Assembly: GCA_025062195.1 (NCBI GenBank)
Contig: JANXAS010000019.1
Span: forward strand, 1 to 58,812
Source of the DNA: Armatimonadota bacterium
GTDB lineage: Bacteria; Armatimonadota; Fervidibacteria; Fervidibacterales; Thermosaccharophagaceae
Direction: 5' to 3'
Length of the DNA stretch: 58,812 bases
The notes below the pieces were generated by a model that was not told where the DNA came from, did no database searches, and saw only the letters and a program-made list of their open reading frames with translations. The position numbers and the translations under genes are program-made. Positions 1 through 58,812 of this stretch are shown here, piece after piece; the first letter of the stretch is position 1; each line of letters begins with the position of its first letter.

Positions 1-2
1 AG

Positions 3-389
3 GTGGTCACTGAATTTCTGAGCGCTATTAAGGCTGGCGACAGCGAGAAAATTAAAGCCCTCGTAACGGAGAAGGATCGTGAGCAGCTTGAAAAGGGCGG
101 CGGCGCAATGCTAATTTCAGTCATGCAAAATATTGAGTTTGAGGTGGGTGAAACGACGATACAAGGCTCGGAAGCGACTGTGAAAGTGAAACTCAAGGTT
201 ACATCGCCGATAAAGCTTGAGTTTGAAGCACCATTTGTCTGCACGCGAGAAAGGTGGTCATGGAAAGTCAATGGGGAACGCACTGTGAATGGAGTGATTG
301 ATGCTGCCATGTCGGCAGCAATGCAACAGTGGGGCACAATGCTACAAGACATTTTTAAGAAAGGCATACTGCCAATGCCTCAAAGGTGA
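3..389 (+). CDS. C-terminal part of a small uncharacterised protein
   Basis: The frame is open from the first bases of the window, so the true start probably lies upstream. The GTG at position 3 is only the first available codon. The visible 128 residues begin with a helical segment (FLSAIKAGDSEKIKALV), followed by alternating beta-type segments. This is the pattern of NTF2-like or DUF4878-like small domains, in which a helix with a growing-load motif (A-G-D-x-x-K-I) precedes a curved sheet. No catalytic motif is visible. It ends 300 bases before the convergent cobA-hemD gene. The family assignment is a guess from fold pattern only; coding status is likely because the composition and the conserved-looking segments are protein-like. 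Confidence 0.55.
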   Translation: MVTEFLSAIKAGDSEKIKALVTEKDREQLEKGGGAMLISVMQNIEFEVGETTIQGSEATVKVKLKVTSPIKLEFEAPFVCTRERWSWKVNGERTVNGVIDAAMSAAMQQWGTMLQDIFKKGILPMPQR

Positions 390-690
390 CAGAAACAATT
401 GCTGCCCCAGTCTTTTGCAACACTTCATTTAGTTTCGTGCCTTGTTATGGATAACAAGGTTACGCAGTTGAAAGGGGGCAACTGTTAAGCCGCTCACATT
501 TTGGTTTTTGATAACTTTGTCGGGTTGGCTCCTGCTTGCCGTTGCGATTTTTTGAACAAGCTTTACAGGCGAAAGAAACGCAAGAGCAAATTTGTTTTTG
601 GGCGGATGAAATCCTAAAGCAAAATTTTTCGGGCTGGTTTTACCTGCCACGCAAAAGCGCCAACTGCTTGACCTCCAGACAAGCCGTCCG
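390..690. other. Non-coding convergent spacer
   Basis: This 301-base gap lies between two convergent genes. It contains the short inverted sequence CCTTGTTATGGATAACAAGG near 441-460, which could form a hairpin and act as a terminator for either side, although no clear T-run follows it. A minus-strand open frame of 97 codons crosses the gap but is low-complexity and has no recognisable motif. Confidence 0.4.
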
Positions 691-2226
691 CTACCTTCCC
701 CTTGTTCGCTTGACGAACTCAATTACCGAATCTATCAATCCCTGCGCTGTATGGTTTGATGCGACGACGTTGACCGATAGACCATGTTTGGCTGCACATG
801 TTGCTGTTACCGGACCAATGCATGCAATTGTTGCTCCGTGCAACGCCGAAGAAACCCTCTCCCTGCCGGCAATCTTAAAGAGTGCATCCAAAGATGACGG
901 GCTTGTAAAACAGGCAATGTCAATTGGGCTTGATAATGCCTCATCCATTTCGTCAGCGCTGAGGGAGTCGTTCACGCAAACCCTATATGCGGTCACCTCA
1001 TGCACAATTGCGCCAGCGTCGGATAGCTCCTTTGCGAGTTTCTTTGGTGCACCATAAGCCCTCAGCATCAAAATGCGAGCGCCCCTGATGCCGATTCTTT
1101 TGAGCAAGCTTGCCATAGCCTCTGTTGTGAACTGATGCGGAATTGCATCAGCCACAATTCCATGCATTCGCATCTCTCTTGCAGTCGTATCCCCAACTGC
1201 GCACACCCTTGTTGAACCGAACGCCCTTGCATCCATGCCGAGCAAATGAAGAGTTGAGAAGAATGCTCTAACACCATTCACACTTGTGAAGACCACCCAA
1301 TCATAGTATCCGCAAGAAAGCCTGCGCGCCGCTAAGCGCATCTTGGGTGTATCACTAAGAAGCTCAATTTTCAACACGGGCAAGCAAACAGCATTGCCAC
1401 CATGCGCCTCAATCATTTGAGCCATCTCAAAGCTTCTCTCTTCATCTCTCGCTACAAGTATGCGCATGCCAAAGAGCGGTTTCTTTTCAAACCATGAAAG
1501 CTTGCTGCGGAGCTTAACTACATCGCCAACAATAAGCACAGCCGGTGAACGGGCACCCTGTCTCCTTGCTTCCTCAGCAATTGAGCCAAGTGTTCCTATG
1601 ATGACCCTCTGCGATGGCAAAGTGCCACTCTCGACCAGCGCTGCTGCGGTTGACGGCTTTAACCCACCCCGTATCAACTTTGAGGTGATATCATGAAGTC
1701 GTTCAACGCCCATAAGGACAACTATGGTATCAACAGCTTTAGCGAGCTGCTTCCAACAAAGTTTTCTCCCGCCCCCAGCTTCATGCCCTGTGACGATCGC
1801 AACTGAAGATGCAAATCTTCTATCAGTGAGTGGTATACCAGCATATGCTGGGACTGCATGGAATGATGAGACTCCGGGGACTATCTCAAATGGCACCCCG
1901 GCATCGGAGAGTGCCTCTGCCTCCTCACCGCCGCGCCCGAAGATGAATGGGTCACCACCTTTGAGCCTGCAGACCTTTAACCCCTGTTTGACTTTGGTCA
2001 CGAGGAGCTGATTAATTTGCTCCTGAGAGTGAGAGTGCCCATATGGTTCTTTCCCGACATAGATCAGCTCGGCACTCGGCTTTGCATACCGCAAGATTGC
2101 TTTATTCACGAGCCTGTCATAGATGATGCAATCAGCCCGGCTTATGCATTCATATGCCCGCATTGTCAGAAGACCAACATCTCCAGGACCTGCGCCAACA
2201 ATCCAAACGATCCCTTTCATGCTCAT
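691..2226 (-). CDS. cobA-hemD: Uroporphyrinogen-III C-methyltransferase / uroporphyrinogen-III synthase fusion (CobA-HemD)
   Basis: A 511-residue bifunctional tetrapyrrole enzyme. Residues 1 to about 245 are the SAM-dependent methyltransferase that makes precorrin-2. Its motifs are GAGPGD (11-16), GGDPFIFGRGGEE (90-102), VPGVSS (116-121), PLTDR (132-136) and VTGHE (145-149). Residues about 250-511 are uroporphyrinogen-III synthase, which cyclises hydroxymethylbilane (start of domain GMRILVARDEE; later FTSVNGVRAF and CFTSPSS). The fusion order is common in Firmicutes and related phyla. The ATG at 2226 is preceded by GGAGGCGG at 9 bases. No hemA, hemC or hemB is adjacent, so this gene stands apart from the rest of the pathway. 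A perfect hairpin lies in its upstream leader. Confidence 0.95.
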   Translation of the reverse strand: MSMKGIVWIVGAGPGDVGLLTMRAYECISRADCIIYDRLVNKAILRYAKPSAELIYVGKEPYGHSHSQEQINQLLVTKVKQGLKVCRLKGGDPFIFGRGGEEAEALSDAGVPFEIVPGVSSFHAVPAYAGIPLTDRRFASSVAIVTGHEAGGGRKLCWKQLAKAVDTIVVLMGVERLHDITSKLIRGGLKPSTAAALVESGTLPSQRVIIGTLGSIAEEARRQGARSPAVLIVGDVVKLRSKLSWFEKKPLFGMRILVARDEERSFEMAQMIEAHGGNAVCLPVLKIELLSDTPKMRLAARRLSCGYYDWVVFTSVNGVRAFFSTLHLLGMDARAFGSTRVCAVGDTTAREMRMHGIVADAIPHQFTTEAMASLLKRIGIRGARILMLRAYGAPKKLAKELSDAGAIVHEVTAYRVCVNDSLSADEMDEALSSPIDIACFTSPSSLDALFKIAGRERVSSALHGATIACIGPVTATCAAKHGLSVNVVASNHTAQGLIDSVIEFVKRTRGR

Positions 2227-2702
2227 GCGTGGCTACCGCCTCCGAGGTTGAGGTTCGGAAAAGGAAAAATATGTTCGCTGAGCAGTGCGAACATTATAAA
2301 CGATGCGAGAGCAGAGAAAAATATCTGTCCGCTCGCAAAAACTCCTTGACACTACTTGCTTAAAAAGCCATCCGTCCAAAGTCACCTGTCCTGCTGGCTT
2401 TAGCCACCAGCTGATGACAAAAATGAACGCCGAATTCATTCAGCATCTGTTAGGGCGAAGTCCCCACCGAGCAAAATGGATCTGACGACGAATTTTCTCC
2501 ATCAAAAGGTGGCGCTCATGATGATCGCCGGCTAATATGTGCCAAAGCCTGCAGCATGGGTTAGTAAAGCCATCCAACAGTAATATTTTCTGCGAGGAGT
2601 TCTTCTGGCACATTCCGTGCGCCACAGTCATTCGCAATTTGCTTGCAGTCATCACTCACAACCCAACTTCGGTGTAATCGTCTGCGATGTGAACACCGCC
2701 GT
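2227..2702. other. Spacer between cobA-hemD and the alcohol dehydrogenase
   Basis: About 476 bases with no convincing gene on either strand. Short open frames here lack ribosome binding sites and protein-like composition. Apart from the 2271-2294 inverted repeat, nothing recognisable is seen. It must hold the cobA-hemD promoter and the end of the minus-strand alcohol dehydrogenase transcript. Confidence 0.5.
2271..2294 (-). promoter_or_regulatory. Perfect 8-bp inverted repeat upstream of cobA-hemD
   Basis: ATGTTCGC (2271-2278) and GCGAACAT (2287-2294) are exact reverse complements separated by 8 bases, 45 bases upstream of the cobA-hemD start. The arrangement fits a dimeric repressor operator or a leader hairpin. 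It resembles the LexA half-site GTTCG, but the half-sites face the opposite way to a LexA box. The regulator is unknown. Confidence 0.35.
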
Positions 2703-3926
2703 TCACTGCAGCCGCATGTCAAACGCGACTTTCACTGCCCCATATTTTCCGGGGTGAGCGCTTACCGCAATCGCTTTCCTGTAGTTGGTCAATGGGAATG
2801 TGTGCGTCAGGAGTCGGCAAAGCTCACGCCAGTTTTCTTTCAACGCTCTGATGCTCATCTCAATCGTGTGAATCTTCAACCCCTTCAAACTCTCCACGCC
2901 ATATGCATATGTCCCAATCACCTGCAATTCTTTATGCCATACCGGTGCCCAATCAACACCCTTAGGGGTAGCCGGCATGCCCACGAGCATGACTTTCCCG
3001 CGAACCCTCGCCCATCGCAGTGCATCGCTGATCGTCTTTGATGAGGCAACACAGTCAAACACCAGGTCATATCCGCCAATGGCAACCTTTCTCCCAAGCT
3101 CACCCTTCAAAACCCGCGCCCCTGCAGTGGCGCTCAACTCTTCGTCCAGTCTGCTATCTGGCTTGACGACGGCATCCGCTCCAAGCTGCCATGCCATGTC
3201 CCCTTGGTGCGCATACTTTGCCACCGCGGTTATATGACCATCAAATCCCATCAACCTGAGCGCTTTGATCGTCATCAATCCCATAGTCCCGCACCCAATA
3301 ATGAGCACCTTGTAATTTCTTTGCGGGCGAGAGCGTATGACGGCATGCAGTGCGCATGCGAATGGCTCAGCTAACACTGCTGCCTCATCTGGAATGTCAC
3401 GGGGTATGAGGTGCAGCTGATGCTCGTGCGCTACGAAGAACTCGCCCCATGTCCCACCTGTGTCACGGCAATAGCCAGTTTGAACACCCTTTGATATAAT
3501 GCCCTCAGTCACTCGCTCACAATTGCCATAAAGTCCGACCTCACAGTATGAACATGGCTTTAGCTCCCTCACGGGGCAACTTAACGCCGGTTCAAGCACA
3601 ACTCTGTCACCGACGCGCACTTTACGGACCATGCTGCCAACTTCAACAACTTCACCGACCCCTTCATGCCCGAGCACAAATGGATATGATGTGAGCGCCG
3701 AAAAATATAAGCTGCTTTGCGATGTGAGCACACTTATGTCTGAACCACATATACCCGCAAGCAGTGTTTTCACCTTCACCCAATGCGGCGAGGGCAATTT
3801 CGGCTCCGGCATCCTCACTAATCGCGCCGGCACCAAATAGCCGATGCAGAGCTGTGGGAAACGCTTCCCAAGGAAGCGGGCAAAGAAATAACCCAACGGT
3901 CTTCTATCGTATCTGATTGCGAGCAT
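2703..3926 (-). CDS. Zinc-dependent medium-chain alcohol/polyol dehydrogenase
   Basis: About 407 residues of the medium-chain dehydrogenase superfamily (GroES-like domain plus Rossmann domain), NAD(P)-dependent. The catalytic zinc site is visible as GICGSD and GHEGVGEV. The structural zinc loop has four cysteines in the arrangement C-x7-C-x2-C-x7-C (CPVRELKPCSYC then GNC), with a longer first interval than usual. The nucleotide-binding motif is GCGTMG in the second half. An in-frame TTG lies six bases upstream (3932); ATG 3926 is preferred because AGG sits six bases before it. The gene starts about 25 bases after holA on the same strand, so co-transcription is likely. The substrate cannot be told from sequence; sugar alcohol or threonine-type substrates are possible. 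Confidence 0.85.
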   Translation of the reverse strand: MLAIRYDRRPLGYFFARFLGKRFPQLCIGYLVPARLVRMPEPKLPSPHWVKVKTLLAGICGSDISVLTSQSSLYFSALTSYPFVLGHEGVGEVVEVGSMVRKVRVGDRVVLEPALSCPVRELKPCSYCEVGLYGNCERVTEGIISKGVQTGYCRDTGGTWGEFFVAHEHQLHLIPRDIPDEAAVLAEPFACALHAVIRSRPQRNYKVLIIGCGTMGLMTIKALRLMGFDGHITAVAKYAHQGDMAWQLGADAVVKPDSRLDEELSATAGARVLKGELGRKVAIGGYDLVFDCVASSKTISDALRWARVRGKVMLVGMPATPKGVDWAPVWHKELQVIGTYAYGVESLKGLKIHTIEMSIRALKENWRELCRLLTHTFPLTNYRKAIAVSAHPGKYGAVKVAFDMRLQ

Positions 3927-3951
3927 GTCCAACCTGAGCGCCCCCGCATTG

Positions 3952-5169
3952 CTACGCGTTCACACGCCCTTTAGAGCGTGAGAGTTGGCATAGCCTGATG
4001 ACAAGCCAATCGGCTGCCTCCTCTTCCCTCATTCTGCCTGTCTTTAGAGCGACATCAATATCCCGCAGCATTACGATAGCCTTAACAATGTCATCCATAG
4101 TATGTGACTGAGCCTGCTCCAACAGAACTTTTATGGCATATGGATGCTGCGAGAGCAAACTGAGGCGCTCGCCCTTCGGGAGACGCATTCGTATTGCCTC
4201 TGTCAGCTTGTTGCGCAAGTGGGTTTGTAGATCTTGCAACCACAGTTCAAGTTGCACTTTTGTAACAATGCCGCTATCAATAAGCCAGCGAGCTTGCATC
4301 AGCAGGCGATATTGTCGTGCAAGCATGTATATCACTTTAACCAACGGCTCTCTTGAAGCGATCATGTTCCTGATCAAAGAGCGAGCTCTATTCACTTCAC
4401 CAGCCATCAAAAAGTTGACAAGCCCGAAAACATCGCCAGCCAATGACGGGACGACATCGCGCACATCCTCAACCGTTATCTCGTGTCGCTCACCCGCATA
4501 GCATGTCAGCTTTTCAAGTTCGGAGTTTATCTGCCATAAGTCCTCACCAACTCTTAGAAGCAGTTCACCGATGGCGTCATGCTGTATGCGTGCACCAAGC
4601 CGTTTGCAAATGGATTCAACGAAGAAGAGCAACTCGCGCTGCTTCAATCTGCTGAGGAAAATCGCAACGCCAAATTCAAAGGCAGCTTGAACAACGGGAT
4701 GACTATCGTTCATCGGCGCATCAACTGCGATTATCAGGACAGTTCGGCTGTGGAGTCTCTGTCGGATTGACAAAATCAAGCATAGCAGCTCCTCGGATGA
4801 TTGCGTTCGTGTCCTCCTGCTGCGCCCGGCATCATCTGAGACCGAAGTTTCAATGAAAGATGGGTTGCGTGCTATGACCACACTCCGCTCACCGAACATT
4901 GCATTAAAGGGCACCGCTGCAAGCGCCTTTAAAACCGCTGAGCCGGTTGCCACATCGCCCTCAAGTATCGTCACTCGCTCAGTGTTGAACTCATCCTGTG
5001 ATGTGAATGAGGATGCCAAGCGCCTCGTCACACGATGCACTAAAAAACTTTCCTCGCCACAGACGAGATAAAAGTTCTTCCCGCCACCGCTCTCAATCTC
5101 CTTGTAATGCCTTTTTAGCAACTCACTCACCTGTTTAAACGGCATGCCCGGTTTAATGAACCACGACAA
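3952..5169 (-). CDS. holA: DNA polymerase III delta subunit (clamp-loader wrench)
   Basis: A 405-residue homologue of HolA, the subunit that opens the sliding clamp within the clamp-loader complex. The N-terminus carries the typical FYLVCGEESFLVHRV segment at the start of the AAA-like domain, followed by KALAAVPFNAMFGERSVVIAR. The C-terminal collar domain has the usual helical pattern (DVFGLVNFLMAGEVNRARSLI; MRLPKGERLSLLSQ). It is about 50-60 residues longer than the common 330-350. Translation starts at TTG 5169, chosen because GGAGGG lies six bases upstream and no other start fits. Gap of 102 bases to the upstream GlmU-like gene. Confidence 0.9.
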   Translation of the reverse strand: MSWFIKPGMPFKQVSELLKRHYKEIESGGGKNFYLVCGEESFLVHRVTRRLASSFTSQDEFNTERVTILEGDVATGSAVLKALAAVPFNAMFGERSVVIARNPSFIETSVSDDAGRSRRTRTQSSEELLCLILSIRQRLHSRTVLIIAVDAPMNDSHPVVQAAFEFGVAIFLSRLKQRELLFFVESICKRLGARIQHDAIGELLLRVGEDLWQINSELEKLTCYAGERHEITVEDVRDVVPSLAGDVFGLVNFLMAGEVNRARSLIRNMIASREPLVKVIYMLARQYRLLMQARWLIDSGIVTKVQLELWLQDLQTHLRNKLTEAIRMRLPKGERLSLLSQHPYAIKVLLEQAQSHTMDDIVKAIVMLRDIDVALKTGRMREEEAADWLVIRLCQLSRSKGRVNA

Positions 5170-5271
5170 CTTTTACCCTCCTTCACTCCATCCCGATTGA
5201 GCGGGCTTGAGTGATTCACAACTATTGCGCATGTCTCACGGAAACCAAAGCGCAAGGCAATCTGACACAGC

Positions 5272-6513
5272 TTATTTCTGCCTTTCACAATCCGTCAGCT
5301 CAAACACTTTCCTAAGGAGAGTTTCCTCGGCTTCCGTCAACTCAACTTTCCTTCTGCTCATCATTTTTCTTGCCGTGGCTATTGCCTTATCAAGTTCGTG
5401 GACTGTAAAGCCCTCTTCGGAGTTGCCCCACAAAAACGACGGGACGAACTTGGGTGTCATTTCAGCCCCGTAGATGTTGCATGCTATGCCGATGACGGCA
5501 CCAGTGGTTAGCATGACGCCAATGCCGAGCTTGCTATGATCGCCTATGAAGCAACCTATCTTGAGTTCGCCAGTGTCAATCACCTCACCGTTCACCCACA
5601 CCCTTACGCTGCTGTAATTGTTCTTGAGGTCACTGCATGTTGTCATCGCACCTATGTTAACCCATTCTCCGATGTATGAATGTCCGATGAAGCCGTCGTG
5701 ATGCTTATTTGAGTAACCATGTATGACTGTTGCTTCAACCTCACCACCGATTCGGCAAACAGGACCAAGGACAGTTCCGGGGCGTATCTTAGCGCCGTCA
5801 ACATGCGTCTTAGTGCCGATATATGATGGTCCTTGAATGAATGTGGGTGGCGTAATTGAAGCCCCGGAGGCGATAAACACCGGTCCATCTTCAGCTGATA
5901 TGACTACGCCGCCATAGATTCTCGCCCCCTCTTCAATGAATATGCCATCGCCATATGTGAGGACACCCTTCGGTGGTGAGCTCATCTTAGCCTGCGACGA
6001 AAGCAATGCTATATCATCAGAGATGACGTTGCTCTCCTCAAGGAGCACCGGTATGCGCCAAAGATAATCAAGCACAATTGCCTCTGCTGTTATCTCTCGC
6101 AGGTTCATCTGGCGCCATTCATCCGAACCAATTTGCGGATTGCATAACCAACCGAGCTTAGTAGCATCCACAATGGCAGCCACAAGCTCGCCATCGGGAT
6201 TGACCAAAGCCTCGCCATTTTGCAACTCCGCAATCTTATTAGCCACATCGGCGGAGATGACGGCACGACCATTCACCAGAACTGTGTCGCCGCTTAGTTG
6301 TGAGAGATCGTTAACGATTGCGTTGTAGCGCTCACGCATCACCTCGCAGAGATAGCCTCGGCAGAAGAGCACTTCAGCATCGTGCGGTATGCGCATCTCG
6401 GCTTTCTGACGCAGTGTGAGGGCGCCACAACGCAACTCGTAAACTGGGCGAATGTATGTCATCGGAAGGAAGTTGTGAGCTTTCTCATCCTCGTATATGG
6501 CAAGCGTGCGCAT
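5272..6513 (-). CDS. GlmU-like putative sugar nucleotidyltransferase / acetyltransferase
   Basis: 413 residues matching the alternative GlmU-like family best known from Bacteroidetes. It opens with LAIYEDEKAHNFLPMTYIRP in place of the classical GlmU pyrophosphorylase loop. The C-terminal half is a left-handed beta-helix of hexapeptide repeats (YIGTKTHVDGAKIRPGTVLG, IGGEVEATVIHGYSNKHHDG, GEWVNIGAMTTCSDLKNNYS). The presumed role is UDP-GlcNAc (or similar nucleotide sugar) synthesis for cell wall or polysaccharide. ATG 6513 follows GGGAGG at ten bases. Whether it replaces a canonical GlmU cannot be told from this window. Confidence 0.8.
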   Translation of the reverse strand: MRTLAIYEDEKAHNFLPMTYIRPVYELRCGALTLRQKAEMRIPHDAEVLFCRGYLCEVMRERYNAIVNDLSQLSGDTVLVNGRAVISADVANKIAELQNGEALVNPDGELVAAIVDATKLGWLCNPQIGSDEWRQMNLREITAEAIVLDYLWRIPVLLEESNVISDDIALLSSQAKMSSPPKGVLTYGDGIFIEEGARIYGGVVISAEDGPVFIASGASITPPTFIQGPSYIGTKTHVDGAKIRPGTVLGPVCRIGGEVEATVIHGYSNKHHDGFIGHSYIGEWVNIGAMTTCSDLKNNYSSVRVWVNGEVIDTGELKIGCFIGDHSKLGIGVMLTTGAVIGIACNIYGAEMTPKFVPSFLWGNSEEGFTVHELDKAIATARKMMSRRKVELTEAEETLLRKVFELTDCERQK

Positions 6514-6611
6514 CCCTTATCAACCTCCCATGGTGTTGAAGATGATGTTGAAGGTATCTGTTGCATTTTCCCTCACGGTATCTTAACGCAAATGGTGCAC
6601 CAAATGATGCC

Positions 6612-7469
6612 TCAAGTGGTTGCAATGAATTCGCAAATTAACTTATTCACAAGTTCGGGGCATTCCTCGTGCGGTGCATGTCCCGCATTCCGCAGCACCT
6701 TCAAACAGGCGTTTTGCAAACGCCCGCACAATTCCTCACCAACTGGAACTGGCACCGTCTTATCAAACTCGCCCCAGATGAGCAATGACGGCTGCCCAAT
6801 TTGAGGTAGCCTGTGCGACATGTCAAAGCCGTTTATCTGACGGAGCATCTTCACCCAGGCATTTGCAGTGCCTCTTATATGCAGTGGTGCAAGGTATGCC
6901 TTGATCGACTCCTCTGTGATTATGCTTTGATTAGCATAGTTGTATCGCATCGTGTCTTTAACGCCACATTCATTGAACAGCCTTCGTTTGGCAAGCATTG
7001 GTCCTATTAATGGCGTGAAGAGCATGGGTGGCAACTTTGGAAGCTTAATCCTAAAGGGTGTTCCAAGTAGTATAAGCGCATTTACCCTCTCTCGGGACAT
7101 GAGTGCCATGGTTAGGGCAACAGTGCCCCCAAACGAATTGCCGACAACGGTTGCCCTGTCAATACCTTCGCGCTCAAGAATGCACATCACAGCTTTTGCG
7201 TGCGCCTCAACGGAGTAGCTTGTGCGCAGGGAGCGAGTTGATAACCCAAAGCCCTTCAAGTCAACAGCAATTACTCGGAACTTGTCCCTCAGTGCCGCAA
7301 TTTGATTTCGCCACCCGTATGCCCACGCACCAAACCCATGTAACATCACAAGGACATCACCATCACCGGCGCACGCGTAATGAACATGGGCTCCTTCGCA
7401 GCATGCGAATCGGCTCTCAGCACCGAGTGAGGCAATAATGCTGAGGCAATTCTTGATGGCATCTCGCAT
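6612..7469 (-). CDS. Alpha/beta-hydrolase
   Basis: 285 residues with the alpha/beta-hydrolase fold. The oxyanion region is MLHGFGAW, the nucleophile elbow GNSFGG, the acid GEFDKTVP and the histidine NAGHAPHEE, so the Ser-Asp-His triad is complete. No signal peptide is seen, so it is probably cytoplasmic. The substrate is unknown; the cap region (LPKLPPMLFTPLIGPMLAKR) suggests hydrophobic ester or C-C bond hydrolases. It lies between pgk (upstream) and the GlmU-like gene (downstream) on the same strand. A hairpin ends three bases before its ATG and may cover the ribosome binding site. Confidence 0.85.
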   Translation of the reverse strand: MRDAIKNCLSIIASLGAESRFACCEGAHVHYACAGDGDVLVMLHGFGAWAYGWRNQIAALRDKFRVIAVDLKGFGLSTRSLRTSYSVEAHAKAVMCILEREGIDRATVVGNSFGGTVALTMALMSRERVNALILLGTPFRIKLPKLPPMLFTPLIGPMLAKRRLFNECGVKDTMRYNYANQSIITEESIKAYLAPLHIRGTANAWVKMLRQINGFDMSHRLPQIGQPSLLIWGEFDKTVPVPVGEELCGRLQNACLKVLRNAGHAPHEECPELVNKLICEFIATT

Positions 7470-7472
7470 TTT

Positions 7473-7507
7473 AATGACACCATCAAGTCAGTTGTTCTGG
7501 CGTCATT
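7473..7507 (-). promoter_or_regulatory. Hairpin directly before the alpha/beta-hydrolase start
   Basis: On the minus strand AATGACGCCA (7507-7498) can pair with TGGTGTCATT (7482-7473), ten pairs with one G-U, loop of 15 bases. The 3' arm contains the GGTG that would serve as ribosome binding site for the ATG at 7469. It could be a translational brake or a weak pgk terminator. No T-run follows. Confidence 0.35.
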
Positions 7508-7597
7508 TGGACTTTCCTATTGCCTTTGCAAGCCCAAGCATCGCCCCACTAACGGCAATGGTTGTTTTAAACCACTCACTCGGAACTTGGGATGGCT

Positions 7598-8773
7598 TTA
7601 GGCTCGCAAGACTTCAACCCCAGGCAATTCTCTACCCTCAAGGAATTCAAGCGCTGCACCACCGCCAGTGGAGACATGGGTCACCTTATCAGCTATGCCA
7701 AATTGGATTGCCGCAGCGGCTGTCTCACCGCCGCCGACAACGGTCACACCCTTACATTCGGCGAGCGCTTGCGTGATTGCTTTTGTGCCCTCGGAGAATA
7801 TCGCAAACTCAAATCGCCCCATTGGTCCGTTCCAAAAGACCGTAGCTGCTTCACGAATCATCGCCGCATATTGCTCCCTTGTGCTCGGACCAATATCCAT
7901 ACCCATCATGTCCTCCGGGATTTGGTCGCTTGGCACAACCTTAGCTGTGGCATTTTCAGCGTCCCTATCAGCCACGACTACATCCGTCGGCAACAGCAGC
8001 TTAACGCCGGATTGCTCAGCCTCATCAAGCAACTGCTTTGCAAGTTCAATCTTGTCCTCTTCAACAAGTGAGCGCCCAGTTTGCAACCCCTGTGCCCTAA
8101 AGAATGTGTAAGCCATTGCGCCACCTATGAGCAGCGTATCAACGCGCTTCATCAAGTTCCTAATGACGCCTATCTTGTCGGAGACTTTTACACCGCCAAG
8201 GGCTGCCACAAATGGGTGCTGCGGTGCCTCAAGCAAGCGTGAAAGGTTCTCAACCTCTTTCTCCATGAGCAGTCCGGCAGCGCTCGGCAGGAATTGTGTT
8301 ATGGCGTGCACAGATGCGTGCGCTCTATGCGCTGCACCAAAAGCATCGTTAACATACAGGTCTGCAAGGGATGCAAGCTGCCTTGCGAACTCAGAATCAT
8401 TCTTCTCTTCTCCATCATGGAAACGCACATTCTCAAGCAGGATGACATCACCAGGCTGCATCTGTGCTATTGCAGCTTCAACATCGCTACCGATACACTC
8501 GTTGAGCTTTTTTACCGGCTTCCCGAGAAGTTCTGAGAGGCGCTTTGCAACCGGATCAAGGCGCAACTCGTCAACCACTTTCCCTCTTGGCCTCCCAAGA
8601 TGCGACATCAATATGACCTTTGCGCCGCGCTCAATTAAGTGCTGTATTGTCGGGACCGTAGCCCTAATTCTCCAATCATCCGCCACTTCCCCACCCTTCA
8701 GTGGCACATTGAAGTCAGCACGGACAAGCACTCGCTTATTGGTCACATCCATATCTCGCACACTGCGCAACAT
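7598..8773 (-). CDS. pgk: Phosphoglycerate kinase
   Basis: About 391 residues, the usual length. Transfers phosphate from 1,3-bisphosphoglycerate to ADP in glycolysis. Motifs: VLVRADFNVPLKGG and RIRATVPTI (substrate basic patch), LMSHLGRP, NDAFGAAHRAHAS, GGVKVSDKIGV, and the ATP site VVGGGETAAA with STGGGAALEFLEG at the C-terminus. Start ATG 8773 is preferred over the overlapping GTG at 8776 because GGGGGGTG lies seven bases upstream. No gap or tpiA partner is adjacent; enolase is encoded separately at 27.6 kb. Confidence 0.98.
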   Translation of the reverse strand: MLRSVRDMDVTNKRVLVRADFNVPLKGGEVADDWRIRATVPTIQHLIERGAKVILMSHLGRPRGKVVDELRLDPVAKRLSELLGKPVKKLNECIGSDVEAAIAQMQPGDVILLENVRFHDGEEKNDSEFARQLASLADLYVNDAFGAAHRAHASVHAITQFLPSAAGLLMEKEVENLSRLLEAPQHPFVAALGGVKVSDKIGVIRNLMKRVDTLLIGGAMAYTFFRAQGLQTGRSLVEEDKIELAKQLLDEAEQSGVKLLLPTDVVVADRDAENATAKVVPSDQIPEDMMGMDIGPSTREQYAAMIREAATVFWNGPMGRFEFAIFSEGTKAITQALAECKGVTVVGGGETAAAAIQFGIADKVTHVSTGGGAALEFLEGRELPGVEVLRA

Positions 8774-8875
8774 CACACTTCACCCCCCGTTGCGTGTATG
8801 TTTGCTGCCCTATGCATCATTGTAACAACCTTGCCGATGCTGCTTTGAAGCAGTATCGTGATTGGCATGACCACA

Positions 8876-10138
8876 TCACCTGTTATGCCTTTCTGCTGGA
8901 AGGTGTCCTCCCGCCCACATGACACCCCTTCGCAGCAGAACGCCAATCTCTGGCGCTGAGAGAGCTTTCACATCATGCCCAAGGGTGCAGTGAAAGACAC
9001 GCCCATAACGATAACGGTGGACGAAAGCAACTGGATAGCTAAGCCCATCAACTTTTGAGCGCGCAACCGCAAGCACCTCAATTTGTGGCTCCCCAGAAAG
9101 GCATGTGTAAAGCTCATCGTCTGTCTCAAATGATTGCAAGCCCATCGTGACCGGATGGTTTGGATTAACTATCTCAACCTTAAATCTGCCTCTTGGGTCA
9201 TGTGGGCGAAGCTTCGGATCCCAAATTCGCCCGGCAAGTTGAACAAACTCTTCCCAATCCTGCCATGCACCACATGCAAAGTGAAGCACGACCAACCCTT
9301 TACCGCCACCGACAAATTGCTTTATGTTCTCACGGGCAAGCCAACCCGGTGATGTCGTCTCCCAATTCATGAAGTGCAAGATGATGACATCGTAACGATG
9401 CAATGCTTGCGAATCAAGCATGTGTGGGTCTTCAATGACACGAACTGAAATGCGCTTGTCAGCCTCAAGCAGCTTAACAAGTGCTGGTGTTGTCTCACGC
9501 CAGTTGTGTGCTGGATGGTCAACTCCGGTGACGATGAGGGCGTTCACTGTTTCTTTGGGTTTCGCCACAGCGCCCGGTGAGGGAAGCAACTTCCCTGTGC
9601 GCTTTTCCCATAAAACCCTGCGCCTGCTTAGGCGATGCTCACCGTGGCAATCAGTGCATACAAGCGTTTCCGGCTTTGTCCCGTATGATTTCTCAAACCA
9701 CCTCAGGATGACAGATTGAGCCGGGGCATCATGCCTTTTATGGCAGGTAGCACAGAAACTGTTTATAGCATCCTTTGCGAACATAACATCCGGTGGCGTC
9801 TTGTTAAATTCATCACCCCTATGAGCTTCTGATTTGCCATGACAGGACATGCAACCCACATTCGCCTTTGCGTGAATTAGCGATAGCTCCTCTTGAGCAT
9901 AGTTCAAGTGGCACACATAGCATGGTGCATTCACCTTCGGCAATTCCTCAACGCTCTTTTTAGCCTCTTCCAAGCGCGGTGCATCCGGCTTGACTTCCAG
10001 TGGTGGTAAACCCTTAGCAGCGCCAATATGATATCTCATAGTTACACCAATCAAAGCCCACACGGCTATAACATACACCGTTACGATTGCCGAAAGTTTC
10101 ACCGGCTGCAAAGCGTGAGGGTATTTCCATTGGCGCAC
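8876..10138 (-). CDS. Membrane-anchored tetraheme cytochrome c fused to a ThuA-like domain
   Basis: 420 residues with an unusual architecture. Residues 14-34 form a transmembrane anchor. Four haem c motifs follow: CYVCH (73-77), CMSCH (96-100), CATCH (129-133) and CTDCH (161-165), with extra histidines that could be distal ligands. Residues about 198-414 form a ThuA-like (trehalose-utilisation/glutamine amidotransferase-like) flavodoxin fold (ALIVTGVDHPAHNWRETT, YDVIILHFMNW, GKGLVVLHFACGAW, GRVFHCTLGHD). ThuA-type domains occur with sugar-oxidoreductase systems, so the fusion may tie periplasmic sugar chemistry to electron transfer. GTG 10138 is chosen: AGGTGG lies six bases before it, while the ATG two bases upstream is out of frame. 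Function is inferred. Confidence 0.85.
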   Translation of the reverse strand: MRQWKYPHALQPVKLSAIVTVYVIAVWALIGVTMRYHIGAAKGLPPLEVKPDAPRLEEAKKSVEELPKVNAPCYVCHLNYAQEELSLIHAKANVGCMSCHGKSEAHRGDEFNKTPPDVMFAKDAINSFCATCHKRHDAPAQSVILRWFEKSYGTKPETLVCTDCHGEHRLSRRRVLWEKRTGKLLPSPGAVAKPKETVNALIVTGVDHPAHNWRETTPALVKLLEADKRISVRVIEDPHMLDSQALHRYDVIILHFMNWETTSPGWLARENIKQFVGGGKGLVVLHFACGAWQDWEEFVQLAGRIWDPKLRPHDPRGRFKVEIVNPNHPVTMGLQSFETDDELYTCLSGEPQIEVLAVARSKVDGLSYPVAFVHRYRYGRVFHCTLGHDVKALSAPEIGVLLRRGVMWAGGHLPAERHNR

Positions 10139-10555
10139 ATAAAGCCACCTACCTTGTGTTGGTGATCAATTTAGTTCACCTTTGGGAAGCGTTTCGCCAC
10201 AATGCCAGTTTTGAGAGCTTACGCCGTTTTCAAAAGTCAAGGCAACATTTATCCTATGTAGCAGCTGGGACTTGCTCATTACAGCCATTTAAACTTCATC
10301 GCCAACAAGCAACGATGCTACATTGCGAGGGTTTTCATTGTCTCTCGGTTCAAACGGAGGTAATGCTACTTCAGTTTCTTGGAATGGTATTACACTATTT
10401 CAAAGCCAATGTAACACGAGCATATTGCTGTGAAGGCTTTCGCTAAAATGCCTATAACACCGCTGTCTGCATCATGAGAGGATTAAATTCCAGATAAGTT
10501 GGATGCCTACCTGATGAACTGGAATGCTAAATTTGTCCTTTGAAAACGATCTCAC
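10139..10555. other. Spacer upstream of the cytochrome-ThuA gene
   Basis: About 417 bases without a supported gene. A 119-codon plus-strand open frame overlaps the start of the cytochrome-ThuA gene and has no ribosome binding site or motif. The segment 10512-10528 (TGATGAACTGGAATGCT) resembles a piece of the diverged duplicate found at 12351-12444, which may be a remnant of the same repeat. Confidence 0.4.
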
Positions 10556-12307
10556 TTACTCGTGCGAGGAAAGGCATCGGCGCAATGCTCTTGCAACAGC
10601 TACACATCCAATTGCAGTGGGAACTGCCCCAATTAAAAGCCACTTGAGCTGGGAAAGTAATAGCCCGCCTAAAGCTATCAATCCACCGTAGATGAGCATA
10701 ACTCCTCCAACCCATCCTAGCACCCAATACCATTCTATTGGTCTGGGCGGCAACGATGCCGCTTCAGACACAGTGCGCCACCAACCTGGTGGGCGAACTT
10801 TGCGATAGAATGAGACGAGCTTCTCCATAGGCTCTGGTTTCGTGAGCAATGTCACTGCCACCCAAGCAACTTGCACACAGACGATTATGATTATAAGCCG
10901 GTATGGAAAGCCGAGGTCGGTAATGAAGAAGTCAAACGGGGCTAACTTACACCAACCGAGTATGTAAATGATGCTGTTCACGATGAGAGCGGTTGCCATT
11001 GCGCTTATCTCGCTCCACGCGTTGATGCGCCACCAAAGCCAACGCAGCATTGAAACAAGACCGATGCCGGCATTCAATCCTGCAAGCAACATCCAAGCCG
11101 TGCTTATTTGCTGCGTAGCCAATGATGCGCCCACACCAAGTGCGAGTATGAATGCTGTAGCGAGCCGTCCAATTAAGACATAGTGCTTTTCGTCAGCGTC
11201 CGACTTTATGAACGGCTTATAAAAGTCGTTGACGAGATAGCTTGCAGCCCAGTTCATATGTGTGTCCATAGTGCTCATGAATGCGGCGAGCATTGCAGCA
11301 ACCATAATTCCGAGTGCGCCTGTTGGAAGGAGCTTTATCATCATTGCCGGATATGCACCTTCATCTCCCACTTCTTTTGGCATATTTGGCATGAGCAGCA
11401 ACGATGCGAGCGCAACAACTATCCACCACCAAGGTCTTAAAACATAGTGTGCAAATGAGAACCAAAGCACGGATAAGACCGCATTGCGCTCGTCCTTTGT
11501 GGCAAGCATGCGTTGCGCAATATAGCCCTCTCCATCCGGGCGCCCAACTGCCCACCATTGCACGAGAATGTATGTGAGGAAGGCAATCCAAAGATGGCGT
11601 TCTTCGCAGGATGGTAAAAACAGCAGGCGCTTTGCAAGCCCGGCATCCTTTAATTGACTCACTAAGTTAGCCCCACCACCAATTACCTCAAGTGAGGCAA
11701 ATGCCAACCATATTGCTCCTGTCATAGCGAGCGCAAATTGAAGGAAGTCAGTGAGCACAACACCCCACAAGCCAGCAGTGATAGTGTATGCGAAAGCTAC
11801 GGAGATTAAGATGGCAAGCGCCGTAATAGGCTCCCAGCCGAATGTTGTTCGGACAATCTTAACCATGGCATGTATTACCCAGCCCATCACAATTGAGTTT
11901 GCAATTAACGATGTGTAAAGCACCCTAAACCCGCGAAGAATATTGGCTGGTGTGCCACTGTATCTCATCGCTATGAACTCCAAATCAGTGAGTGCCCCGC
12001 TGCGCCTCCAAAGTGGCGCAAACAGAAATGTGCTAAGCATGTTGGCTATTGCCGCGTTCCACCAAAACCAATTCCCAACTATGCCTTGCTTTCTTATGAA
12101 GCCAGTGACTGCCAATGGCGTGTCAGAGGCGAATGTCGTTGCGACCATGCTTGTGCCAGCAAGCCACCAAGGCAATTCTCTGCCGGCTGCAAAATATTGT
12201 GCGATGCTCTGCGCAGCACGCCTTGCCAATGCGCCACCCACACCGAGCGCAAATGCAAAATATAGTCCCACGATGGCATAATCCCATAGTGCCATTTTCC
12301 CGTCCAT
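10556..12307 (-). CDS. Sodium:solute symporter family transporter
   Basis: About 583 residues with roughly 13 hydrophobic helices, matching the SSS/SSF (SLC5-like) family that imports sugars, vitamins or carboxylates with Na+. Recognisable segments are YFAAGRELPWWLAGTSM (helix 1-2 signature), ATTFASDTPLAVTGFIRKQG, and AYTITAGLWGVVLTDFLQF. ATG 12307 is preferred to the upstream TTG (12322) because GGGTGG lies five bases before it. The upstream neighbour on the same strand is an aldo/keto-reductase-like gene 155 bases away. That pairing suggests uptake of a sugar or its oxidation product, but the substrate cannot be named. Confidence 0.88.
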   Translation of the reverse strand: MDGKMALWDYAIVGLYFAFALGVGGALARRAAQSIAQYFAAGRELPWWLAGTSMVATTFASDTPLAVTGFIRKQGIVGNWFWWNAAIANMLSTFLFAPLWRRSGALTDLEFIAMRYSGTPANILRGFRVLYTSLIANSIVMGWVIHAMVKIVRTTFGWEPITALAILISVAFAYTITAGLWGVVLTDFLQFALAMTGAIWLAFASLEVIGGGANLVSQLKDAGLAKRLLFLPSCEERHLWIAFLTYILVQWWAVGRPDGEGYIAQRMLATKDERNAVLSVLWFSFAHYVLRPWWWIVVALASLLLMPNMPKEVGDEGAYPAMMIKLLPTGALGIMVAAMLAAFMSTMDTHMNWAASYLVNDFYKPFIKSDADEKHYVLIGRLATAFILALGVGASLATQQISTAWMLLAGLNAGIGLVSMLRWLWWRINAWSEISAMATALIVNSIIYILGWCKLAPFDFFITDLGFPYRLIIIIVCVQVAWVAVTLLTKPEPMEKLVSFYRKVRPPGWWRTVSEAASLPPRPIEWYWVLGWVGGVMLIYGGLIALGGLLLSQLKWLLIGAVPTAIGCVAVARALRRCLSSHE

Positions 12308-12350
12308 CCAAACCACCCTCAATCAATCGCAGTTACAGATGATTGCGTTA

Positions 12351-12444
12351 TACGAGAATGTGAAATAGCGTCCCTTCCCTTCATGATGAAACAGGAATGC
12401 TTACGAACCTTCAAAAGGCTTGCGAACATTCAACAGAGCTAAAT
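12351..12444. repeat. Diverged 94-bp duplicate, copy 1
   Basis: Aligns without gaps to 13830-13923. The 61 columns from GATGAAAC (12385) on match at 46 positions, and the first part shares TACGAGAAT and ATGATGAAAC. This copy sits between the aldo/keto-reductase-like gene and the symporter, just upstream of the symporter start. It is either an old repeat or a shared regulatory segment. Confidence 0.6.
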
Positions 12445-12462
12445 GTGAAGCGCTTCACTCAC

Positions 12463-13596
12463 TTACACCCACTCCCACCTTCTGAGCCACTCATATTCTT
12501 GTGGCAGCTTAGCCCACATCCTTACAAGGGCACTTTCAAGCTCCGCCTTCTCTTGCGGTGGCAATTCATTCTTTGGGAGGTCAAGTTCCTTTCGTTCCTT
12601 AACAGCAAGAGCGACATTGTCCACCTGCTCAACCGAGATAAGCCCAGGAATGGGTGCTGTTATCACAGGGTTGCAGAGGATATAACGAATAGCTAACCTC
12701 GCTATGCGGTTGTCTTCCTCGTAGTGCGGGTTGCCGGGGGAGCCATCTCCTTTGAAGATAGTCGCGTCAGCAAACGGCTTGATGCCGAAGAAACCACAAT
12801 CACATTCGCGTATGGTATCAAAGAAGCTGCCCTTTGGGACCGCTTTTGTCATGGCTGTGTATGGTAGCACAACAACATCAATTTGGTCTCTAAATGTGCG
12901 CATCATGTATTCAGCCCAAGGACGATCGTGAGTTGAGATGCCACCCGCTCTAACCTTCCCTGACTTCTTAGCTATGTCAAGCGCTTTTGCAATCTCTTCA
13001 GACTCAGCTTCCGTATGTGGATAAACCCATTTGCCATCCGGACCTTGATGCCCATCTATGAGACATGTTATGCGCCACAAGTCAACATAGTCCAAGCCAG
13101 CTTGCTTCATCCCCTCATCAAGTGTTTTAAGGAGAGCTTTCGCCGTCCTATACTCTGGAGAGCGCGCTTCCTTCTCATACCATGAGCAACCAAGATACAT
13201 GCTCTCTCGCCGCCCTTTAAGAGCGCGCGCATACGCGATCACTTCATCTGTTGAACATGCGTCAATGTAGTTGATGCCTCTCTCAATGCATCTTGTAACT
13301 ACATTGTATCGGTTCTTTTGGAACTCAGGTCTGTCTATGTTGCCATACCAACCACCCATCGGTTCACCACCGATGATGAGATGCACACGCTTCCAGTGCC
13401 CACCCAAACATACAGCTGAGACCATCCAACCAGTTTTGCCACATCGCCTATACTCCATGTCTGGGTTGTAGTTAAGTATCTTTGATGCGCCTGCTTGCTC
13501 AACTGCTCCAGGTCGTGAACTGATCACGCTTAGCGATACACCTGCACCAACAGTTGCTTTGATAAATTGGCGGCGGTCAACGAGGTGCTCACCCAT
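12463..13596 (-). CDS. Tat-exported aldo/keto-reductase-like protein
   Basis: 377 residues. The N-terminus is a twin-arginine signal (DRRQFIKATVGAGVSLS, R8-R9), so export in folded form with cofactor is expected. The rest is an aldo/keto-reductase TIM barrel (RRCGKTGWMVSAVCLGG; GINYIDAC; KVRAGGISTHDRPW; VITAPIPGLISVEQVD). The usual catalytic tetrad looks incomplete: Asp is present in YIDAC, but the Tyr of the normal YG-x-x-E motif and the Lys of the following strand (here MYLGCSW) are not evident. It may therefore bind but not reduce the classic substrates, or use another mechanism. ATG 13596 follows GGGGTGA at six bases. Confidence 0.8.
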   Translation of the reverse strand: MGEHLVDRRQFIKATVGAGVSLSVISSRPGAVEQAGASKILNYNPDMEYRRCGKTGWMVSAVCLGGHWKRVHLIIGGEPMGGWYGNIDRPEFQKNRYNVVTRCIERGINYIDACSTDEVIAYARALKGRRESMYLGCSWYEKEARSPEYRTAKALLKTLDEGMKQAGLDYVDLWRITCLIDGHQGPDGKWVYPHTEAESEEIAKALDIAKKSGKVRAGGISTHDRPWAEYMMRTFRDQIDVVVLPYTAMTKAVPKGSFFDTIRECDCGFFGIKPFADATIFKGDGSPGNPHYEEDNRIARLAIRYILCNPVITAPIPGLISVEQVDNVALAVKERKELDLPKNELPPQEKAELESALVRMWAKLPQEYEWLRRWEWV

Positions 13597-14284
13597 TTTA
13601 AATCACCCCTTTTGCTCATGTGTTCAACGACACCTTATAACGCTCTTTTTGTGCCCTGTCAAAATCGCAAGGATAGGTGACAGCATCACAATTTAAGTTG
13701 CGGTCTTGACTTGCTATTGTGAGTTGCTCGCCTTCAATCACTCCTCACACTGTGGTAGCACTGACATTTCGTTCGGTTGCCAATTTGTCGGTCGCAGAGT
13801 TTGCCCATCATCAATTCGCCAGTCACCAATACGAGAATATGACACAGCATCTCCACCCCGTATGATGAAACGGGCACGCTTGCAAACATTCAGAAGGAAT
13901 GCGACCACTTAACAGAGTTAAACTCGTTGGTAACTTCATCATTCGCGGCGAGGATCTTGAAAAACATCCTTTCGGACAAGCCCCAACGCTACAACCCGTT
14001 CAGATGTCAATTTATCATCTACAGGGTTTGCCAACCTCTATTTTGTCAGCCGCTCCTCATTGAAAATGCTGTTTGCGGATAATTCCTCCCAGAACATGCG
14101 GCGTGATTTAGCCAGCGTTCTTTGAGGGGTAAAGCAGCCTCGCCACAGATGCCGTAAAAACCAAATTTTGGCAATTGAGTGCCATTTGGCTCGCAAATGC
14201 AACCGACAAACTTTGCAGTAAAGAGCATGCTCAATTTGCCAGTCGCTTTTTACTACAAGTGTCGTTGGTGACCGTTTTTCCCAG
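13597..14284. other. Long non-coding spacer before repeat A
   Basis: No supported gene. It contains copy 2 of the 94-bp duplicate (13830-13923) and a box ACAAACTTTGCAGTAAAGAGC-like sequence around 14205-14226 that recurs through the window beside repeats. The composition is like other repeat-derived spacers here. It must also hold the promoter of the minus-strand aldo/keto-reductase-like gene. Confidence 0.5.
13830..13923. repeat. Diverged 94-bp duplicate, copy 2
   Basis: Partner of 12351-12444 at a constant offset of 1479 bases, roughly 75 percent identical without gaps. It lies about 235 bases upstream of the start of the aldo/keto-reductase-like gene. If regulatory, it would link this gene with the symporter. 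Confidence 0.6.
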
Positions 14285-14570
14285 CCATGCTATGGGCTTT
14301 AGCCCACAGTAGCTGACGAATTTCTTAGCGCCCTCTTTAGACGGCGAAGAAAATTCTTTTCGGCTCGGCAGTAGCCTCGCCCTCCGATTTTTCCGTCACG
14401 ATCTTTTTCTCATTTCGGAGGGCAAGCCTACCGGCTTGCCGATTTTCCGTTTTAATTTTTCGGCAGAAAATTTTGGCTCGGCAGTAGCATCGCTCTCCCG
14501 TTGGTTCATAGAAAATTTTCGCCGAATGAATTTGGCGCTCATTTGCTTTGCCATCAACCAATGGCTAAAG
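14285..14570. repeat. Interspersed repeat A (286 bp)
   Basis: Nearly identical to 18972-19285: about six substitutions plus one 28-base length difference. Internal parts: a TGGGCT/AGCCCA hairpin (14293-14306), a GEAPAEP-type core (GGCTCGGCAGTAGCCTCGCC, near 14371), the perfect hairpin GGCAAGCC-TACC-GGCTTGCC (14421-14440), and a second core near 14475. It is followed by the recurrent ACAAACTTTGAAGTAAAGAG box (about 14594-14613). It codes for nothing obvious. Confidence 0.9.
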
Positions 14571-14766
14571 CCAGTGGAATGGAGTAAAGCACCAACAAAC
14601 TTTGAAGTAAAGAGTGTTGCCAGTCGCTGATTCATGGTAGCATCTCCCTTTATGGGCAATGCTGTTAAAAAATTTGTGTGGGATTTGCTTTGTGCTCTTT
14701 CTACAAGAAGCCTTTGAGCGGGACAAACTTCATACGTTGGCAAAATCTGGTTTTGAGGTGATGGAC

Positions 14767-16380
14767 ATGAAATTGCAAAACAGGCGTCAGTTCTTAGTGT
14801 CAGCTGGTGATGCGTTGTTGTTTGGATTCCTCCTGCACAACCTTGGTAGTGGTGGCGAAGCACGCCGTTCGCTTAAGGAGGTGATTGGGAAGATGAGTTA
14901 TCAAGAGGGTCCGTTCTTTCCATCCTGGGAGTCGCTCACCAAGGGTTATGAATGTCCGCAATGGTTCCGTGATGCCAAGTTCGGGATATGGGCACATTGG
15001 AGTCCGCAACAAGTCCCAGAGCAAGGCGACTGGTATGCCCGGAACATGTATATCCAAGGTCATCGGCAATACAACTACCATGTGCAGCAATATGGGCATC
15101 CTTCAAAATTCGGCTACAAGGACATTTGTCGTTTGTGGACGCTTGAGAAGTGGGATCCTGGAGGGTTGATGGACTTGTTTGTTCGCGCTGGCGCAAAGTA
15201 TTTTGTTGCGCTCGCAAACCATCACTGCAACTTTGACTGTTGGGACTCAACATACCACGAGTGGAATTCTGTGCGCGTCGGACCAAAGATGGATGTCGTT
15301 GGCATTTGGGCAAAGGTGGCTCGTGAGCGTGGCTTGCGCTTCGGTGCATCTGTGCACACAGCGAGAGCATGGTGGTGGTTTGAAGTTGCTCATGGCAGCG
15401 ATAAAGAAGGTCCACTTGCTGGCATCCCATATGATGGCAACCTGACGAAAGAGGATGGCAAAGGGCAATGGTGGGATGGGCTTGACCCGCAAAAGCTTTA
15501 CTGTCGCACGCACAAGCCCGGTGAGCCGCCAGATGATGAGTATCTGCTCAACTTCTACATGCGTATAAGGGACTTGATAGACAAGTATCGTTTGGACTTG
15601 CTTTACTTTGATGATAGCATTTTACCCTTGAACAATATCTCACCAGAGATTGGGCTTCGCGTTGCTGCTCACTTTTATAACTCAAGCATACTATGGCATG
15701 GCAGGAACGAAGCGGTCATGACGACAAAAGGCTTGCCACTGGAGTTGCGTAAAGCTCTCGTTTGGGATATTGAGCGTGGTCGTGCCGAAAGGATTGAGCC
15801 ATATCCATGGCAGATTGATACAAGCATTGGCGATTGGCACTACCGAAGGAATGACCGCTACAAGACAGCGGGACAAATCGTCCACACACTCGTTGATGTT
15901 GTCAGCAAGAACGGCAACATGCTCCTTAATGTGCCGGGCAAAGGTGATGGGACGATTGATGAAGAAGTAATGCAAGCACTTGAGAGCATAGGCAAGTGGA
16001 TGCAAATTAATGGTGAGGCAATCTATGGCACACGCCCTTGGCTTGACTTTGGCGAGGGACCACAATACAGGTTGGTGAAAGACATTGGTGAGGGAACTTT
16101 CACAGCGAAGGACTTTAGATTCACAGTCAAGGGTAAGACGCTATATGCCATAGCACTCGGTTGGGCAGAGGACGGCAAGTGGCTAATTCGTTCATTGGCA
16201 CGCATCCCGAACGGCAACCGAATTGAGCATGTGGAATTGCTTGGGCACAAAGGCAAGTTGAATTGGACACAGACTGAAGAGGGCTTACTCGTTGAAGCGC
16301 CACAGCAAAAGCCATGCGAGCATGCATATGTGCTCAAGATTGAGGGGGAGGGTTTAAAGCCAGCCACAGCTAAGGCATGA
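14767..16380 (+). CDS. Exported alpha-L-fucosidase, glycoside hydrolase family 29
   Basis: About 537 residues. The N-terminus NRRQFLVSAGDALLFGFLL is a twin-arginine-type signal. The catalytic (beta/alpha)8 domain has the family's landmarks: KFGIWAHWSPQQVP, FVRAGAKYFVALANHHCNFD, and LLYFDDSILPLN, whose first Asp is at the position of the GH29 nucleophile; later NGNMLLNVPGKGDGTID, the highly conserved end of the barrel. A short beta-type C-terminal domain follows (residues about 440-535). ATG 14767 is chosen because GAGGTG lies six bases upstream; ATG 14761 directly abuts that site. The gene is bracketed with the penicillin-acylase homologue by repeats A and B. Confidence 0.9.
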   Translation: MKLQNRRQFLVSAGDALLFGFLLHNLGSGGEARRSLKEVIGKMSYQEGPFFPSWESLTKGYECPQWFRDAKFGIWAHWSPQQVPEQGDWYARNMYIQGHRQYNYHVQQYGHPSKFGYKDICRLWTLEKWDPGGLMDLFVRAGAKYFVALANHHCNFDCWDSTYHEWNSVRVGPKMDVVGIWAKVARERGLRFGASVHTARAWWWFEVAHGSDKEGPLAGIPYDGNLTKEDGKGQWWDGLDPQKLYCRTHKPGEPPDDEYLLNFYMRIRDLIDKYRLDLLYFDDSILPLNNISPEIGLRVAAHFYNSSILWHGRNEAVMTTKGLPLELRKALVWDIERGRAERIEPYPWQIDTSIGDWHYRRNDRYKTAGQIVHTLVDVVSKNGNMLLNVPGKGDGTIDEEVMQALESIGKWMQINGEAIYGTRPWLDFGEGPQYRLVKDIGEGTFTAKDFRFTVKGKTLYAIALGWAEDGKWLIRSLARIPNGNRIEHVELLGHKGKLNWTQTEEGLLVEAPQQKPCEHAYVLKIEGEGLKPATAKA

Positions 16381-16611
16381 TTTCATGAACTGCTGTGGTA
16401 TCAGCACACTGCCTGTAAAACACTATTCCCAAAAAGCTGTTGGCTTATAGTAACTCATGGCAGTGGCTTTGGCTGTGAGCTAAATCCAGTAGCGTAAATG
16501 GGGGAAGGATGTCCACCAAGTGCACCCAGATGACTGCTTTTGCGAGAGCATATTGCTTAGCTCATCCATGATGTTCCCTAACACGCCGTAGCTAAGCTGC
16601 CAGCATGTTCA
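16381..16611. other. Convergent spacer
   Basis: 231 bases between the fucosidase and the convergent acylase gene. No gene, clear terminator or repeat is recognised. Confidence 0.4.
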
Positions 16612-18924
16612 TCACTTGCTTTGAATGGCGAGTTTCATCTCCTTAAATCGCCAGTGGAGTGCCAGTGAGTGCTGGTCAGCGTAATTTGGCGACTTAGGGT
16701 CTTCGCTTTGACCTGGTGGCAAGACATTGAAACCCTTTGGTGGGCTTGACACTTCTACGATTTGGATGTAAGCGCCTCGGTTTGGACCTGGTATTGGCGG
16801 CAATGGGTCAAATCGCCACAGCGGTTTGCGGAAGCCCCAATTTGCAGTTTCGCCACGCTCTTTGCGCAACCGCTCCAATGCAACTTTTAAAGCCTTCACC
16901 ATCACCACATCTTTGCTTTCACCGTTCAAGTAATCTCGTGACAGCTTTCTTGGTGGGCTATCCGCAAGTGCATACCAGAGCAGGCTCGGCTGTATAGCCA
17001 TGCGGAACAAGCCTTTATCGCCAAAGTCACCTAAGTCGTCAGCGAAGACAGTGTCTCGCAGTGCTTCAAACCAGACATCAAACACTGTCGCAGCAATGCT
17101 TCCTTCGCTACGCTGATTGTCCCAGCGGGTAAGCAAGTCAGCAACCGTTTGCGATTCTGTGTCATCAGCTGCAGTGCGTTTAATTGCTCTCAAAAGCAAA
17201 GGCTTGAAAAAGTCCGCTCGGATGTCATAACCCTCAATGTCAATTACGAACCTGCGCAAATCCTCCGGTGTGATTTTTGGCTTGCTTTGCAACAGGTCAA
17301 TGATTCGTTTGACATGGTGAATTGCACCCCATCTTGGCAGATCACCGTTGTCCCACCAAGATGCCGGTTTGTTGTTCCAGTTGGCGAAAAAGCCTTGCGG
17401 CGGGTTGATTTGCTGTGGCAACTCCCCAAAAGGCACAAATCCTTTCCAGTCAAATTCACCGGTGCCCGGAGCCGGGAAGCGAGGGTCAACACTTTCAGCA
17501 CGAATTGGGTAGCGACCGCAGAACCAAAAACCGATGTCACCATCTTTTGTCGCAACGAAAAAGTTATGGCTGGTGGCTATGTGTCGGCAAGCTTCGGCGA
17601 ACTCATGAATGTTCTTTGCTTTGTGGAAGGCGTAGATTGCTCGTGCCGCATCCAATTCCTTGCCTTGATATGCTTTCGCCCTCACATAAGCGAGACCAGA
17701 CTTTTCATCCCAACTGAGCACTACTCCGTGAACTGTCCGGCAAACTTCAACCTGCACAGGTTCATCCTTTCCTTTGACAAAAATTAGCTCCACTCGCCGC
17801 TCCATCGGAAGCCATTCACCACGATACAAGTAGCGATACTTGCTTTCCTTGCTCAGGCGCTCAGCGAAGATATCAACATTATCGCCAGCACCACTGGTCG
17901 TTGTCCAAGCCAAGTGGCGATTCATGCCGATAAGCACGATTGGTATGCCCGCAAAGGTCATGCCACGAACTTCAAACTTGGGGCAGTAAAGAGCAATCTC
18001 GCAGACGATGGATGGAGTCCCTGTTGCCATTTGCGGTCCGCCAACCAACAATGCTTTGCCCGTCGCCGACTTTTGTGGCGCAATAATCATCGCGTAACTT
18101 CCAAAGCGTGTGAACAAACCGAGCCGTTTGCACCATTCAATACTGTCCCACTCCTCAGCAACACGGATGGCATTTATCAGCGCAGCAAAGGACGATGAGC
18201 AAGGGACAGGCGCTTCGCTCTGTTGCTTCTGCAGTCCAACTCTTTTACCCCGTGCGCCATGTCCCGTGTCACCCATTATCGTCGTCGGCGATGTCGGATC
18301 ATTTTGCCAAGCCAAATCGTCAAGCACGCTCATTGCTCGTGCTCCAAAGCGAAGTTGCAAGTAAAGCCGAAGTTGAATCATCCTCAGCTCTTCGCCACCC
18401 GAACTGCCGAATCGTTCTGCCATCATGTGAGCAATAGCGGTTGTGTCGGTGACTTTCCAAGGTCGCAACTTTGTCAAGCCCAAGTCTTTTAGCCGTTGTG
18501 GCATCGGTCTTTTGCCCGCATTGACTTGAGCAATGATTGCATTCACGCCGTCGGCAAAGGCTTTCAAAACGAGCTGCTCCTCCGAAGTGAGCGATGCGAA
18601 CTGTTCCCACCGCTCCACTTCAGTGTAACCTAAAGTTCGTCTTTGCTTGTCTTGTTCCAAAGCGCTCTCACCCATTATTTCTGCTAACTCGCCCTTTGCC
18701 GTTCGTCGGTAAAGTTCCATTTGCGCCAATCGGTCTTGAGCCTGGGCGTAACCACTGCCGTAAAAGACGCCATAGAGGCTTGGGGCGTAAATATGTGGGA
18801 CGCCGAATTTGTCACGGACGATGCGTATTGTTGCATCGCCAACCTTTAGCGTCTCAACATTCTGCGCCATTGTCATCGCACCCGTTAATATCGTTGCAAC
18901 TGCGATAGCTGCCAACCTGGGCAT
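16612..18924 (-). CDS. Penicillin-acylase-family N-terminal nucleophile hydrolase
   Basis: About 770 residues, exported (signal peptide ending near AMTMAQ). The family makes a precursor that cleaves itself before a serine. The best candidate is the Ser of FGSYAMIIAPQKSATGKALL (about residue 276), where GKALLVGGPQMATGTP matches the start of the beta chain. Alpha-chain landmarks: IRIVRDKFGVPHIYAPSLYG and YAQAQDRLAQMELYRR. Beta-chain landmarks: GMNRHLAWTTTSGAGDNVD, GFFANWNNKPASWW. Substrates may be acyl-homoserine lactones, peptides or beta-lactam-like amides. The linker before the Ser contains DTGHGARG, encoded by a repeat also found elsewhere in this window. ATG 18924 is six bases from GGGGGG; the ATG at 18930 abuts that site. 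Confidence 0.88.
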   Translation of the reverse strand: MPRLAAIAVATILTGAMTMAQNVETLKVGDATIRIVRDKFGVPHIYAPSLYGVFYGSGYAQAQDRLAQMELYRRTAKGELAEIMGESALEQDKQRRTLGYTEVERWEQFASLTSEEQLVLKAFADGVNAIIAQVNAGKRPMPQRLKDLGLTKLRPWKVTDTTAIAHMMAERFGSSGGEELRMIQLRLYLQLRFGARAMSVLDDLAWQNDPTSPTTIMGDTGHGARGKRVGLQKQQSEAPVPCSSSFAALINAIRVAEEWDSIEWCKRLGLFTRFGSYAMIIAPQKSATGKALLVGGPQMATGTPSIVCEIALYCPKFEVRGMTFAGIPIVLIGMNRHLAWTTTSGAGDNVDIFAERLSKESKYRYLYRGEWLPMERRVELIFVKGKDEPVQVEVCRTVHGVVLSWDEKSGLAYVRAKAYQGKELDAARAIYAFHKAKNIHEFAEACRHIATSHNFFVATKDGDIGFWFCGRYPIRAESVDPRFPAPGTGEFDWKGFVPFGELPQQINPPQGFFANWNNKPASWWDNGDLPRWGAIHHVKRIIDLLQSKPKITPEDLRRFVIDIEGYDIRADFFKPLLLRAIKRTAADDTESQTVADLLTRWDNQRSEGSIAATVFDVWFEALRDTVFADDLGDFGDKGLFRMAIQPSLLWYALADSPPRKLSRDYLNGESKDVVMVKALKVALERLRKERGETANWGFRKPLWRFDPLPPIPGPNRGAYIQIVEVSSPPKGFNVLPPGQSEDPKSPNYADQHSLALHWRFKEMKLAIQSK

Positions 18925-18971
18925 TGCCATCCCCCCTTTTAACTAATCCAATGGTGAATGCTTTTCCAAAA

Positions 18972-19285
18972 CCATGCTATGGGCTTTAGCCCACAGTAGC
19001 TGACGAATTTCTTAGCGCCCTCTTTAGACGGCGAAGAAAATTCTTTTCGGCTCGGCAGTAGCCTCGCCCTCCGATTTTTCCGTCACGGTTTTTCCGTCGC
19101 GATTTTTCCGTCACGATCTTTTTCTCACTTCGGAGGGCAAGCCTACCGGCTTGCCGATTTTCCGTTTTAATTTTTCGGCAGAAAATTTTGGCTCGGCAAT
19201 AGCATCGCTCTCCCGTTGGTTCGTAGAAAATCTTCGCCGAATGAATTTGGCGCTCATTTGCTTCGTCATCAACCAATGGCTAAAG
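18972..19285. repeat. Interspersed repeat B (314 bp)
   Basis: Second copy of repeat A in the same orientation. It is 28 bases longer because a 14-base unit (GATTTTTCCGTCAC and variants) is present about three times at 19071-19115 instead of once. It carries the same hairpin GGCAAGCC-TACC-GGCTTGCC (19136-19155). It is followed at once by another GEAPAEP-type core (about 19288-19315) and an inverted-repeat element. Confidence 0.9.
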
Positions 19286-19322
19286 AAAAATTTTGGCTCG
19301 GCAGGAGCATCGTCCTCCTGTT

Positions 19323-19540
19323 GGTTCGTAATAAGGCAAGAAGCAAAGCGAAGTGCCATCAAAATGAGTGTGAGTGATAAGTTCAATGTGCAAGTAAAAC
19401 TGCAGCTCGCACTTCGCATCAACTAACGCCACTTTGCTTCGTGGCTAACTACGAACTTAAACAGATTTTTGACGCCACTACGCTATCGCTTCGTGGCTAA
19501 CTACGAACCTAACCGACAAAGTTTGTAGTAAAGAGCATCG
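19323..19540. repeat. Inverted-repeat element, copy 1 (with extra end)
   Basis: Left end TTCGTAATAAGGCA (19325-19338). Right end is the inverted match TGGCTAACTACGAACTT (from 19442), followed by a second right end CGCTTCGTGGCTAACTACGA (19488-19507) and the box GACAAAGTTTGTAGTAAAGAGC. Related copies are at 21994-22103, 50371-50540 and 56241-56412. No open frame of its own; it has the form of a non-autonomous mobile or REP-like element. Confidence 0.75.
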
Positions 19541-19690
19541 AGATTTATCGCTACCCGTAAGGGTCACTGCCGCAACTATTGAGGTAGGGAAAATTAAGCG
19601 ACTCCTTTTCTACTAACTTCGGTGGATACTTGGCTGCATGCCGATTAATGGTTCTTTACAAGCTCTTGAATTTTTAGCCCTTGCACGAAT
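19541..19690. other. Spacer downstream of the secreted tetraheme gene
   Basis: 150 bases with no gene. Just past the stop of the tetraheme gene a short out-of-frame reading continues (IEFVQGLKIQELVKNH) to a stop. It could be chance or the remains of a longer C-terminus. Confidence 0.35.
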
Positions 19691-20332
19691 TCAATCATGG
19701 CATTGGGCACATAACTGCTTTGATGGTTCTTTGAGCAAGCCTTTAATGTTAGCAGAATGGATGGAGTGGCACATTGTGCATTGTTCTATAGGCTGTTTTG
19801 GATGGTGATGCTTCAATTCAAACTCAAGTTCGCTATGACATTTATCGCATGCTGCAGGGATTGGCGGTTCACCAAGGGCTGCATTACCATACTGCACATC
19901 AGTTTTGTGACATGATGCACAACCATACTGCCCCTTCACTGTTTGCGGATGATAACGCAACTCTTTCCATCCCTCTGGGAATTTCTTTGTGCTACCGTCT
20001 TTGACATAAACCGACAAAGTAGCATCGCCAACCTTAATTTTGTTTAGTCCAAGTTGGAGCTTAATCCGGGCTACAAGGACTGGCAGCTTAAAACTTTTAT
20101 CCCAATGTTTTTCGGAGTTGTTGACGAACAATTTGGGCAGATTGAACTGCATAGGCACATTATCCTGCTCAAGCACGCAAATGAGATTCACTTCGCGCTC
20201 CAATATGATGGTGCGATCCTGTGGGAAGATAAATTTGAACTTCGCTTGTTTTTTCTCGCTGAACGCAGCAATGAATCCACCGCAAAGAATTAACATGCCC
20301 ACTATAACCATACGATAGCGCACTGCTGGCAC
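19691..20332 (-). CDS. Exported tetraheme cytochrome c (doubled CXXCH type)
   Basis: 213 residues. A signal peptide or anchor is at residues 5-25 (RYRMVIVGMLILCGGFIAAFS). A beta-rich region (30-125) precedes four haem c sites: CASCH (138-142), CDKCH (162-166), CTMCH (185-189) and CAQCH (208-212). The pattern of CxxCH followed by a histidine-rich stretch (LKHHHPKQP) and CTMCHSIHS is that of doubled-CXXCH proteins. The protein stops one residue after the last haem motif, an abrupt end for this family. GTG 20332 is the first start, with AGGTG of the previous gene's end nine bases upstream; GTG 20323 or ATG 20311 are alternatives. It begins six bases after the barrel gene, so the two are translationally linked. 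Confidence 0.85.
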   Translation of the reverse strand: MPAVRYRMVIVGMLILCGGFIAAFSEKKQAKFKFIFPQDRTIILEREVNLICVLEQDNVPMQFNLPKLFVNNSEKHWDKSFKLPVLVARIKLQLGLNKIKVGDATLSVYVKDGSTKKFPEGWKELRYHPQTVKGQYGCASCHKTDVQYGNAALGEPPIPAACDKCHSELEFELKHHHPKQPIEQCTMCHSIHSANIKGLLKEPSKQLCAQCHD

Positions 20333-20338
20333 ATTAAA

Positions 20339-21304
20339 TCACACCTTGCCATATTTTCTTGTATAGCTTGCGTTCTCGCTCACCTCATCTGAAAACCTTG
20401 GATACATGCCTACAATTACCGCATCCGTTCTCTTTATCTTTCCAAATGCATATCTGAATGCATCTTCAACCTGCCTCCTTGACCAACACTTTCTTCCAGC
20501 TGCCAGTATCTTGAACCCAAGACACGGCTTATTCACACTTCTCATCACTGCTGTCATCTCTTCTGGGTCGGATTCAAAGAATGGCTCATCAACTGGAACT
20601 TTGCCGAGTTGCTTTAACATCTCTTCCCTTGGACGAGTGACATAGTAGAAGCAACACATGAAAAAGTCATTCTCCCAACCTTCATCCATAATGCGTTTAA
20701 TTACCTCCGGATTGTGAGCTGACACCCCTGCAAGCGCCCCATGGTCATGAACCTTTTTCACAAAGTCATGCACCTGCTGCGCTTTACCAGCCCTGAAAAG
20801 TGAGTCAGTTACGCCACCATGATGGGCTATGGCTATCGGATTTAGCTTCATTACTTCTTTCAATGAAACATCCGTCGGACGCTCCGCATGCAAGCATATA
20901 AGCTGTATCTGACAGCCTCGTTCCCTGGCAATCCGAATTGCCTTAACTGTCTTATCGGTGTAATCAAACTGCCATGTGTTAATGCCTTGGCGCTCGCAGT
21001 GAATTAGAAACTCGGCAGTTCTTTCTGCTGTGAACCATTCTCGCATGTGCACGGACATGTGCCATGTTGAGTGTGAGTGCCCGCCTATTGGGTTGTAACC
21101 TGCTATAAGCCTTGTGACCTTGTAATCGCCGAGATTGATTACTGGGAGTTGTTCCTTTGCTGGCTCCTTAGACCAATGTTTGATCTCCTCATCTTCACCG
21201 ATAGCTGCTGTCGCAGCGATAGTTATAGCGCCAACTGAGGTCAAGAAAGCCCTCCTTGAAGAAGCACCCTTAAAGCCAGCACATTCATTGAATGGTTGCT
21301 TCAT
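20339..21304 (-). CDS. Tat-exported TIM-barrel protein, aldo/keto-reductase-like
   Basis: 321 residues. A twin-arginine signal (SSRRAFLTSVGAITIAATAA, R17-R18) precedes a barrel distantly like aldo/keto reductases (GDYKVTRLIAGYNPIGG; ERQGINTWQFDYTD; GALAGVSAHNPEVIKRIMDE; VNKPCLGFKILAAG). The classic Asp-Tyr-Lys-His tetrad is not conserved, so enzymatic reduction of aldehydes is doubtful. Proteins of this type are frequent in bacteria with many exported sugar oxidoreductases. ATG 21304 follows GAGGTGA at seven bases. The secreted tetraheme gene starts six bases after its stop, suggesting a two-protein unit with redox function. Confidence 0.75.
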   Translation of the reverse strand: MKQPFNECAGFKGASSRRAFLTSVGAITIAATAAIGEDEEIKHWSKEPAKEQLPVINLGDYKVTRLIAGYNPIGGHSHSTWHMSVHMREWFTAERTAEFLIHCERQGINTWQFDYTDKTVKAIRIARERGCQIQLICLHAERPTDVSLKEVMKLNPIAIAHHGGVTDSLFRAGKAQQVHDFVKKVHDHGALAGVSAHNPEVIKRIMDEGWENDFFMCCFYYVTRPREEMLKQLGKVPVDEPFFESDPEEMTAVMRSVNKPCLGFKILAAGRKCWSRRQVEDAFRYAFGKIKRTDAVIVGMYPRFSDEVSENASYTRKYGKV

Positions 21305-21993
21305 CGCTAAATCACCTCATAAACGCAAATGATTCATAGCGTTAGACAACCCTTCTTGAATTATGATGCTTTCCTGATTAACGCCAATGCAAGCCTTTGC
21401 ATGCCATTGGAGATTTTCAACTCCCCAACAGGCTTGTCGTCCTAACAATTTTTCTCACCGAAAAGATGGGGCTCAAGCCAAACTGAGAAACGAATTTCGC
21501 CTATGAGTCCACGCTATACGAGAAACCAACCTCATCCGTTAAAGTGGTTCGTAGTTAATCACAAAGCAATAGCAATATGGTGTTTTTACTCGTCCTACGT
21601 CCGTGTCCCTTGCCCTATGTTACGCTTTCAACGGCACTCCAATCCGTTCCGTGCCTCACTGCAAACATTTTCGCTCTTCACTCAAAAGTTTGTCAATGCT
21701 TACAGGAGTTGCACAATTGGTAATGCTTTTTCTGAAAGGATAATAGTCCAACAAAAACGGAAAAGGAGCCATTAAAACGGCGTGAATTATAAACGAACTC
21801 TGGAGGGAGTTTAGCCCCAAACAAAATCGCCCTTTTGCCTTAAAAACTCCCGGATAAAGCCGATTAAAATTCGCCATTATCTGGGAAGAAATTGCCAAAA
21901 ATTTGGGGAGCAGCCAGCTTTAACTTCTTGCTCGGTTACTATGCCATTGGCTTTAGACAACCGTTATGACGAAAACAAAGAGAGCCAAACTCG
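21305..21993. other. Long non-coding spacer
   Basis: About 690 bases with no supported gene. It contains a decayed inverted-repeat end (GGTTCGTAGTTAATCACAAA near 21546), a stretch rich in GTCC/CCGTGTCCC (21587-21625) like the micro-repeat found inside genes, and the box TCTTCACTCAAAAGTTTGTC (about 21675-21694) in reverse orientation. It appears to be an accumulation of old repeats. Confidence 0.5.
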
Positions 21994-22103
21994 TCCTTAC
22001 TCAAAAGTTCGTTGGCTCGTAGTAAGGCACGGAGCGAAGCGTAGCGCCGTAAAAGTGAGTGCGAAATGAAAAATGCAAATGAAACGATAACATCGCACAT
22101 TTG
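21994..22103. repeat. Inverted-repeat element, copy 2 (one arm missing)
   Basis: Begins with the reverse box CCTTACTCAAAAGTTCG, then GGCTCGTAGTAAGGCACGGA and an interior (GTGAGTGCGAAATGAA, ACATCGCACATTTGG) matching the reverse complement of the copy at 50371-50540. The opposite arm is absent. It lies about 100 bases downstream of tadC. Confidence 0.7.
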
Positions 22104-22199
22104 GTGATGAGTCGCTTTAGAAGCCATATATCCGATGGCAAACCATCTTTTGATGACCTCTTTGCAGTGAAGTCATTTTTGAAAATGTTGTAAACTTTT

Positions 22200-23132
22200 T
22201 CACCTACCGCCACCCATAACTTCAATGAACAATATTGCAGCTGGTCCAAGAAGCACTGCAAGCAATGCCGGGAAGATGCACAGCACAAGTGGAAAGAGGA
22301 GTTTTACGGGTAACTTTGCCGCCTGCTCGCGAAGCATCCTTAACCTGCGTTGCCTCAATTGTGTAGCGAGTGAGCGCAATGCTTCACTCAGGCTTGTCCC
22401 GAGCGTCTCAGCCTGATAAACGGCAGCAACGAGCAAGGAGATGTCCTCAAGGCGCAACCTTTTCGCCATAGCCCTCAATGCCTCAGAACGCATCCTGCCA
22501 TGAGATGTTTCTGCGAGCACTCTTGAAAGTTCGTATGCAAGGGGACCTCTAAATCGTCTTGTGACCTCCGCGATGGCGCTATCAAACCCAACGCCGGCTT
22601 CAAGCGACAGGACTATAAGGTCAATCACATCGGGCAGCTCACGCTTTATCTTTGCCACACGCCTCTTTGCATACCTGCGCAGAATGAACACTGGTATTAG
22701 GAAGCCAATTATGGGCAATGGAGCTGAAGCCAGAAGGGCTAACTGCGGGCGCCCAAGAATGCTCGCAACCACAACGAAAGTGGGGATAGCGACACCAACA
22801 CCGATCATGCCGCAAAGCAATCTCAACCCGATAAAATGAACGGCGTTCATACCCCAAGGTCTTCCAGCCATATCAAGCAAGGCATCAATCTGCTTTGCAA
22901 CTTCGCTTGGAAGGCGCATTGCATACCCAAGCCGTTCAATGAATGGTTTCATGACTCGTTCAAGAAATGGCTTTTCAAGCTCCTCGGTAAGCGGCAATTC
23001 CTCAATTTCGCTCAAAGGGCGAGTCAACTCTTCAAAGCGCTCTTGTATACGCCTCATAGCTATTGTATTTGCAACGCCAAGCATTAGCACCACAACTGCG
23101 ATCATCCAACCGGCAGCGAGAATGTATATCAT
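22200..23132 (-). CDS. tadC: Tad pilus inner-membrane platform protein TadC
   Basis: 310 residues with a GspF-type (type II secretion F) domain between hydrophobic helices: N-terminal anchor, a pair near residues 100-150 (VVASILGRPQLALLASAPLPIIGFLIPVFILRR), and a final helix pair. The conserved core GVGFDSAIAEVTRRFRGPL plus LEDISLLVAAVYQAETLGTS matches TadC. It forms the membrane platform on which the TadA motor acts. ATG 23132 follows GAGGGGGT at four bases. It begins ten bases after tadB, last of a three-gene set. Confidence 0.9.
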   Translation of the reverse strand: MIYILAAGWMIAVVVLMLGVANTIAMRRIQERFEELTRPLSEIEELPLTEELEKPFLERVMKPFIERLGYAMRLPSEVAKQIDALLDMAGRPWGMNAVHFIGLRLLCGMIGVGVAIPTFVVVASILGRPQLALLASAPLPIIGFLIPVFILRRYAKRRVAKIKRELPDVIDLIVLSLEAGVGFDSAIAEVTRRFRGPLAYELSRVLAETSHGRMRSEALRAMAKRLRLEDISLLVAAVYQAETLGTSLSEALRSLATQLRQRRLRMLREQAAKLPVKLLFPLVLCIFPALLAVLLGPAAILFIEVMGGGR

Positions 23133-23142
23133 CGCTACCCCC

Positions 23143-24108
23143 TCACAGCTCCAGCTTTAACAACTGCCTTATCCAAATGATGCCGAGCAGCTGCCATCCG
23201 ATGACGAGTTTCAAAAGTGTTTGACCTTGAGGTGTCATAAAGAGACGCTGCATATAGTCCCAGTTGAGGATTGAGGCTATCCCTCCAACAACTATTGGAA
23301 GTGCTATAAGAACCCATCCGCTTAGCCTTGCCTGCGCTGTTGCCGCTGATATTTCGCCTCGCAAGTCTATTCTCTGCCTTATAGTTTCGGCAATTGTGTT
23401 CAGCAGGCGAGTTAAATTGCCGCCCCTGCGAAGCTGAATCACCATTGCCGTCACGGTCATATCGTAGTCGTAGCTTTGGACGCGCAGGGCAAGTTGCTGC
23501 AACGCTTGCTCTGTTGGCATGCCCATGCTTGAAAGGCGCACAACCCTCTCAAGCTCGTCAGAAATCGGCGGCGGAAGTTGCTCGGCAGCTAACCTCATTG
23601 ATTGAATGAAGCCAAAGCCAGCACCGATGGCTGCTGACATCACTGTCAACGCATCCGCAAGTTGATTCTCAAGCAAAGTCCTCCTTGATACATAGCGCCA
23701 ATTGAGGTAGGCATGCGGCAGCCACCAACCAACTAATGCAGCCCCGAGTGCAACAAGTGGGTTCTTTGAAACCAACCATGAAATTGTGGCGAGCATGATT
23801 AGGCTAACGATGACTATGGATGCGAACTCGCCACCACGAAGCGGTATCCCAGCGGCTATCAATTTAAGCTCGTAACGCTTAGCCCATCCAAACTTGGAAA
23901 GCATTTGCGACAACCGTTGAAGCGGGAAGCGCACAGCTGGGCGAACACCCTTAACACCTTCAACTTCAACGATGTCGGTTGCTCCCTCGCCCTCAACAAG
24001 CCTCTCAAATCTCTCTTCAAGTTCCCTCGGCTTGCGGCTAAGCCAAATCGCATAAGCTAATGCGAGCACAAATACGATTGCACCGCATATAAGAAGTAGC
24101 AATGGCAT
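23143..24108 (-). CDS. tadB: Tad pilus inner-membrane platform protein TadB
   Basis: 321 residues: N-terminal helix (LLLLICGAIVFVLALAYAIW), then the GspF-type domain with GAGFGFIQSMRLAAEQLPPP, SSMGMPTEQALQQLALRVQS and the signature RRGGNLTRLLNTIAETIRQR, then two C-terminal helices. Partner of TadC in the platform. ATG 24108 has GGGAGG twelve bases upstream, a longer spacing than its neighbours, so slightly weaker translation is possible. It lies 25 bases after tadA. Confidence 0.92.
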   Translation of the reverse strand: MPLLLLICGAIVFVLALAYAIWLSRKPRELEERFERLVEGEGATDIVEVEGVKGVRPAVRFPLQRLSQMLSKFGWAKRYELKLIAAGIPLRGGEFASIVIVSLIMLATISWLVSKNPLVALGAALVGWWLPHAYLNWRYVSRRTLLENQLADALTVMSAAIGAGFGFIQSMRLAAEQLPPPISDELERVVRLSSMGMPTEQALQQLALRVQSYDYDMTVTAMVIQLRRGGNLTRLLNTIAETIRQRIDLRGEISAATAQARLSGWVLIALPIVVGGIASILNWDYMQRLFMTPQGQTLLKLVIGWQLLGIIWIRQLLKLEL

Positions 24109-24133
24109 AGGCTTCCATTACCTCCCATCATTA

Positions 24134-25654
24134 TCACCAGCGTCTTCCAGCAAATGTGAGATGTTGAGGTGCTTTTGGTTGGAATAAATCGTCGGGCAAC
24201 TTTATACCAGCTACTTTGATTCGCTCCATGCACAACGGTCTTATCCCTTGCGGCTCGTGATAACCGATCACTTTGCCGTTTTCGTCAATGCCAAGCTGAC
24301 GGAAAAGGAAGATGTCTTGCAAGATGATCGTCTCACCCTCTATACCCTGGACCTCTGTTATGTGCGTTATCTTTCGGCTGCCATCTGACAGCCTTGCCTG
24401 ATGAACTATGATGTCAATTGCTGAAGCTATTTGCTTTGCGATAGCCCTCATAGGCAAGTCCATTCCAGCCATTAGCACCATCGTCTCAAGCCTTGAGATC
24501 GTATCTCGTGGCGAGTTGCTATGCAGCGTGCTCAATGAACCATCGTGACCTGTGTTCATAGCTTGAAGCATATCTAAAGCCTCAGGACCTCGCACCTCAC
24601 CAACGACTATCCTGTCAGGGCGCATCCTGAGGGCATTCCTAACCAAGTCCCTAATTGTTACCTCCCCGACACCCTCAATGTTCGGTGGGCGAGCCTCAAG
24701 TGTTACCAAGTCCTCATGGTCAAGTTGTAACTCTGCCGCATCCTCAATGGTGACGATGCGCTCATGTGGCGGTATGAAGTGCGATAAAACATTCAATGTC
24801 GTTGTCTTACCGCTTCCAGTCCCTCCAGAGACGATTATGTTAAGGCGGGCTCTAACGCACGCCTCAAGGAACATAGCCATCTCTTCCGTTAGCGTCCCAA
24901 AGTTAATCAAGTCACCAATCGTGAGCGGTTTCTTTGAGAACTTCCTAACCGTTATACACGGACCTTTGACAGCAAGTGGCGGTATAACGATGTTAACTCG
25001 AGAGCCATCTGGAAGGCGAGCATCAACCATCGGTTGACGCTCGTTAACCTGTCGCCCAAGCGGTGAGACTATCCTGTCAATGATGCGCATAACATGTGCC
25101 TCGTCATCAAAAGTTCTGTCGGAGCGGTATATCCTCCCACCGCGCTCGTAAAATACAGCCTTGGGATGGTTAACCATGACCTCTGTTATCGTCGGATCAT
25201 CAAGCAGAGGTTGTATTGGTCCGTAACCGAGTATTTCATCAATGACATCTTGGATAAGCTCACTTCTCAAGCGGCTTGATAACGGTATTGCTTCCTCCCT
25301 GAGCAGCTCATGCAGTGCTGCCTCGACAAACTCCTTCACCCTCTCACGACTTGTGGACGAGTTAACTCCGACGCCGCGCCTGTCCATTTCAACTATCACA
25401 CGCTCATGTATTTCATTGCGCAATTGTGAGATAAGACTCCTTTCCTCCTTCGTCAGCTTGGCTCTGCCAGCTATGGGCTGCGGATCTTCCGGCATCTCTT
25501 TCTCTTCGTCAGGGAAAAGCAACGACCTTGTCGGCTTTTGGCGAACGGCCGTTTGGCTTCCCGGTTGACTCTGGGGCAATTGCTGGCTGTCCACAACAAT
25601 GGATGCTTCGTCAGGGCGTTTAAGTTCTCTCTGTTGGCTGCGAAATATGCGCAT
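24134..25654 (-). CDS. tadA: Tad pilus / CpaF-type secretion ATPase
   Basis: About 506 residues, the hexameric motor of the Tad pilus. After a disordered Pro/Gln-rich N-terminus (residues 10-60) come an N-terminal helical domain (LGYGPIQPLLDDPTITEVMV) and the ATPase: Walker A GGTGSGKTT (about 277-285), ERIVTIEDAAELQL, DRIVVGEVRGPEALDMLQAM and GHDGSLSTLHSNSPRDT. ATG 25654 is chosen over an upstream ATG (25714) because GGGAGG lies eight bases before it and the extra 20 residues are not protein-like. No Flp pilin, CpaB, CpaC, TadZ or prepilin peptidase gene is nearby, so the rest of the locus is elsewhere. Confidence 0.95.
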   Translation of the reverse strand: MRIFRSQQRELKRPDEASIVVDSQQLPQSQPGSQTAVRQKPTRSLLFPDEEKEMPEDPQPIAGRAKLTKEERSLISQLRNEIHERVIVEMDRRGVGVNSSTSRERVKEFVEAALHELLREEAIPLSSRLRSELIQDVIDEILGYGPIQPLLDDPTITEVMVNHPKAVFYERGGRIYRSDRTFDDEAHVMRIIDRIVSPLGRQVNERQPMVDARLPDGSRVNIVIPPLAVKGPCITVRKFSKKPLTIGDLINFGTLTEEMAMFLEACVRARLNIIVSGGTGSGKTTTLNVLSHFIPPHERIVTIEDAAELQLDHEDLVTLEARPPNIEGVGEVTIRDLVRNALRMRPDRIVVGEVRGPEALDMLQAMNTGHDGSLSTLHSNSPRDTISRLETMVLMAGMDLPMRAIAKQIASAIDIIVHQARLSDGSRKITHITEVQGIEGETIILQDIFLFRQLGIDENGKVIGYHEPQGIRPLCMERIKVAGIKLPDDLFQPKAPQHLTFAGRRW

Positions 25655-25786
25655 CGGTTTCGCCTCCCACCAAATCACTTTATGCCTAACTATGCCATCA
25701 GATATTAAACTCAACTCTAATCAGTTGTGATTAATCGCCATCTCAAATGATGCCATGCAAATGGCTCAAATTACACACTTTGCATC

Positions 25787-25855
25787 GGAGCAAGATATGC
25801 TGAGCGACCGACATAAGCGGATGCTCCAAAGGCAACTGTTCTGTCATCCGCTCAC
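25787..25855 (+). promoter_or_regulatory. Overlapping hairpins in the cimA leader
   Basis: AGCGGATG (25816-25823) pairs perfectly with CATCCGCT (25845-25852). An alternative, GGAGCA (25787-25792) with TGCTCC (25822-25827), shares bases with it, and TGAGCG (25801-25806) can pair with CGCTCA (25849-25854). Mutually exclusive stems 100-170 bases before the citramalate synthase start look like an attenuator or riboswitch-like leader. The region is divergent with tadA, so a protein-binding site is also possible. Confidence 0.35.
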
Positions 25856-25954
25856 TGCAGCATAATTGAATGCGATACGCCGACAGCGCTAAGCGATGGA
25901 TAATACTCTCGCAAGGCTTGACTCCGCTTATAGCCCAAGGGATGGTGAAATGAG

Positions 25955-28880
<2,926 letters not shown>

Positions 28881-28912
28881 GCAGGCAGCAGCGAAGAAGA
28901 TATACACAACGC

Positions 28913-29629
28913 TCAATCATCCTCAGGTGGATATGTCCATTGACCGTAGCGTGTCCTGGTGAGCCACTTTATATGCCCGTCAAAGAAAAGGAAGTTAGCT
29001 CCGCCACTGTGGCGCTTCTCTACCCTCATAGGTCCAAACCAGTAGTATTGGGAGCAGATCGTATCGTTATATCCAAGCTCCCTTTGGTCTGTGTGGCATA
29101 TGATGTGGTGTATGCATACATTGTTTGCGTCGCACATAGCGATAGTGTTTGATGGATTCTCAATCTCATGCAAAGGCGGTCCTGGCGGGTTGAGCGCCTC
29201 AATTATGTTGTTTGGGTCAAAACTCTCCGGGACTTGGTAATTGAGGGCGTAAGTGAACCTGTAGCCTTGAAACTCAAGCGGGTCTGCATCGCTTGGGCAA
29301 AGAAGCACATCCTTCATGCGCAAATATGGTTGGATGTCCATGAACCAAAACCAGTAAAATTGCGGTGTGCGGTTCGGGTCAAACTTGTGCCCTTGCGGGA
29401 AATAACCATCGTAGTCATCAGCATACATCATTAGAGCCGCATACAACTGGCGAAGGTTGCTCGTGCAAACCGCATGCCTTGCCTTCTCCCGAGCACGAGC
29501 GAATACAGGGAAAAGAAGCGCCGTCAATATCCCAATGATTGTGAGCACCACAAGAAGTTCTATAAGGGTGAATCCGCTGTTATATTGCCGTCCCCCATCA
29601 GCTCTCAAACACCCCACATTGCGCCACAA
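28913..29629 (-). CDS. Type IV pseudopilin-like protein (DUF1559-type)
   Basis: About 238 residues. A prepilin motif [20 protein letters not shown] gives a leader cut before Phe and a membrane helix. It continues [25 protein letters not shown], the form typical of the large DUF1559/pseudopilin families of Armatimonadota and Planctomycetota. The C-terminus has the H-x-G-G-x-N-F-x-F-x-D-G-H motif ([18 protein letters not shown]). These proteins are exported and thought to be displayed on pseudopilus-like structures; ligands are unknown. The start is uncertain: TTG 29629 with GGAG ten bases upstream, or GTG 29617. It follows nikR by two bases. Confidence 0.85.
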
Positions 29630-29630
29630 A

Positions 29631-30050
29631 TCAAACCAACTCCTTGCCAGTTGTAGTAGCCATTATTGAGCCGTGCTTGACGCCGCGCAGGCTGATCAGC
29701 TTATCAGCTGCTTCACGAACAGCGCGTGACTTGCCCCTCAATATGACTACCTCAAGGCAGTTGCGCTCGTCAAGGTGCACATGTGTCGTGCATGTAATGA
29801 GCTTTTGGAACCTGTGTTGCAAGTCCATCAACCTGTTTGCTACAAGGCGGTTGTGGTGGTCGTAAACGACCGCGACAGCTGCTACAACATCGCCCTTTGC
29901 GTGTTCCCACTCGTCCATCACAAGCCTGTTGCGCACAAGGTCTCGGACCGCTTCCGAACGGTTTGTATAACCCTTGCGCAATAGCAAGCTATCAAAAGCC
30001 TTGAGCAGTTCCTCATCCATTGAAATGCTGAAGCGAGCCATCTTGCTCAT
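29631..30050 (-). CDS. nikR: Nickel-responsive regulator NikR
   Basis: 139 residues, the family's normal size. A ribbon-helix-helix DNA-binding domain ([20 protein letters not shown] ... [14 protein letters not shown]) is followed by the ACT-like metal-binding domain with YDHHNR and [16 protein letters not shown]. The His, His-x-His and Cys match the square-planar nickel site of NikR. ATG 30050 is chosen because GAGGTG lies nine bases upstream and the family begins here; the frame extends upstream without protein-like sequence. No nickel transporter or nickel enzyme gene is next to it, so its targets lie elsewhere, apart from possible autoregulation. Confidence 0.92.
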
Positions 30051-30454
30051 TCCCTTTTCCACCTCGCAGCCTGCATTCCTCACAGCACTGATGAAACAAA
30101 ACCATTCGCAATCACTATCCATAATAGCACGCAATGATTTCATGGTGTCTATCCGGTGTGCATATGATACAAACTCTTCACACCGAAGTGATGGCAACCT
30201 GAGCTGTGCTTCCCAAACTACTTGGAGCACAGGCGTTATAATGTGCATGTCAAGCGTTAAACTGCTGAAGCGTTGAATAGCATCATTTAACCAAAATGGC
30301 GCTTGCAGGTCTATAAGTGGCATGCCAACCAATTGCAAGCGAGGATGGGCAATGAATAAATGAATAAAGGAGAATAAAATCGGGTGGGCTGTTGCCCGCC
30401 CATATCATCGCACCACTTGCGGCGCTTGCATCGTTCAAAGCGGGGTGATTTTTG
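30051..30454. other. Divergent intergenic region nikR / SMR-like gene
   Basis: About 400 bases, non-coding. It contains the inverted repeat CGGTGTG (30154-30160) / CACACCG (30179-30185) with 18 bases between arms, a candidate operator about 105 bases upstream of nikR. It also contains the hairpin GGGTGGGC-TGTT-GCCCGCCC (30382-30401). On the minus strand this hairpin is followed by GATTTTATT, so it may end minus-strand transcripts coming from the creatininase gene. Confidence 0.45.
30154..30185. promoter_or_regulatory. Candidate NikR-type operator
   Basis: A perfect 7-base inverted repeat, CGGTGTG-N18-CACACCG, upstream of nikR. NikR operators known from other bacteria are 6-7 base arms 13-16 apart. 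The spacing here is longer, so binding by NikR is only a suggestion. Confidence 0.3.
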
Positions 30455-30844
30455 ATGGGCACGCTTACTGGCACATTGTTGAGCAACACACTCATATTGA
30501 TTTTAATCGCCGTCATACTGGGTGGTATCGGACAGGCGCTCATACAGCTTGGAGCTTCACAAATTGGAGAGGTTGACTCACTGAGCCAATTCCCACAGCT
30601 GCTGCGCCTCATCTTATCCCCGGGAGTTTTAGGCGGTCTTCTCACATACGCCATCTCAGCAGTGCTGTATGTGGTCGTTGTCTCAAAGCGCGGCATCGGA
30701 TACGCATACCCATTTGTTGCGCTCAATCAGGTCATCATAGTGCTCATCTCATGGTTGCTATTCAATCAAACTCCGCCACTGCTTCGCCTTGCCGGCGTTG
30801 CGCTCATATGCATTGGTGTTTTGCTTGTTGCTAAGGGCGGGTAG
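30455..30844 (+). CDS. Small four-helix membrane transporter (EamA/SMR-like)
   Basis: About 129 residues with four predicted helices (LILILIAVILGGIGQALIQL; GGLLTYAISAVLYVVVVS; VALNQVIIVLISWLLF; LAGVALICIGVLLVAKGG). The pattern, including GYAYPFVALNQVIIVLISW and the C-terminal GVALICIGVLLV, resembles half-EamA or ArnE/ArnF-type lipid-linked sugar flippase subunits and small multidrug-resistance proteins. It probably works as a dimer. ATG 30455 has GGGGTG seven bases upstream. No partner gene is adjacent, so the substrate is unknown. Confidence 0.75.
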   Translation: MGTLTGTLLSNTLILILIAVILGGIGQALIQLGASQIGEVDSLSQFPQLLRLILSPGVLGGLLTYAISAVLYVVVVSKRGIGYAYPFVALNQVIIVLISWLLFNQTPPLLRLAGVALICIGVLLVAKGG

Positions 30845-30852
30845 ATGCAACT

Positions 30853-31620
30853 TCACATGTATGGGAACAGCTCGTCAATTTTTGACTCCGAAAGCTCAGC
30901 CAAAAATTTCGCTATCCTCTCAACGACAGCGCTAATAACCTTCTCCCCCTTCTCCGCCGACGCCTCGGCTGGGTTTCCTTGTCCACCGGTGAATGTCAGG
31001 CGTTCCCATGGACGCACTATGTCAACCCATCCGTTTTCAATCGCTTCAAATCTGCTTTTTCGAACCTTGCCTTCAGCAGCCCATTCCATGTGGACTAAAT
31101 GCGGGAATAAAGCGAGGGAGACACTCGTCTCCACAGCGCCTGAATGTTCCCCCGTCTCTTTAAAAAGCTGTGGGTAAATGTCGCTCGCCACCTTCCACCA
31201 TTCAACTATGCACACAAAAGCGCCTGTATGCCCGTAAAGCTCGCGCAGCAACGGCTTAAATTCATTCCCGCCATGACCATTGAAGAGCACGATTTTTCTT
31301 ATGCCGTGCTTTTCAAGCGAGCGTATGATATCACTTATCATTGCATTCAGGGTTGACGGTTGAATGTGTATCGTCATTGGGAAGGAGAGCATATTGCTGT
31401 TCACACCATAAGGTATAGTCGGGAGCAATATAACCTTGGCACCGAGCTCAACAGCGCGCTCACAAACGCGCTTTGCTATCAGCTCCGCCTCAAACGAATC
31501 GGTGCCATATGGCAAGTGAAATCCGTGTTGCTCACATGACCCAACCGGCAACACCGCCACCTCATATTTTTGTCCCCTGACCATGTAGAGCGTCATCTCG
31601 GAGAGGGATACAAGGTGCAT
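30853..31620 (-). CDS. Creatininase-family amidohydrolase
   Basis: About 255 residues. Metal ligands of the creatininase fold are visible: PVGSCEQHGFHLPYGTDS (Glu, His, Asp), VLFNGHGGNEF, and GEHSGAVETSVSL (Glu). The family opens cyclic amides (creatinine) or acts in riboflavin/F420 and mycofactocin maturation (MftE); without neighbours from those pathways the substrate is undefined. ATG 31620 is chosen over an earlier in-frame codon because GGGGTGA lies four bases before it. It converges on the small transporter gene with eight bases between stops. Confidence 0.85.
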   Translation of the reverse strand: MHLVSLSEMTLYMVRGQKYEVAVLPVGSCEQHGFHLPYGTDSFEAELIAKRVCERAVELGAKVILLPTIPYGVNSNMLSFPMTIHIQPSTLNAMISDIIRSLEKHGIRKIVLFNGHGGNEFKPLLRELYGHTGAFVCIVEWWKVASDIYPQLFKETGEHSGAVETSVSLALFPHLVHMEWAAEGKVRKSRFEAIENGWVDIVRPWERLTFTGGQGNPAEASAEKGEKVISAVVERIAKFLAELSESKIDELFPYM

Positions 31621-31712
31621 TGCTATCACCCCTTCTTTCAAATAAAGTTTTAGGTGGCGTCTTCGCTACAATTCTGACATAGCCATCACAATTTTTGCGA
31701 GGGCGATTCACC

Positions 31713-32873
31713 ATGACACGGCGTATGCGCATTAGGGCAAAGCCAGCTATTATGCTCATCATAGCATGCATCGCATTGACAAAAAATCTGATGGCAAATT
31801 TGGAGCATCAACCGATTGACAGAGCCAGAGCGATTCGTGAAATTGTTCGCGGGCTTTCACCGGAGAGTGACTGGGAACTGAACAAGATAATGGACGCCTT
31901 GTTGAGGGCTTCCGAAACAAATGTAAATTGCAAAGTGCTCGTAATTGATGCGCCATTTGCAAATGCAATAACACTCCCAACGGGCGAAGTCCTCATAACC
32001 GAGCAGCTACTCTCACTGCTCCATACAGTTGATGAGGTGGCATTTGTGCTCGCACACGAACTTGCCCATGCCATCAGAGGTGACGCAAAACATATCCCAT
32101 ATGCGGATATTTCTCTGGGCGTCAAACTGCAAATTGAGCCAGCCGTTGATAAGACACTCATAGCAGAGGGCTTAAGAGCCATCGCAAATCTTGCACGAGC
32201 CATTTACTCTCAAGAGCTTGAGAGCAACGCTGACGAACTCGCCGTCAAGTTGATGGCAAAAGCCGGCTTTGACACAAGAGCATCCTTGAGTGTGCTTGAA
32301 AGGCTCTCTAAATCTGAGGCTGCAATGGTAGATGCATGGCTTGCAACACATCCCGGCGCAGCACAAAGGATTAATCGTTTGATGGCATCTCGCCTCCCAG
32401 AACCACAATATCGCGCCACAATTCAACCACCAAAGAACTTGATTGAGGTCGCCATAGACCTGAACACCCAAATTCAATGGTGTGATGCAGCGCTTTCGGA
32501 GATGATGAGGATGGCTCTCAATGAATGCTTGGTTGAGCAGCTTAAAACCAAAAGCGCAAACTTAAGAGTTGCAAAGCCATGGCAGCGCAGGAGAGCGACA
32601 GTGCTCCTTATCAAACTTTCGTTGAGCGAACAACACACAAAAGAAATGCGTGGGATGAAAGGGTGGTTGATTTGGACTCAGAAGCTTGTCACATCGGTTC
32701 TTTTGTCATCTCAAGGACAGCCGATCAAATCCGAAGAGCTCGAGCTTATTGCTATAATGCGGGAGGGCGAAAAGCAATCTGAGGTGATGAGATGGCGTAT
32801 TAAAGGGATCGCAACTTGGCTCGCAAAAATAGCCTTTGAAGCGCTTTCGGAACATCTGCTGATGCACCATTGA
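31713..32873 (+). CDS. M48-family zinc metalloprotease
   Basis: About 386 residues. An N-terminal hydrophobic segment (AKPAIMLIIACIALTKNLMA) gives export or anchoring. The peptidase domain has the zinc motif HELAH (115-119) after TLPTGEVLITEQLLSLLHTV, and the third ligand in the segment SQELESNADELAVKLMAKAG. The C-terminal 150 residues are helical without recognised domain. The role is probably envelope protein quality control like HtpX/BepA. ATG 31713 follows GAGGG about ten bases upstream. A second M48 gene lies at 35.1 kb. Confidence 0.87.
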   Translation: MTRRMRIRAKPAIMLIIACIALTKNLMANLEHQPIDRARAIREIVRGLSPESDWELNKIMDALLRASETNVNCKVLVIDAPFANAITLPTGEVLITEQLLSLLHTVDEVAFVLAHELAHAIRGDAKHIPYADISLGVKLQIEPAVDKTLIAEGLRAIANLARAIYSQELESNADELAVKLMAKAGFDTRASLSVLERLSKSEAAMVDAWLATHPGAAQRINRLMASRLPEPQYRATIQPPKNLIEVAIDLNTQIQWCDAALSEMMRMALNECLVEQLKTKSANLRVAKPWQRRRATVLLIKLSLSEQHTKEMRGMKGWLIWTQKLVTSVLLSSQGQPIKSEELELIAIMREGEKQSEVMRWRIKGIATWLAKIAFEALSEHLLMHH

Positions 32874-33029
32874 ACTGCAATCTACTTCGTTTCACACCTT
32901 GCTCAAACATCACTTTCATACATAATGATGGCACTCAGGAAAATGAAATGTGGTGCCAGTGTATCTCCTCATGATGGCACTTCATTTTGCGCTTATTGCA
33001 AACCGCTAAACTCGCGGGGGTGAGTGTGG

Positions 33030-33965
33030 ATGAAAATAGCTGTTGTTGGTGCTGGCTTGGTTGGGACAGCAACCGCACACAAGGTCGCTGAAATGGGGCT
33101 TGGAGAGGTAGTCATCGTTGACATAGTTGATGGGCTTGCCGAAGGGAAGGCACTTGACATATCCCATGCACTTGCGGTGCTCAATATTGACTGTAAGGTG
33201 ACAGGTTCAAACGACATTGCAGCGATTGATGGAAGCGATGTTGTCGTGATAGCGAGCGGGAAGCGCAGGGAGCCCGGAATGACAAGAATGGACTTGCTAT
33301 GTGAGAATGGACGCATAGTTGAAAGTGTGTGCCGAGCTGTAGCTCGGTATGCCCCAAATTGCATTCTTATAGTTGTGACCAACCCTGTTGATGTCATGTG
33401 CTATGTTGCGTGGCGGACGACCGGCTTCCCAAGGGAGCGCGTTATTGGACAGGGCGGTGTGGTTGATTCGGCTCGTTTTAGGTGGTTGCTTTCAACGCAT
33501 CTCTCTGTGCCTGTTAAGGATGTGCAAGGCATGGTAATTGGTGAGCATGGAGATTGTATGCTTCCGCTGTTAAGGTATACGACTGTTTTAGGTAAGCCAG
33601 TTACAGAATTGCTTGACGAAGGCAGCTTGCAACGCATCGTTGAAAGGACGAGAGAAGCAGGCGGCGAAATTGTCAGATTGCTGAAGACAGGCAGCGCCGC
33701 CATTGCCCCCGGAGCTGCCGTTGCAATCATGGTGAAGGCAATAGCTGGTGACGAGCACAAGGTTCTACCGGCATCGGCATGGCTTGATGGTGAATACGGA
33801 ATAAGCGGAGTTTTCATCGGTGTGCCAGTAAGGCTATGCCGAAATGGTGTTGCTGAGATCATAGAGCTCGAACTCGCCGATGAAGAGAGGGAATGGTTGC
33901 ATCGCTCCGCTACAGCAATCAGAGCCGGCATAGAAGCGTGGGAAAACATGAAAGGCGGAGGATAA
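33030..33965 (+). CDS. mdh: Malate dehydrogenase (LDH-like type)
   Basis: About 311 residues. NAD-binding GAGLVG (7-12), then IVDIVDG whose Asp selects NAD. The substrate loop is KRREPGMTR, with Arg at the position that separates malate from lactate dehydrogenases; VTNPVDVM, GVVDSARFR and the catalytic His in VIGEHGDCMLPL follow. Interconverts malate and oxaloacetate in the TCA cycle. ATG 33030 is six bases from GGGGGTGA; the GTG at 33024 overlaps that site. It stands alone, 130 bases before a HEAT-repeat gene. Confidence 0.95.
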   Translation: MKIAVVGAGLVGTATAHKVAEMGLGEVVIVDIVDGLAEGKALDISHALAVLNIDCKVTGSNDIAAIDGSDVVVIASGKRREPGMTRMDLLCENGRIVESVCRAVARYAPNCILIVVTNPVDVMCYVAWRTTGFPRERVIGQGGVVDSARFRWLLSTHLSVPVKDVQGMVIGEHGDCMLPLLRYTTVLGKPVTELLDEGSLQRIVERTREAGGEIVRLLKTGSAAIAPGAAVAIMVKAIAGDEHKVLPASAWLDGEYGISGVFIGVPVRLCRNGVAEIIELELADEEREWLHRSATAIRAGIEAWENMKGGG

Positions 33966-34095
33966 CCCCTTAGCAACCTTAAAATAAGCAACAACTTCAC
34001 ACTATCGTTTCGCTCATCGTTGGCGCTACTATTTTGAATGGATGTTTGATGCAACGCGTCTATGCAAGTGGCTGCTACGGTGAGGTGACCTTGAA

Positions 34096-35094
34096 ATGGA
34101 TGTCATTGACGAGCTAATACATGAGCTTGGCTCCGATGACGAAGTTGCCAGGATGCGCGCTGGTGAGAGATTGATAAGCCTCGGTCAGGCTGCCGTTATA
34201 CCGCTTATAAAAGCTCTTGAAGACCATGAACACCCTGCAAGGCATCTCATTGCAGCCACACTCGGCTGTATAGGTGACAGGAGCGCCACACCGGCTCTCA
34301 TAAGAGCCTTAAAGGATAAAGACCCGCTTGTGCGCCTTCATTCTGCGGCTGCCCTCGGAAAGCTTAAGGACATAAGGGCACTTGAGCCGCTAATACATGC
34401 TCTGTTTGATGTGACATGCCCAACAGATGTTTACTCACTCACCGGCGAACCGCTTACAGTTCGCGCTGCTGCTGCTCAATCACTTGGCGAACTTAGGGAC
34501 AGCCGAGCTGTGCCAGCTTTGATAGCTGCGCTGAGTGATCCAAATAGAGATGTGCGCAGAGCTGCCGTGCAAGCGCTTATGCAAATTAGTGATCAAAGGG
34601 CAATTGAACCGCTCATCAATACACTGTGTTCTGAGGATGACGAGGATATGTGCTTTCTCATTGGGAGAGCAATTTTGCATATCGGCGGTGAAGATGCCAC
34701 TCAATTGGTGAAGAGGTGGGCAGCTAAGAACGAGCACTTCTTGAATAAGCTCCTTGTGATTTTGAGGGAAGTTGCCAAGCGTGAGTTGACTGCTACGCGA
34801 TCAAGCACGAAACAAAAAAGAAAGGATAGTTTGATAGAGCGCATGATGAAGTGGAGAGAAATTACCATAGCGCCAACGGTAAGTGCGTCCTTTGCGGTCG
34901 GGGCACTGCTGTGCGCTTCATGCGCAATTTACTTTGTTGCCGAAATGCCGGCAAGGGCTTTGATGATGCTTGCAATCGCTGCAGTGCTTGCCACCATGGC
35001 TGGGTTAATTATTTCCTTCTGGCATAAGCGTGAAAGGCTACGCCAACTTGAATTCACTTTAAAGCGCGGCAGAGCAAAGAATAAGTGTTCATAG
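34096..35094 (+). CDS. HEAT-repeat membrane protein
   Basis: 332 residues. About five to six HEAT/PBS-lyase-type repeats cover residues 10-230 (LGCIGDRSATPALIRALKDK; LGKLKDIRALEPLIHAL; LGELRDSRAVPALIAALSD; LMQISDQRAIEPLINTL), a protein-binding solenoid. After a basic linker, two hydrophobic helices (about 262-285 and 288-310) place the solenoid on the membrane. The final 25 residues are strongly basic. ATG 34096 has GAGGTGA seven bases upstream. No enzymatic motif; probably an adaptor for a membrane complex. The gene for an exported M48 protease with a propeller follows closely. Confidence 0.8.
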   Translation: MDVIDELIHELGSDDEVARMRAGERLISLGQAAVIPLIKALEDHEHPARHLIAATLGCIGDRSATPALIRALKDKDPLVRLHSAAALGKLKDIRALEPLIHALFDVTCPTDVYSLTGEPLTVRAAAAQSLGELRDSRAVPALIAALSDPNRDVRRAAVQALMQISDQRAIEPLINTLCSEDDEDMCFLIGRAILHIGGEDATQLVKRWAAKNEHFLNKLLVILREVAKRELTATRSSTKQKRKDSLIERMMKWREITIAPTVSASFAVGALLCASCAIYFVAEMPARALMMLAIAAVLATMAGLIISFWHKRERLRQLEFTLKRGRAKNKCS

Positions 35095-35146
35095 GTGTTC
35101 AAAGAGTCTAAGCGCCGTCAAAGAAAGCATCCAAGAGGTGTTAGAG

Positions 35147-37066
35147 ATGGAGAGATTGATTGCCACGATGCGACAACGCATATTGTGGATATTAACTTTA
35201 CAACTTGTGGTTGCAACATTAAGTGCCAGAGGGCTTGCGATAGACATTTTCACGCGCGGCTCTGAGATAGCCCTCGGTCAAAGGGTTGCCAAGGAGATTG
35301 AATCTCAAATACCGTTGTGGGAGGAGCAAGCACAACTCAGCCGAGTTAGGCGAATCGGAATGAGCATACTTTCGGTATGCGACCGCAAGGATATGCCTTA
35401 CGAGTTCAAGATACTGAACATTGACGAGCCAAATGCGTTGGCATTACCTGGAGGGTTCATTTACCTCACTCGTGGTTTGCTTGAGACAGTGACCTCAGAT
35501 GACGAGCTCGCATTTGTGATCGCACATGAAGTTGGGCATGTTGTAGGAAGACATGCTCGCAAAGCAATTAGTCAAGACGCAATAATCTCCGTGCTCGCAT
35601 CAATACTGCTTGGTGGCGCATCTCAAATCATCAGGACTGCAGCGGATGTGCTTTACACGATGCAGCGCCTCGGATATAGCCGCAATCAGGAGCGCGAGGC
35701 GGACAACCTCGCATTGAAGTATATGAAAGCAGCCGGCTATAACCCACTCGGCGCAATAAGCATGTTGAGCAAATTTGCCGAGCGCAAGTTGAGAGGATTG
35801 GAGCGCTACTTCTCAACTCATCCTGGAGCTGATGAAAGGATGGAACGCCTCTTAAAACAACTCGGCATTAATATGTCCACTGCCTCTTTGAAGGAAAGGT
35901 TGCCAGCCATGCTCTCGTCCTCCAATGACCCATTTTTGCCCCAGCCCATCTGCTACTTGAGCGGTGCTTCCATCTTTATAGCGCATGATGGTGGCAAAGC
36001 GGAGCTTTGGACAGCTAAGGGGGAGGACGGACAGTCAAAGTCCGATATAGCTTGGTATCAAGTGGCGGCTCAATCAAGGCGCATATTTATCCTAACGACA
36101 CACCAAGGGGGCACACAATCGCATTTAGTGATGTTGACGCTTCAGGCAGATCTGAGCGCTCAAACACAGCATCTCATGAAGCTATCCTCGCCACAAACTG
36201 AGGGAAGACTGATCTCGCTATCACCCGACGGCAAGATGCTTGCAGCAACTTCATTTGAGAATGGTTCATGGCGGCTCGCATTGCTTGACATTGAACACAT
36301 GAGAACAAGCACCCTCCCGCTTGGCGATGGAAGGACACCCTGTAACAGTATGGTTTGGCAAGCGCCACATTCAAGGCTATTCATACCGGTTGTGAACGAG
36401 CAAGGACAGCATGAGTTGCTATCGTGCACTGTTAATGATGGGAAGCTTAAAGAGGTGCGGGGGTGGCAGAAGTTGCTCAGCGATTTCTCAAATGTCAGCC
36501 TGCAGGCATATTGGGCTGATGCATCGTTGCTTATTATCCACGCAACTGACAAGACTGGCGTGGAGAAACTCCTTTGTCTCAACGAGCACACAGGCGCTTT
36601 GCATGAGCTATCAAGTGGCATCCTTGAGTTTGTTATCGGGCATTCTTGCGGGAAGTTCGCGCTGACACGCATCAACAATTCAAGGCACGAACTATGGGTT
36701 GGGGAGATGCCACAGTTGAAGCCAAAGGTTGACGCTGTGAAACTCCTTCGCACCTCTATCTCCGAAGCAATGCCAATTGAAACAAGGGAGGGAGTGAGTT
36801 CCTGTTCAACTTTCTCAAACGATGGCACAATGCTCGCATATGCATTTAAGCCATACCTAAGTGACCATTGGGAAGTTTGGGTTGTGAATCTCACACGAAG
36901 ACAAGCACAACGAATCGCAACTGACGCAGTAGAACCGCAGTTCATAACCCTAAACCATGTCGCAGCCAGCTGGACTGTAAGGCAATCGCAATTTGCATTT
37001 GCCATCAGCGCGGCTCTGGGGGAACAAAGAGGGCATGCTTTTCAACCTTTAGGTGCAATGCCTTAA
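35147..37066 (+). CDS. Exported M48 metalloprotease with C-terminal beta-propeller-like region
   Basis: About 639 residues. Signal peptide (ILWILTLQLVVATLSARGLA), then a BepA-like M48 domain with zinc motif HEVGH (127-131), the substrate-side motif ALPGGFIYLTRGLL and the third ligand in RNQEREADNLALKYMKAAGY. Residues about 270-639 contain repeated sequences such as GRLISLSPDGKMLAATSFEN and TFSNDGTMLAYAFKPYLSDH, the pattern of TolB/WD40-like propellers. A protease-propeller fusion suggests substrate recruitment in the envelope. ATG 35147 has GAGGTG six bases upstream. Its last 62 bases overlap the convergent lipoprotein gene. Confidence 0.85.
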   Translation: MERLIATMRQRILWILTLQLVVATLSARGLAIDIFTRGSEIALGQRVAKEIESQIPLWEEQAQLSRVRRIGMSILSVCDRKDMPYEFKILNIDEPNALALPGGFIYLTRGLLETVTSDDELAFVIAHEVGHVVGRHARKAISQDAIISVLASILLGGASQIIRTAADVLYTMQRLGYSRNQEREADNLALKYMKAAGYNPLGAISMLSKFAERKLRGLERYFSTHPGADERMERLLKQLGINMSTASLKERLPAMLSSSNDPFLPQPICYLSGASIFIAHDGGKAELWTAKGEDGQSKSDIAWYQVAAQSRRIFILTTHQGGTQSHLVMLTLQADLSAQTQHLMKLSSPQTEGRLISLSPDGKMLAATSFENGSWRLALLDIEHMRTSTLPLGDGRTPCNSMVWQAPHSRLFIPVVNEQGQHELLSCTVNDGKLKEVRGWQKLLSDFSNVSLQAYWADASLLIIHATDKTGVEKLLCLNEHTGALHELSSGILEFVIGHSCGKFALTRINNSRHELWVGEMPQLKPKVDAVKLLRTSISEAMPIETREGVSSCSTFSNDGTMLAYAFKPYLSDHWEVWVVNLTRRQAQRIATDAVEPQFITLNHVAASWTVRQSQFAFAISAALGEQRGHAFQPLGAMP

Positions 37067-37601
37067 GCTGTATGAGCGCATATTCCTTATCACTCATGAG
37101 ACGCTGGTTTGTCCTTTCAAGTGTGGCAACATAGCCGATGGCGCTTGAGCGCTCCCACTGTGGGAGGTGAGGTATAGAACTCCTGAGGCACTGAAGGGCA
37201 TGTTCGCAGAGTTGCTGTGCGTTGAGATGCTTATTGCGCTCAATCTCTGCAAGCGCACAGGAAATGTAAATTGAGCCAGCGAACATGTATAGGCGCCCGA
37301 TAAGCCATCTTTTGTGGTCAACTGGCTTGTCAGTCTTCAGCTTTGAGAGTTTGACAAAAGTGTTAGCGGTTGTGGGCGGCAAGGTTGAGGATATGGCTTG
37401 AGTCATTTTCTTCGCTGTCAAATGCTCATATGCTCTTTCAAGGCTTGCGGCAAGCTCATTTATACGCTGTGCTTGAGAAACCATATGAGATAACCTTCGT
37501 GGGTGAGCACAACCGTTAGCTATTATGAAGAGGCTGAATGCCATGAGGATGATACATACCCGTATTACTGTTTTACTTGCTGCAATGCTCTGCATGGCCA
37601 T
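37005..37601 (-). CDS. Putative lipoprotein
   Basis: 198 residues or fewer. A hydrophobic N-terminus ends in a lipobox-like IIANGCAHP, so the mature protein would start at Cys. The rest is alpha-helical, with a segment (LAEIERNKHLNAQQLCEHALQCL) suggestive of TPR-like packing. No domain is recognised. It overlaps the protease gene by 62 bases at its 3' end and the amidase gene at its 5' end; the annotated start (37601) may be too early. The lipobox and length argue for a real gene, but dense overlap lowers confidence. Confidence 0.55.
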   Translation of the reverse strand: MAMQSIAASKTVIRVCIILMAFSLFIIANGCAHPRRLSHMVSQAQRINELAASLERAYEHLTAKKMTQAISSTLPPTTANTFVKLSKLKTDKPVDHKRWLIGRLYMFAGSIYISCALAEIERNKHLNAQQLCEHALQCLRSSIPHLPQWERSSAIGYVATLERTNQRLMSDKEYALIQLKALHLKVEKHALFVPPEPR

Positions 37602-38241
37602 TGCCCTCTTATCTTGGCGTGCTTATGAAATCCATCGCCGTTCAAAGGCACCGACCATCAACAAACGCCCAATCGTTGTTATTGATGCCGGTCACGGAAC
37701 ATTCACAGATATAGGATTGCTTGATTACGGCGCTACACGCCACGGCATACGGGAAGCCGATGTTGTCTTTGAGATAGCAAGGTGCCTTCACAAAAAGCTT
37801 GAATGTAACGGTTGGATTGCAGTGACGACAAGGGATGGTGAGTTCACACCCTTAAGTTTGATTGAACGAAGCATGCTTGCATCGTATTTGGGCGCTGATG
37901 CTTTCATCTCCATACACACAAATAGTTTCCGGACTCGCCATCCAAGTGGTCTTTCGGTGCACTACTGGAGTGAGGAGAGCAAACAACTTGCCGAATTGAT
38001 ACAAACAATCCTTTCCACGAAGCTCGGCATGAAGGACAGGGGCGTTGTTAAACACCCCTTCACTGTGCTTGTTTGGGCATCGGTGCCAGCGGTTCTAATT
38101 GAGCTCGGCTTTATATCAAACCCACAGGAGGCAACGCGCTTAGCTAACCCACAGTTCCATAGGAAAGCTGCTGACGCCATTGCCCAAGCTTTGACGCTAT
38201 GGATTCACTCAAGATGCGACGAAGACACAACCTGCTTTTGA
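37543..38241 (+). CDS. N-acetylmuramoyl-L-alanine amidase (Amidase_3)
   Basis: About 232 residues. N-terminal signal anchor (ITVLLAAMLCMAIALLSW), then the zinc amidase fold: VVIDAGHGTFTD (His), GIREADVVFEIARCL (Glu), ADAFISIHTNSF (His) and VPAVLIELGFISNPQEATRL (catalytic Glu). It cleaves peptides from muramic acid during cell separation or wall turnover. ATG 37543 is taken with GAGG nine bases upstream; ATG 37525 is an alternative. Its start region overlaps the divergent lipoprotein gene. Confidence 0.88.
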   Translation: MRMIHTRITVLLAAMLCMAIALLSWRAYEIHRRSKAPTINKRPIVVIDAGHGTFTDIGLLDYGATRHGIREADVVFEIARCLHKKLECNGWIAVTTRDGEFTPLSLIERSMLASYLGADAFISIHTNSFRTRHPSGLSVHYWSEESKQLAELIQTILSTKLGMKDRGVVKHPFTVLVWASVPAVLIELGFISNPQEATRLANPQFHRKAADAIAQALTLWIHSRCDEDTTCF

Positions 38242-38255
38242 GTGCTAATTTCTCC

Positions 38256-38942
38256 CTATCTTACACGCCAAGGGGCACAGTTGTTGACATATACATTCTC
38301 ACGCTTAACCCATTTTGCGTGCCCATCAACGAAAGCCCATACGGAGCCATCAAAGTGGCGGAATGAAACTCTGCCAGCACCAGTATAACCCTCTGGACAC
38401 ATGCCTGGCTCTGGCTCAGTCACCCAATCACCATCAACATTCTCACCGATGAGGAAAGTCTCGGATGGGTAATTGAACCTCGCCAACCTTAAAATACAAT
38501 TTCCATCTGCCACCTCTGGAGTTACCTCTGCCCAATATGCATTTGCGCCATATGAGCCAGTGTTTGGGATCTGGCTCCCTGGGGGACAAATGCGCCCAAT
38601 TGACGCAGCCGATGGACACACAAAGATCTGCTCATTCTTCACATAAGGCAATATCCTTTGACGCCATGTAGAGCCATCAGCGCACCACTCATTCCAATTG
38701 GGAAGCCAGTATGGGAATGGAAGCATCTCATCCCAATCTTGAGCATACATGAGCATGCCCATACCAAGTTGACGAAGGTTACTTGTGCAACTCGTCATGC
38801 GAGCTTTTTCTCTCGCCCTCGCAAAGACTGGAAACAGTATTGCTGCCAAGATGGCGATTATAGCAATCACCACAAGCAGCTCTATCAGCGTGAAAGCAAG
38901 CGACCTATCTTTCCTCAAAGCGCGTATCTTATCCCTATACAT
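38256..38942 (-). CDS. Type IV pseudopilin-like protein (DUF1559-type), second copy
   Basis: About 228 residues, sister of the protein at 28913-29629. The prepilin motif [19 protein letters not shown] is followed by [18 protein letters not shown], and [19 protein letters not shown] continues the family pattern. The C-terminus has [18 protein letters not shown]. The leader before the Phe is long and basic ([16 protein letters not shown]). ATG 38942 is chosen because GGGGGGTG lies six bases before it; ATG 38948 abuts the site. Cysteines in CADG, CPSA and NNCAP could form disulfides. Function of this family is unknown. Confidence 0.9.
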
Positions 38943-38951
38943 GCCCATCAC

Positions 38952-39319
38952 CCCCCTGCTGTGTTAAATCAAGCTCAGAAAATTAAACACAACTTTTTTA
39001 GATGTTTAAGAACTTCGTGCGCCTGTCAACGAAGTTCGCTCACCCCCTTCGTGGCAACTTATGCTTGCATCGTGGACACTTTGGAGTGGAATCCAACCAT
39101 CCCGAAAAGTAACAACAACTATAACACAGCCACATGCCACAATGTGAACAATAATACATGTTCTCTACCTAATCATCCTTACCGCAGATAGCGCACTTCA
39201 CTTTTGGCATATAAGCTTCACCTCTCCCGTTAACCCACTCTCACTACCTGTGGGAGTCGTCTGTTAACTCAAGATTCACCTTCATCATGAAGTGTAGCAC
39301 GAACTCGTCTTGAGCGAGT
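38952..39319. other. Spacer between pseudopilin and ADP-ribosylglycohydrolase gene
   Basis: 368 bases; open frames here are short and without ribosome binding sites. It would carry the pseudopilin promoter. No repeat or hairpin of note was recognised. Confidence 0.45.
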
Positions 39320-41302
39320 TCAATTTGGCAGCAATTCAATCTCGCTCACTTGTGCTGCGTTGACCCATTGCTTGCTCGCTGATCTGTGAATGAACAGCCT
39401 AAAATGCTTTATCTGAACCGGCTCAAAAGCACACTCAAATCGCCTCCTGTTGGTATAGCTACGAACGCTAAAGATGCGCTTCCAAGTTTGCCCATCAAGG
39501 CTTACTTCGCCATCAAAGTCAACTGGGTGACCCCTCGGGTCAGCAAAGTGGATTATGACTCGCCCAAGTGTGCGGACCTCTGGCAAATGTAGTGCCACCC
39601 AGTGAGGGTGTGGTGTGAGTGCGGAGTGCCACCGCTTGCCCTCAAAATCATCCTCAGTGGCGATGATGCCATCGTTCACCTTTTGAGTGCATCCACGCTC
39701 CCAGTCAAGCTCAGAATCCGAGGTCGCTTTCACGCCGTATTTTGCCAAGGCAAAGTTACCTCTATGCGTAGTCAGCCTGCCAATCATTACAACTGGTATG
39801 GTTGCAAGGGCACCGCCCTCATGAGTTGCAATTTCAACTTCGCCTTTGATTGCCTCGCTTGTAATATGGCTTGCAAGCAAAGTTGCCTTTACAACTCCGG
39901 GGAGCTTGACTGTTGACTTTCGCCCCTTAATAGCTATGTCATCCCCAAAGCGCCATTCAACCGTCACCTCTTTGACCTTGCCTGCCTCATCGCTGAGCTC
40001 CAAGATTACTTCCCTCTCAACCCCAGCTTCAATAATTGGCTCATCAAGGTAATCAAACACTGCCCTGATGTTGCCAAATCGGAACCTGATCTGAAACGGT
40101 GTGCGATCCCATAGCTCTTTAATTGTGCGTTCATCAACAAGCTTGAGCTTGGAAGCAGCATTCGGAGTTGTGGGCGCATGTTGTGCAATGCTAACTTCAG
40201 CATCATGTGCTTTTAGCGCCAGCTTTGCCATGCGCACAACACGCTCTGTTAGTTCGGTCAGTGTGCGCGGCGGATTAAATCCGCCAACAGCAATGTTGCG
40301 TATTTCACCGCTGATGGGTTCGCGCCATTTCTTGGGTATACCATCGCTCCCATTCAAGATGCCGAGCAACGCACCGAGTGTTGCACCCGTGCAATCTGTA
40401 TCGTCGCCGCAGTTGACTGCTGTGCAGATTGCTCTCCCAAAGTCATCCTGTCCATACAACCACCCCAAAACCACAAACGCTACATTCTGTGGCGCCATGA
40501 ACCAACCCGTTTCCTTTGACGCCTCTACAACTGCTTCTCTTGCAGTCTTCCAGTGAAGCCCCTTTCGCCACGAATCAATTGCCACCATTACACTCTTTGC
40601 AACGCCGCAATCCTTCGGGATGTAACTTAGGGCAATGTTGAGCAGCTTATCCCTATCCCTTTCAACGAACGCAGCGCTCTGCAATGTCGCTGTAAACACC
40701 TCGGCATATGTGCCCTCGGCAACACCGTGGTCAACGCAAGCATCCTCAAAGGCGTATCTTGCAGCGAGTGCTGGCAAGCCCGGAAATAGGCATGCCCAGA
40801 TTTCGGAGCGTATCCACGCACCATTGCTGTGGCGCCACCTGTTTCTGAAATGCCCGCTTAGCGGTGGGAGCAACCCGAGACGCAAATTTGCCTTGCATAT
40901 CCCATACTCATTCCAATCAACGACGACATGCTTAACCCAGTATTGAGCGAGGTCGTGCGAAGTTATCATCGGACCTCTCTCTTCAAGCGCTTTTAACCAG
41001 AGCAGCTGCAAATCAAGGTCATCATTTGGCACTGGTTCCTTCGGGACCGGCTCATAAAAAACAAGGTTGTGCATTTGGCGTTTGCCTTCAAATGGCATCC
41101 CAAGCGTCCCACCGATCGTCTTGCCAAGCCAGCAAGCATAGACCTTGTCAACGAATTCGGCTTCGTTAATCAATACATTTGCCTTTGAGCAAGCTCCGAT
41201 AGAATGGGACAACCATAAGATAGCAGCGCACACGCACGCAAGCACAATGAGAAACACACCCTCACCATTGAACTTAGCATGTGATATTTTCGTGCGAGCC
41301 AT
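39320..41302 (-). CDS. Exported ADP-ribosylglycohydrolase-like protein with discoidin-type C-terminal domain
   Basis: About 660 residues. A membrane-spanning N-terminus (GVFLIVLACVCAAILWLS). Residues about 48-365 resemble the ADP-ribosylglycohydrolase fold: FVDKVYACWLGKTIGGTLG at the start and NCGDDTDCTGATLGALLG near the end, where the Asp pair would bind magnesium. A linker with beta-type segments follows, and residues 525-660 resemble an F5/8 (discoidin) carbohydrate-binding domain (GVKATSDSELDWERGCTQKV; HWVALHLPEVRTLGRVIIHF). Such exported fusions are probably glycosidases rather than ADP-ribose hydrolases. ATG 41302 has GGGGTGG five bases upstream. Divergent from the next gene. Confidence 0.8.
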   Translation of the reverse strand: MARTKISHAKFNGEGVFLIVLACVCAAILWLSHSIGACSKANVLINEAEFVDKVYACWLGKTIGGTLGMPFEGKRQMHNLVFYEPVPKEPVPNDDLDLQLLWLKALEERGPMITSHDLAQYWVKHVVVDWNEYGICKANLRLGLLPPLSGHFRNRWRHSNGAWIRSEIWACLFPGLPALAARYAFEDACVDHGVAEGTYAEVFTATLQSAAFVERDRDKLLNIALSYIPKDCGVAKSVMVAIDSWRKGLHWKTAREAVVEASKETGWFMAPQNVAFVVLGWLYGQDDFGRAICTAVNCGDDTDCTGATLGALLGILNGSDGIPKKWREPISGEIRNIAVGGFNPPRTLTELTERVVRMAKLALKAHDAEVSIAQHAPTTPNAASKLKLVDERTIKELWDRTPFQIRFRFGNIRAVFDYLDEPIIEAGVEREVILELSDEAGKVKEVTVEWRFGDDIAIKGRKSTVKLPGVVKATLLASHITSEAIKGEVEIATHEGGALATIPVVMIGRLTTHRGNFALAKYGVKATSDSELDWERGCTQKVNDGIIATEDDFEGKRWHSALTPHPHWVALHLPEVRTLGRVIIHFADPRGHPVDFDGEVSLDGQTWKRIFSVRSYTNRRRFECAFEPVQIKHFRLFIHRSASKQWVNAAQVSEIELLPN

Positions 41303-41312
41303 AGTTACCACC

Positions 41313-41390
41313 CCACAATTGTGGTCACACTCAAATGTCCAACAAGCCCATCATGCTTTAACATGTAGCATGACACTTGCAATTGTGCTT
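41313..41390. promoter_or_regulatory. Divergent intergenic region with palindromes
   Basis: CCACAATTGTGG (41313-41324) is a perfect 12-base palindrome. CAATTGTG recurs at 41380-41387, and CATGCT (41352-41357) pairs with AGCATG (41367-41372). These sit in the 114 bases between two divergent, probably co-regulated exported proteins. They could be operators; no regulator is known. Confidence 0.35.
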
Positions 41391-41416
41391 CATCACCTCA
41401 AGGAGGTGAAAGGAGG

Positions 41417-42373
41417 ATGAACAGGCGTGACTTCATCCATGCCGCCATTGGCGCTATCTCTTCAACGCTCGGTGCAGATGTTATCTATCGTGCATCTGCG
41501 CAACAAAACGATGATGCGAAGGTGCCAAAGCGCGTCTTGGGCAAGACCGGCATTGAAGTTTCAATTATTGGGCTGAGCGGGCTTGCGTTCAATAGACTTG
41601 AGCAAGCTGCGGCGAACGAGCTTGTCAGAGAAGCAATAGATGCGGGCATCAACTTCGTTGATGTTGCACCAGCATATGGAAATGCCGAAGAAGTGCTCGG
41701 AGCAGCGCTTGATGGTCACCGCCATAAAGTCTTCTTGGCGTGCAAGACGCAGCGCCGAACGAAGGAAGATGCATGGCAGGAATTGCAGCGTTCGCTCAAG
41801 CGTCTCCGCACGGACTACTTTGACCTCTACCAGCTGCATGTCCTGACCAAAATGGAAGAGCTTGAGGTAGCTCTAAGCAAAGGCGGCGCAATTGAAACGC
41901 TTATTGAGGCGAGGGAGAAAGGCTTGGTGAAGTTCCTCGGCTTTTCAGCCCACTCGCTCAAAGCAGCGCTTGAGGCGATGCGCAGGTTTGAATTTGATAC
42001 GGTGATGTTCCCGATAAACTTTGTCGCATGGCACCGCGAGAATTTCGGTCCGCAGGTGGTTGAGCTGGCGCAAAAGAAAGGGATGGGGTGCATTGCCATT
42101 AAGCCGATGGTGCGCTCCGCGCTTGCACCGTGGATGAAGCGCCCGCATCCGAGGCTCTGGTATGTGCCGACTGACGATCCTGAGGAGGCATCAATGGCGC
42201 TGCGCTGGGCGCTATCACAAGGTGTTACAGTGGCAATGCCACCAGCTGATGAGAAGCTCGTTAGACTCGCAATCAAAATAGCGCGCTCTTATAAGCCAAT
42301 CACAGACGAAGAGATTGAAATGCTTCATAAGCGCACGGAGTCTTGCATACCACTGTTCAAATCAGACCTGTAA
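41417..42373 (+). CDS. Tat-exported aldo/keto reductase
   Basis: 318 residues. Twin-arginine signal NRRDFIHAAIGAISSTLGAD, then a complete aldo/keto-reductase barrel: NFVDVAPAYGNAEEVLGAAL (Asp, Tyr), KVFLACKTQRR (Lys) and DLYQLHVLTK (His), so unlike the two other barrel proteins in this window its catalytic tetrad is intact. NADPH or another cofactor would have to be loaded before export. The start has a near-perfect anti-ribosomal site AAGGAGGTGA eight bases before ATG 41417, predicting strong translation. Divergent from the ADP-ribosylglycohydrolase-like gene. Confidence 0.88.
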   Translation: MNRRDFIHAAIGAISSTLGADVIYRASAQQNDDAKVPKRVLGKTGIEVSIIGLSGLAFNRLEQAAANELVREAIDAGINFVDVAPAYGNAEEVLGAALDGHRHKVFLACKTQRRTKEDAWQELQRSLKRLRTDYFDLYQLHVLTKMEELEVALSKGGAIETLIEAREKGLVKFLGFSAHSLKAALEAMRRFEFDTVMFPINFVAWHRENFGPQVVELAQKKGMGCIAIKPMVRSALAPWMKRPHPRLWYVPTDDPEEASMALRWALSQGVTVAMPPADEKLVRLAIKIARSYKPITDEEIEMLHKRTESCIPLFKSDL

Positions 42374-42399
42374 ATCGGTGGCGGATCTGGTGAGCGCAT

Positions 42400-43350
42400 A
42401 TGCCGCCATTTAATGTTTGGCTTGTTGTGGCTAACGAACGCATCAAAGGTAAGGAGGAAGGATGGCACTGGGACGATTTCTTCCTTCATCGTGGCGAGTG
42501 GGCACCATCTGAGTTCTCGTGGGGTGGATACGAGTGGATCCGTTCACCGTTGTCTTTGAAGTGCATACGAGAGATGAAGCGCGGTGACATCGTCATCGCA
42601 TACCAAGCTGGCGAGGGCATCATCGGGCTGTGCTTGTTGGCAAGCAGCGGCTATGAGGAAGTGCCAGGAAGTGGTGATATAAACACATTTGATCTTGCCC
42701 CTGAGCCAGCTTTGCGGCTCCAGAAAGCTGTGCCAATATCTCAGCTGAAGAGCGACAGTAGAACAGCTCTCTTGGTTAGGCAGCTTCAGGGCAGTGTGTT
42801 TAAGGCAACAGATTTTTGGGAGGCATTAAAACAGCACATCCTTACAGCCAACCCGCATCTTAATGGCGCTATGAGGCGGTTTGAACGCATGGCTCAAATC
42901 CTGCGCCGAACGCACGGTGAGGAGAAGGACATATGGCGCAAGATGGAAATTGAGCGCTCACAAACTTACCGATGGCGCGGACGAATTTGCAGGCGCAGAG
43001 GCGAGCGCAGCGCATGGCTTCGCAAGCTATATGATTTCAAATGCCAGATATGCCTTTTGCAATTCCCAATGCCAGACGGGAGAATGCTCATTGAGGTGCA
43101 TTACTTAAAGCCGCTGACGCTAATCGGGCCGCTCGGTGATCACCCCGGAAACATGCTTGTGCTGTGCCCAAATCATCACCTTCAATTGGAATTGGGCGAA
43201 GATGTGCACATTGATTGGGATAGCGGGACAATCCAAGTTGATGGTGCACAGTATGATTTGACAATCCATCCGTTACACGCACAGCTTGCGATAACATGGC
43301 GCGAAGAATACCAATTAATGAAGCAGCGATTGGAGGAAGAGCAGTATTAA
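42400..43350 (+). CDS. EVE-HNH nuclease, likely modification-dependent restriction endonuclease
   Basis: 316 residues, cytoplasmic. Residues 1 to about 120 resemble an EVE (PUA-like) domain (FNVWLVVANE ... MKRGDIVIAYQAGEGIIGLC), which in other proteins reads modified bases. A helical linker follows. Residues 212-262 form an HNH nuclease: zinc pair C215-x2-C218, then EVHYLKPL (232-239), GNMLVLCPNHH (250-260). The position usually occupied by the second His of EAHHI is Tyr235. EVE-HNH fusions are known type IV restriction enzymes cutting DNA with modified bases. ATG 42400 has GGTGAG five bases upstream. It follows the aldo/keto reductase gene by 26 bases; no modification enzyme is adjacent. Confidence 0.8.
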   Translation: MPPFNVWLVVANERIKGKEEGWHWDDFFLHRGEWAPSEFSWGGYEWIRSPLSLKCIREMKRGDIVIAYQAGEGIIGLCLLASSGYEEVPGSGDINTFDLAPEPALRLQKAVPISQLKSDSRTALLVRQLQGSVFKATDFWEALKQHILTANPHLNGAMRRFERMAQILRRTHGEEKDIWRKMEIERSQTYRWRGRICRRRGERSAWLRKLYDFKCQICLLQFPMPDGRMLIEVHYLKPLTLIGPLGDHPGNMLVLCPNHHLQLELGEDVHIDWDSGTIQVDGAQYDLTIHPLHAQLAITWREEYQLMKQRLEEEQY

Positions 43351-43492
43351 CGCATCGCAAGGGCATTTTGTCTTATAAGGTTTTGCAGGCAGGAGCTTGT
43401 GCTGCTGAGAACAATCAATACAGTCAAGCTTACCTTTACCTTATGCCCTATCGGTTGCAATTTGCTCACCGCTGTTTCAGCTAAAGCCATCT

Positions 43493-44530
43493 TTACTGGT
43501 GGCGTCCATTTCGCAGTGACATTGAGGGAGTCAAGTGATGGCGACGCAGCTGCCCACACGCACCGCAAATATCACTGCCACGCTCGTGGCGAATGGTGGC
43601 TGAAATACCCTGCTCAATGAGAACATGATGGAAACGCCTCACCGTTTCCTCCGCTGGTCGCTCAAAATTAGACACCGCATGGTTGTATGGTATTAAGTTC
43701 ACATGACATGGCATACCCTTAAGCAATCTCGCCAGCTCAAAAGCGTGCTTAGCACTGTCATTGATGCCTTTCAAAAGCACATACTCAAACGATATGCGCC
43801 GCTTCGTTGCCCGAAAATATTCCCAACAAGCATTTATGAGTTCTGAGAGTGGCGGCAGTTTTGTTGGTATCAACATTTGGCGAAGCTCATCATTGGGTGC
43901 ATGAAGTGATACCGCCAAATTAACTTGCATTTTAAGCTGAGCCAACTTGCGAATGCCTTGAACAATGCCAACTGTGGAAACGGTGATACGCCTTGCACCG
44001 ATGCCGACCTCGTGGTTGAGCAGCTGCAATGCCTTGACGAGATTCCCAAAGTTGAGCAACGGTTCTCCCATGCCCATGAAGACGATGTTTGGACTCTCAC
44101 GGCGCTTTGAAATAAGCACCTGCCCAACAATCTCACCAGCCGTTAAGTTGCGCGCATAGCTCTCTCCAGATGCGCAAAACTTGCATCCAATTGGACAGCC
44201 AACTTGCGTGCTAACACAGATCGTCTCCCACTTGTCGTGCGGGATAAACACACACTCAACAGTTTCGCCGTCGTGCAACCTGCTCAAATATTTCACAGTT
44301 CCGTCGGAGGAAACTTTGACATCAATGACTTCCAAGGGATTGATAAGAGCAACATCGCTCAACCTTCGCCTGAGTTCCTTCGGCAGGTTCGTCATCGCTC
44401 CGAAATCCGTTGCTCCCTTCCGGTAAACCCACATGGCAATCTGTCGCCCACGAAATTTCGGCTCGCCCAATTGCTCAACGAGCTTCTCTAACTCTTGAGT
44501 TGTCAGCCCAACTAACATCAATTGCCCCAT
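43493..44530 (-). CDS. rlmN: 23S rRNA (adenine-2503-C2)-methyltransferase / tRNA methyltransferase RlmN
   Basis: 345 residues, radical SAM enzyme. The cluster motif GCPIGCKFC has Cys 112, 116 and 119. GMGEPLLN, ITVSTVGIV and LAVSLHAPND are the family's SAM and substrate segments, and the second catalytic cysteine is in GSDICGACGQL. The N-terminal domain KFRGRQIAMWVYRKGATDF matches RlmN. It methylates A2503 of 23S rRNA and A37 of some tRNAs. ATG 44530 has GAAGGTGG six bases upstream. Convergent with the EVE-HNH gene. Confidence 0.95.
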   Translation of the reverse strand: MGQLMLVGLTTQELEKLVEQLGEPKFRGRQIAMWVYRKGATDFGAMTNLPKELRRRLSDVALINPLEVIDVKVSSDGTVKYLSRLHDGETVECVFIPHDKWETICVSTQVGCPIGCKFCASGESYARNLTAGEIVGQVLISKRRESPNIVFMGMGEPLLNFGNLVKALQLLNHEVGIGARRITVSTVGIVQGIRKLAQLKMQVNLAVSLHAPNDELRQMLIPTKLPPLSELINACWEYFRATKRRISFEYVLLKGINDSAKHAFELARLLKGMPCHVNLIPYNHAVSNFERPAEETVRRFHHVLIEQGISATIRHERGSDICGACGQLRRHHLTPSMSLRNGRHQ

Positions 44531-44667
44531 TAAGATCCACCTTCACGATTGGCTTTGGTGGTGCAGCACCATCAGCTTTAGAGCGCAATTGATGAGAGAC
44601 GATGAATGTTACATTTGGCTGGCGATGGAACTCATCTTAAACTTGTCCGCCTTACCATCATTGCAAT

Positions 44668-45480
44668 CTAACCGAGAGCCACATCAAAAAGTAACATCAC
44701 GAGCACACCCAATATAGTGCCGAATGTAGCCCACCGCTCATGCCCCTTACGATGAGTCTCTGGCACAATCTCATCGCTGATGACATATAGCATCGCGCCT
44801 GCAGCAAAGCCCATAGCACATGGCATGACCGATTGAGCCATATTAACAGCCCATGCCCCTATAAGCGCCAGTGGGATTTCAACTAAGCCGCTCCTAATGC
44901 CAACGAAGCTGGCATAGAAGCGAGCGCCCATACCTGCACTCAATGCCGAGACCGACACAGCCAAGCCTTCAGGAATGTTTTGCAAGCCAATTGCCATCAA
45001 CAGCTTCAATGCGTTGGGTAGGTCACCGGAGCCAAACCCTACCCCGACTGCCAACCCCTCGGGCATATTGTGAATTGTGATGGCGATTATGAAAAGCCAA
45101 ACAGCTTTCAACCTTGATGATGCCAATCCTTCATATCCTAAAAGTGCATGAGTATGTGGAATCAGGTGATCAACAAGGTCAATTGCAATCGCACCTAATG
45201 CAATGCCGAGGAATGTTAATGCAAAGCCACCAACGCGAATGGCTGGCAAAATTAAACTTGTGAAGCTGGCAGTAAGCATCACACCAGCAGCAAAACCAAG
45301 CGCTGCGTCTAAAAAGCGCTCTGATGGCTTGCTCCAAATTAGCACGCCTAAAGCACCGAGAGTGTTAAGCAGCGTGATAATGATACCGCCAACCAAGCCC
45401 TGCAAAACTGTATTGCCACCAGTGATGTTTGCAAGCAACGCCTCAACAGTTTGCACGCTGTCAGACCACCCACCCTCCAC
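44668..45480 (-). CDS. ZIP-family divalent metal transporter
   Basis: 270 residues, about eight helices. The two metal-site helices are visible: HNMPEGLAVGVGFGSGD and GLQNIPEGLAVSVSALSAGM, the pattern of ZupT-like zinc/iron importers. An N-terminal periplasmic segment (EALLANITGGNTVLQ) precedes the first helix. The start is GTG 45480 or a GTG 24 bases inside; the ribosome binding site region is GC-rich and ambiguous. It probably imports zinc, iron or manganese. No regulator is adjacent. Confidence 0.9.
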   Translation of the reverse strand: MEGGWSDSVQTVEALLANITGGNTVLQGLVGGIIITLLNTLGALGVLIWSKPSERFLDAALGFAAGVMLTASFTSLILPAIRVGGFALTFLGIALGAIAIDLVDHLIPHTHALLGYEGLASSRLKAVWLFIIAITIHNMPEGLAVGVGFGSGDLPNALKLLMAIGLQNIPEGLAVSVSALSAGMGARFYASFVGIRSGLVEIPLALIGAWAVNMAQSVMPCAMGFAAGAMLYVISDEIVPETHRKGHERWATFGTILGVLVMLLFDVALG

Positions 45481-45610
45481 TCAGAGCGGCAGTTGCGCAG
45501 TTGGCATCGCTTTGTATGGGTGGACGATGGTTCGTCCAATAAACACCGACAAAAACGGGTGATGTGGGCAGACTAAAAGCTGCCACTACTCTCAACTCCT
45601 CGGCTTTTAC

Positions 45611-48600
45611 TCAAATCTGTTTGAGCAGTTCCGTTGCTTTCAATTTGAACTCGGCAGTTTGAGCGTTCGGCGGTTGATTCTCCGTAACTGCCTGCTCCAA
45701 AAGTTTTCTTGCCCCTACCCTATCGCCTATCTTCAAAGCACACCAGCCTGCCCAGAAGAGAGCATCAGCATCATCAGTCCAATGCGGTCTGCCAACATTC
45801 AAATTCAGTGGGTAATCAGCTGCAGCCTCAAAGTGCTCCTTCGCTTTGACAAAATCACCTTTCGCCATCGCTTGATGCCCAAGTTGCATGTTTGCTTCCT
45901 TCCATATTTGTCTCAAAGCAAACTCACCCTCCCAAGGCTTAAAGTTTCCTTGAGAGAGCAATTCAATTGCTCTTGCGTAATCGCCAACTCTAACGCAAGC
46001 TTCTGCCCAACGGGCGACAACTTGCGATTTGCTACAAACCATTTCTGGTGCTCTCTCAAACAACTGCACCCGCTTTTCGTGTTGCCCTGACGCTGCAAGC
46101 ACAACATCACGCTCAAGCCACAACCGCCATTCGTAGGGCGACAAGGAGCACTGTGCATTTGACAACAGCTCAATGGCTTTGTCGTAAGCGCTTTCGGAGG
46201 CGAGCAAATCTTTTCGGACGAGACGGTGCATCAACCCGATGTTACGCCACGCTAAAACTTGCAATGTTGTTTCACTTGCCTTGCGTCCCTCGCCCCGCAC
46301 CTCGTCTGTCACCTTCCGCCAATGTGCAATTGCCTCATCCCATCGCCCAACAGATGCGAGCCAAGTGCCAAACAGGTAATGCGCCAATGCATCGTTTGGG
46401 TCAAGCGTCAACGCTGTTTGCAGTGCCTTTGCGTCCTCATGCCGATGCGGGAAGGTGAAAAGCGTTGACTTGAGGTTAATGGTTGACGGCGAAGCCTTTG
46501 GTTCGGCATCTCCCTCACGGACGATTCCCGGCTCGGTAAGAGCACTACCCTCACCTAACCCGATAGAGGAAGTCTGTGAGGGCGAACTTCTAATTGAGCC
46601 GTCTTGATTTGGATGTCCAACAGCTTTTGGCTCGGTGGAGACATCGCCCTCAATTCGGATAGAGCGGATGAGCGACATCGCTTCTGCTAATTTGCCCATC
46701 TGCCACATCGCATAAGCAGCGTGATAGAGCACCATTGGGTTGACATTGCCATCACTTTCAAGATGCCGTTTCGCGACTGCGAGCCAAACACTCACCGTTC
46801 CCCATGCACCAACTTGTTCGTAATCGCAAGCGGCATCCAACCATAACGCATCATCAACGAAAATCCGCTTCAACGCTGTTTCCGTGTCCCGTGCCTCTTG
46901 TCCCTTGTCCGGTAAAAAGTGCCTTTCGCTCCAAAGCAGCGGTTCAAGCGGGTTGACTTTCTCACATCTTTGTAACAACCGCTTTGCCAATTCAATCTCG
47001 CCCAACTTGCGAGCAGCAAATGCAGCCAGCGCTAACGCCTTGCTGTCCTGCGGATTGCGCTCCAAAGCATGAACAAAAAGTTCAAGGGCTGAGCGGTAAT
47101 CGTCCCGCCTCAAAGCGAACTCGCCAAGCAATGCCAACGCTGCTGCAGCATAGACATTGCTTCTCGTCAACGCCCACAAATAAGCAATCGGCTCGGCAGG
47201 AGCCTCGCCCTCCCTAATGCCCGTATCCCATGTCCCTCGCCTCGTGTCCCAATAACTTGCCACCGCTTTCCACCAAAGCGCATCTTCATTCTGCGGGTCA
47301 ACCTGCAATGCCTTTTGCGCCCACTCTCGCCCCTGACGGAATTCGCCCCGCTTGAGATGCCACTGAGCCAATCCACTCATCGCAGCCACGCATTGAGGGT
47401 CAAGGGCAATGGCTTTTCGGTAACATTCGGCAGCAGCATCAAGTTCGTTTCGCTCCTCATGGTCGCGCGCCTTAAGCAACCATGCCGTCGGAGTTGCCGG
47501 CTCACCCATCGGTTGCTCAGGCAAACCGATGTGCGGAGCGGATTCACCGCTGTAATCCGCAAGAACTCCCCTGTGTTCCGTGTCCCTTGTCCCGTATTCC
47601 ACAACCAGTCTGACTTGCAAAGCAGTTTGTTTGCCCTCTTGAATGACGACGGAAATAGGTTCGTTGCCTTGCAATGCCACTTCAGTAGCAACAGGTTCGC
47701 CAATGGGCAGGCTCATTTGCGTTCGTTCCAAAACTTTTCCACCTTGAGCGACCACTATGGCTGCATCTTCAATTGGCACAAGCGCAAACAACCGCAAGCG
47801 AAGTTGGTTGTCAATTCGGTCAGCATTGAGTGCCACCCTGTCGGAAGCGTGGACGACACCACCAATGCCCCAAACAGGAAACCAAGCCTCTCTCCAAGTT
47901 TCAACGGCTCTTGGCGGCATTAACCTGTGAATGCCTTGATGGACGAAACGACCGCTTTGAATTTCGCAGTATGGTTCACCCTTATCGCTGAGCAAGTTTA
48001 TCCACCAAGCGCCATGTTCCGCAGTTCCCCATGTCCACAGTTTTCGTCCATGAACCTCAAAGCGATTGGCGTAATGCAAAACGCCATAGTCAAGTTGCTC
48101 GTAGTAGCATCCGAACCAGTCGGCTCGCAAATCCTTTGCGAACAAATCCGTCGGACGCTTGTGGGCTACATAAAGGCTCAAATCGGTTCCGTCTTGAATT
48201 GGGAAGTTGGCGACACCTTGAGCACCCCACCACCAGGAGAAAACTTTCGTGCAAGGGAGCAGGAAGCGAAAATCTTCGCGAGCGGTGACCCCAACATTAG
48301 TCCAGAAGTAAATGCGATGCCAAAATGGGGTCCGGTTGAAGAGCCAGATGTGAGTGTGCAAACGCAAATCGTTTGGGTGCAAAGTTACGCTTGCCGTCCA
48401 AGCCATCCTCGTCAATCGCTCAATCCCACCAAGATGAAGAGTTGCGCTGCCATCGGGATTCTCTGTCAATTGCCAGGCAAGCGGGTCGTTTGTTGTGACT
48501 GTGTGACCAACTTGCGGGAAGTTGAACTCAAGCCCGCCTGAATACCAAGCGCCACGCAAAGCGATCAAGCCGAACTTGAGCGGTATGTTGTGATAGAAAA

Positions 48601-48859
48601 CCTCACAGTCGTTTTTCAAATCGCGCACCGAGATAATGTGTCCTCCGAAATCGGGCAGGATAGTGAGACGAAGCAATCCGTTATCAAGCACGACCGCAGT
48701 GAACTCGCGCTCAATCAACTCGTCTGTTAAATCGTCCTGCATAGTGTAAGGGTAAACTCGCCTCGTGCCTTCGCGCTGCAACGGTGGAAATGGGTCTTCA
48801 CTGTAGCGATACATTGGTAGCTTCACTTTTGTAACTTGTGTTTTCACCTCGTCACTCAT
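45611..48859 (-). CDS. DUF5107-type TPR protein carrying in-frame repeat insertions
   Basis: About 1082 residues. Residues about 30-370 match the DUF5107 type, a galactose-mutarotase/hydrolase-like beta-sandwich (LPDFGGHIISVRDLKNDCEV; WYSGGLEFNFPQVGHTV; FWHRIYFWTNVGVTAREDF). TPR repeats follow from about 470 to the end (ERNELDAAAECYRKAIALDP; LKRGEFRQGREWAQKALQVD; AIELLSQGNF). Several segments are encoded by short repeats also found in spacers: GEGEAPAEPIA near residue 552, EGDVSTEPKAV and GEGSALTEP near 740-790, and TRDTEHRG and WDTRRGTWDTG. They lie in linkers between TPRs. ATG 48859 has GGTAGGTG six bases upstream. Function: probable sugar-binding scaffold. Confidence 0.85.
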   Translation of the reverse strand: MSDEVKTQVTKVKLPMYRYSEDPFPPLQREGTRRVYPYTMQDDLTDELIEREFTAVVLDNGLLRLTILPDFGGHIISVRDLKNDCEVFYHNIPLKFGLIALRGAWYSGGLEFNFPQVGHTVTTNDPLAWQLTENPDGSATLHLGGIERLTRMAWTASVTLHPNDLRLHTHIWLFNRTPFWHRIYFWTNVGVTAREDFRFLLPCTKVFSWWWGAQGVANFPIQDGTDLSLYVAHKRPTDLFAKDLRADWFGCYYEQLDYGVLHYANRFEVHGRKLWTWGTAEHGAWWINLLSDKGEPYCEIQSGRFVHQGIHRLMPPRAVETWREAWFPVWGIGGVVHASDRVALNADRIDNQLRLRLFALVPIEDAAIVVAQGGKVLERTQMSLPIGEPVATEVALQGNEPISVVIQEGKQTALQVRLVVEYGTRDTEHRGVLADYSGESAPHIGLPEQPMGEPATPTAWLLKARDHEERNELDAAAECYRKAIALDPQCVAAMSGLAQWHLKRGEFRQGREWAQKALQVDPQNEDALWWKAVASYWDTRRGTWDTGIREGEAPAEPIAYLWALTRSNVYAAAALALLGEFALRRDDYRSALELFVHALERNPQDSKALALAAFAARKLGEIELAKRLLQRCEKVNPLEPLLWSERHFLPDKGQEARDTETALKRIFVDDALWLDAACDYEQVGAWGTVSVWLAVAKRHLESDGNVNPMVLYHAAYAMWQMGKLAEAMSLIRSIRIEGDVSTEPKAVGHPNQDGSIRSSPSQTSSIGLGEGSALTEPGIVREGDAEPKASPSTINLKSTLFTFPHRHEDAKALQTALTLDPNDALAHYLFGTWLASVGRWDEAIAHWRKVTDEVRGEGRKASETTLQVLAWRNIGLMHRLVRKDLLASESAYDKAIELLSNAQCSLSPYEWRLWLERDVVLAASGQHEKRVQLFERAPEMVCSKSQVVARWAEACVRVGDYARAIELLSQGNFKPWEGEFALRQIWKEANMQLGHQAMAKGDFVKAKEHFEAAADYPLNLNVGRPHWTDDADALFWAGWCALKIGDRVGARKLLEQAVTENQPPNAQTAEFKLKATELLKQI
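46500..46651. repeat. Three repeat-derived segments inside the DUF5107-TPR gene
   Basis: GGTTCGGCATCTCCCTCA (46500-46517), CGGCTCGGTAAGAGCACTACC (about 46530-46550) and TTGGCTCGGTGGAGACATCG (from 46627) are variants of the spacer core GGCTCGGCAGTAGCCTCGCC. They are read in frame as DAEP, SALTEP and DVSTEP linkers. Confidence 0.7.
47190..47213 (-). repeat. GEAPAEP repeat inside the DUF5107-TPR gene
   Basis: The minus-strand sequence GAGGGCGAGGCTCCTGCCGA and neighbours encode EGEAPAEP. The same core occurs in spacers near 14371 and 19047 with one or two changes, so a repeat has inserted in a coding frame. Confidence 0.85.
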
Positions 48860-48970
48860 CCCTCTCACCTACCATTTTATTCGCAGTTAAGGATAAGTTG
48901 AGCCACTGCCTTATTTAGTGTTCCTATCAGTGCATTGCAACGAACCGTGTTCGGTGCAGTGAAAATTAAA

Positions 48971-49025
48971 GCGGGAGCAGCACCCACTCAACCATTATGG
49001 CTAATATGGCTAATGCTGCTCCCGC
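48971..49025 (-). terminator. Rho-independent terminator for the exported methyltransferase gene
   Basis: GCGGGAGCAGCA (49025-49014 on the minus strand) pairs exactly with TGCTGCTCCCGC (48982-48971), 12 base pairs with a 31-base loop, followed by TTTAATTTTC. It lies 52 bases after the stop of the minus-strand gene at 49077-50198. Confidence 0.8.
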
Positions 49026-49076
49026 CTTTCAAGCAAAATTTTGTTTTGGGAAGCGACCACTCACCAACGAATAAGC

Positions 49077-50198
49077 TCAACGACGCCTCGCCGATTGTTT
49101 CACCCTTTCAGCAACCCACGCTTCCCCATTAACAGTGCCTATGAGCTTGTCTCCCCTGACCACACCATTGTATGTGCGTTTGCCGTCGCGCTCAATTGTG
49201 AATTGAACACCAGCCCCCCAAACATAGAAGTCATCAATTTGTTCACGCCCTTGATTGACAAGCATTCCAAAGTATTGTCCGTCACGCCTCTCAATCGTGA
49301 GCAAAAGTTGCTTTCCGCCCTCTGCCCATCTCCAAGTGCCCTCAACAGTTGCTGGGTCTCTCTTTGCCACCCACTTTCTAACCCCAGCTTGCCCGGATAT
49401 TGTCACAGTGCCTTCAATCGTATCGCCGTTCACTTGCCCATTGTAAGTGACCTTCACTTGTTGCCCGCCGACTTGCCTCACTGTCGTGAAGCTGAGCTGT
49501 CTTCCGACAAGCTTTGCATCTGTTTCTCTTATCTCGGTTGCAGCCTTTCCAACAAATAGCATGCCCTTTACCTTCTGGAAGACTTGAGTAAGCTCAAGTC
49601 TAAACTGTTGCTCGCCCTTTGGACCACCAGCCCAGCGCCAAGTGCCAGCCACACCAGCTGGTATGACCCAGTAATAGACTGTGTGATAATTGTCCACTGT
49701 CTCCACTTTATCGGCTTCCCAATCGCCCATATCAAAGTCGTGCGAAACAACTCTGCTACCCGGCTTGAGCTCACGGAAAAGCTTCGGACGAAGACGCAAG
49801 TTCACGCTCGGGAGCAGATAGAGTGTCACGACCGTTGCTTCCCTTATGTCGGCTTTGAACAGGTCACCTTCAATGAATAGAACTTTTTCAGTGACGCCTG
49901 CTTTCCTTGCGTTCTCGTTGCTCTCTCGGATCCGCTGCGGGTCAAGGTCAACTCCAACACCCCTCTTAGCGTTGAAGTCTCTAACTGCTGCAATGACGAT
50001 GCGCCCATCGCCACATCCAAGGTCATACACGATGTCATCCTTTCCAACATTAGCCATCTGAAGCATCTTCTTCACAACTTCAGGTGGTGTGGGAACGAAC
50101 GGAACATCCAGAGGGCGCTTTTGAGCAACTGCAATGGCAAAGAGCGAGCAAACAAAAAATAAGCCAGCAAACCACACAGCAACATGCTTACGCCACAT
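49077..50198 (-). CDS. Exported class I SAM-dependent methyltransferase-like protein with tandem C-terminal domains
   Basis: 373 residues. A signal peptide (AVWFAGLFFVCSLFAIAVA) precedes a Rossmann methyltransferase domain: DIVYDLGCGDGRIVIAAV (SAM loop, 56-72), GVGVDLDPQRI, FIEGDLFKADI and ATVVTLYLLPSVN, of the DOT1-like class. Two related beta-rich repeats follow (183-280 and 284-365), each starting GTWRWA and ending WVA-E/K-R with TYNG-x-V-x-G-D in the middle. Methylation outside the cytoplasm lacks an obvious SAM supply, so the domain may bind something else or the leader may be a membrane anchor. ATG 50198 has GGAGGTGA six bases upstream. Ends at a strong terminator. Confidence 0.85.
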   Translation of the reverse strand: MWRKHVAVWFAGLFFVCSLFAIAVAQKRPLDVPFVPTPPEVVKKMLQMANVGKDDIVYDLGCGDGRIVIAAVRDFNAKRGVGVDLDPQRIRESNENARKAGVTEKVLFIEGDLFKADIREATVVTLYLLPSVNLRLRPKLFRELKPGSRVVSHDFDMGDWEADKVETVDNYHTVYYWVIPAGVAGTWRWAGGPKGEQQFRLELTQVFQKVKGMLFVGKAATEIRETDAKLVGRQLSFTTVRQVGGQQVKVTYNGQVNGDTIEGTVTISGQAGVRKWVAKRDPATVEGTWRWAEGGKQLLLTIERRDGQYFGMLVNQGREQIDDFYVWGAGVQFTIERDGKRTYNGVVRGDKLIGTVNGEAWVAERVKQSARRR

Positions 50199-50370
50199 CT
50201 CACATCACCTCCAAGTGGAATGCAAGCGCAACGCTACACAGTCGCCATACAATGTGGCGCACTTCAAATGCTCATGCTAATTTGACGCTCTTATGAGCGA
50301 AGTTGCGCGAATGAATCCCTGCGAGAGTTAGCCGCTGACCTTAAGGCGCTTTACACCACAAACTTCGTTG
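50199..50370. other. Spacer upstream of the exported methyltransferase gene
   Basis: 172 bases before the inverted-repeat element; they hold the promoter of the minus-strand gene. No further structure recognised. Confidence 0.4.
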
Positions 50371-50540
50371 GTTAGGTTCGTAGTTAGCCACGAAGCGAGA
50401 GCGAAGCAGCATTAAATTGGTGCGATGTGTGATGTCATCATTTCACCTGCGCTTTGCCCTTCGCCACACACTCACTTTGACCGCGCTTAACTTTGCCCGT
50501 GCCTTACTACGAATCAGCAAACTTTTGAGTAAAGAGCGGG
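50371..50540. repeat. Inverted-repeat element, copy 3
   Basis: About 170 bases. Left end TTCGTAGTTAGCCACGAAGC (50377-50396), inverted right end GTGCCTTACTACGAA (50499-50513), then the box CAAACTTTTGAGTAAAGAGC (about 50518-50537). The interior TGCGATGTGTGATGTCATCA is matched by 56241-56412. No coding capacity. Confidence 0.85.
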
Positions 50541-50716
50541 CGAAGTTTATGTTAACGGGGTAACAGTGTGGGCATAGAAGGTGACGCAATACGAATGTGC
50601 GCTGCAGCTCGCCCAATTTTTCGGACACACTTCATGTGCCCATAAATCAATTCGGGATACAACATGAAGATATCGCACACAGTAAGACCGTTACCGAATA
50701 TAGCTATGTATGGTGC
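50541..50716. other. Spacer between TPR gene end and repeat
   Basis: 176 bases without gene or recognised signal. Confidence 0.35.
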
Positions 50717-52429
50717 TCACTTGCTGTGCAGCGCTTTCCATTCAGAGTAAGCATTCTGCATCAGCAGGTAAGCACGCCTTTGATGTATTGGGTCGCCAGT
50801 TTCAATGTAGAGTTTTGCTACCGCAATAGCTTGGCTGAAGAGGTCGTAACATAGAAGGCGCCTGTCATGTGAGCGCCTCATCTTCTCTGGTGGCTCAAGC
50901 TTTCGTGCCATTGCTGCGATGCGTTCCGCATCTGAGGATAGCCAAGATAGCTCCTCAAGCGCGTCCTCACGAGAGATGAGCTTTCGCCAGAAGTTACTGA
51001 GTAAGGAGTTCACCTGTTCATACACCTGTGCCCAGCGCGCATCAAGCATCTCACCGACGAGCTCATACGGCATTTGGCGCAACAGGTTCTCGTCAGGTTC
51101 GTCCCCAAGCACTCTTTTGAAGACCCCATAAGCCTCGTCAAGCTGGTTCATCTGTATGAGCAACGAAAGGCACATTGAAAGGGCTTTTAGCGGTAGCTTG
51201 TCATCCTTCGCTCTTGACAGGAAGGCGCGCAACAGCTCAACGGCGCTCCTCCTTCCGTTTGTCCTTTGCACCTCCAAAATGAACTCCGATGCTTCAATTG
51301 CCACTTCTTCATTCGGCTCAAGCTCAATGGCTCTTTGATAGTAATGCCTTGCGATGTTGCGCATCTCTATCGCGATCGTCCCATTAATCCTTCCGAGGCG
51401 TGATGAACGAAGGCGTGCAACCCGCGCAGCCAATAGAAGGTGGCGCGCATTATCTGGGGAGAGGTTAATCAACTCCTGCACAGAATGCCATGCATCCTCA
51501 ACCCTGCCGAGGCTGTATTGCAACTCCGCGAGTCTGCGCCACGCATCAACGCATTTTCGGTCTACTCTTGTTGCTCGTTCGTATTCAATCAAAGCATCGT
51601 TGAAACGCTTCATGCGCTCATAGACTTCGCCAAGCTCAACATAAAGCGATGCTATACCGGGGCTGAGCATTGCCAACTTCCTATAGAGTGCTGCTGCCTC
51701 TTCAAGTTTGCCTTCCTTGAGTAACATCCGAGCTTTGCTCAGGAGTTGAGCAAACTCGTCCTCCGTTGGTAGAGCTTTGTTTTCCTCAAGCGATGCAGTA
51801 TCAAGTGCAGCCTTGATACGGCGCACAATTGCGTTCACAAATAATTGCATAGATGGTATGCCCTCAACCTTTGGCTTAACTTTGCGCTTTGAGCGCCCTC
51901 GTTCACTCTCAAGCGCAGCCAATTCTTCCATCTTGGCTTTATCGGCATCAATGAACTCTGAGACTGTGTCTCCCGTTGGAGTTGCGATGCTCACTTCAAC
52001 AGCTGTAATGCGATTCGCCATTGATTTTACTGAGGCATTAATTTCAGCTACCCTCACCCACATCCCAACTGGCATTCCCAAGCACTTTAACAGTGTTTGG
52101 ATGTTCTTATGAGGTGATGAAACTTCCCGGTGAGTTATGCGCCCATCGCGCAATGCGAGCTGAATTCCCGGAAGCACAGGCGTAAATGAGATAAGCTCGC
52201 ATTGCAGCTTTGTCTTTGAGGCTTCGTTCAAAGCCTTCAATAAAGCTTCCTGAGCAGCTCCATCTGCAGGAGCCGTTCTCGGTTGAAGGAGCAAGATAGC
52301 AGATGAGCCAGCAGCATTAGTAAGACCTTTCAAACACAGCACTGTCAAAGTAATCATAACGAATACCTTCGCTATATCATTCAACGCTATTGTGCTGCGA
52401 ATCAGCAAAGGAATAGTGAAATTATTCAT
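50717..52429 (-). CDS. Exported TPR-repeat protein
   Basis: About 570 residues. The N-terminal helix (VFVMITLTVLCLKGLTNAAG) suggests export or anchoring. A first domain (residues 45-165) is mixed alpha-beta and unrecognised. TPR-type helices occupy 210-570 (KLEEAAALYRKLAMLSPGIA; LYVELGEVYERMKRFNDALI; LAELQYSLGRVEDAWHSVQE; ARHYYQRAIELEPNEE). Probably a periplasmic scaffold. ATG 52429 is four bases from GGTGGGC. Upstream on the same strand, 40 bases away, lies a zinc-ribbon TPR gene; the two may be co-transcribed and work together. Confidence 0.8.
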   Translation of the reverse strand: MNNFTIPLLIRSTIALNDIAKVFVMITLTVLCLKGLTNAAGSSAILLLQPRTAPADGAAQEALLKALNEASKTKLQCELISFTPVLPGIQLALRDGRITHREVSSPHKNIQTLLKCLGMPVGMWVRVAEINASVKSMANRITAVEVSIATPTGDTVSEFIDADKAKMEELAALESERGRSKRKVKPKVEGIPSMQLFVNAIVRRIKAALDTASLEENKALPTEDEFAQLLSKARMLLKEGKLEEAAALYRKLAMLSPGIASLYVELGEVYERMKRFNDALIEYERATRVDRKCVDAWRRLAELQYSLGRVEDAWHSVQELINLSPDNARHLLLAARVARLRSSRLGRINGTIAIEMRNIARHYYQRAIELEPNEEVAIEASEFILEVQRTNGRRSAVELLRAFLSRAKDDKLPLKALSMCLSLLIQMNQLDEAYGVFKRVLGDEPDENLLRQMPYELVGEMLDARWAQVYEQVNSLLSNFWRKLISREDALEELSWLSSDAERIAAMARKLEPPEKMRRSHDRRLLCYDLFSQAIAVAKLYIETGDPIHQRRAYLLMQNAYSEWKALHSK

Positions 52430-52468
52430 CAACGCCCACCTTTAAATGTCCAGCTATGCGGCAGCGTT

Positions 52469-54046
52469 TCATTGCTCGCACATCTTTAACCCCTGCTTGC
52501 ATGCCCTTATCGCTATCTCAATTTCGTTTTGATCACCAACGCCCATCTTCAGTTGCCTCTGATAGGCGTCAATTGCTCGCCTATACTCCCTCATCGCCTC
52601 TCTGAGCCTGTTGCTTTGACGATAAGCGTCTGCAAGGCTTTGCCTTAACCTGCCCTCACGGGCTATATCAGTGTTGTGCTCAAGCGCTTGTATATAAAGC
52701 GAGATTGCTGTGTTCAAGTTGCCCGCAAAGTGAGCTTCAATTGCCTTTCTCTCAAGCTCCTCAACACTGAATTCCACACTTGATGCAATTTGTGGTTGTT
52801 CTTGCGGGCGCTGTTCCGATGGGCTTGGCTTCTGCGCCACCTTAACCTTACCACCAGCGCGCACAATTATATGCCCGCTGCCGCCCTCAACCTCGCCTTG
52901 TTGCTCCTGCTGCGTAGTTGGCTGTTGAGTGAACTGCTGTATTGGCGGTTGCGTCTGTGGCGGTGTTGGTGGGCGCACGAAGTAGTTCGGTGGGTAGTAA
53001 GGCAGTGGATAAGGTTGTGTGACCACCCTCGGCGCTACGAATTGTGGTTGAGTTGGCTGAGCCAACTGAGGCGGCTGGGCTGTTTGATTGCTTGGGCGAG
53101 CTTGCTGTGGCATTCCTTGATAAGCCTGCAAGTGGCGCGGCGATGGAACTTGAGTTGGCTGCGGTTGGGTAACTGGCGGCAATACGGGTAACTGCGACGG
53201 GCGTCTCTGTGCGGACGAATCCTGTTGACCATGCGTTCTTTGCCCCTGAGTGGCTGCAGCTAACTTTGTCCTCTCTCGCTTCTGTTCCGCAGTCTCGTTT
53301 ACAAGCTTTTGTATTCGCTCATCGTTCGGCGATAAGCTCATCGCCTGATACAGCAACCTTAATGCCTCGTCGTAGTTGCCGCGCTGGCGTGCGCTTATTG
53401 CATCCGCAATCAGACGTTGCACCTTCTGTTGAGCATCTTGAGCTGTAGGCTGTTGTATGTTTGGTTGCGCAGATGTTATCACGGATGCGATATTCACATC
53501 GGGAGCACTTTCAAGCTTCGGTTTGTAAAAGGCTCTCACAATGAATATGAGCGCAATAGCAAAGGTTGTGACAGCAACAAGCGGCAGTGAGCGCGCATGC
53601 GGTGGCTCTGATGACGGCACATGCTCCAACTTAGCCTCCAGCAAGCCCAACTCCTTACGAAGGCGCTTAAGTGCGTCCTTATCGGCAGCGCTATAAGGAT
53701 TAAGCCTGAGTGCAATTTCATACTCGGCGTATGCAGCCCTCTTATCACCGACACGCTCATACAGCATCCCAAGCAGTGAGTGCGCAGGCGCATAACTTGG
53801 GTCAAGCGCAACAGCTTGCTTGCACAACGAAATGGCTTGGTTTATGTCACCCTGTTCCGATGCTTCAAAAGCCTGCTTGAATATTGAGCGTGCCTGCTCC
53901 GCTTTCTGCGGCTCCATTTTTTCTTTAGGCAAATAGAATTCGTCCGGGAGTAGTGTGACAGCACCTGGCACATCAAGCCTTGTGCCACAGTGCCTGCAGA
54001 ATTTGCTCCCTCGCGGCACAAGCCTACCACAGTTGTTACAATACAT
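52469..54046 (-). CDS. Zinc-ribbon, TPR and Pro/Gln-rich membrane protein
   Basis: 525 residues. N-terminal zinc ribbon YCNNCG ... CRHCG (Cys 3, 6, 17, 20), TPR pair (about 45-130; AISLCKQAVALDPSYAPAHS), one transmembrane helix (about 152-175; LVAVTTFAIALIFIVRAFY), a second TPR region (205-245), a Pro/Gln-rich flexible tract (about 265-390; e.g. PPVTQPQPTQVPSPRHLQAY), and a third TPR region (430-525). The cytoplasmic zinc ribbon and external TPRs suggest a sensor or assembly scaffold crossing the membrane. ATG 54046 has AAGGTGG about six bases upstream. Confidence 0.8.
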   Translation of the reverse strand: MYCNNCGRLVPRGSKFCRHCGTRLDVPGAVTLLPDEFYLPKEKMEPQKAEQARSIFKQAFEASEQGDINQAISLCKQAVALDPSYAPAHSLLGMLYERVGDKRAAYAEYEIALRLNPYSAADKDALKRLRKELGLLEAKLEHVPSSEPPHARSLPLVAVTTFAIALIFIVRAFYKPKLESAPDVNIASVITSAQPNIQQPTAQDAQQKVQRLIADAISARQRGNYDEALRLLYQAMSLSPNDERIQKLVNETAEQKRERTKLAAATQGQRTHGQQDSSAQRRPSQLPVLPPVTQPQPTQVPSPRHLQAYQGMPQQARPSNQTAQPPQLAQPTQPQFVAPRVVTQPYPLPYYPPNYFVRPPTPPQTQPPIQQFTQQPTTQQEQQGEVEGGSGHIIVRAGGKVKVAQKPSPSEQRPQEQPQIASSVEFSVEELERKAIEAHFAGNLNTAISLYIQALEHNTDIAREGRLRQSLADAYRQSNRLREAMREYRRAIDAYQRQLKMGVGDQNEIEIAIRACKQGLKMCEQ

Positions 54047-54190
54047 TTTTCGCCACCTTCTTGAATAGCCCTTGCATGGCAGTTTTGTGAAATCATTGTC
54101 ACCAAGAGTTTACCCACAACGCTTCTGAACAAAACTGTGTTGACAGCGAACGCGAAGATATAGGCGCCATTCACACCTTACACCGTTTCA

Positions 54191-54826
54191 TCATTCACCA
54201 ATGCGTATCACTTCATCTGGCGTGACTATTATGTCCACCTTCAAATCTGTCTCAAGAGCAAATGGAGCAAGGTCCTCAACAATCTGCAAAGGGTGAACAA
54301 GTGTGACTACCTTACAATGTGAACGAACCAACCCGTTGTCACGAAGCCATTTCCATTCCATATCAGTGAACCCTTTTCCGACTCCCAAACGATTGCCAAA
54401 TCTATCTACCGCAACACTTCCAGTGACGAAGATATCAATAGGTGTTTGCAGCGGCTTACCATAACGCTCAAAGCCCTTCACTGATGACGCAGCTTTGATA
54501 TGCCTATGTTCGTCAATCTCAACAACGCCGCGCATCTTTGGGAGAGCAGTGGCGAGCTTCTTGCCGCTTGCGAGAACAAGCTCGCGGACATGCAAGAGCG
54601 AGTGATCAAGTGTGCAGTAAACACATTGCGCTATCTCAAACTCCGTCAACTTGGCAAAGCGTATGGCAGCTTCTTTTGAGCCGATGAAATTTGGTATGCG
54701 CCCAAATACTGGCAGCGGGAATGTGGCTACGCCATGCAGCTCAAGCAACCACCAAACTCGTCTCCTTATACGCTCTCGCTTTTTTATCGCCCTTAAGAGC
54801 CTCGTGTTTGGTGACGGCTCAATCAC
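54191..54826 (-). CDS. 5-formyltetrahydrofolate cyclo-ligase family protein (MTHFSD-like)
   Basis: About 211 residues. The segment VATFPLPVFGRIPNFIGSKE at the N-terminus and FVTGSVAVDRFGNRLGVGKG ending in FTDMEW match the MTHFSD-like branch rather than the classical FolD-partner enzyme; the GVGKGFTDMEW loop binds ATP or folate in the family. It may make methenyl-THF from 5-formyl-THF. GTG 54826 is chosen with GGGGTG seven bases upstream; an in-frame GTG at 54841 also exists. The branch is less studied, so substrate is uncertain. Confidence 0.8.
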   Translation of the reverse strand: MIEPSPNTRLLRAIKKRERIRRRVWWLLELHGVATFPLPVFGRIPNFIGSKEAAIRFAKLTEFEIAQCVYCTLDHSLLHVRELVLASGKKLATALPKMRGVVEIDEHRHIKAASSVKGFERYGKPLQTPIDIFVTGSVAVDRFGNRLGVGKGFTDMEWKWLRDNGLVRSHCKVVTLVHPLQIVEDLAPFALETDLKVDIIVTPDEVIRIGE

Positions 54827-54841
54827 ACACCAACACCCCAC

Positions 54842-55143
54842 AATGAATTTAGTGCAAACATTACAAGCGATTACCGTTCATAGCACGACACGAAGCTATA
54901 CCGATGCAGCGCTAAAATCTGTGTCCGACATATTTTTGATGGCACTACAATTAGCCTCGTGCCATACTACGAGCATGACTGTCACTTGCAATTGGCTCAC
55001 TGTATGATATGAAGAGAACAAGCAGATTGATTGCCATGCCCTCTCGCGCTAAATGAACTTAGCGCTCAGGGCTTTATCATCCTCTGTCGTTTACAACATT
55101 CCAAAAGCGCATCATAATGCAATTACAGAAATCCATGAACAAT
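54842..55143. other. Spacer before tRNA-Leu
   Basis: 302 bases without gene. CGTGCCATACTACGA (54959-54973) resembles the right end of the inverted-repeat element, probably a decayed remnant. It must carry the tRNA promoter, which was not identified with confidence. Confidence 0.4.
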
Positions 55144-55228
55144 GCCGAGGTGGCGGAACTGGCAGACGCGGTGGACTCAAAATCCACTGGGCTTTAAGCC
55201 CGTGCGGGTTCGACTCCCGCCCTCGGCA
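55144..55228 (+). tRNA. tRNA-Leu (anticodon CAA)
   Basis: Acceptor stem GCCGAGG (55144-55150) pairs with CCTCGGC (55221-55227), discriminator A at 55228. The anticodon stem GTGGA/TCCAC closes the loop CTCAAAA with anticodon CAA at 55178-55180, decoding UUG. A long variable arm TGGGCTTTAAGCCCG and the TTCGACT T-loop support a class II leucine tRNA. The CCA end is not encoded. The total of 85 bases is normal. Confidence 0.98.
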
Positions 55229-55479
55229 CTTTTATTTTTGACTTGCGCAAAAGGTCAAACTCGCTCTCCACCGACTTAAGCCAACAGCAGCTGATAGCGA
55301 CTAAGTCTGGTTGAATGGTTTGTCAACTGCGTGTTGGATAAGCTTTTAGAGGGGGTATCTTTTGATGCGTCAATTTTTGTGGCTTGTGAAGTTACCCTCA
55401 AAGTTTCGGTCGCACAATTTTTGGTGTTTACCGCAGCGACATTATCCCTTACAACCCGCACCATCACGAGGTGGTTTGA

Positions 55480-55902
55480 ATGCCGAAGCGAGTTTTGTTC
55501 GTTTGCACCAGCAACTCCGCCAGAAGCCAAATGGCTGAAGGATTTGCGAGGGCGATGGGCATAGAAGCATTCAGCGCAGGAACTCGTCCCAAAGATACCG
55601 TTCACCCGTTAGCGATTATCGTTATGGCTGAAAAGGGCATTGACATTTCTCACCATATACCCAAGCCCCTTGACTTGCAATTCGCCAAAATGGTTGACTT
55701 GATCGTCACGGTTTGCGGTGAAGCCGATGCAGAGTGTGCACAGTTGCCATTGCCCGTCCCAAAGGCGCATTGGAACTTGACAGACCCAGCGGTAGTTGAA
55801 GGCGATGATGAGACCAAACTAAACGCCTTCAGAAAAGTCAGGGATGAAATTGAGCAGCTGGTCAAACAACTCGCTACTCAATTGCAAGATGAGCTTTCCT
55901 GA
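55480..55902 (+). CDS. arsC: Arsenate reductase, low-molecular-weight phosphatase type (thioredoxin-coupled)
   Basis: 140 residues. The P-loop CTSNSARS (9-16) and the redox cysteines Cys79 and Cys86 (VCGEADAEC) have the same 7-residue spacing as the pair in staphylococcal ArsC; the Asp of LTDPA is the acid. It reduces arsenate to arsenite using thioredoxin. ATG 55480 has GAGGTGG five bases upstream. No arsR, arsB/acr3 or arsM is next to it, so export of arsenite must be encoded elsewhere. Low-molecular-weight tyrosine phosphatase activity is the alternative. Confidence 0.92.
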   Translation: MPKRVLFVCTSNSARSQMAEGFARAMGIEAFSAGTRPKDTVHPLAIIVMAEKGIDISHHIPKPLDLQFAKMVDLIVTVCGEADAECAQLPLPVPKAHWNLTDPAVVEGDDETKLNAFRKVRDEIEQLVKQLATQLQDELS

Positions 55903-56240
55903 CCCAATCACAGCTGTTGGAGACAACACATCGTTGGCACATCAGTCGCTCATGCTCTAAATTGCTACTGCCTTTCACTAAAGTGTTGCTGGTGGATGCC
56001 TTTACCAACCTGCTCCGCTGATAAACTTACTGTGCGATAAAACTCTGTTCAATTTTGCTGAACTTGACCTGAACACAGAAAAAATGCATTGTAAAACTTT
56101 AGGGCACAAAACTTGTTCAAACAGGCAACAGCTGAGTTATTACACAGGAAGTTTATTTTTCGGAGGGTGGGGCTACCGCCAAGCCGAAATTAGGACAAAA
56201 ATTGGAGGGCAAGGCTATTGCCGAGCCAAAATTTTGTTAG
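55903..56240. repeat. Repeat-rich spacer, first part
   Basis: 338 bases. 56158-56240 holds two GEAPAEP-type cores in the opposite orientation to repeats A and B (GGAGGGTGGGGCTACCGCCA; GGAGGGCAAGGCTATTGCCG). No gene is supported. Confidence 0.6.
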
Positions 56241-56412
56241 TTAGGCTCGTAGTTAGCCACGAAGCGTTAGCGAAGTGGCGTTAAATTGATGCAATGTGCT
56301 ATGTATCATTTCACTTGCACTTTTCATTTCACACTCACATTGACGGCGCTTCACTTTGCTCCATGTCTTAATACGAACAGACAAAGAACCAACAAACTTT
56401 TGAGCAAAGGGA
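56241..56412. repeat. Inverted-repeat element, copy 4
   Basis: Left end CTCGTAGTTAGCCACGAAGC (56246-56265), inverted right end CATGTCTTAATACGAA (56362-56377), then the box CAAACTTTTGAGCAAAGG (about 56393-56410). It matches 50371-50540 over its whole length with moderate divergence. Confidence 0.85.
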
Positions 56413-56813
56413 GTGATGAAAAGTTCAAAGACAATTTTCGTCACTTGTCACTTGCACTTTTCATTGAGGACAAGGTTATTGCTGAGCCAAAATTTTCACA
56501 GAAAAAACTCGGAGGTCAGGGCTACTGCCCTGCCGAAAAATCAAAACGAAAATTCGGCAAGCCAGTTATCCTCCGAATTGAGGAAAAATCGTTGCGGAAA
56601 AATTCGTAGGGCAAGGTTACTACTGAGCCAGAAAGCAAACAGCATACTGATGACATATTGCCAACACACTTTGGAGTAAAGAGCGGATAGGAGAATATGC
56701 TGTCGGGCTATTTAGCTTTTTGCAATAAGTTAGGTTGGATACTATAAAAGACCACTATGGGGAAACCGAAACATTAAGTGGGTTTGATACCACCTCAATT
56801 TCTGAAAATGTCG
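56413..56813. repeat. Repeat-rich spacer, second part
   Basis: Contains three more decayed cores (GAGGACAAGGTTATTGCTGA near 56465; GGAGGTCAGGGCTACTGCCC near 56511; GTAGGGCAAGGTTACTACTG near 56606) and a further box (about 56662-56682, CACACTTTGGAGTAAAGAGC). No gene. It lies downstream of the minus-strand esterase. Confidence 0.65.
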
Positions 56814-58799
56814 TTATTTTGCCAACCAATTAGCTATATCATCCATTGAGAGGTTTTTTTCGGTTATGACCAAATCCCTTTGCCTTCCCATTATCTTGTA
56901 TGATGTTTGTGCCCAATTTTTGGGAAAATTCTTGTGCGTGTTGTGCAGCAGGAGTGGGCTTGGCGAAATAAGCGCTAAAACTGTTCTGAAATCGCCAATT
57001 CTCCGAAAGCACGGGATGTAAAACCGGTTGGCATACTCGTCATCACTTGAGGCATCAAATTGCGCAGAGTCTGCGGCTATTTTCCCATCAAATCCGGATA
57101 TTGCCTTTGCAAGCAGAGCCCAAAGCCCAGAGATGCCAAACCCAACAATATGAACCTGATTGTAGCGACTCTTCAGGAATGCAAGCGCTGTTAAAACATC
57201 TTGAACCCTTTCGGCATCGTCTGTGCGGTTATATGTTGTGAAGAAGCGGACATCCCTTTTTCGCTCTCCGATAGCCATCCCTGTAAGGAAGGCATCAATT
57301 GCAAGAACATCAAAGCGATTTGCCACCTTACGAACAAACCCCAAAATATCCTCGTTGCCTCCGATAATTTCCGAAGCAGCTCCTTTCTCACTTAAAATCA
57401 ACAACGCATCTCTATTTTTGGCGTTACTAATTAGCAGTGCTGTGATTCTGTCACCGATGCCAACCCTACCGATCCATAACCGTTTAAACGCTAATCCCTT
57501 TGAGGAATCTTGCCCATCTTCCTGCACGATCAAGCGCTTTTCAGATGGTATATCCGCAACTAAAACTCTGCGCAATGCCTGAAGCATATTTGAGCGAAAA
57601 TGCCCCAATGATTTCGCATCTTTTGGCATCATTTTCTCAATGGCAACGTTTGCCTGTTCCTTGATCCATTTGACAAGCCCATCCCAAGTAACAGCCTCGC
57701 TTGGCTTCGGCAAGTCATCTCCCCAAACTCTGAATTTAGTTGCATCTGGCAACTCCATCTCTGGCTCTTTTACCTTTTCTTCCGGCTGTTTCCCGTTATT
57801 CTTCAGCCATTGTATAGCCCACGAATAATATGCCTCCCTTGAAGCCTGTGCAAAATCATGTCCTTCTGAGAAGTGTGCATTCGAGCAAAACTCCTTAGCA
57901 TTTAGTAGCTTGTATATGCTCTCAACGAATGGAAACTCATACTTTGGTGTTTCCTTCGTCCAATCCCCGTCGTCGGAAATTAACATCAATGGGCGTGGCG
58001 CAAATAGAGCCACAATTTCTGGATTGCAAGTATCAATACGCAGAATTGGCGGGTTCTCACAGATACAGCCACCTTGCATGTGTGCTGAGACCATCTTCGT
58101 CGGGATAGCAACTGCTAAACGCTCATCAACTGCCGCCAGAAGGAAAGTCTGTGTCCCACCACCAGATGAGCCACAACATCCGATGCGATTTTTGTCCACT
58201 TCTGGCAAGGACAGCAGGAAATCAATCACACGAATGCTATTCCAAGTTTGAACTCCACCCTTACTTATCGCCCAGAGGTGCTCTTTAGGCGTTTCGGGTG
58301 AACGATGGTCAACCTGGAATTGGTCGCCATATCCAACCATATCATAGGCAAAAACAACAAATCCAAGTTTTGCCGCAGACATTGCCCTAATTCGCTCCCT
58401 TTTGTAAAGTCGTCCCTCTGGCTGCGGCACATGCCCGTGTGGATGAATAACAGCTGGGTATGGTGGCTTGCCCTTTTTCGGGCGATAAAGGTTGCCAGTA
58501 ACGAAAAAGTTGGGCATGCTTTCAAAAGCCACTCTCTCAACAATGACATCTTCGTCTTCATAGCAAACTACACGGCGAGGGTTCAAAGGCGTTTTAGGTA
58601 GCATAGGGAACAATCCACAGGCGATCTGAACATGCAACTTTAACTCTTGTGCACGCTTTTCCCACTCATCAACCGAACGATAACTTGGCAGCTCATACCT
58701 TAAATTCAAATGTCTAACTTGCGTAAGCCTTGAATCCTTTTGCGGCAAAGTTGCAACCGCCATTAGTATAACACCTCCCATTGTAAATTTCCACAACAT
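56814..58799 (-). CDS. Exported acetyl-xylan-esterase-like alpha/beta-hydrolase
   Basis: About 661 residues. Signal peptide (LWKFTMGGVILMAVATLP), then an alpha/beta-hydrolase of the acetyl xylan esterase / dienelactone-type group: PPYPAVIHPHGHVPQPEGR, FVVFAYDMVGYGDQ, the nucleophile elbow GCCGSSGGGTQ, ISDDGDWTKETPK and the His of FSEGHDFAQ. The last 250 residues hold a second, less typical hydrolase-like region (VHIVGFGISGLWALLAKAIS). It probably removes acetyl groups from hemicellulose or sugar esters. ATG 58799 has GAGGTGG six bases upstream at the very end of the window, so the gene is complete. Upstream genes are not visible. Confidence 0.88.
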   Translation of the reverse strand: MLWKFTMGGVILMAVATLPQKDSRLTQVRHLNLRYELPSYRSVDEWEKRAQELKLHVQIACGLFPMLPKTPLNPRRVVCYEDEDVIVERVAFESMPNFFVTGNLYRPKKGKPPYPAVIHPHGHVPQPEGRLYKRERIRAMSAAKLGFVVFAYDMVGYGDQFQVDHRSPETPKEHLWAISKGGVQTWNSIRVIDFLLSLPEVDKNRIGCCGSSGGGTQTFLLAAVDERLAVAIPTKMVSAHMQGGCICENPPILRIDTCNPEIVALFAPRPLMLISDDGDWTKETPKYEFPFVESIYKLLNAKEFCSNAHFSEGHDFAQASREAYYSWAIQWLKNNGKQPEEKVKEPEMELPDATKFRVWGDDLPKPSEAVTWDGLVKWIKEQANVAIEKMMPKDAKSLGHFRSNMLQALRRVLVADIPSEKRLIVQEDGQDSSKGLAFKRLWIGRVGIGDRITALLISNAKNRDALLILSEKGAASEIIGGNEDILGFVRKVANRFDVLAIDAFLTGMAIGERKRDVRFFTTYNRTDDAERVQDVLTALAFLKSRYNQVHIVGFGISGLWALLAKAISGFDGKIAADSAQFDASSDDEYANRFYIPCFRRIGDFRTVLALISPSPLLLHNTHKNFPKNWAQTSYKIMGRQRDLVITEKNLSMDDIANWLAK

Positions 58800-58812
58800 C
58801 TTCAACCACCTC

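Follow-up and report, generated by a model that had tools for sequence, protein, structure and literature searches.

The extracytoplasmic oxidation of sugars to keto forms is known from Caulobacter, where a PF06439 protein is encoded beside the membrane-bound LacABC system. This protein is important for lactose use, as supported by genetic evidence, and was proposed as a putative 3'-ketolactose hydrolase (PMC9007349). BT2157, likewise a PF06439 protein, is a 3-ketotrehalose hydrolase (PMC9007349), and one PF06439 protein was described as a xanthanase (PMC5673643, PMC9007349); hence, a PF06439 domain is no proof of 3-keto chemistry. In addition, PF06439 overlaps with CBM66 annotations (PMC5673643). 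In a FAD glucoside 3-dehydrogenase related to the LacABC enzyme, a monohaem cytochrome c serves as the electron acceptor (PMC9915066).

For ThuA proteins, no established biochemical activity was found in the literature searched. Planctomycetota commonly possess proteins in which ThuA is joined to a GSDH-like propeller and a monohaem cytochrome c. Eight of the 11 large planctomycete ThuA proteins sampled here carried one haem site and one carried five, while both planctomycete ThuA-cytochrome proteins that were scanned against NCBIfam matched PVC-type heme-binding models. A planctomycete protein of 2237 aa (L272:357-7070) possesses two ThuA stretches and five CXXCH motifs. An aldo/keto reductase (AKR) acting extracytoplasmically together with a cytochrome is not known to us.

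Here we report the analysis of a 58,812-nt stretch of DNA from an uncultured Armatimonadota bacterium (from its first to its last nucleotide referred to as the window), belonging to a genome of 3.4 Mb that is 97% complete. The window encodes a fusion of a tetraheme cytochrome c with a ThuA domain, and an exported AKR-like protein whose relatives are regularly paired with such tetrahemes.

The tetraheme-ThuA fusion protein

The fusion gene is a single, intact open frame with a GTG start, which is preceded by a GGTAGGTGG-like ribosome site (Table 1). Searches of Rfam around the genes gave no match, and scans for promoters and terminators yielded nothing above chance. The initial annotation, which named no strand, had described one polypeptide with a membrane anchor, four CXXCH sites and a ThuA-like domain, and this architecture was confirmed by hydropathy, motif count and Pfam. 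The hydropathy peak is located at about residues 15-33 and the corresponding AlphaFold2 helix spans residues 12-39, in a model of the whole fusion that reached a pLDDT of 54.5 with an alignment lacking ThuA homologues. Because its haems are of the c-type, the haem and ThuA domains probably face the outside of the cytoplasm, anchored by this helix. The helix presumably stays uncleaved, unlike in several stand-alone tetrahemes which, judged by eye from their N-termini, look like lipoproteins. As the linker lacks a signal peptide, the ThuA part would be exported only through being fused.

Table 1. Features of the window in the vicinity of the fusion gene
Feature	Position	Strand	Basis or remark
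Fusion protein, 420 aa: membrane anchor, tetraheme cytochrome c and ThuA	8876..10138	-	ORF, Pfam, motif count
N-terminal membrane helix, residues 15-34, no lipobox	10037..10096	-	hydropathy, AlphaFold2
Tetraheme domain, residues 70-185	9584..9931	-	CXXCH at 73, 96, 129, 161
Interdomain linker, about 12 residues, no signal peptide	9548..9583	-	sequence
ThuA domain PF06283, residues 200-409	8912..9541	-	Pfam
Sodium:solute symporter (PF00474), between AKR-like gene and fusion	10556..12322	-	Pfam
Tat-signal AKR-like protein (MGEHLVDRRQFIK...)	12463..13596	-	tblastn, Pfam, AlphaFold2, Foldseek
Alpha-L-fucosidase (GH29)-like gene with signal sequence, divergent	14659..16380	+	by eye; carbohydrate context only, membership not claimed

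In the haem half, Cytochrom_c3_2 and Paired_CXXCH scored above their Pfam cut-offs, and four CXXCH motifs occurred in none of 20,000 composition-preserving shuffles of the fusion protein. When GTDB species genomes were searched with the complete fusion protein as query, stand-alone secreted tetrahemes emerged as the closest relatives of this half, with about 40-52% identity and mostly from Planctomycetota; the family set comprises 83 distinct copies. The fusion shares the marks of this family, which are four CXXCH, the motif CTDCHGEH and the invariant residues H89, H106 and H168. By their conservation, these three histidines are candidates for three of possibly four distal haem ligands, and a possible fourth ligand at position 136 is present in about half of the family. 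Neither the tetraheme nor the AKR-like protein obtained an NCBIfam name over cut-off, and the tested family members scored far under the cut-off in full-length NCBIfam cytochrome families. The best NCBIfam matches of the haem domain were to DmsE- and NrfH-type cytochromes, all of them far below cut-off. The haem half belongs to a distinct tetraheme family without a name.

The ThuA half matched PF06283 with an E-value of 2.6e-31 and a score of 110 bits, the cut-off being 33.4, covering profile positions 2-209 of 209, and the solved ThuA-like protein 4e5v matched the fusion with an E-value of 8.7e-9. The residues H19, H94, E150 and H196 of the ThuA domain are invariant in 12 sequences including that of the window, so that the domain is not degenerate. 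Relatives of it in viral contigs were not detected. Its closest relative (46%) belongs to a protein of the make-up ThuA-ThuA-LamG-PQQ dehydrogenase from another member of the phylum. Elsewhere in the genome of the window, two ThuA domains are located in one frame of 642 aa (G000:C112:17008-18594; L002, L006). The view of the initial annotation that ThuA proteins are usually single-domain is countered by the propeller-cytochrome fusions of Planctomycetota, the PQQ dehydrogenase fusion and this double-ThuA frame. The joining of ThuA to a c-type haem is of an already known kind; what is new in the window is the tetraheme half and its partner.

An exported AKR-like protein paired with the tetraheme

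The gene directly before the tetrahemes of the relatives encodes a Tat-signal AKR-fold protein. Most of these proteins are 42-59% identical to the AKR-like protein of the window (tblastn), and a few are more distant. In the window, the AKR-like gene is on the same strand, two genes upstream of the fusion and not immediately adjacent to it; the symporter gene and the 417-nt gap between the two weigh against assuming a single operon.

At least 1.5 kb of upstream sequence was available for 76 of the 83 distinct tetrahemes, which served as the denominator for the pairing. In 66 of these 76 distinct loci, an AKR gene lay on the same strand no more than 2.5 kb upstream of the tetraheme; in 55 of them it was within 300 nt. 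As a control, 49 loci from weaker multihaem matches were used, 48 of which had a gene with at least three CXXCH; an upstream AKR was found in none of the 49. Across 291 genomes of the phylum, strong matches (E <1e-30 for the tetraheme and E <1e-40 for the AKR) were obtained in 11 genomes for the tetraheme, in 12 for the AKR and in 11 for both (p ~5e-19, or ~1e-12 by genus, the relatedness of genomes being allowed for through this genus collapse only).

The tetraheme-ThuA fusion itself was found in one of the 291 genomes, and all other loci that were inspected lacked it. Separate ThuA genes adjoin the AKR and tetraheme genes at five loci, before them in L144, L145 and L153 and after them in L196 and L224; the latter two show the order AKR-tetraheme-ThuA, in agreement with the window fusion. 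No paper on the AKR-tetraheme pair was found among the freely accessible papers that were searched. The AKR and the tetraheme form a widespread, apparently undescribed two-gene module, with the window fusion as a rare fused version; that the fusion belongs to this module is very probable.

At L036, the locus of the AKR most closely related to that of the window, the cluster has the order Gfo/Idh/MocA, AKR, tetraheme and xylose-isomerase-like TIM barrel. In the AKR tree, the window protein nests with high support among sequences that are partly planctomycete, a placement that suggests horizontal transfer.

The pairing extends to multiple copies. Some planctomycete-type genomes possess up to nine tetraheme paralogues (G460 and G298; loci L201-L206 and L213-L222). 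Several of them have their own AKR each, which suggests substrate-specific copies. At another locus (L030:215-3417), a 4Fe-4S dicluster protein is encoded between two tetrahemes, and an AKR-like gene follows; this arrangement is a possible onward electron path.

Two further Tat-signal AKR-like genes occur in the window. One (20339-21304, minus strand) is directly followed by the gene of a four-haem cytochrome (19691-20332), but this pair (19691-21304, minus strand), considered as a possible second copy of the module, was not counted as evidence. Similarity between its AKR-like protein and the first AKR was detected over no more than 45 residues. Moreover, this AKR-like family, although frequent in the phylum, usually does not lie beside haem genes; apart from the window, a haem neighbour was found in a single sampled genome (L246). 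The other gene (41417-42373, plus strand) has no cytochrome neighbour.

The assignment of the partner to the AKR fold is based on its match to PF00248 (E 8.4e-17) and on an AlphaFold2 model with a confident barrel (pLDDT 88.6), for which AKR14A1/YghZ gave the best Foldseek matches. Of the Asp-Tyr-Lys-His tetrad, the Asp is kept, while Tyr, Lys and His were each found in 0 of 70 AKR-like proteins. Instead, the family has the invariant set H67, D112, E118, R175, H223 and K273. With the catalytic Tyr, Lys and His absent, hydride transfer by the standard AKR mechanism is not expected. From the constant pairing with a cytochrome we nevertheless infer that the AKR-like protein is a redox enzyme.

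Carbohydrate links and possible function of the module

Tetraheme::PF06439 (3-keto-disaccharide hydrolase) fusions were found at ten loci and in both domain orders. They fall into separate AKR clades, that is, into several separate lineages, and at other loci a separate PF06439 gene adjoins the tetraheme. Planctomycetota are rich in PF06439, Gfo/Idh/MocA and xylose-isomerase-like genes, so that neighbourhood alone is weak and the fusions are the stronger evidence. A GMC-type (LacA) flavoprotein (PF05199) was not detected in the genome of the window, while the Caulobacter control was positive. We consider it probable that the AKR-tetraheme module works on sugars, and regard it as about evenly balanced whether the fusion serves an extracytoplasmic sugar-redox module as its electron-carrier subunit. 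The initial annotation had already proposed a sugar-related redox function outside the cytoplasm; this part gained from the PF06439 fusions, the ThuA neighbours and the PQQ-fused ThuA relative, whereas the part that made ThuA the redox partner of the haems found no support, the conserved partner being the exported AKR-like protein.

That the module is a 3-keto-sugar system running in the oxidative direction is a tentative proposal, somewhat short of an even chance. Following it, the AKR-fold protein would be exported folded through the Tat system with a bound cofactor, and would oxidise a sugar or glycoside; the product would most likely be a 3-keto form. The membrane-anchored tetraheme domain would take up the electrons and feed them into the respiratory chain. 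The ThuA domain on the same anchor would act next on the keto-sugar, as isomerase or hydrolase, taking the role that the PF06439 domain has in the other fused versions, and the symporter encoded between the AKR and the fusion may import the product. The genome encodes TatC as well as a cytochrome c assembly protein.

The electrons could also flow in the reverse direction, with the tetraheme supplying them for the reduction of a substrate and without a link to sugar oxidation. The sequence gives no direction, and DmsE and NrfH, the best if far sub-threshold NCBIfam matches, belong to reductive pathways; yet oxidation accords better with the recurrent fusions to sugar-pathway domains and with the joining of the nearest ThuA to a PQQ dehydrogenase, and we regard reduction as unlikely. 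Equally improbable is that ThuA and PF06439 are carbohydrate-binding modules only, which hold the tetraheme near a polymer while the AKR-tetraheme pair performs all of the chemistry. The two domains are interchangeable in these fusions and the overlap with CBM66 (PMC5673643) would agree with binding, but the window protein retains every one of the catalytic-looking ThuA residues, and there are PF06439 members with hydrolase roles supported by genetics or biochemistry (PMC9007349).

Still less probable is a ThuA domain that is itself a redox-active sugar enzyme and exchanges electrons directly with haem 4. The covalent link, in which no more than about 12 residues separate the two domains, would be compatible with such an exchange, and flavodoxin-like folds were among the weak structural matches of the poor fusion model. 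Against it, the partner conserved across 66 of the 76 loci is the AKR and not ThuA, which is elsewhere a separate gene or replaced by PF06439; to our knowledge, no haem or flavin site is known in ThuA proteins. The reading of the fusion as a simple ThuA redox enzyme was dropped after the AKR pairing had emerged. Finally, a single-lineage accident or an assembly error without a function of its own, which the rarity of the fusion could indicate, is very unlikely in view of one intact frame without an internal signal peptide, conserved residues in both halves, a partner gene nearby and parallel PF06439 fusions in other lineages.

Returning to the proposed oxidative module, the AKR-like protein and the tetraheme may even constitute a new class of cytochrome-linked sugar dehydrogenase, though we would sooner bet against it than for it. 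In such an enzyme, an AKR barrel rebuilt around the six invariant residues H67, D112, E118, R175, H223 and K273 would feed a dedicated four-haem carrier that has repeatedly been fused to keto-sugar enzymes. If it is a sugar dehydrogenase, it would add a third cytochrome-linked route of glycoside oxidation in Planctomycetota and Armatimonadota, besides the LacABC flavoenzymes and the PQQ enzymes. The fusions would then tie the poorly understood ThuA and PF06439 domains to a defined redox step, making the function of ThuA directly testable.

Comparison with described systems

The best, albeit weak, NCBIfam match relates the haem domain of the window to DmsE/MtrA-type multihaem cytochromes. The DmsE-type decaheme has ten haems, whereas the window protein has four and scored 34 bits against a cut-off of 192, which places it outside that family.

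With the PVC-type heme-binding CxxCH proteins (TIGR02604 and TIGR02603; with ThuA, GSDH/DUF7133 and HEAT), the fusion has in common an exported ThuA that is covalently joined to a c-type haem. These proteins mostly combine one class-I haem with a large, dehydrogenase-like beta-propeller domain, in contrast to the four class-III-like haems, the membrane anchor and the lack of a propeller in the window fusion, in which neither the Piru_Ver_Nterm propeller nor the TIGR02603 haem domain was matched at E-values of up to 1.

The partner shares its barrel with AKR14A1 (YghZ, 4aub/4ast), which is among its best sequence matches and is its best structure match. It differs in being Tat-exported and paired with a cytochrome, in the loss of the catalytic Tyr, Lys and His, and in the new invariant residues H67, E118, R175, H223 and K273.

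With regard to the proposed function, the closest system is LacABC with its PF06439 hydrolase in Caulobacter, in which membrane-linked periplasmic sugar oxidation is followed by a PF06439 keto-sugar hydrolase (PMC9007349). In the window, the candidate for the oxidoreductase is instead an AKR-fold protein, and the electron carrier has four haems.
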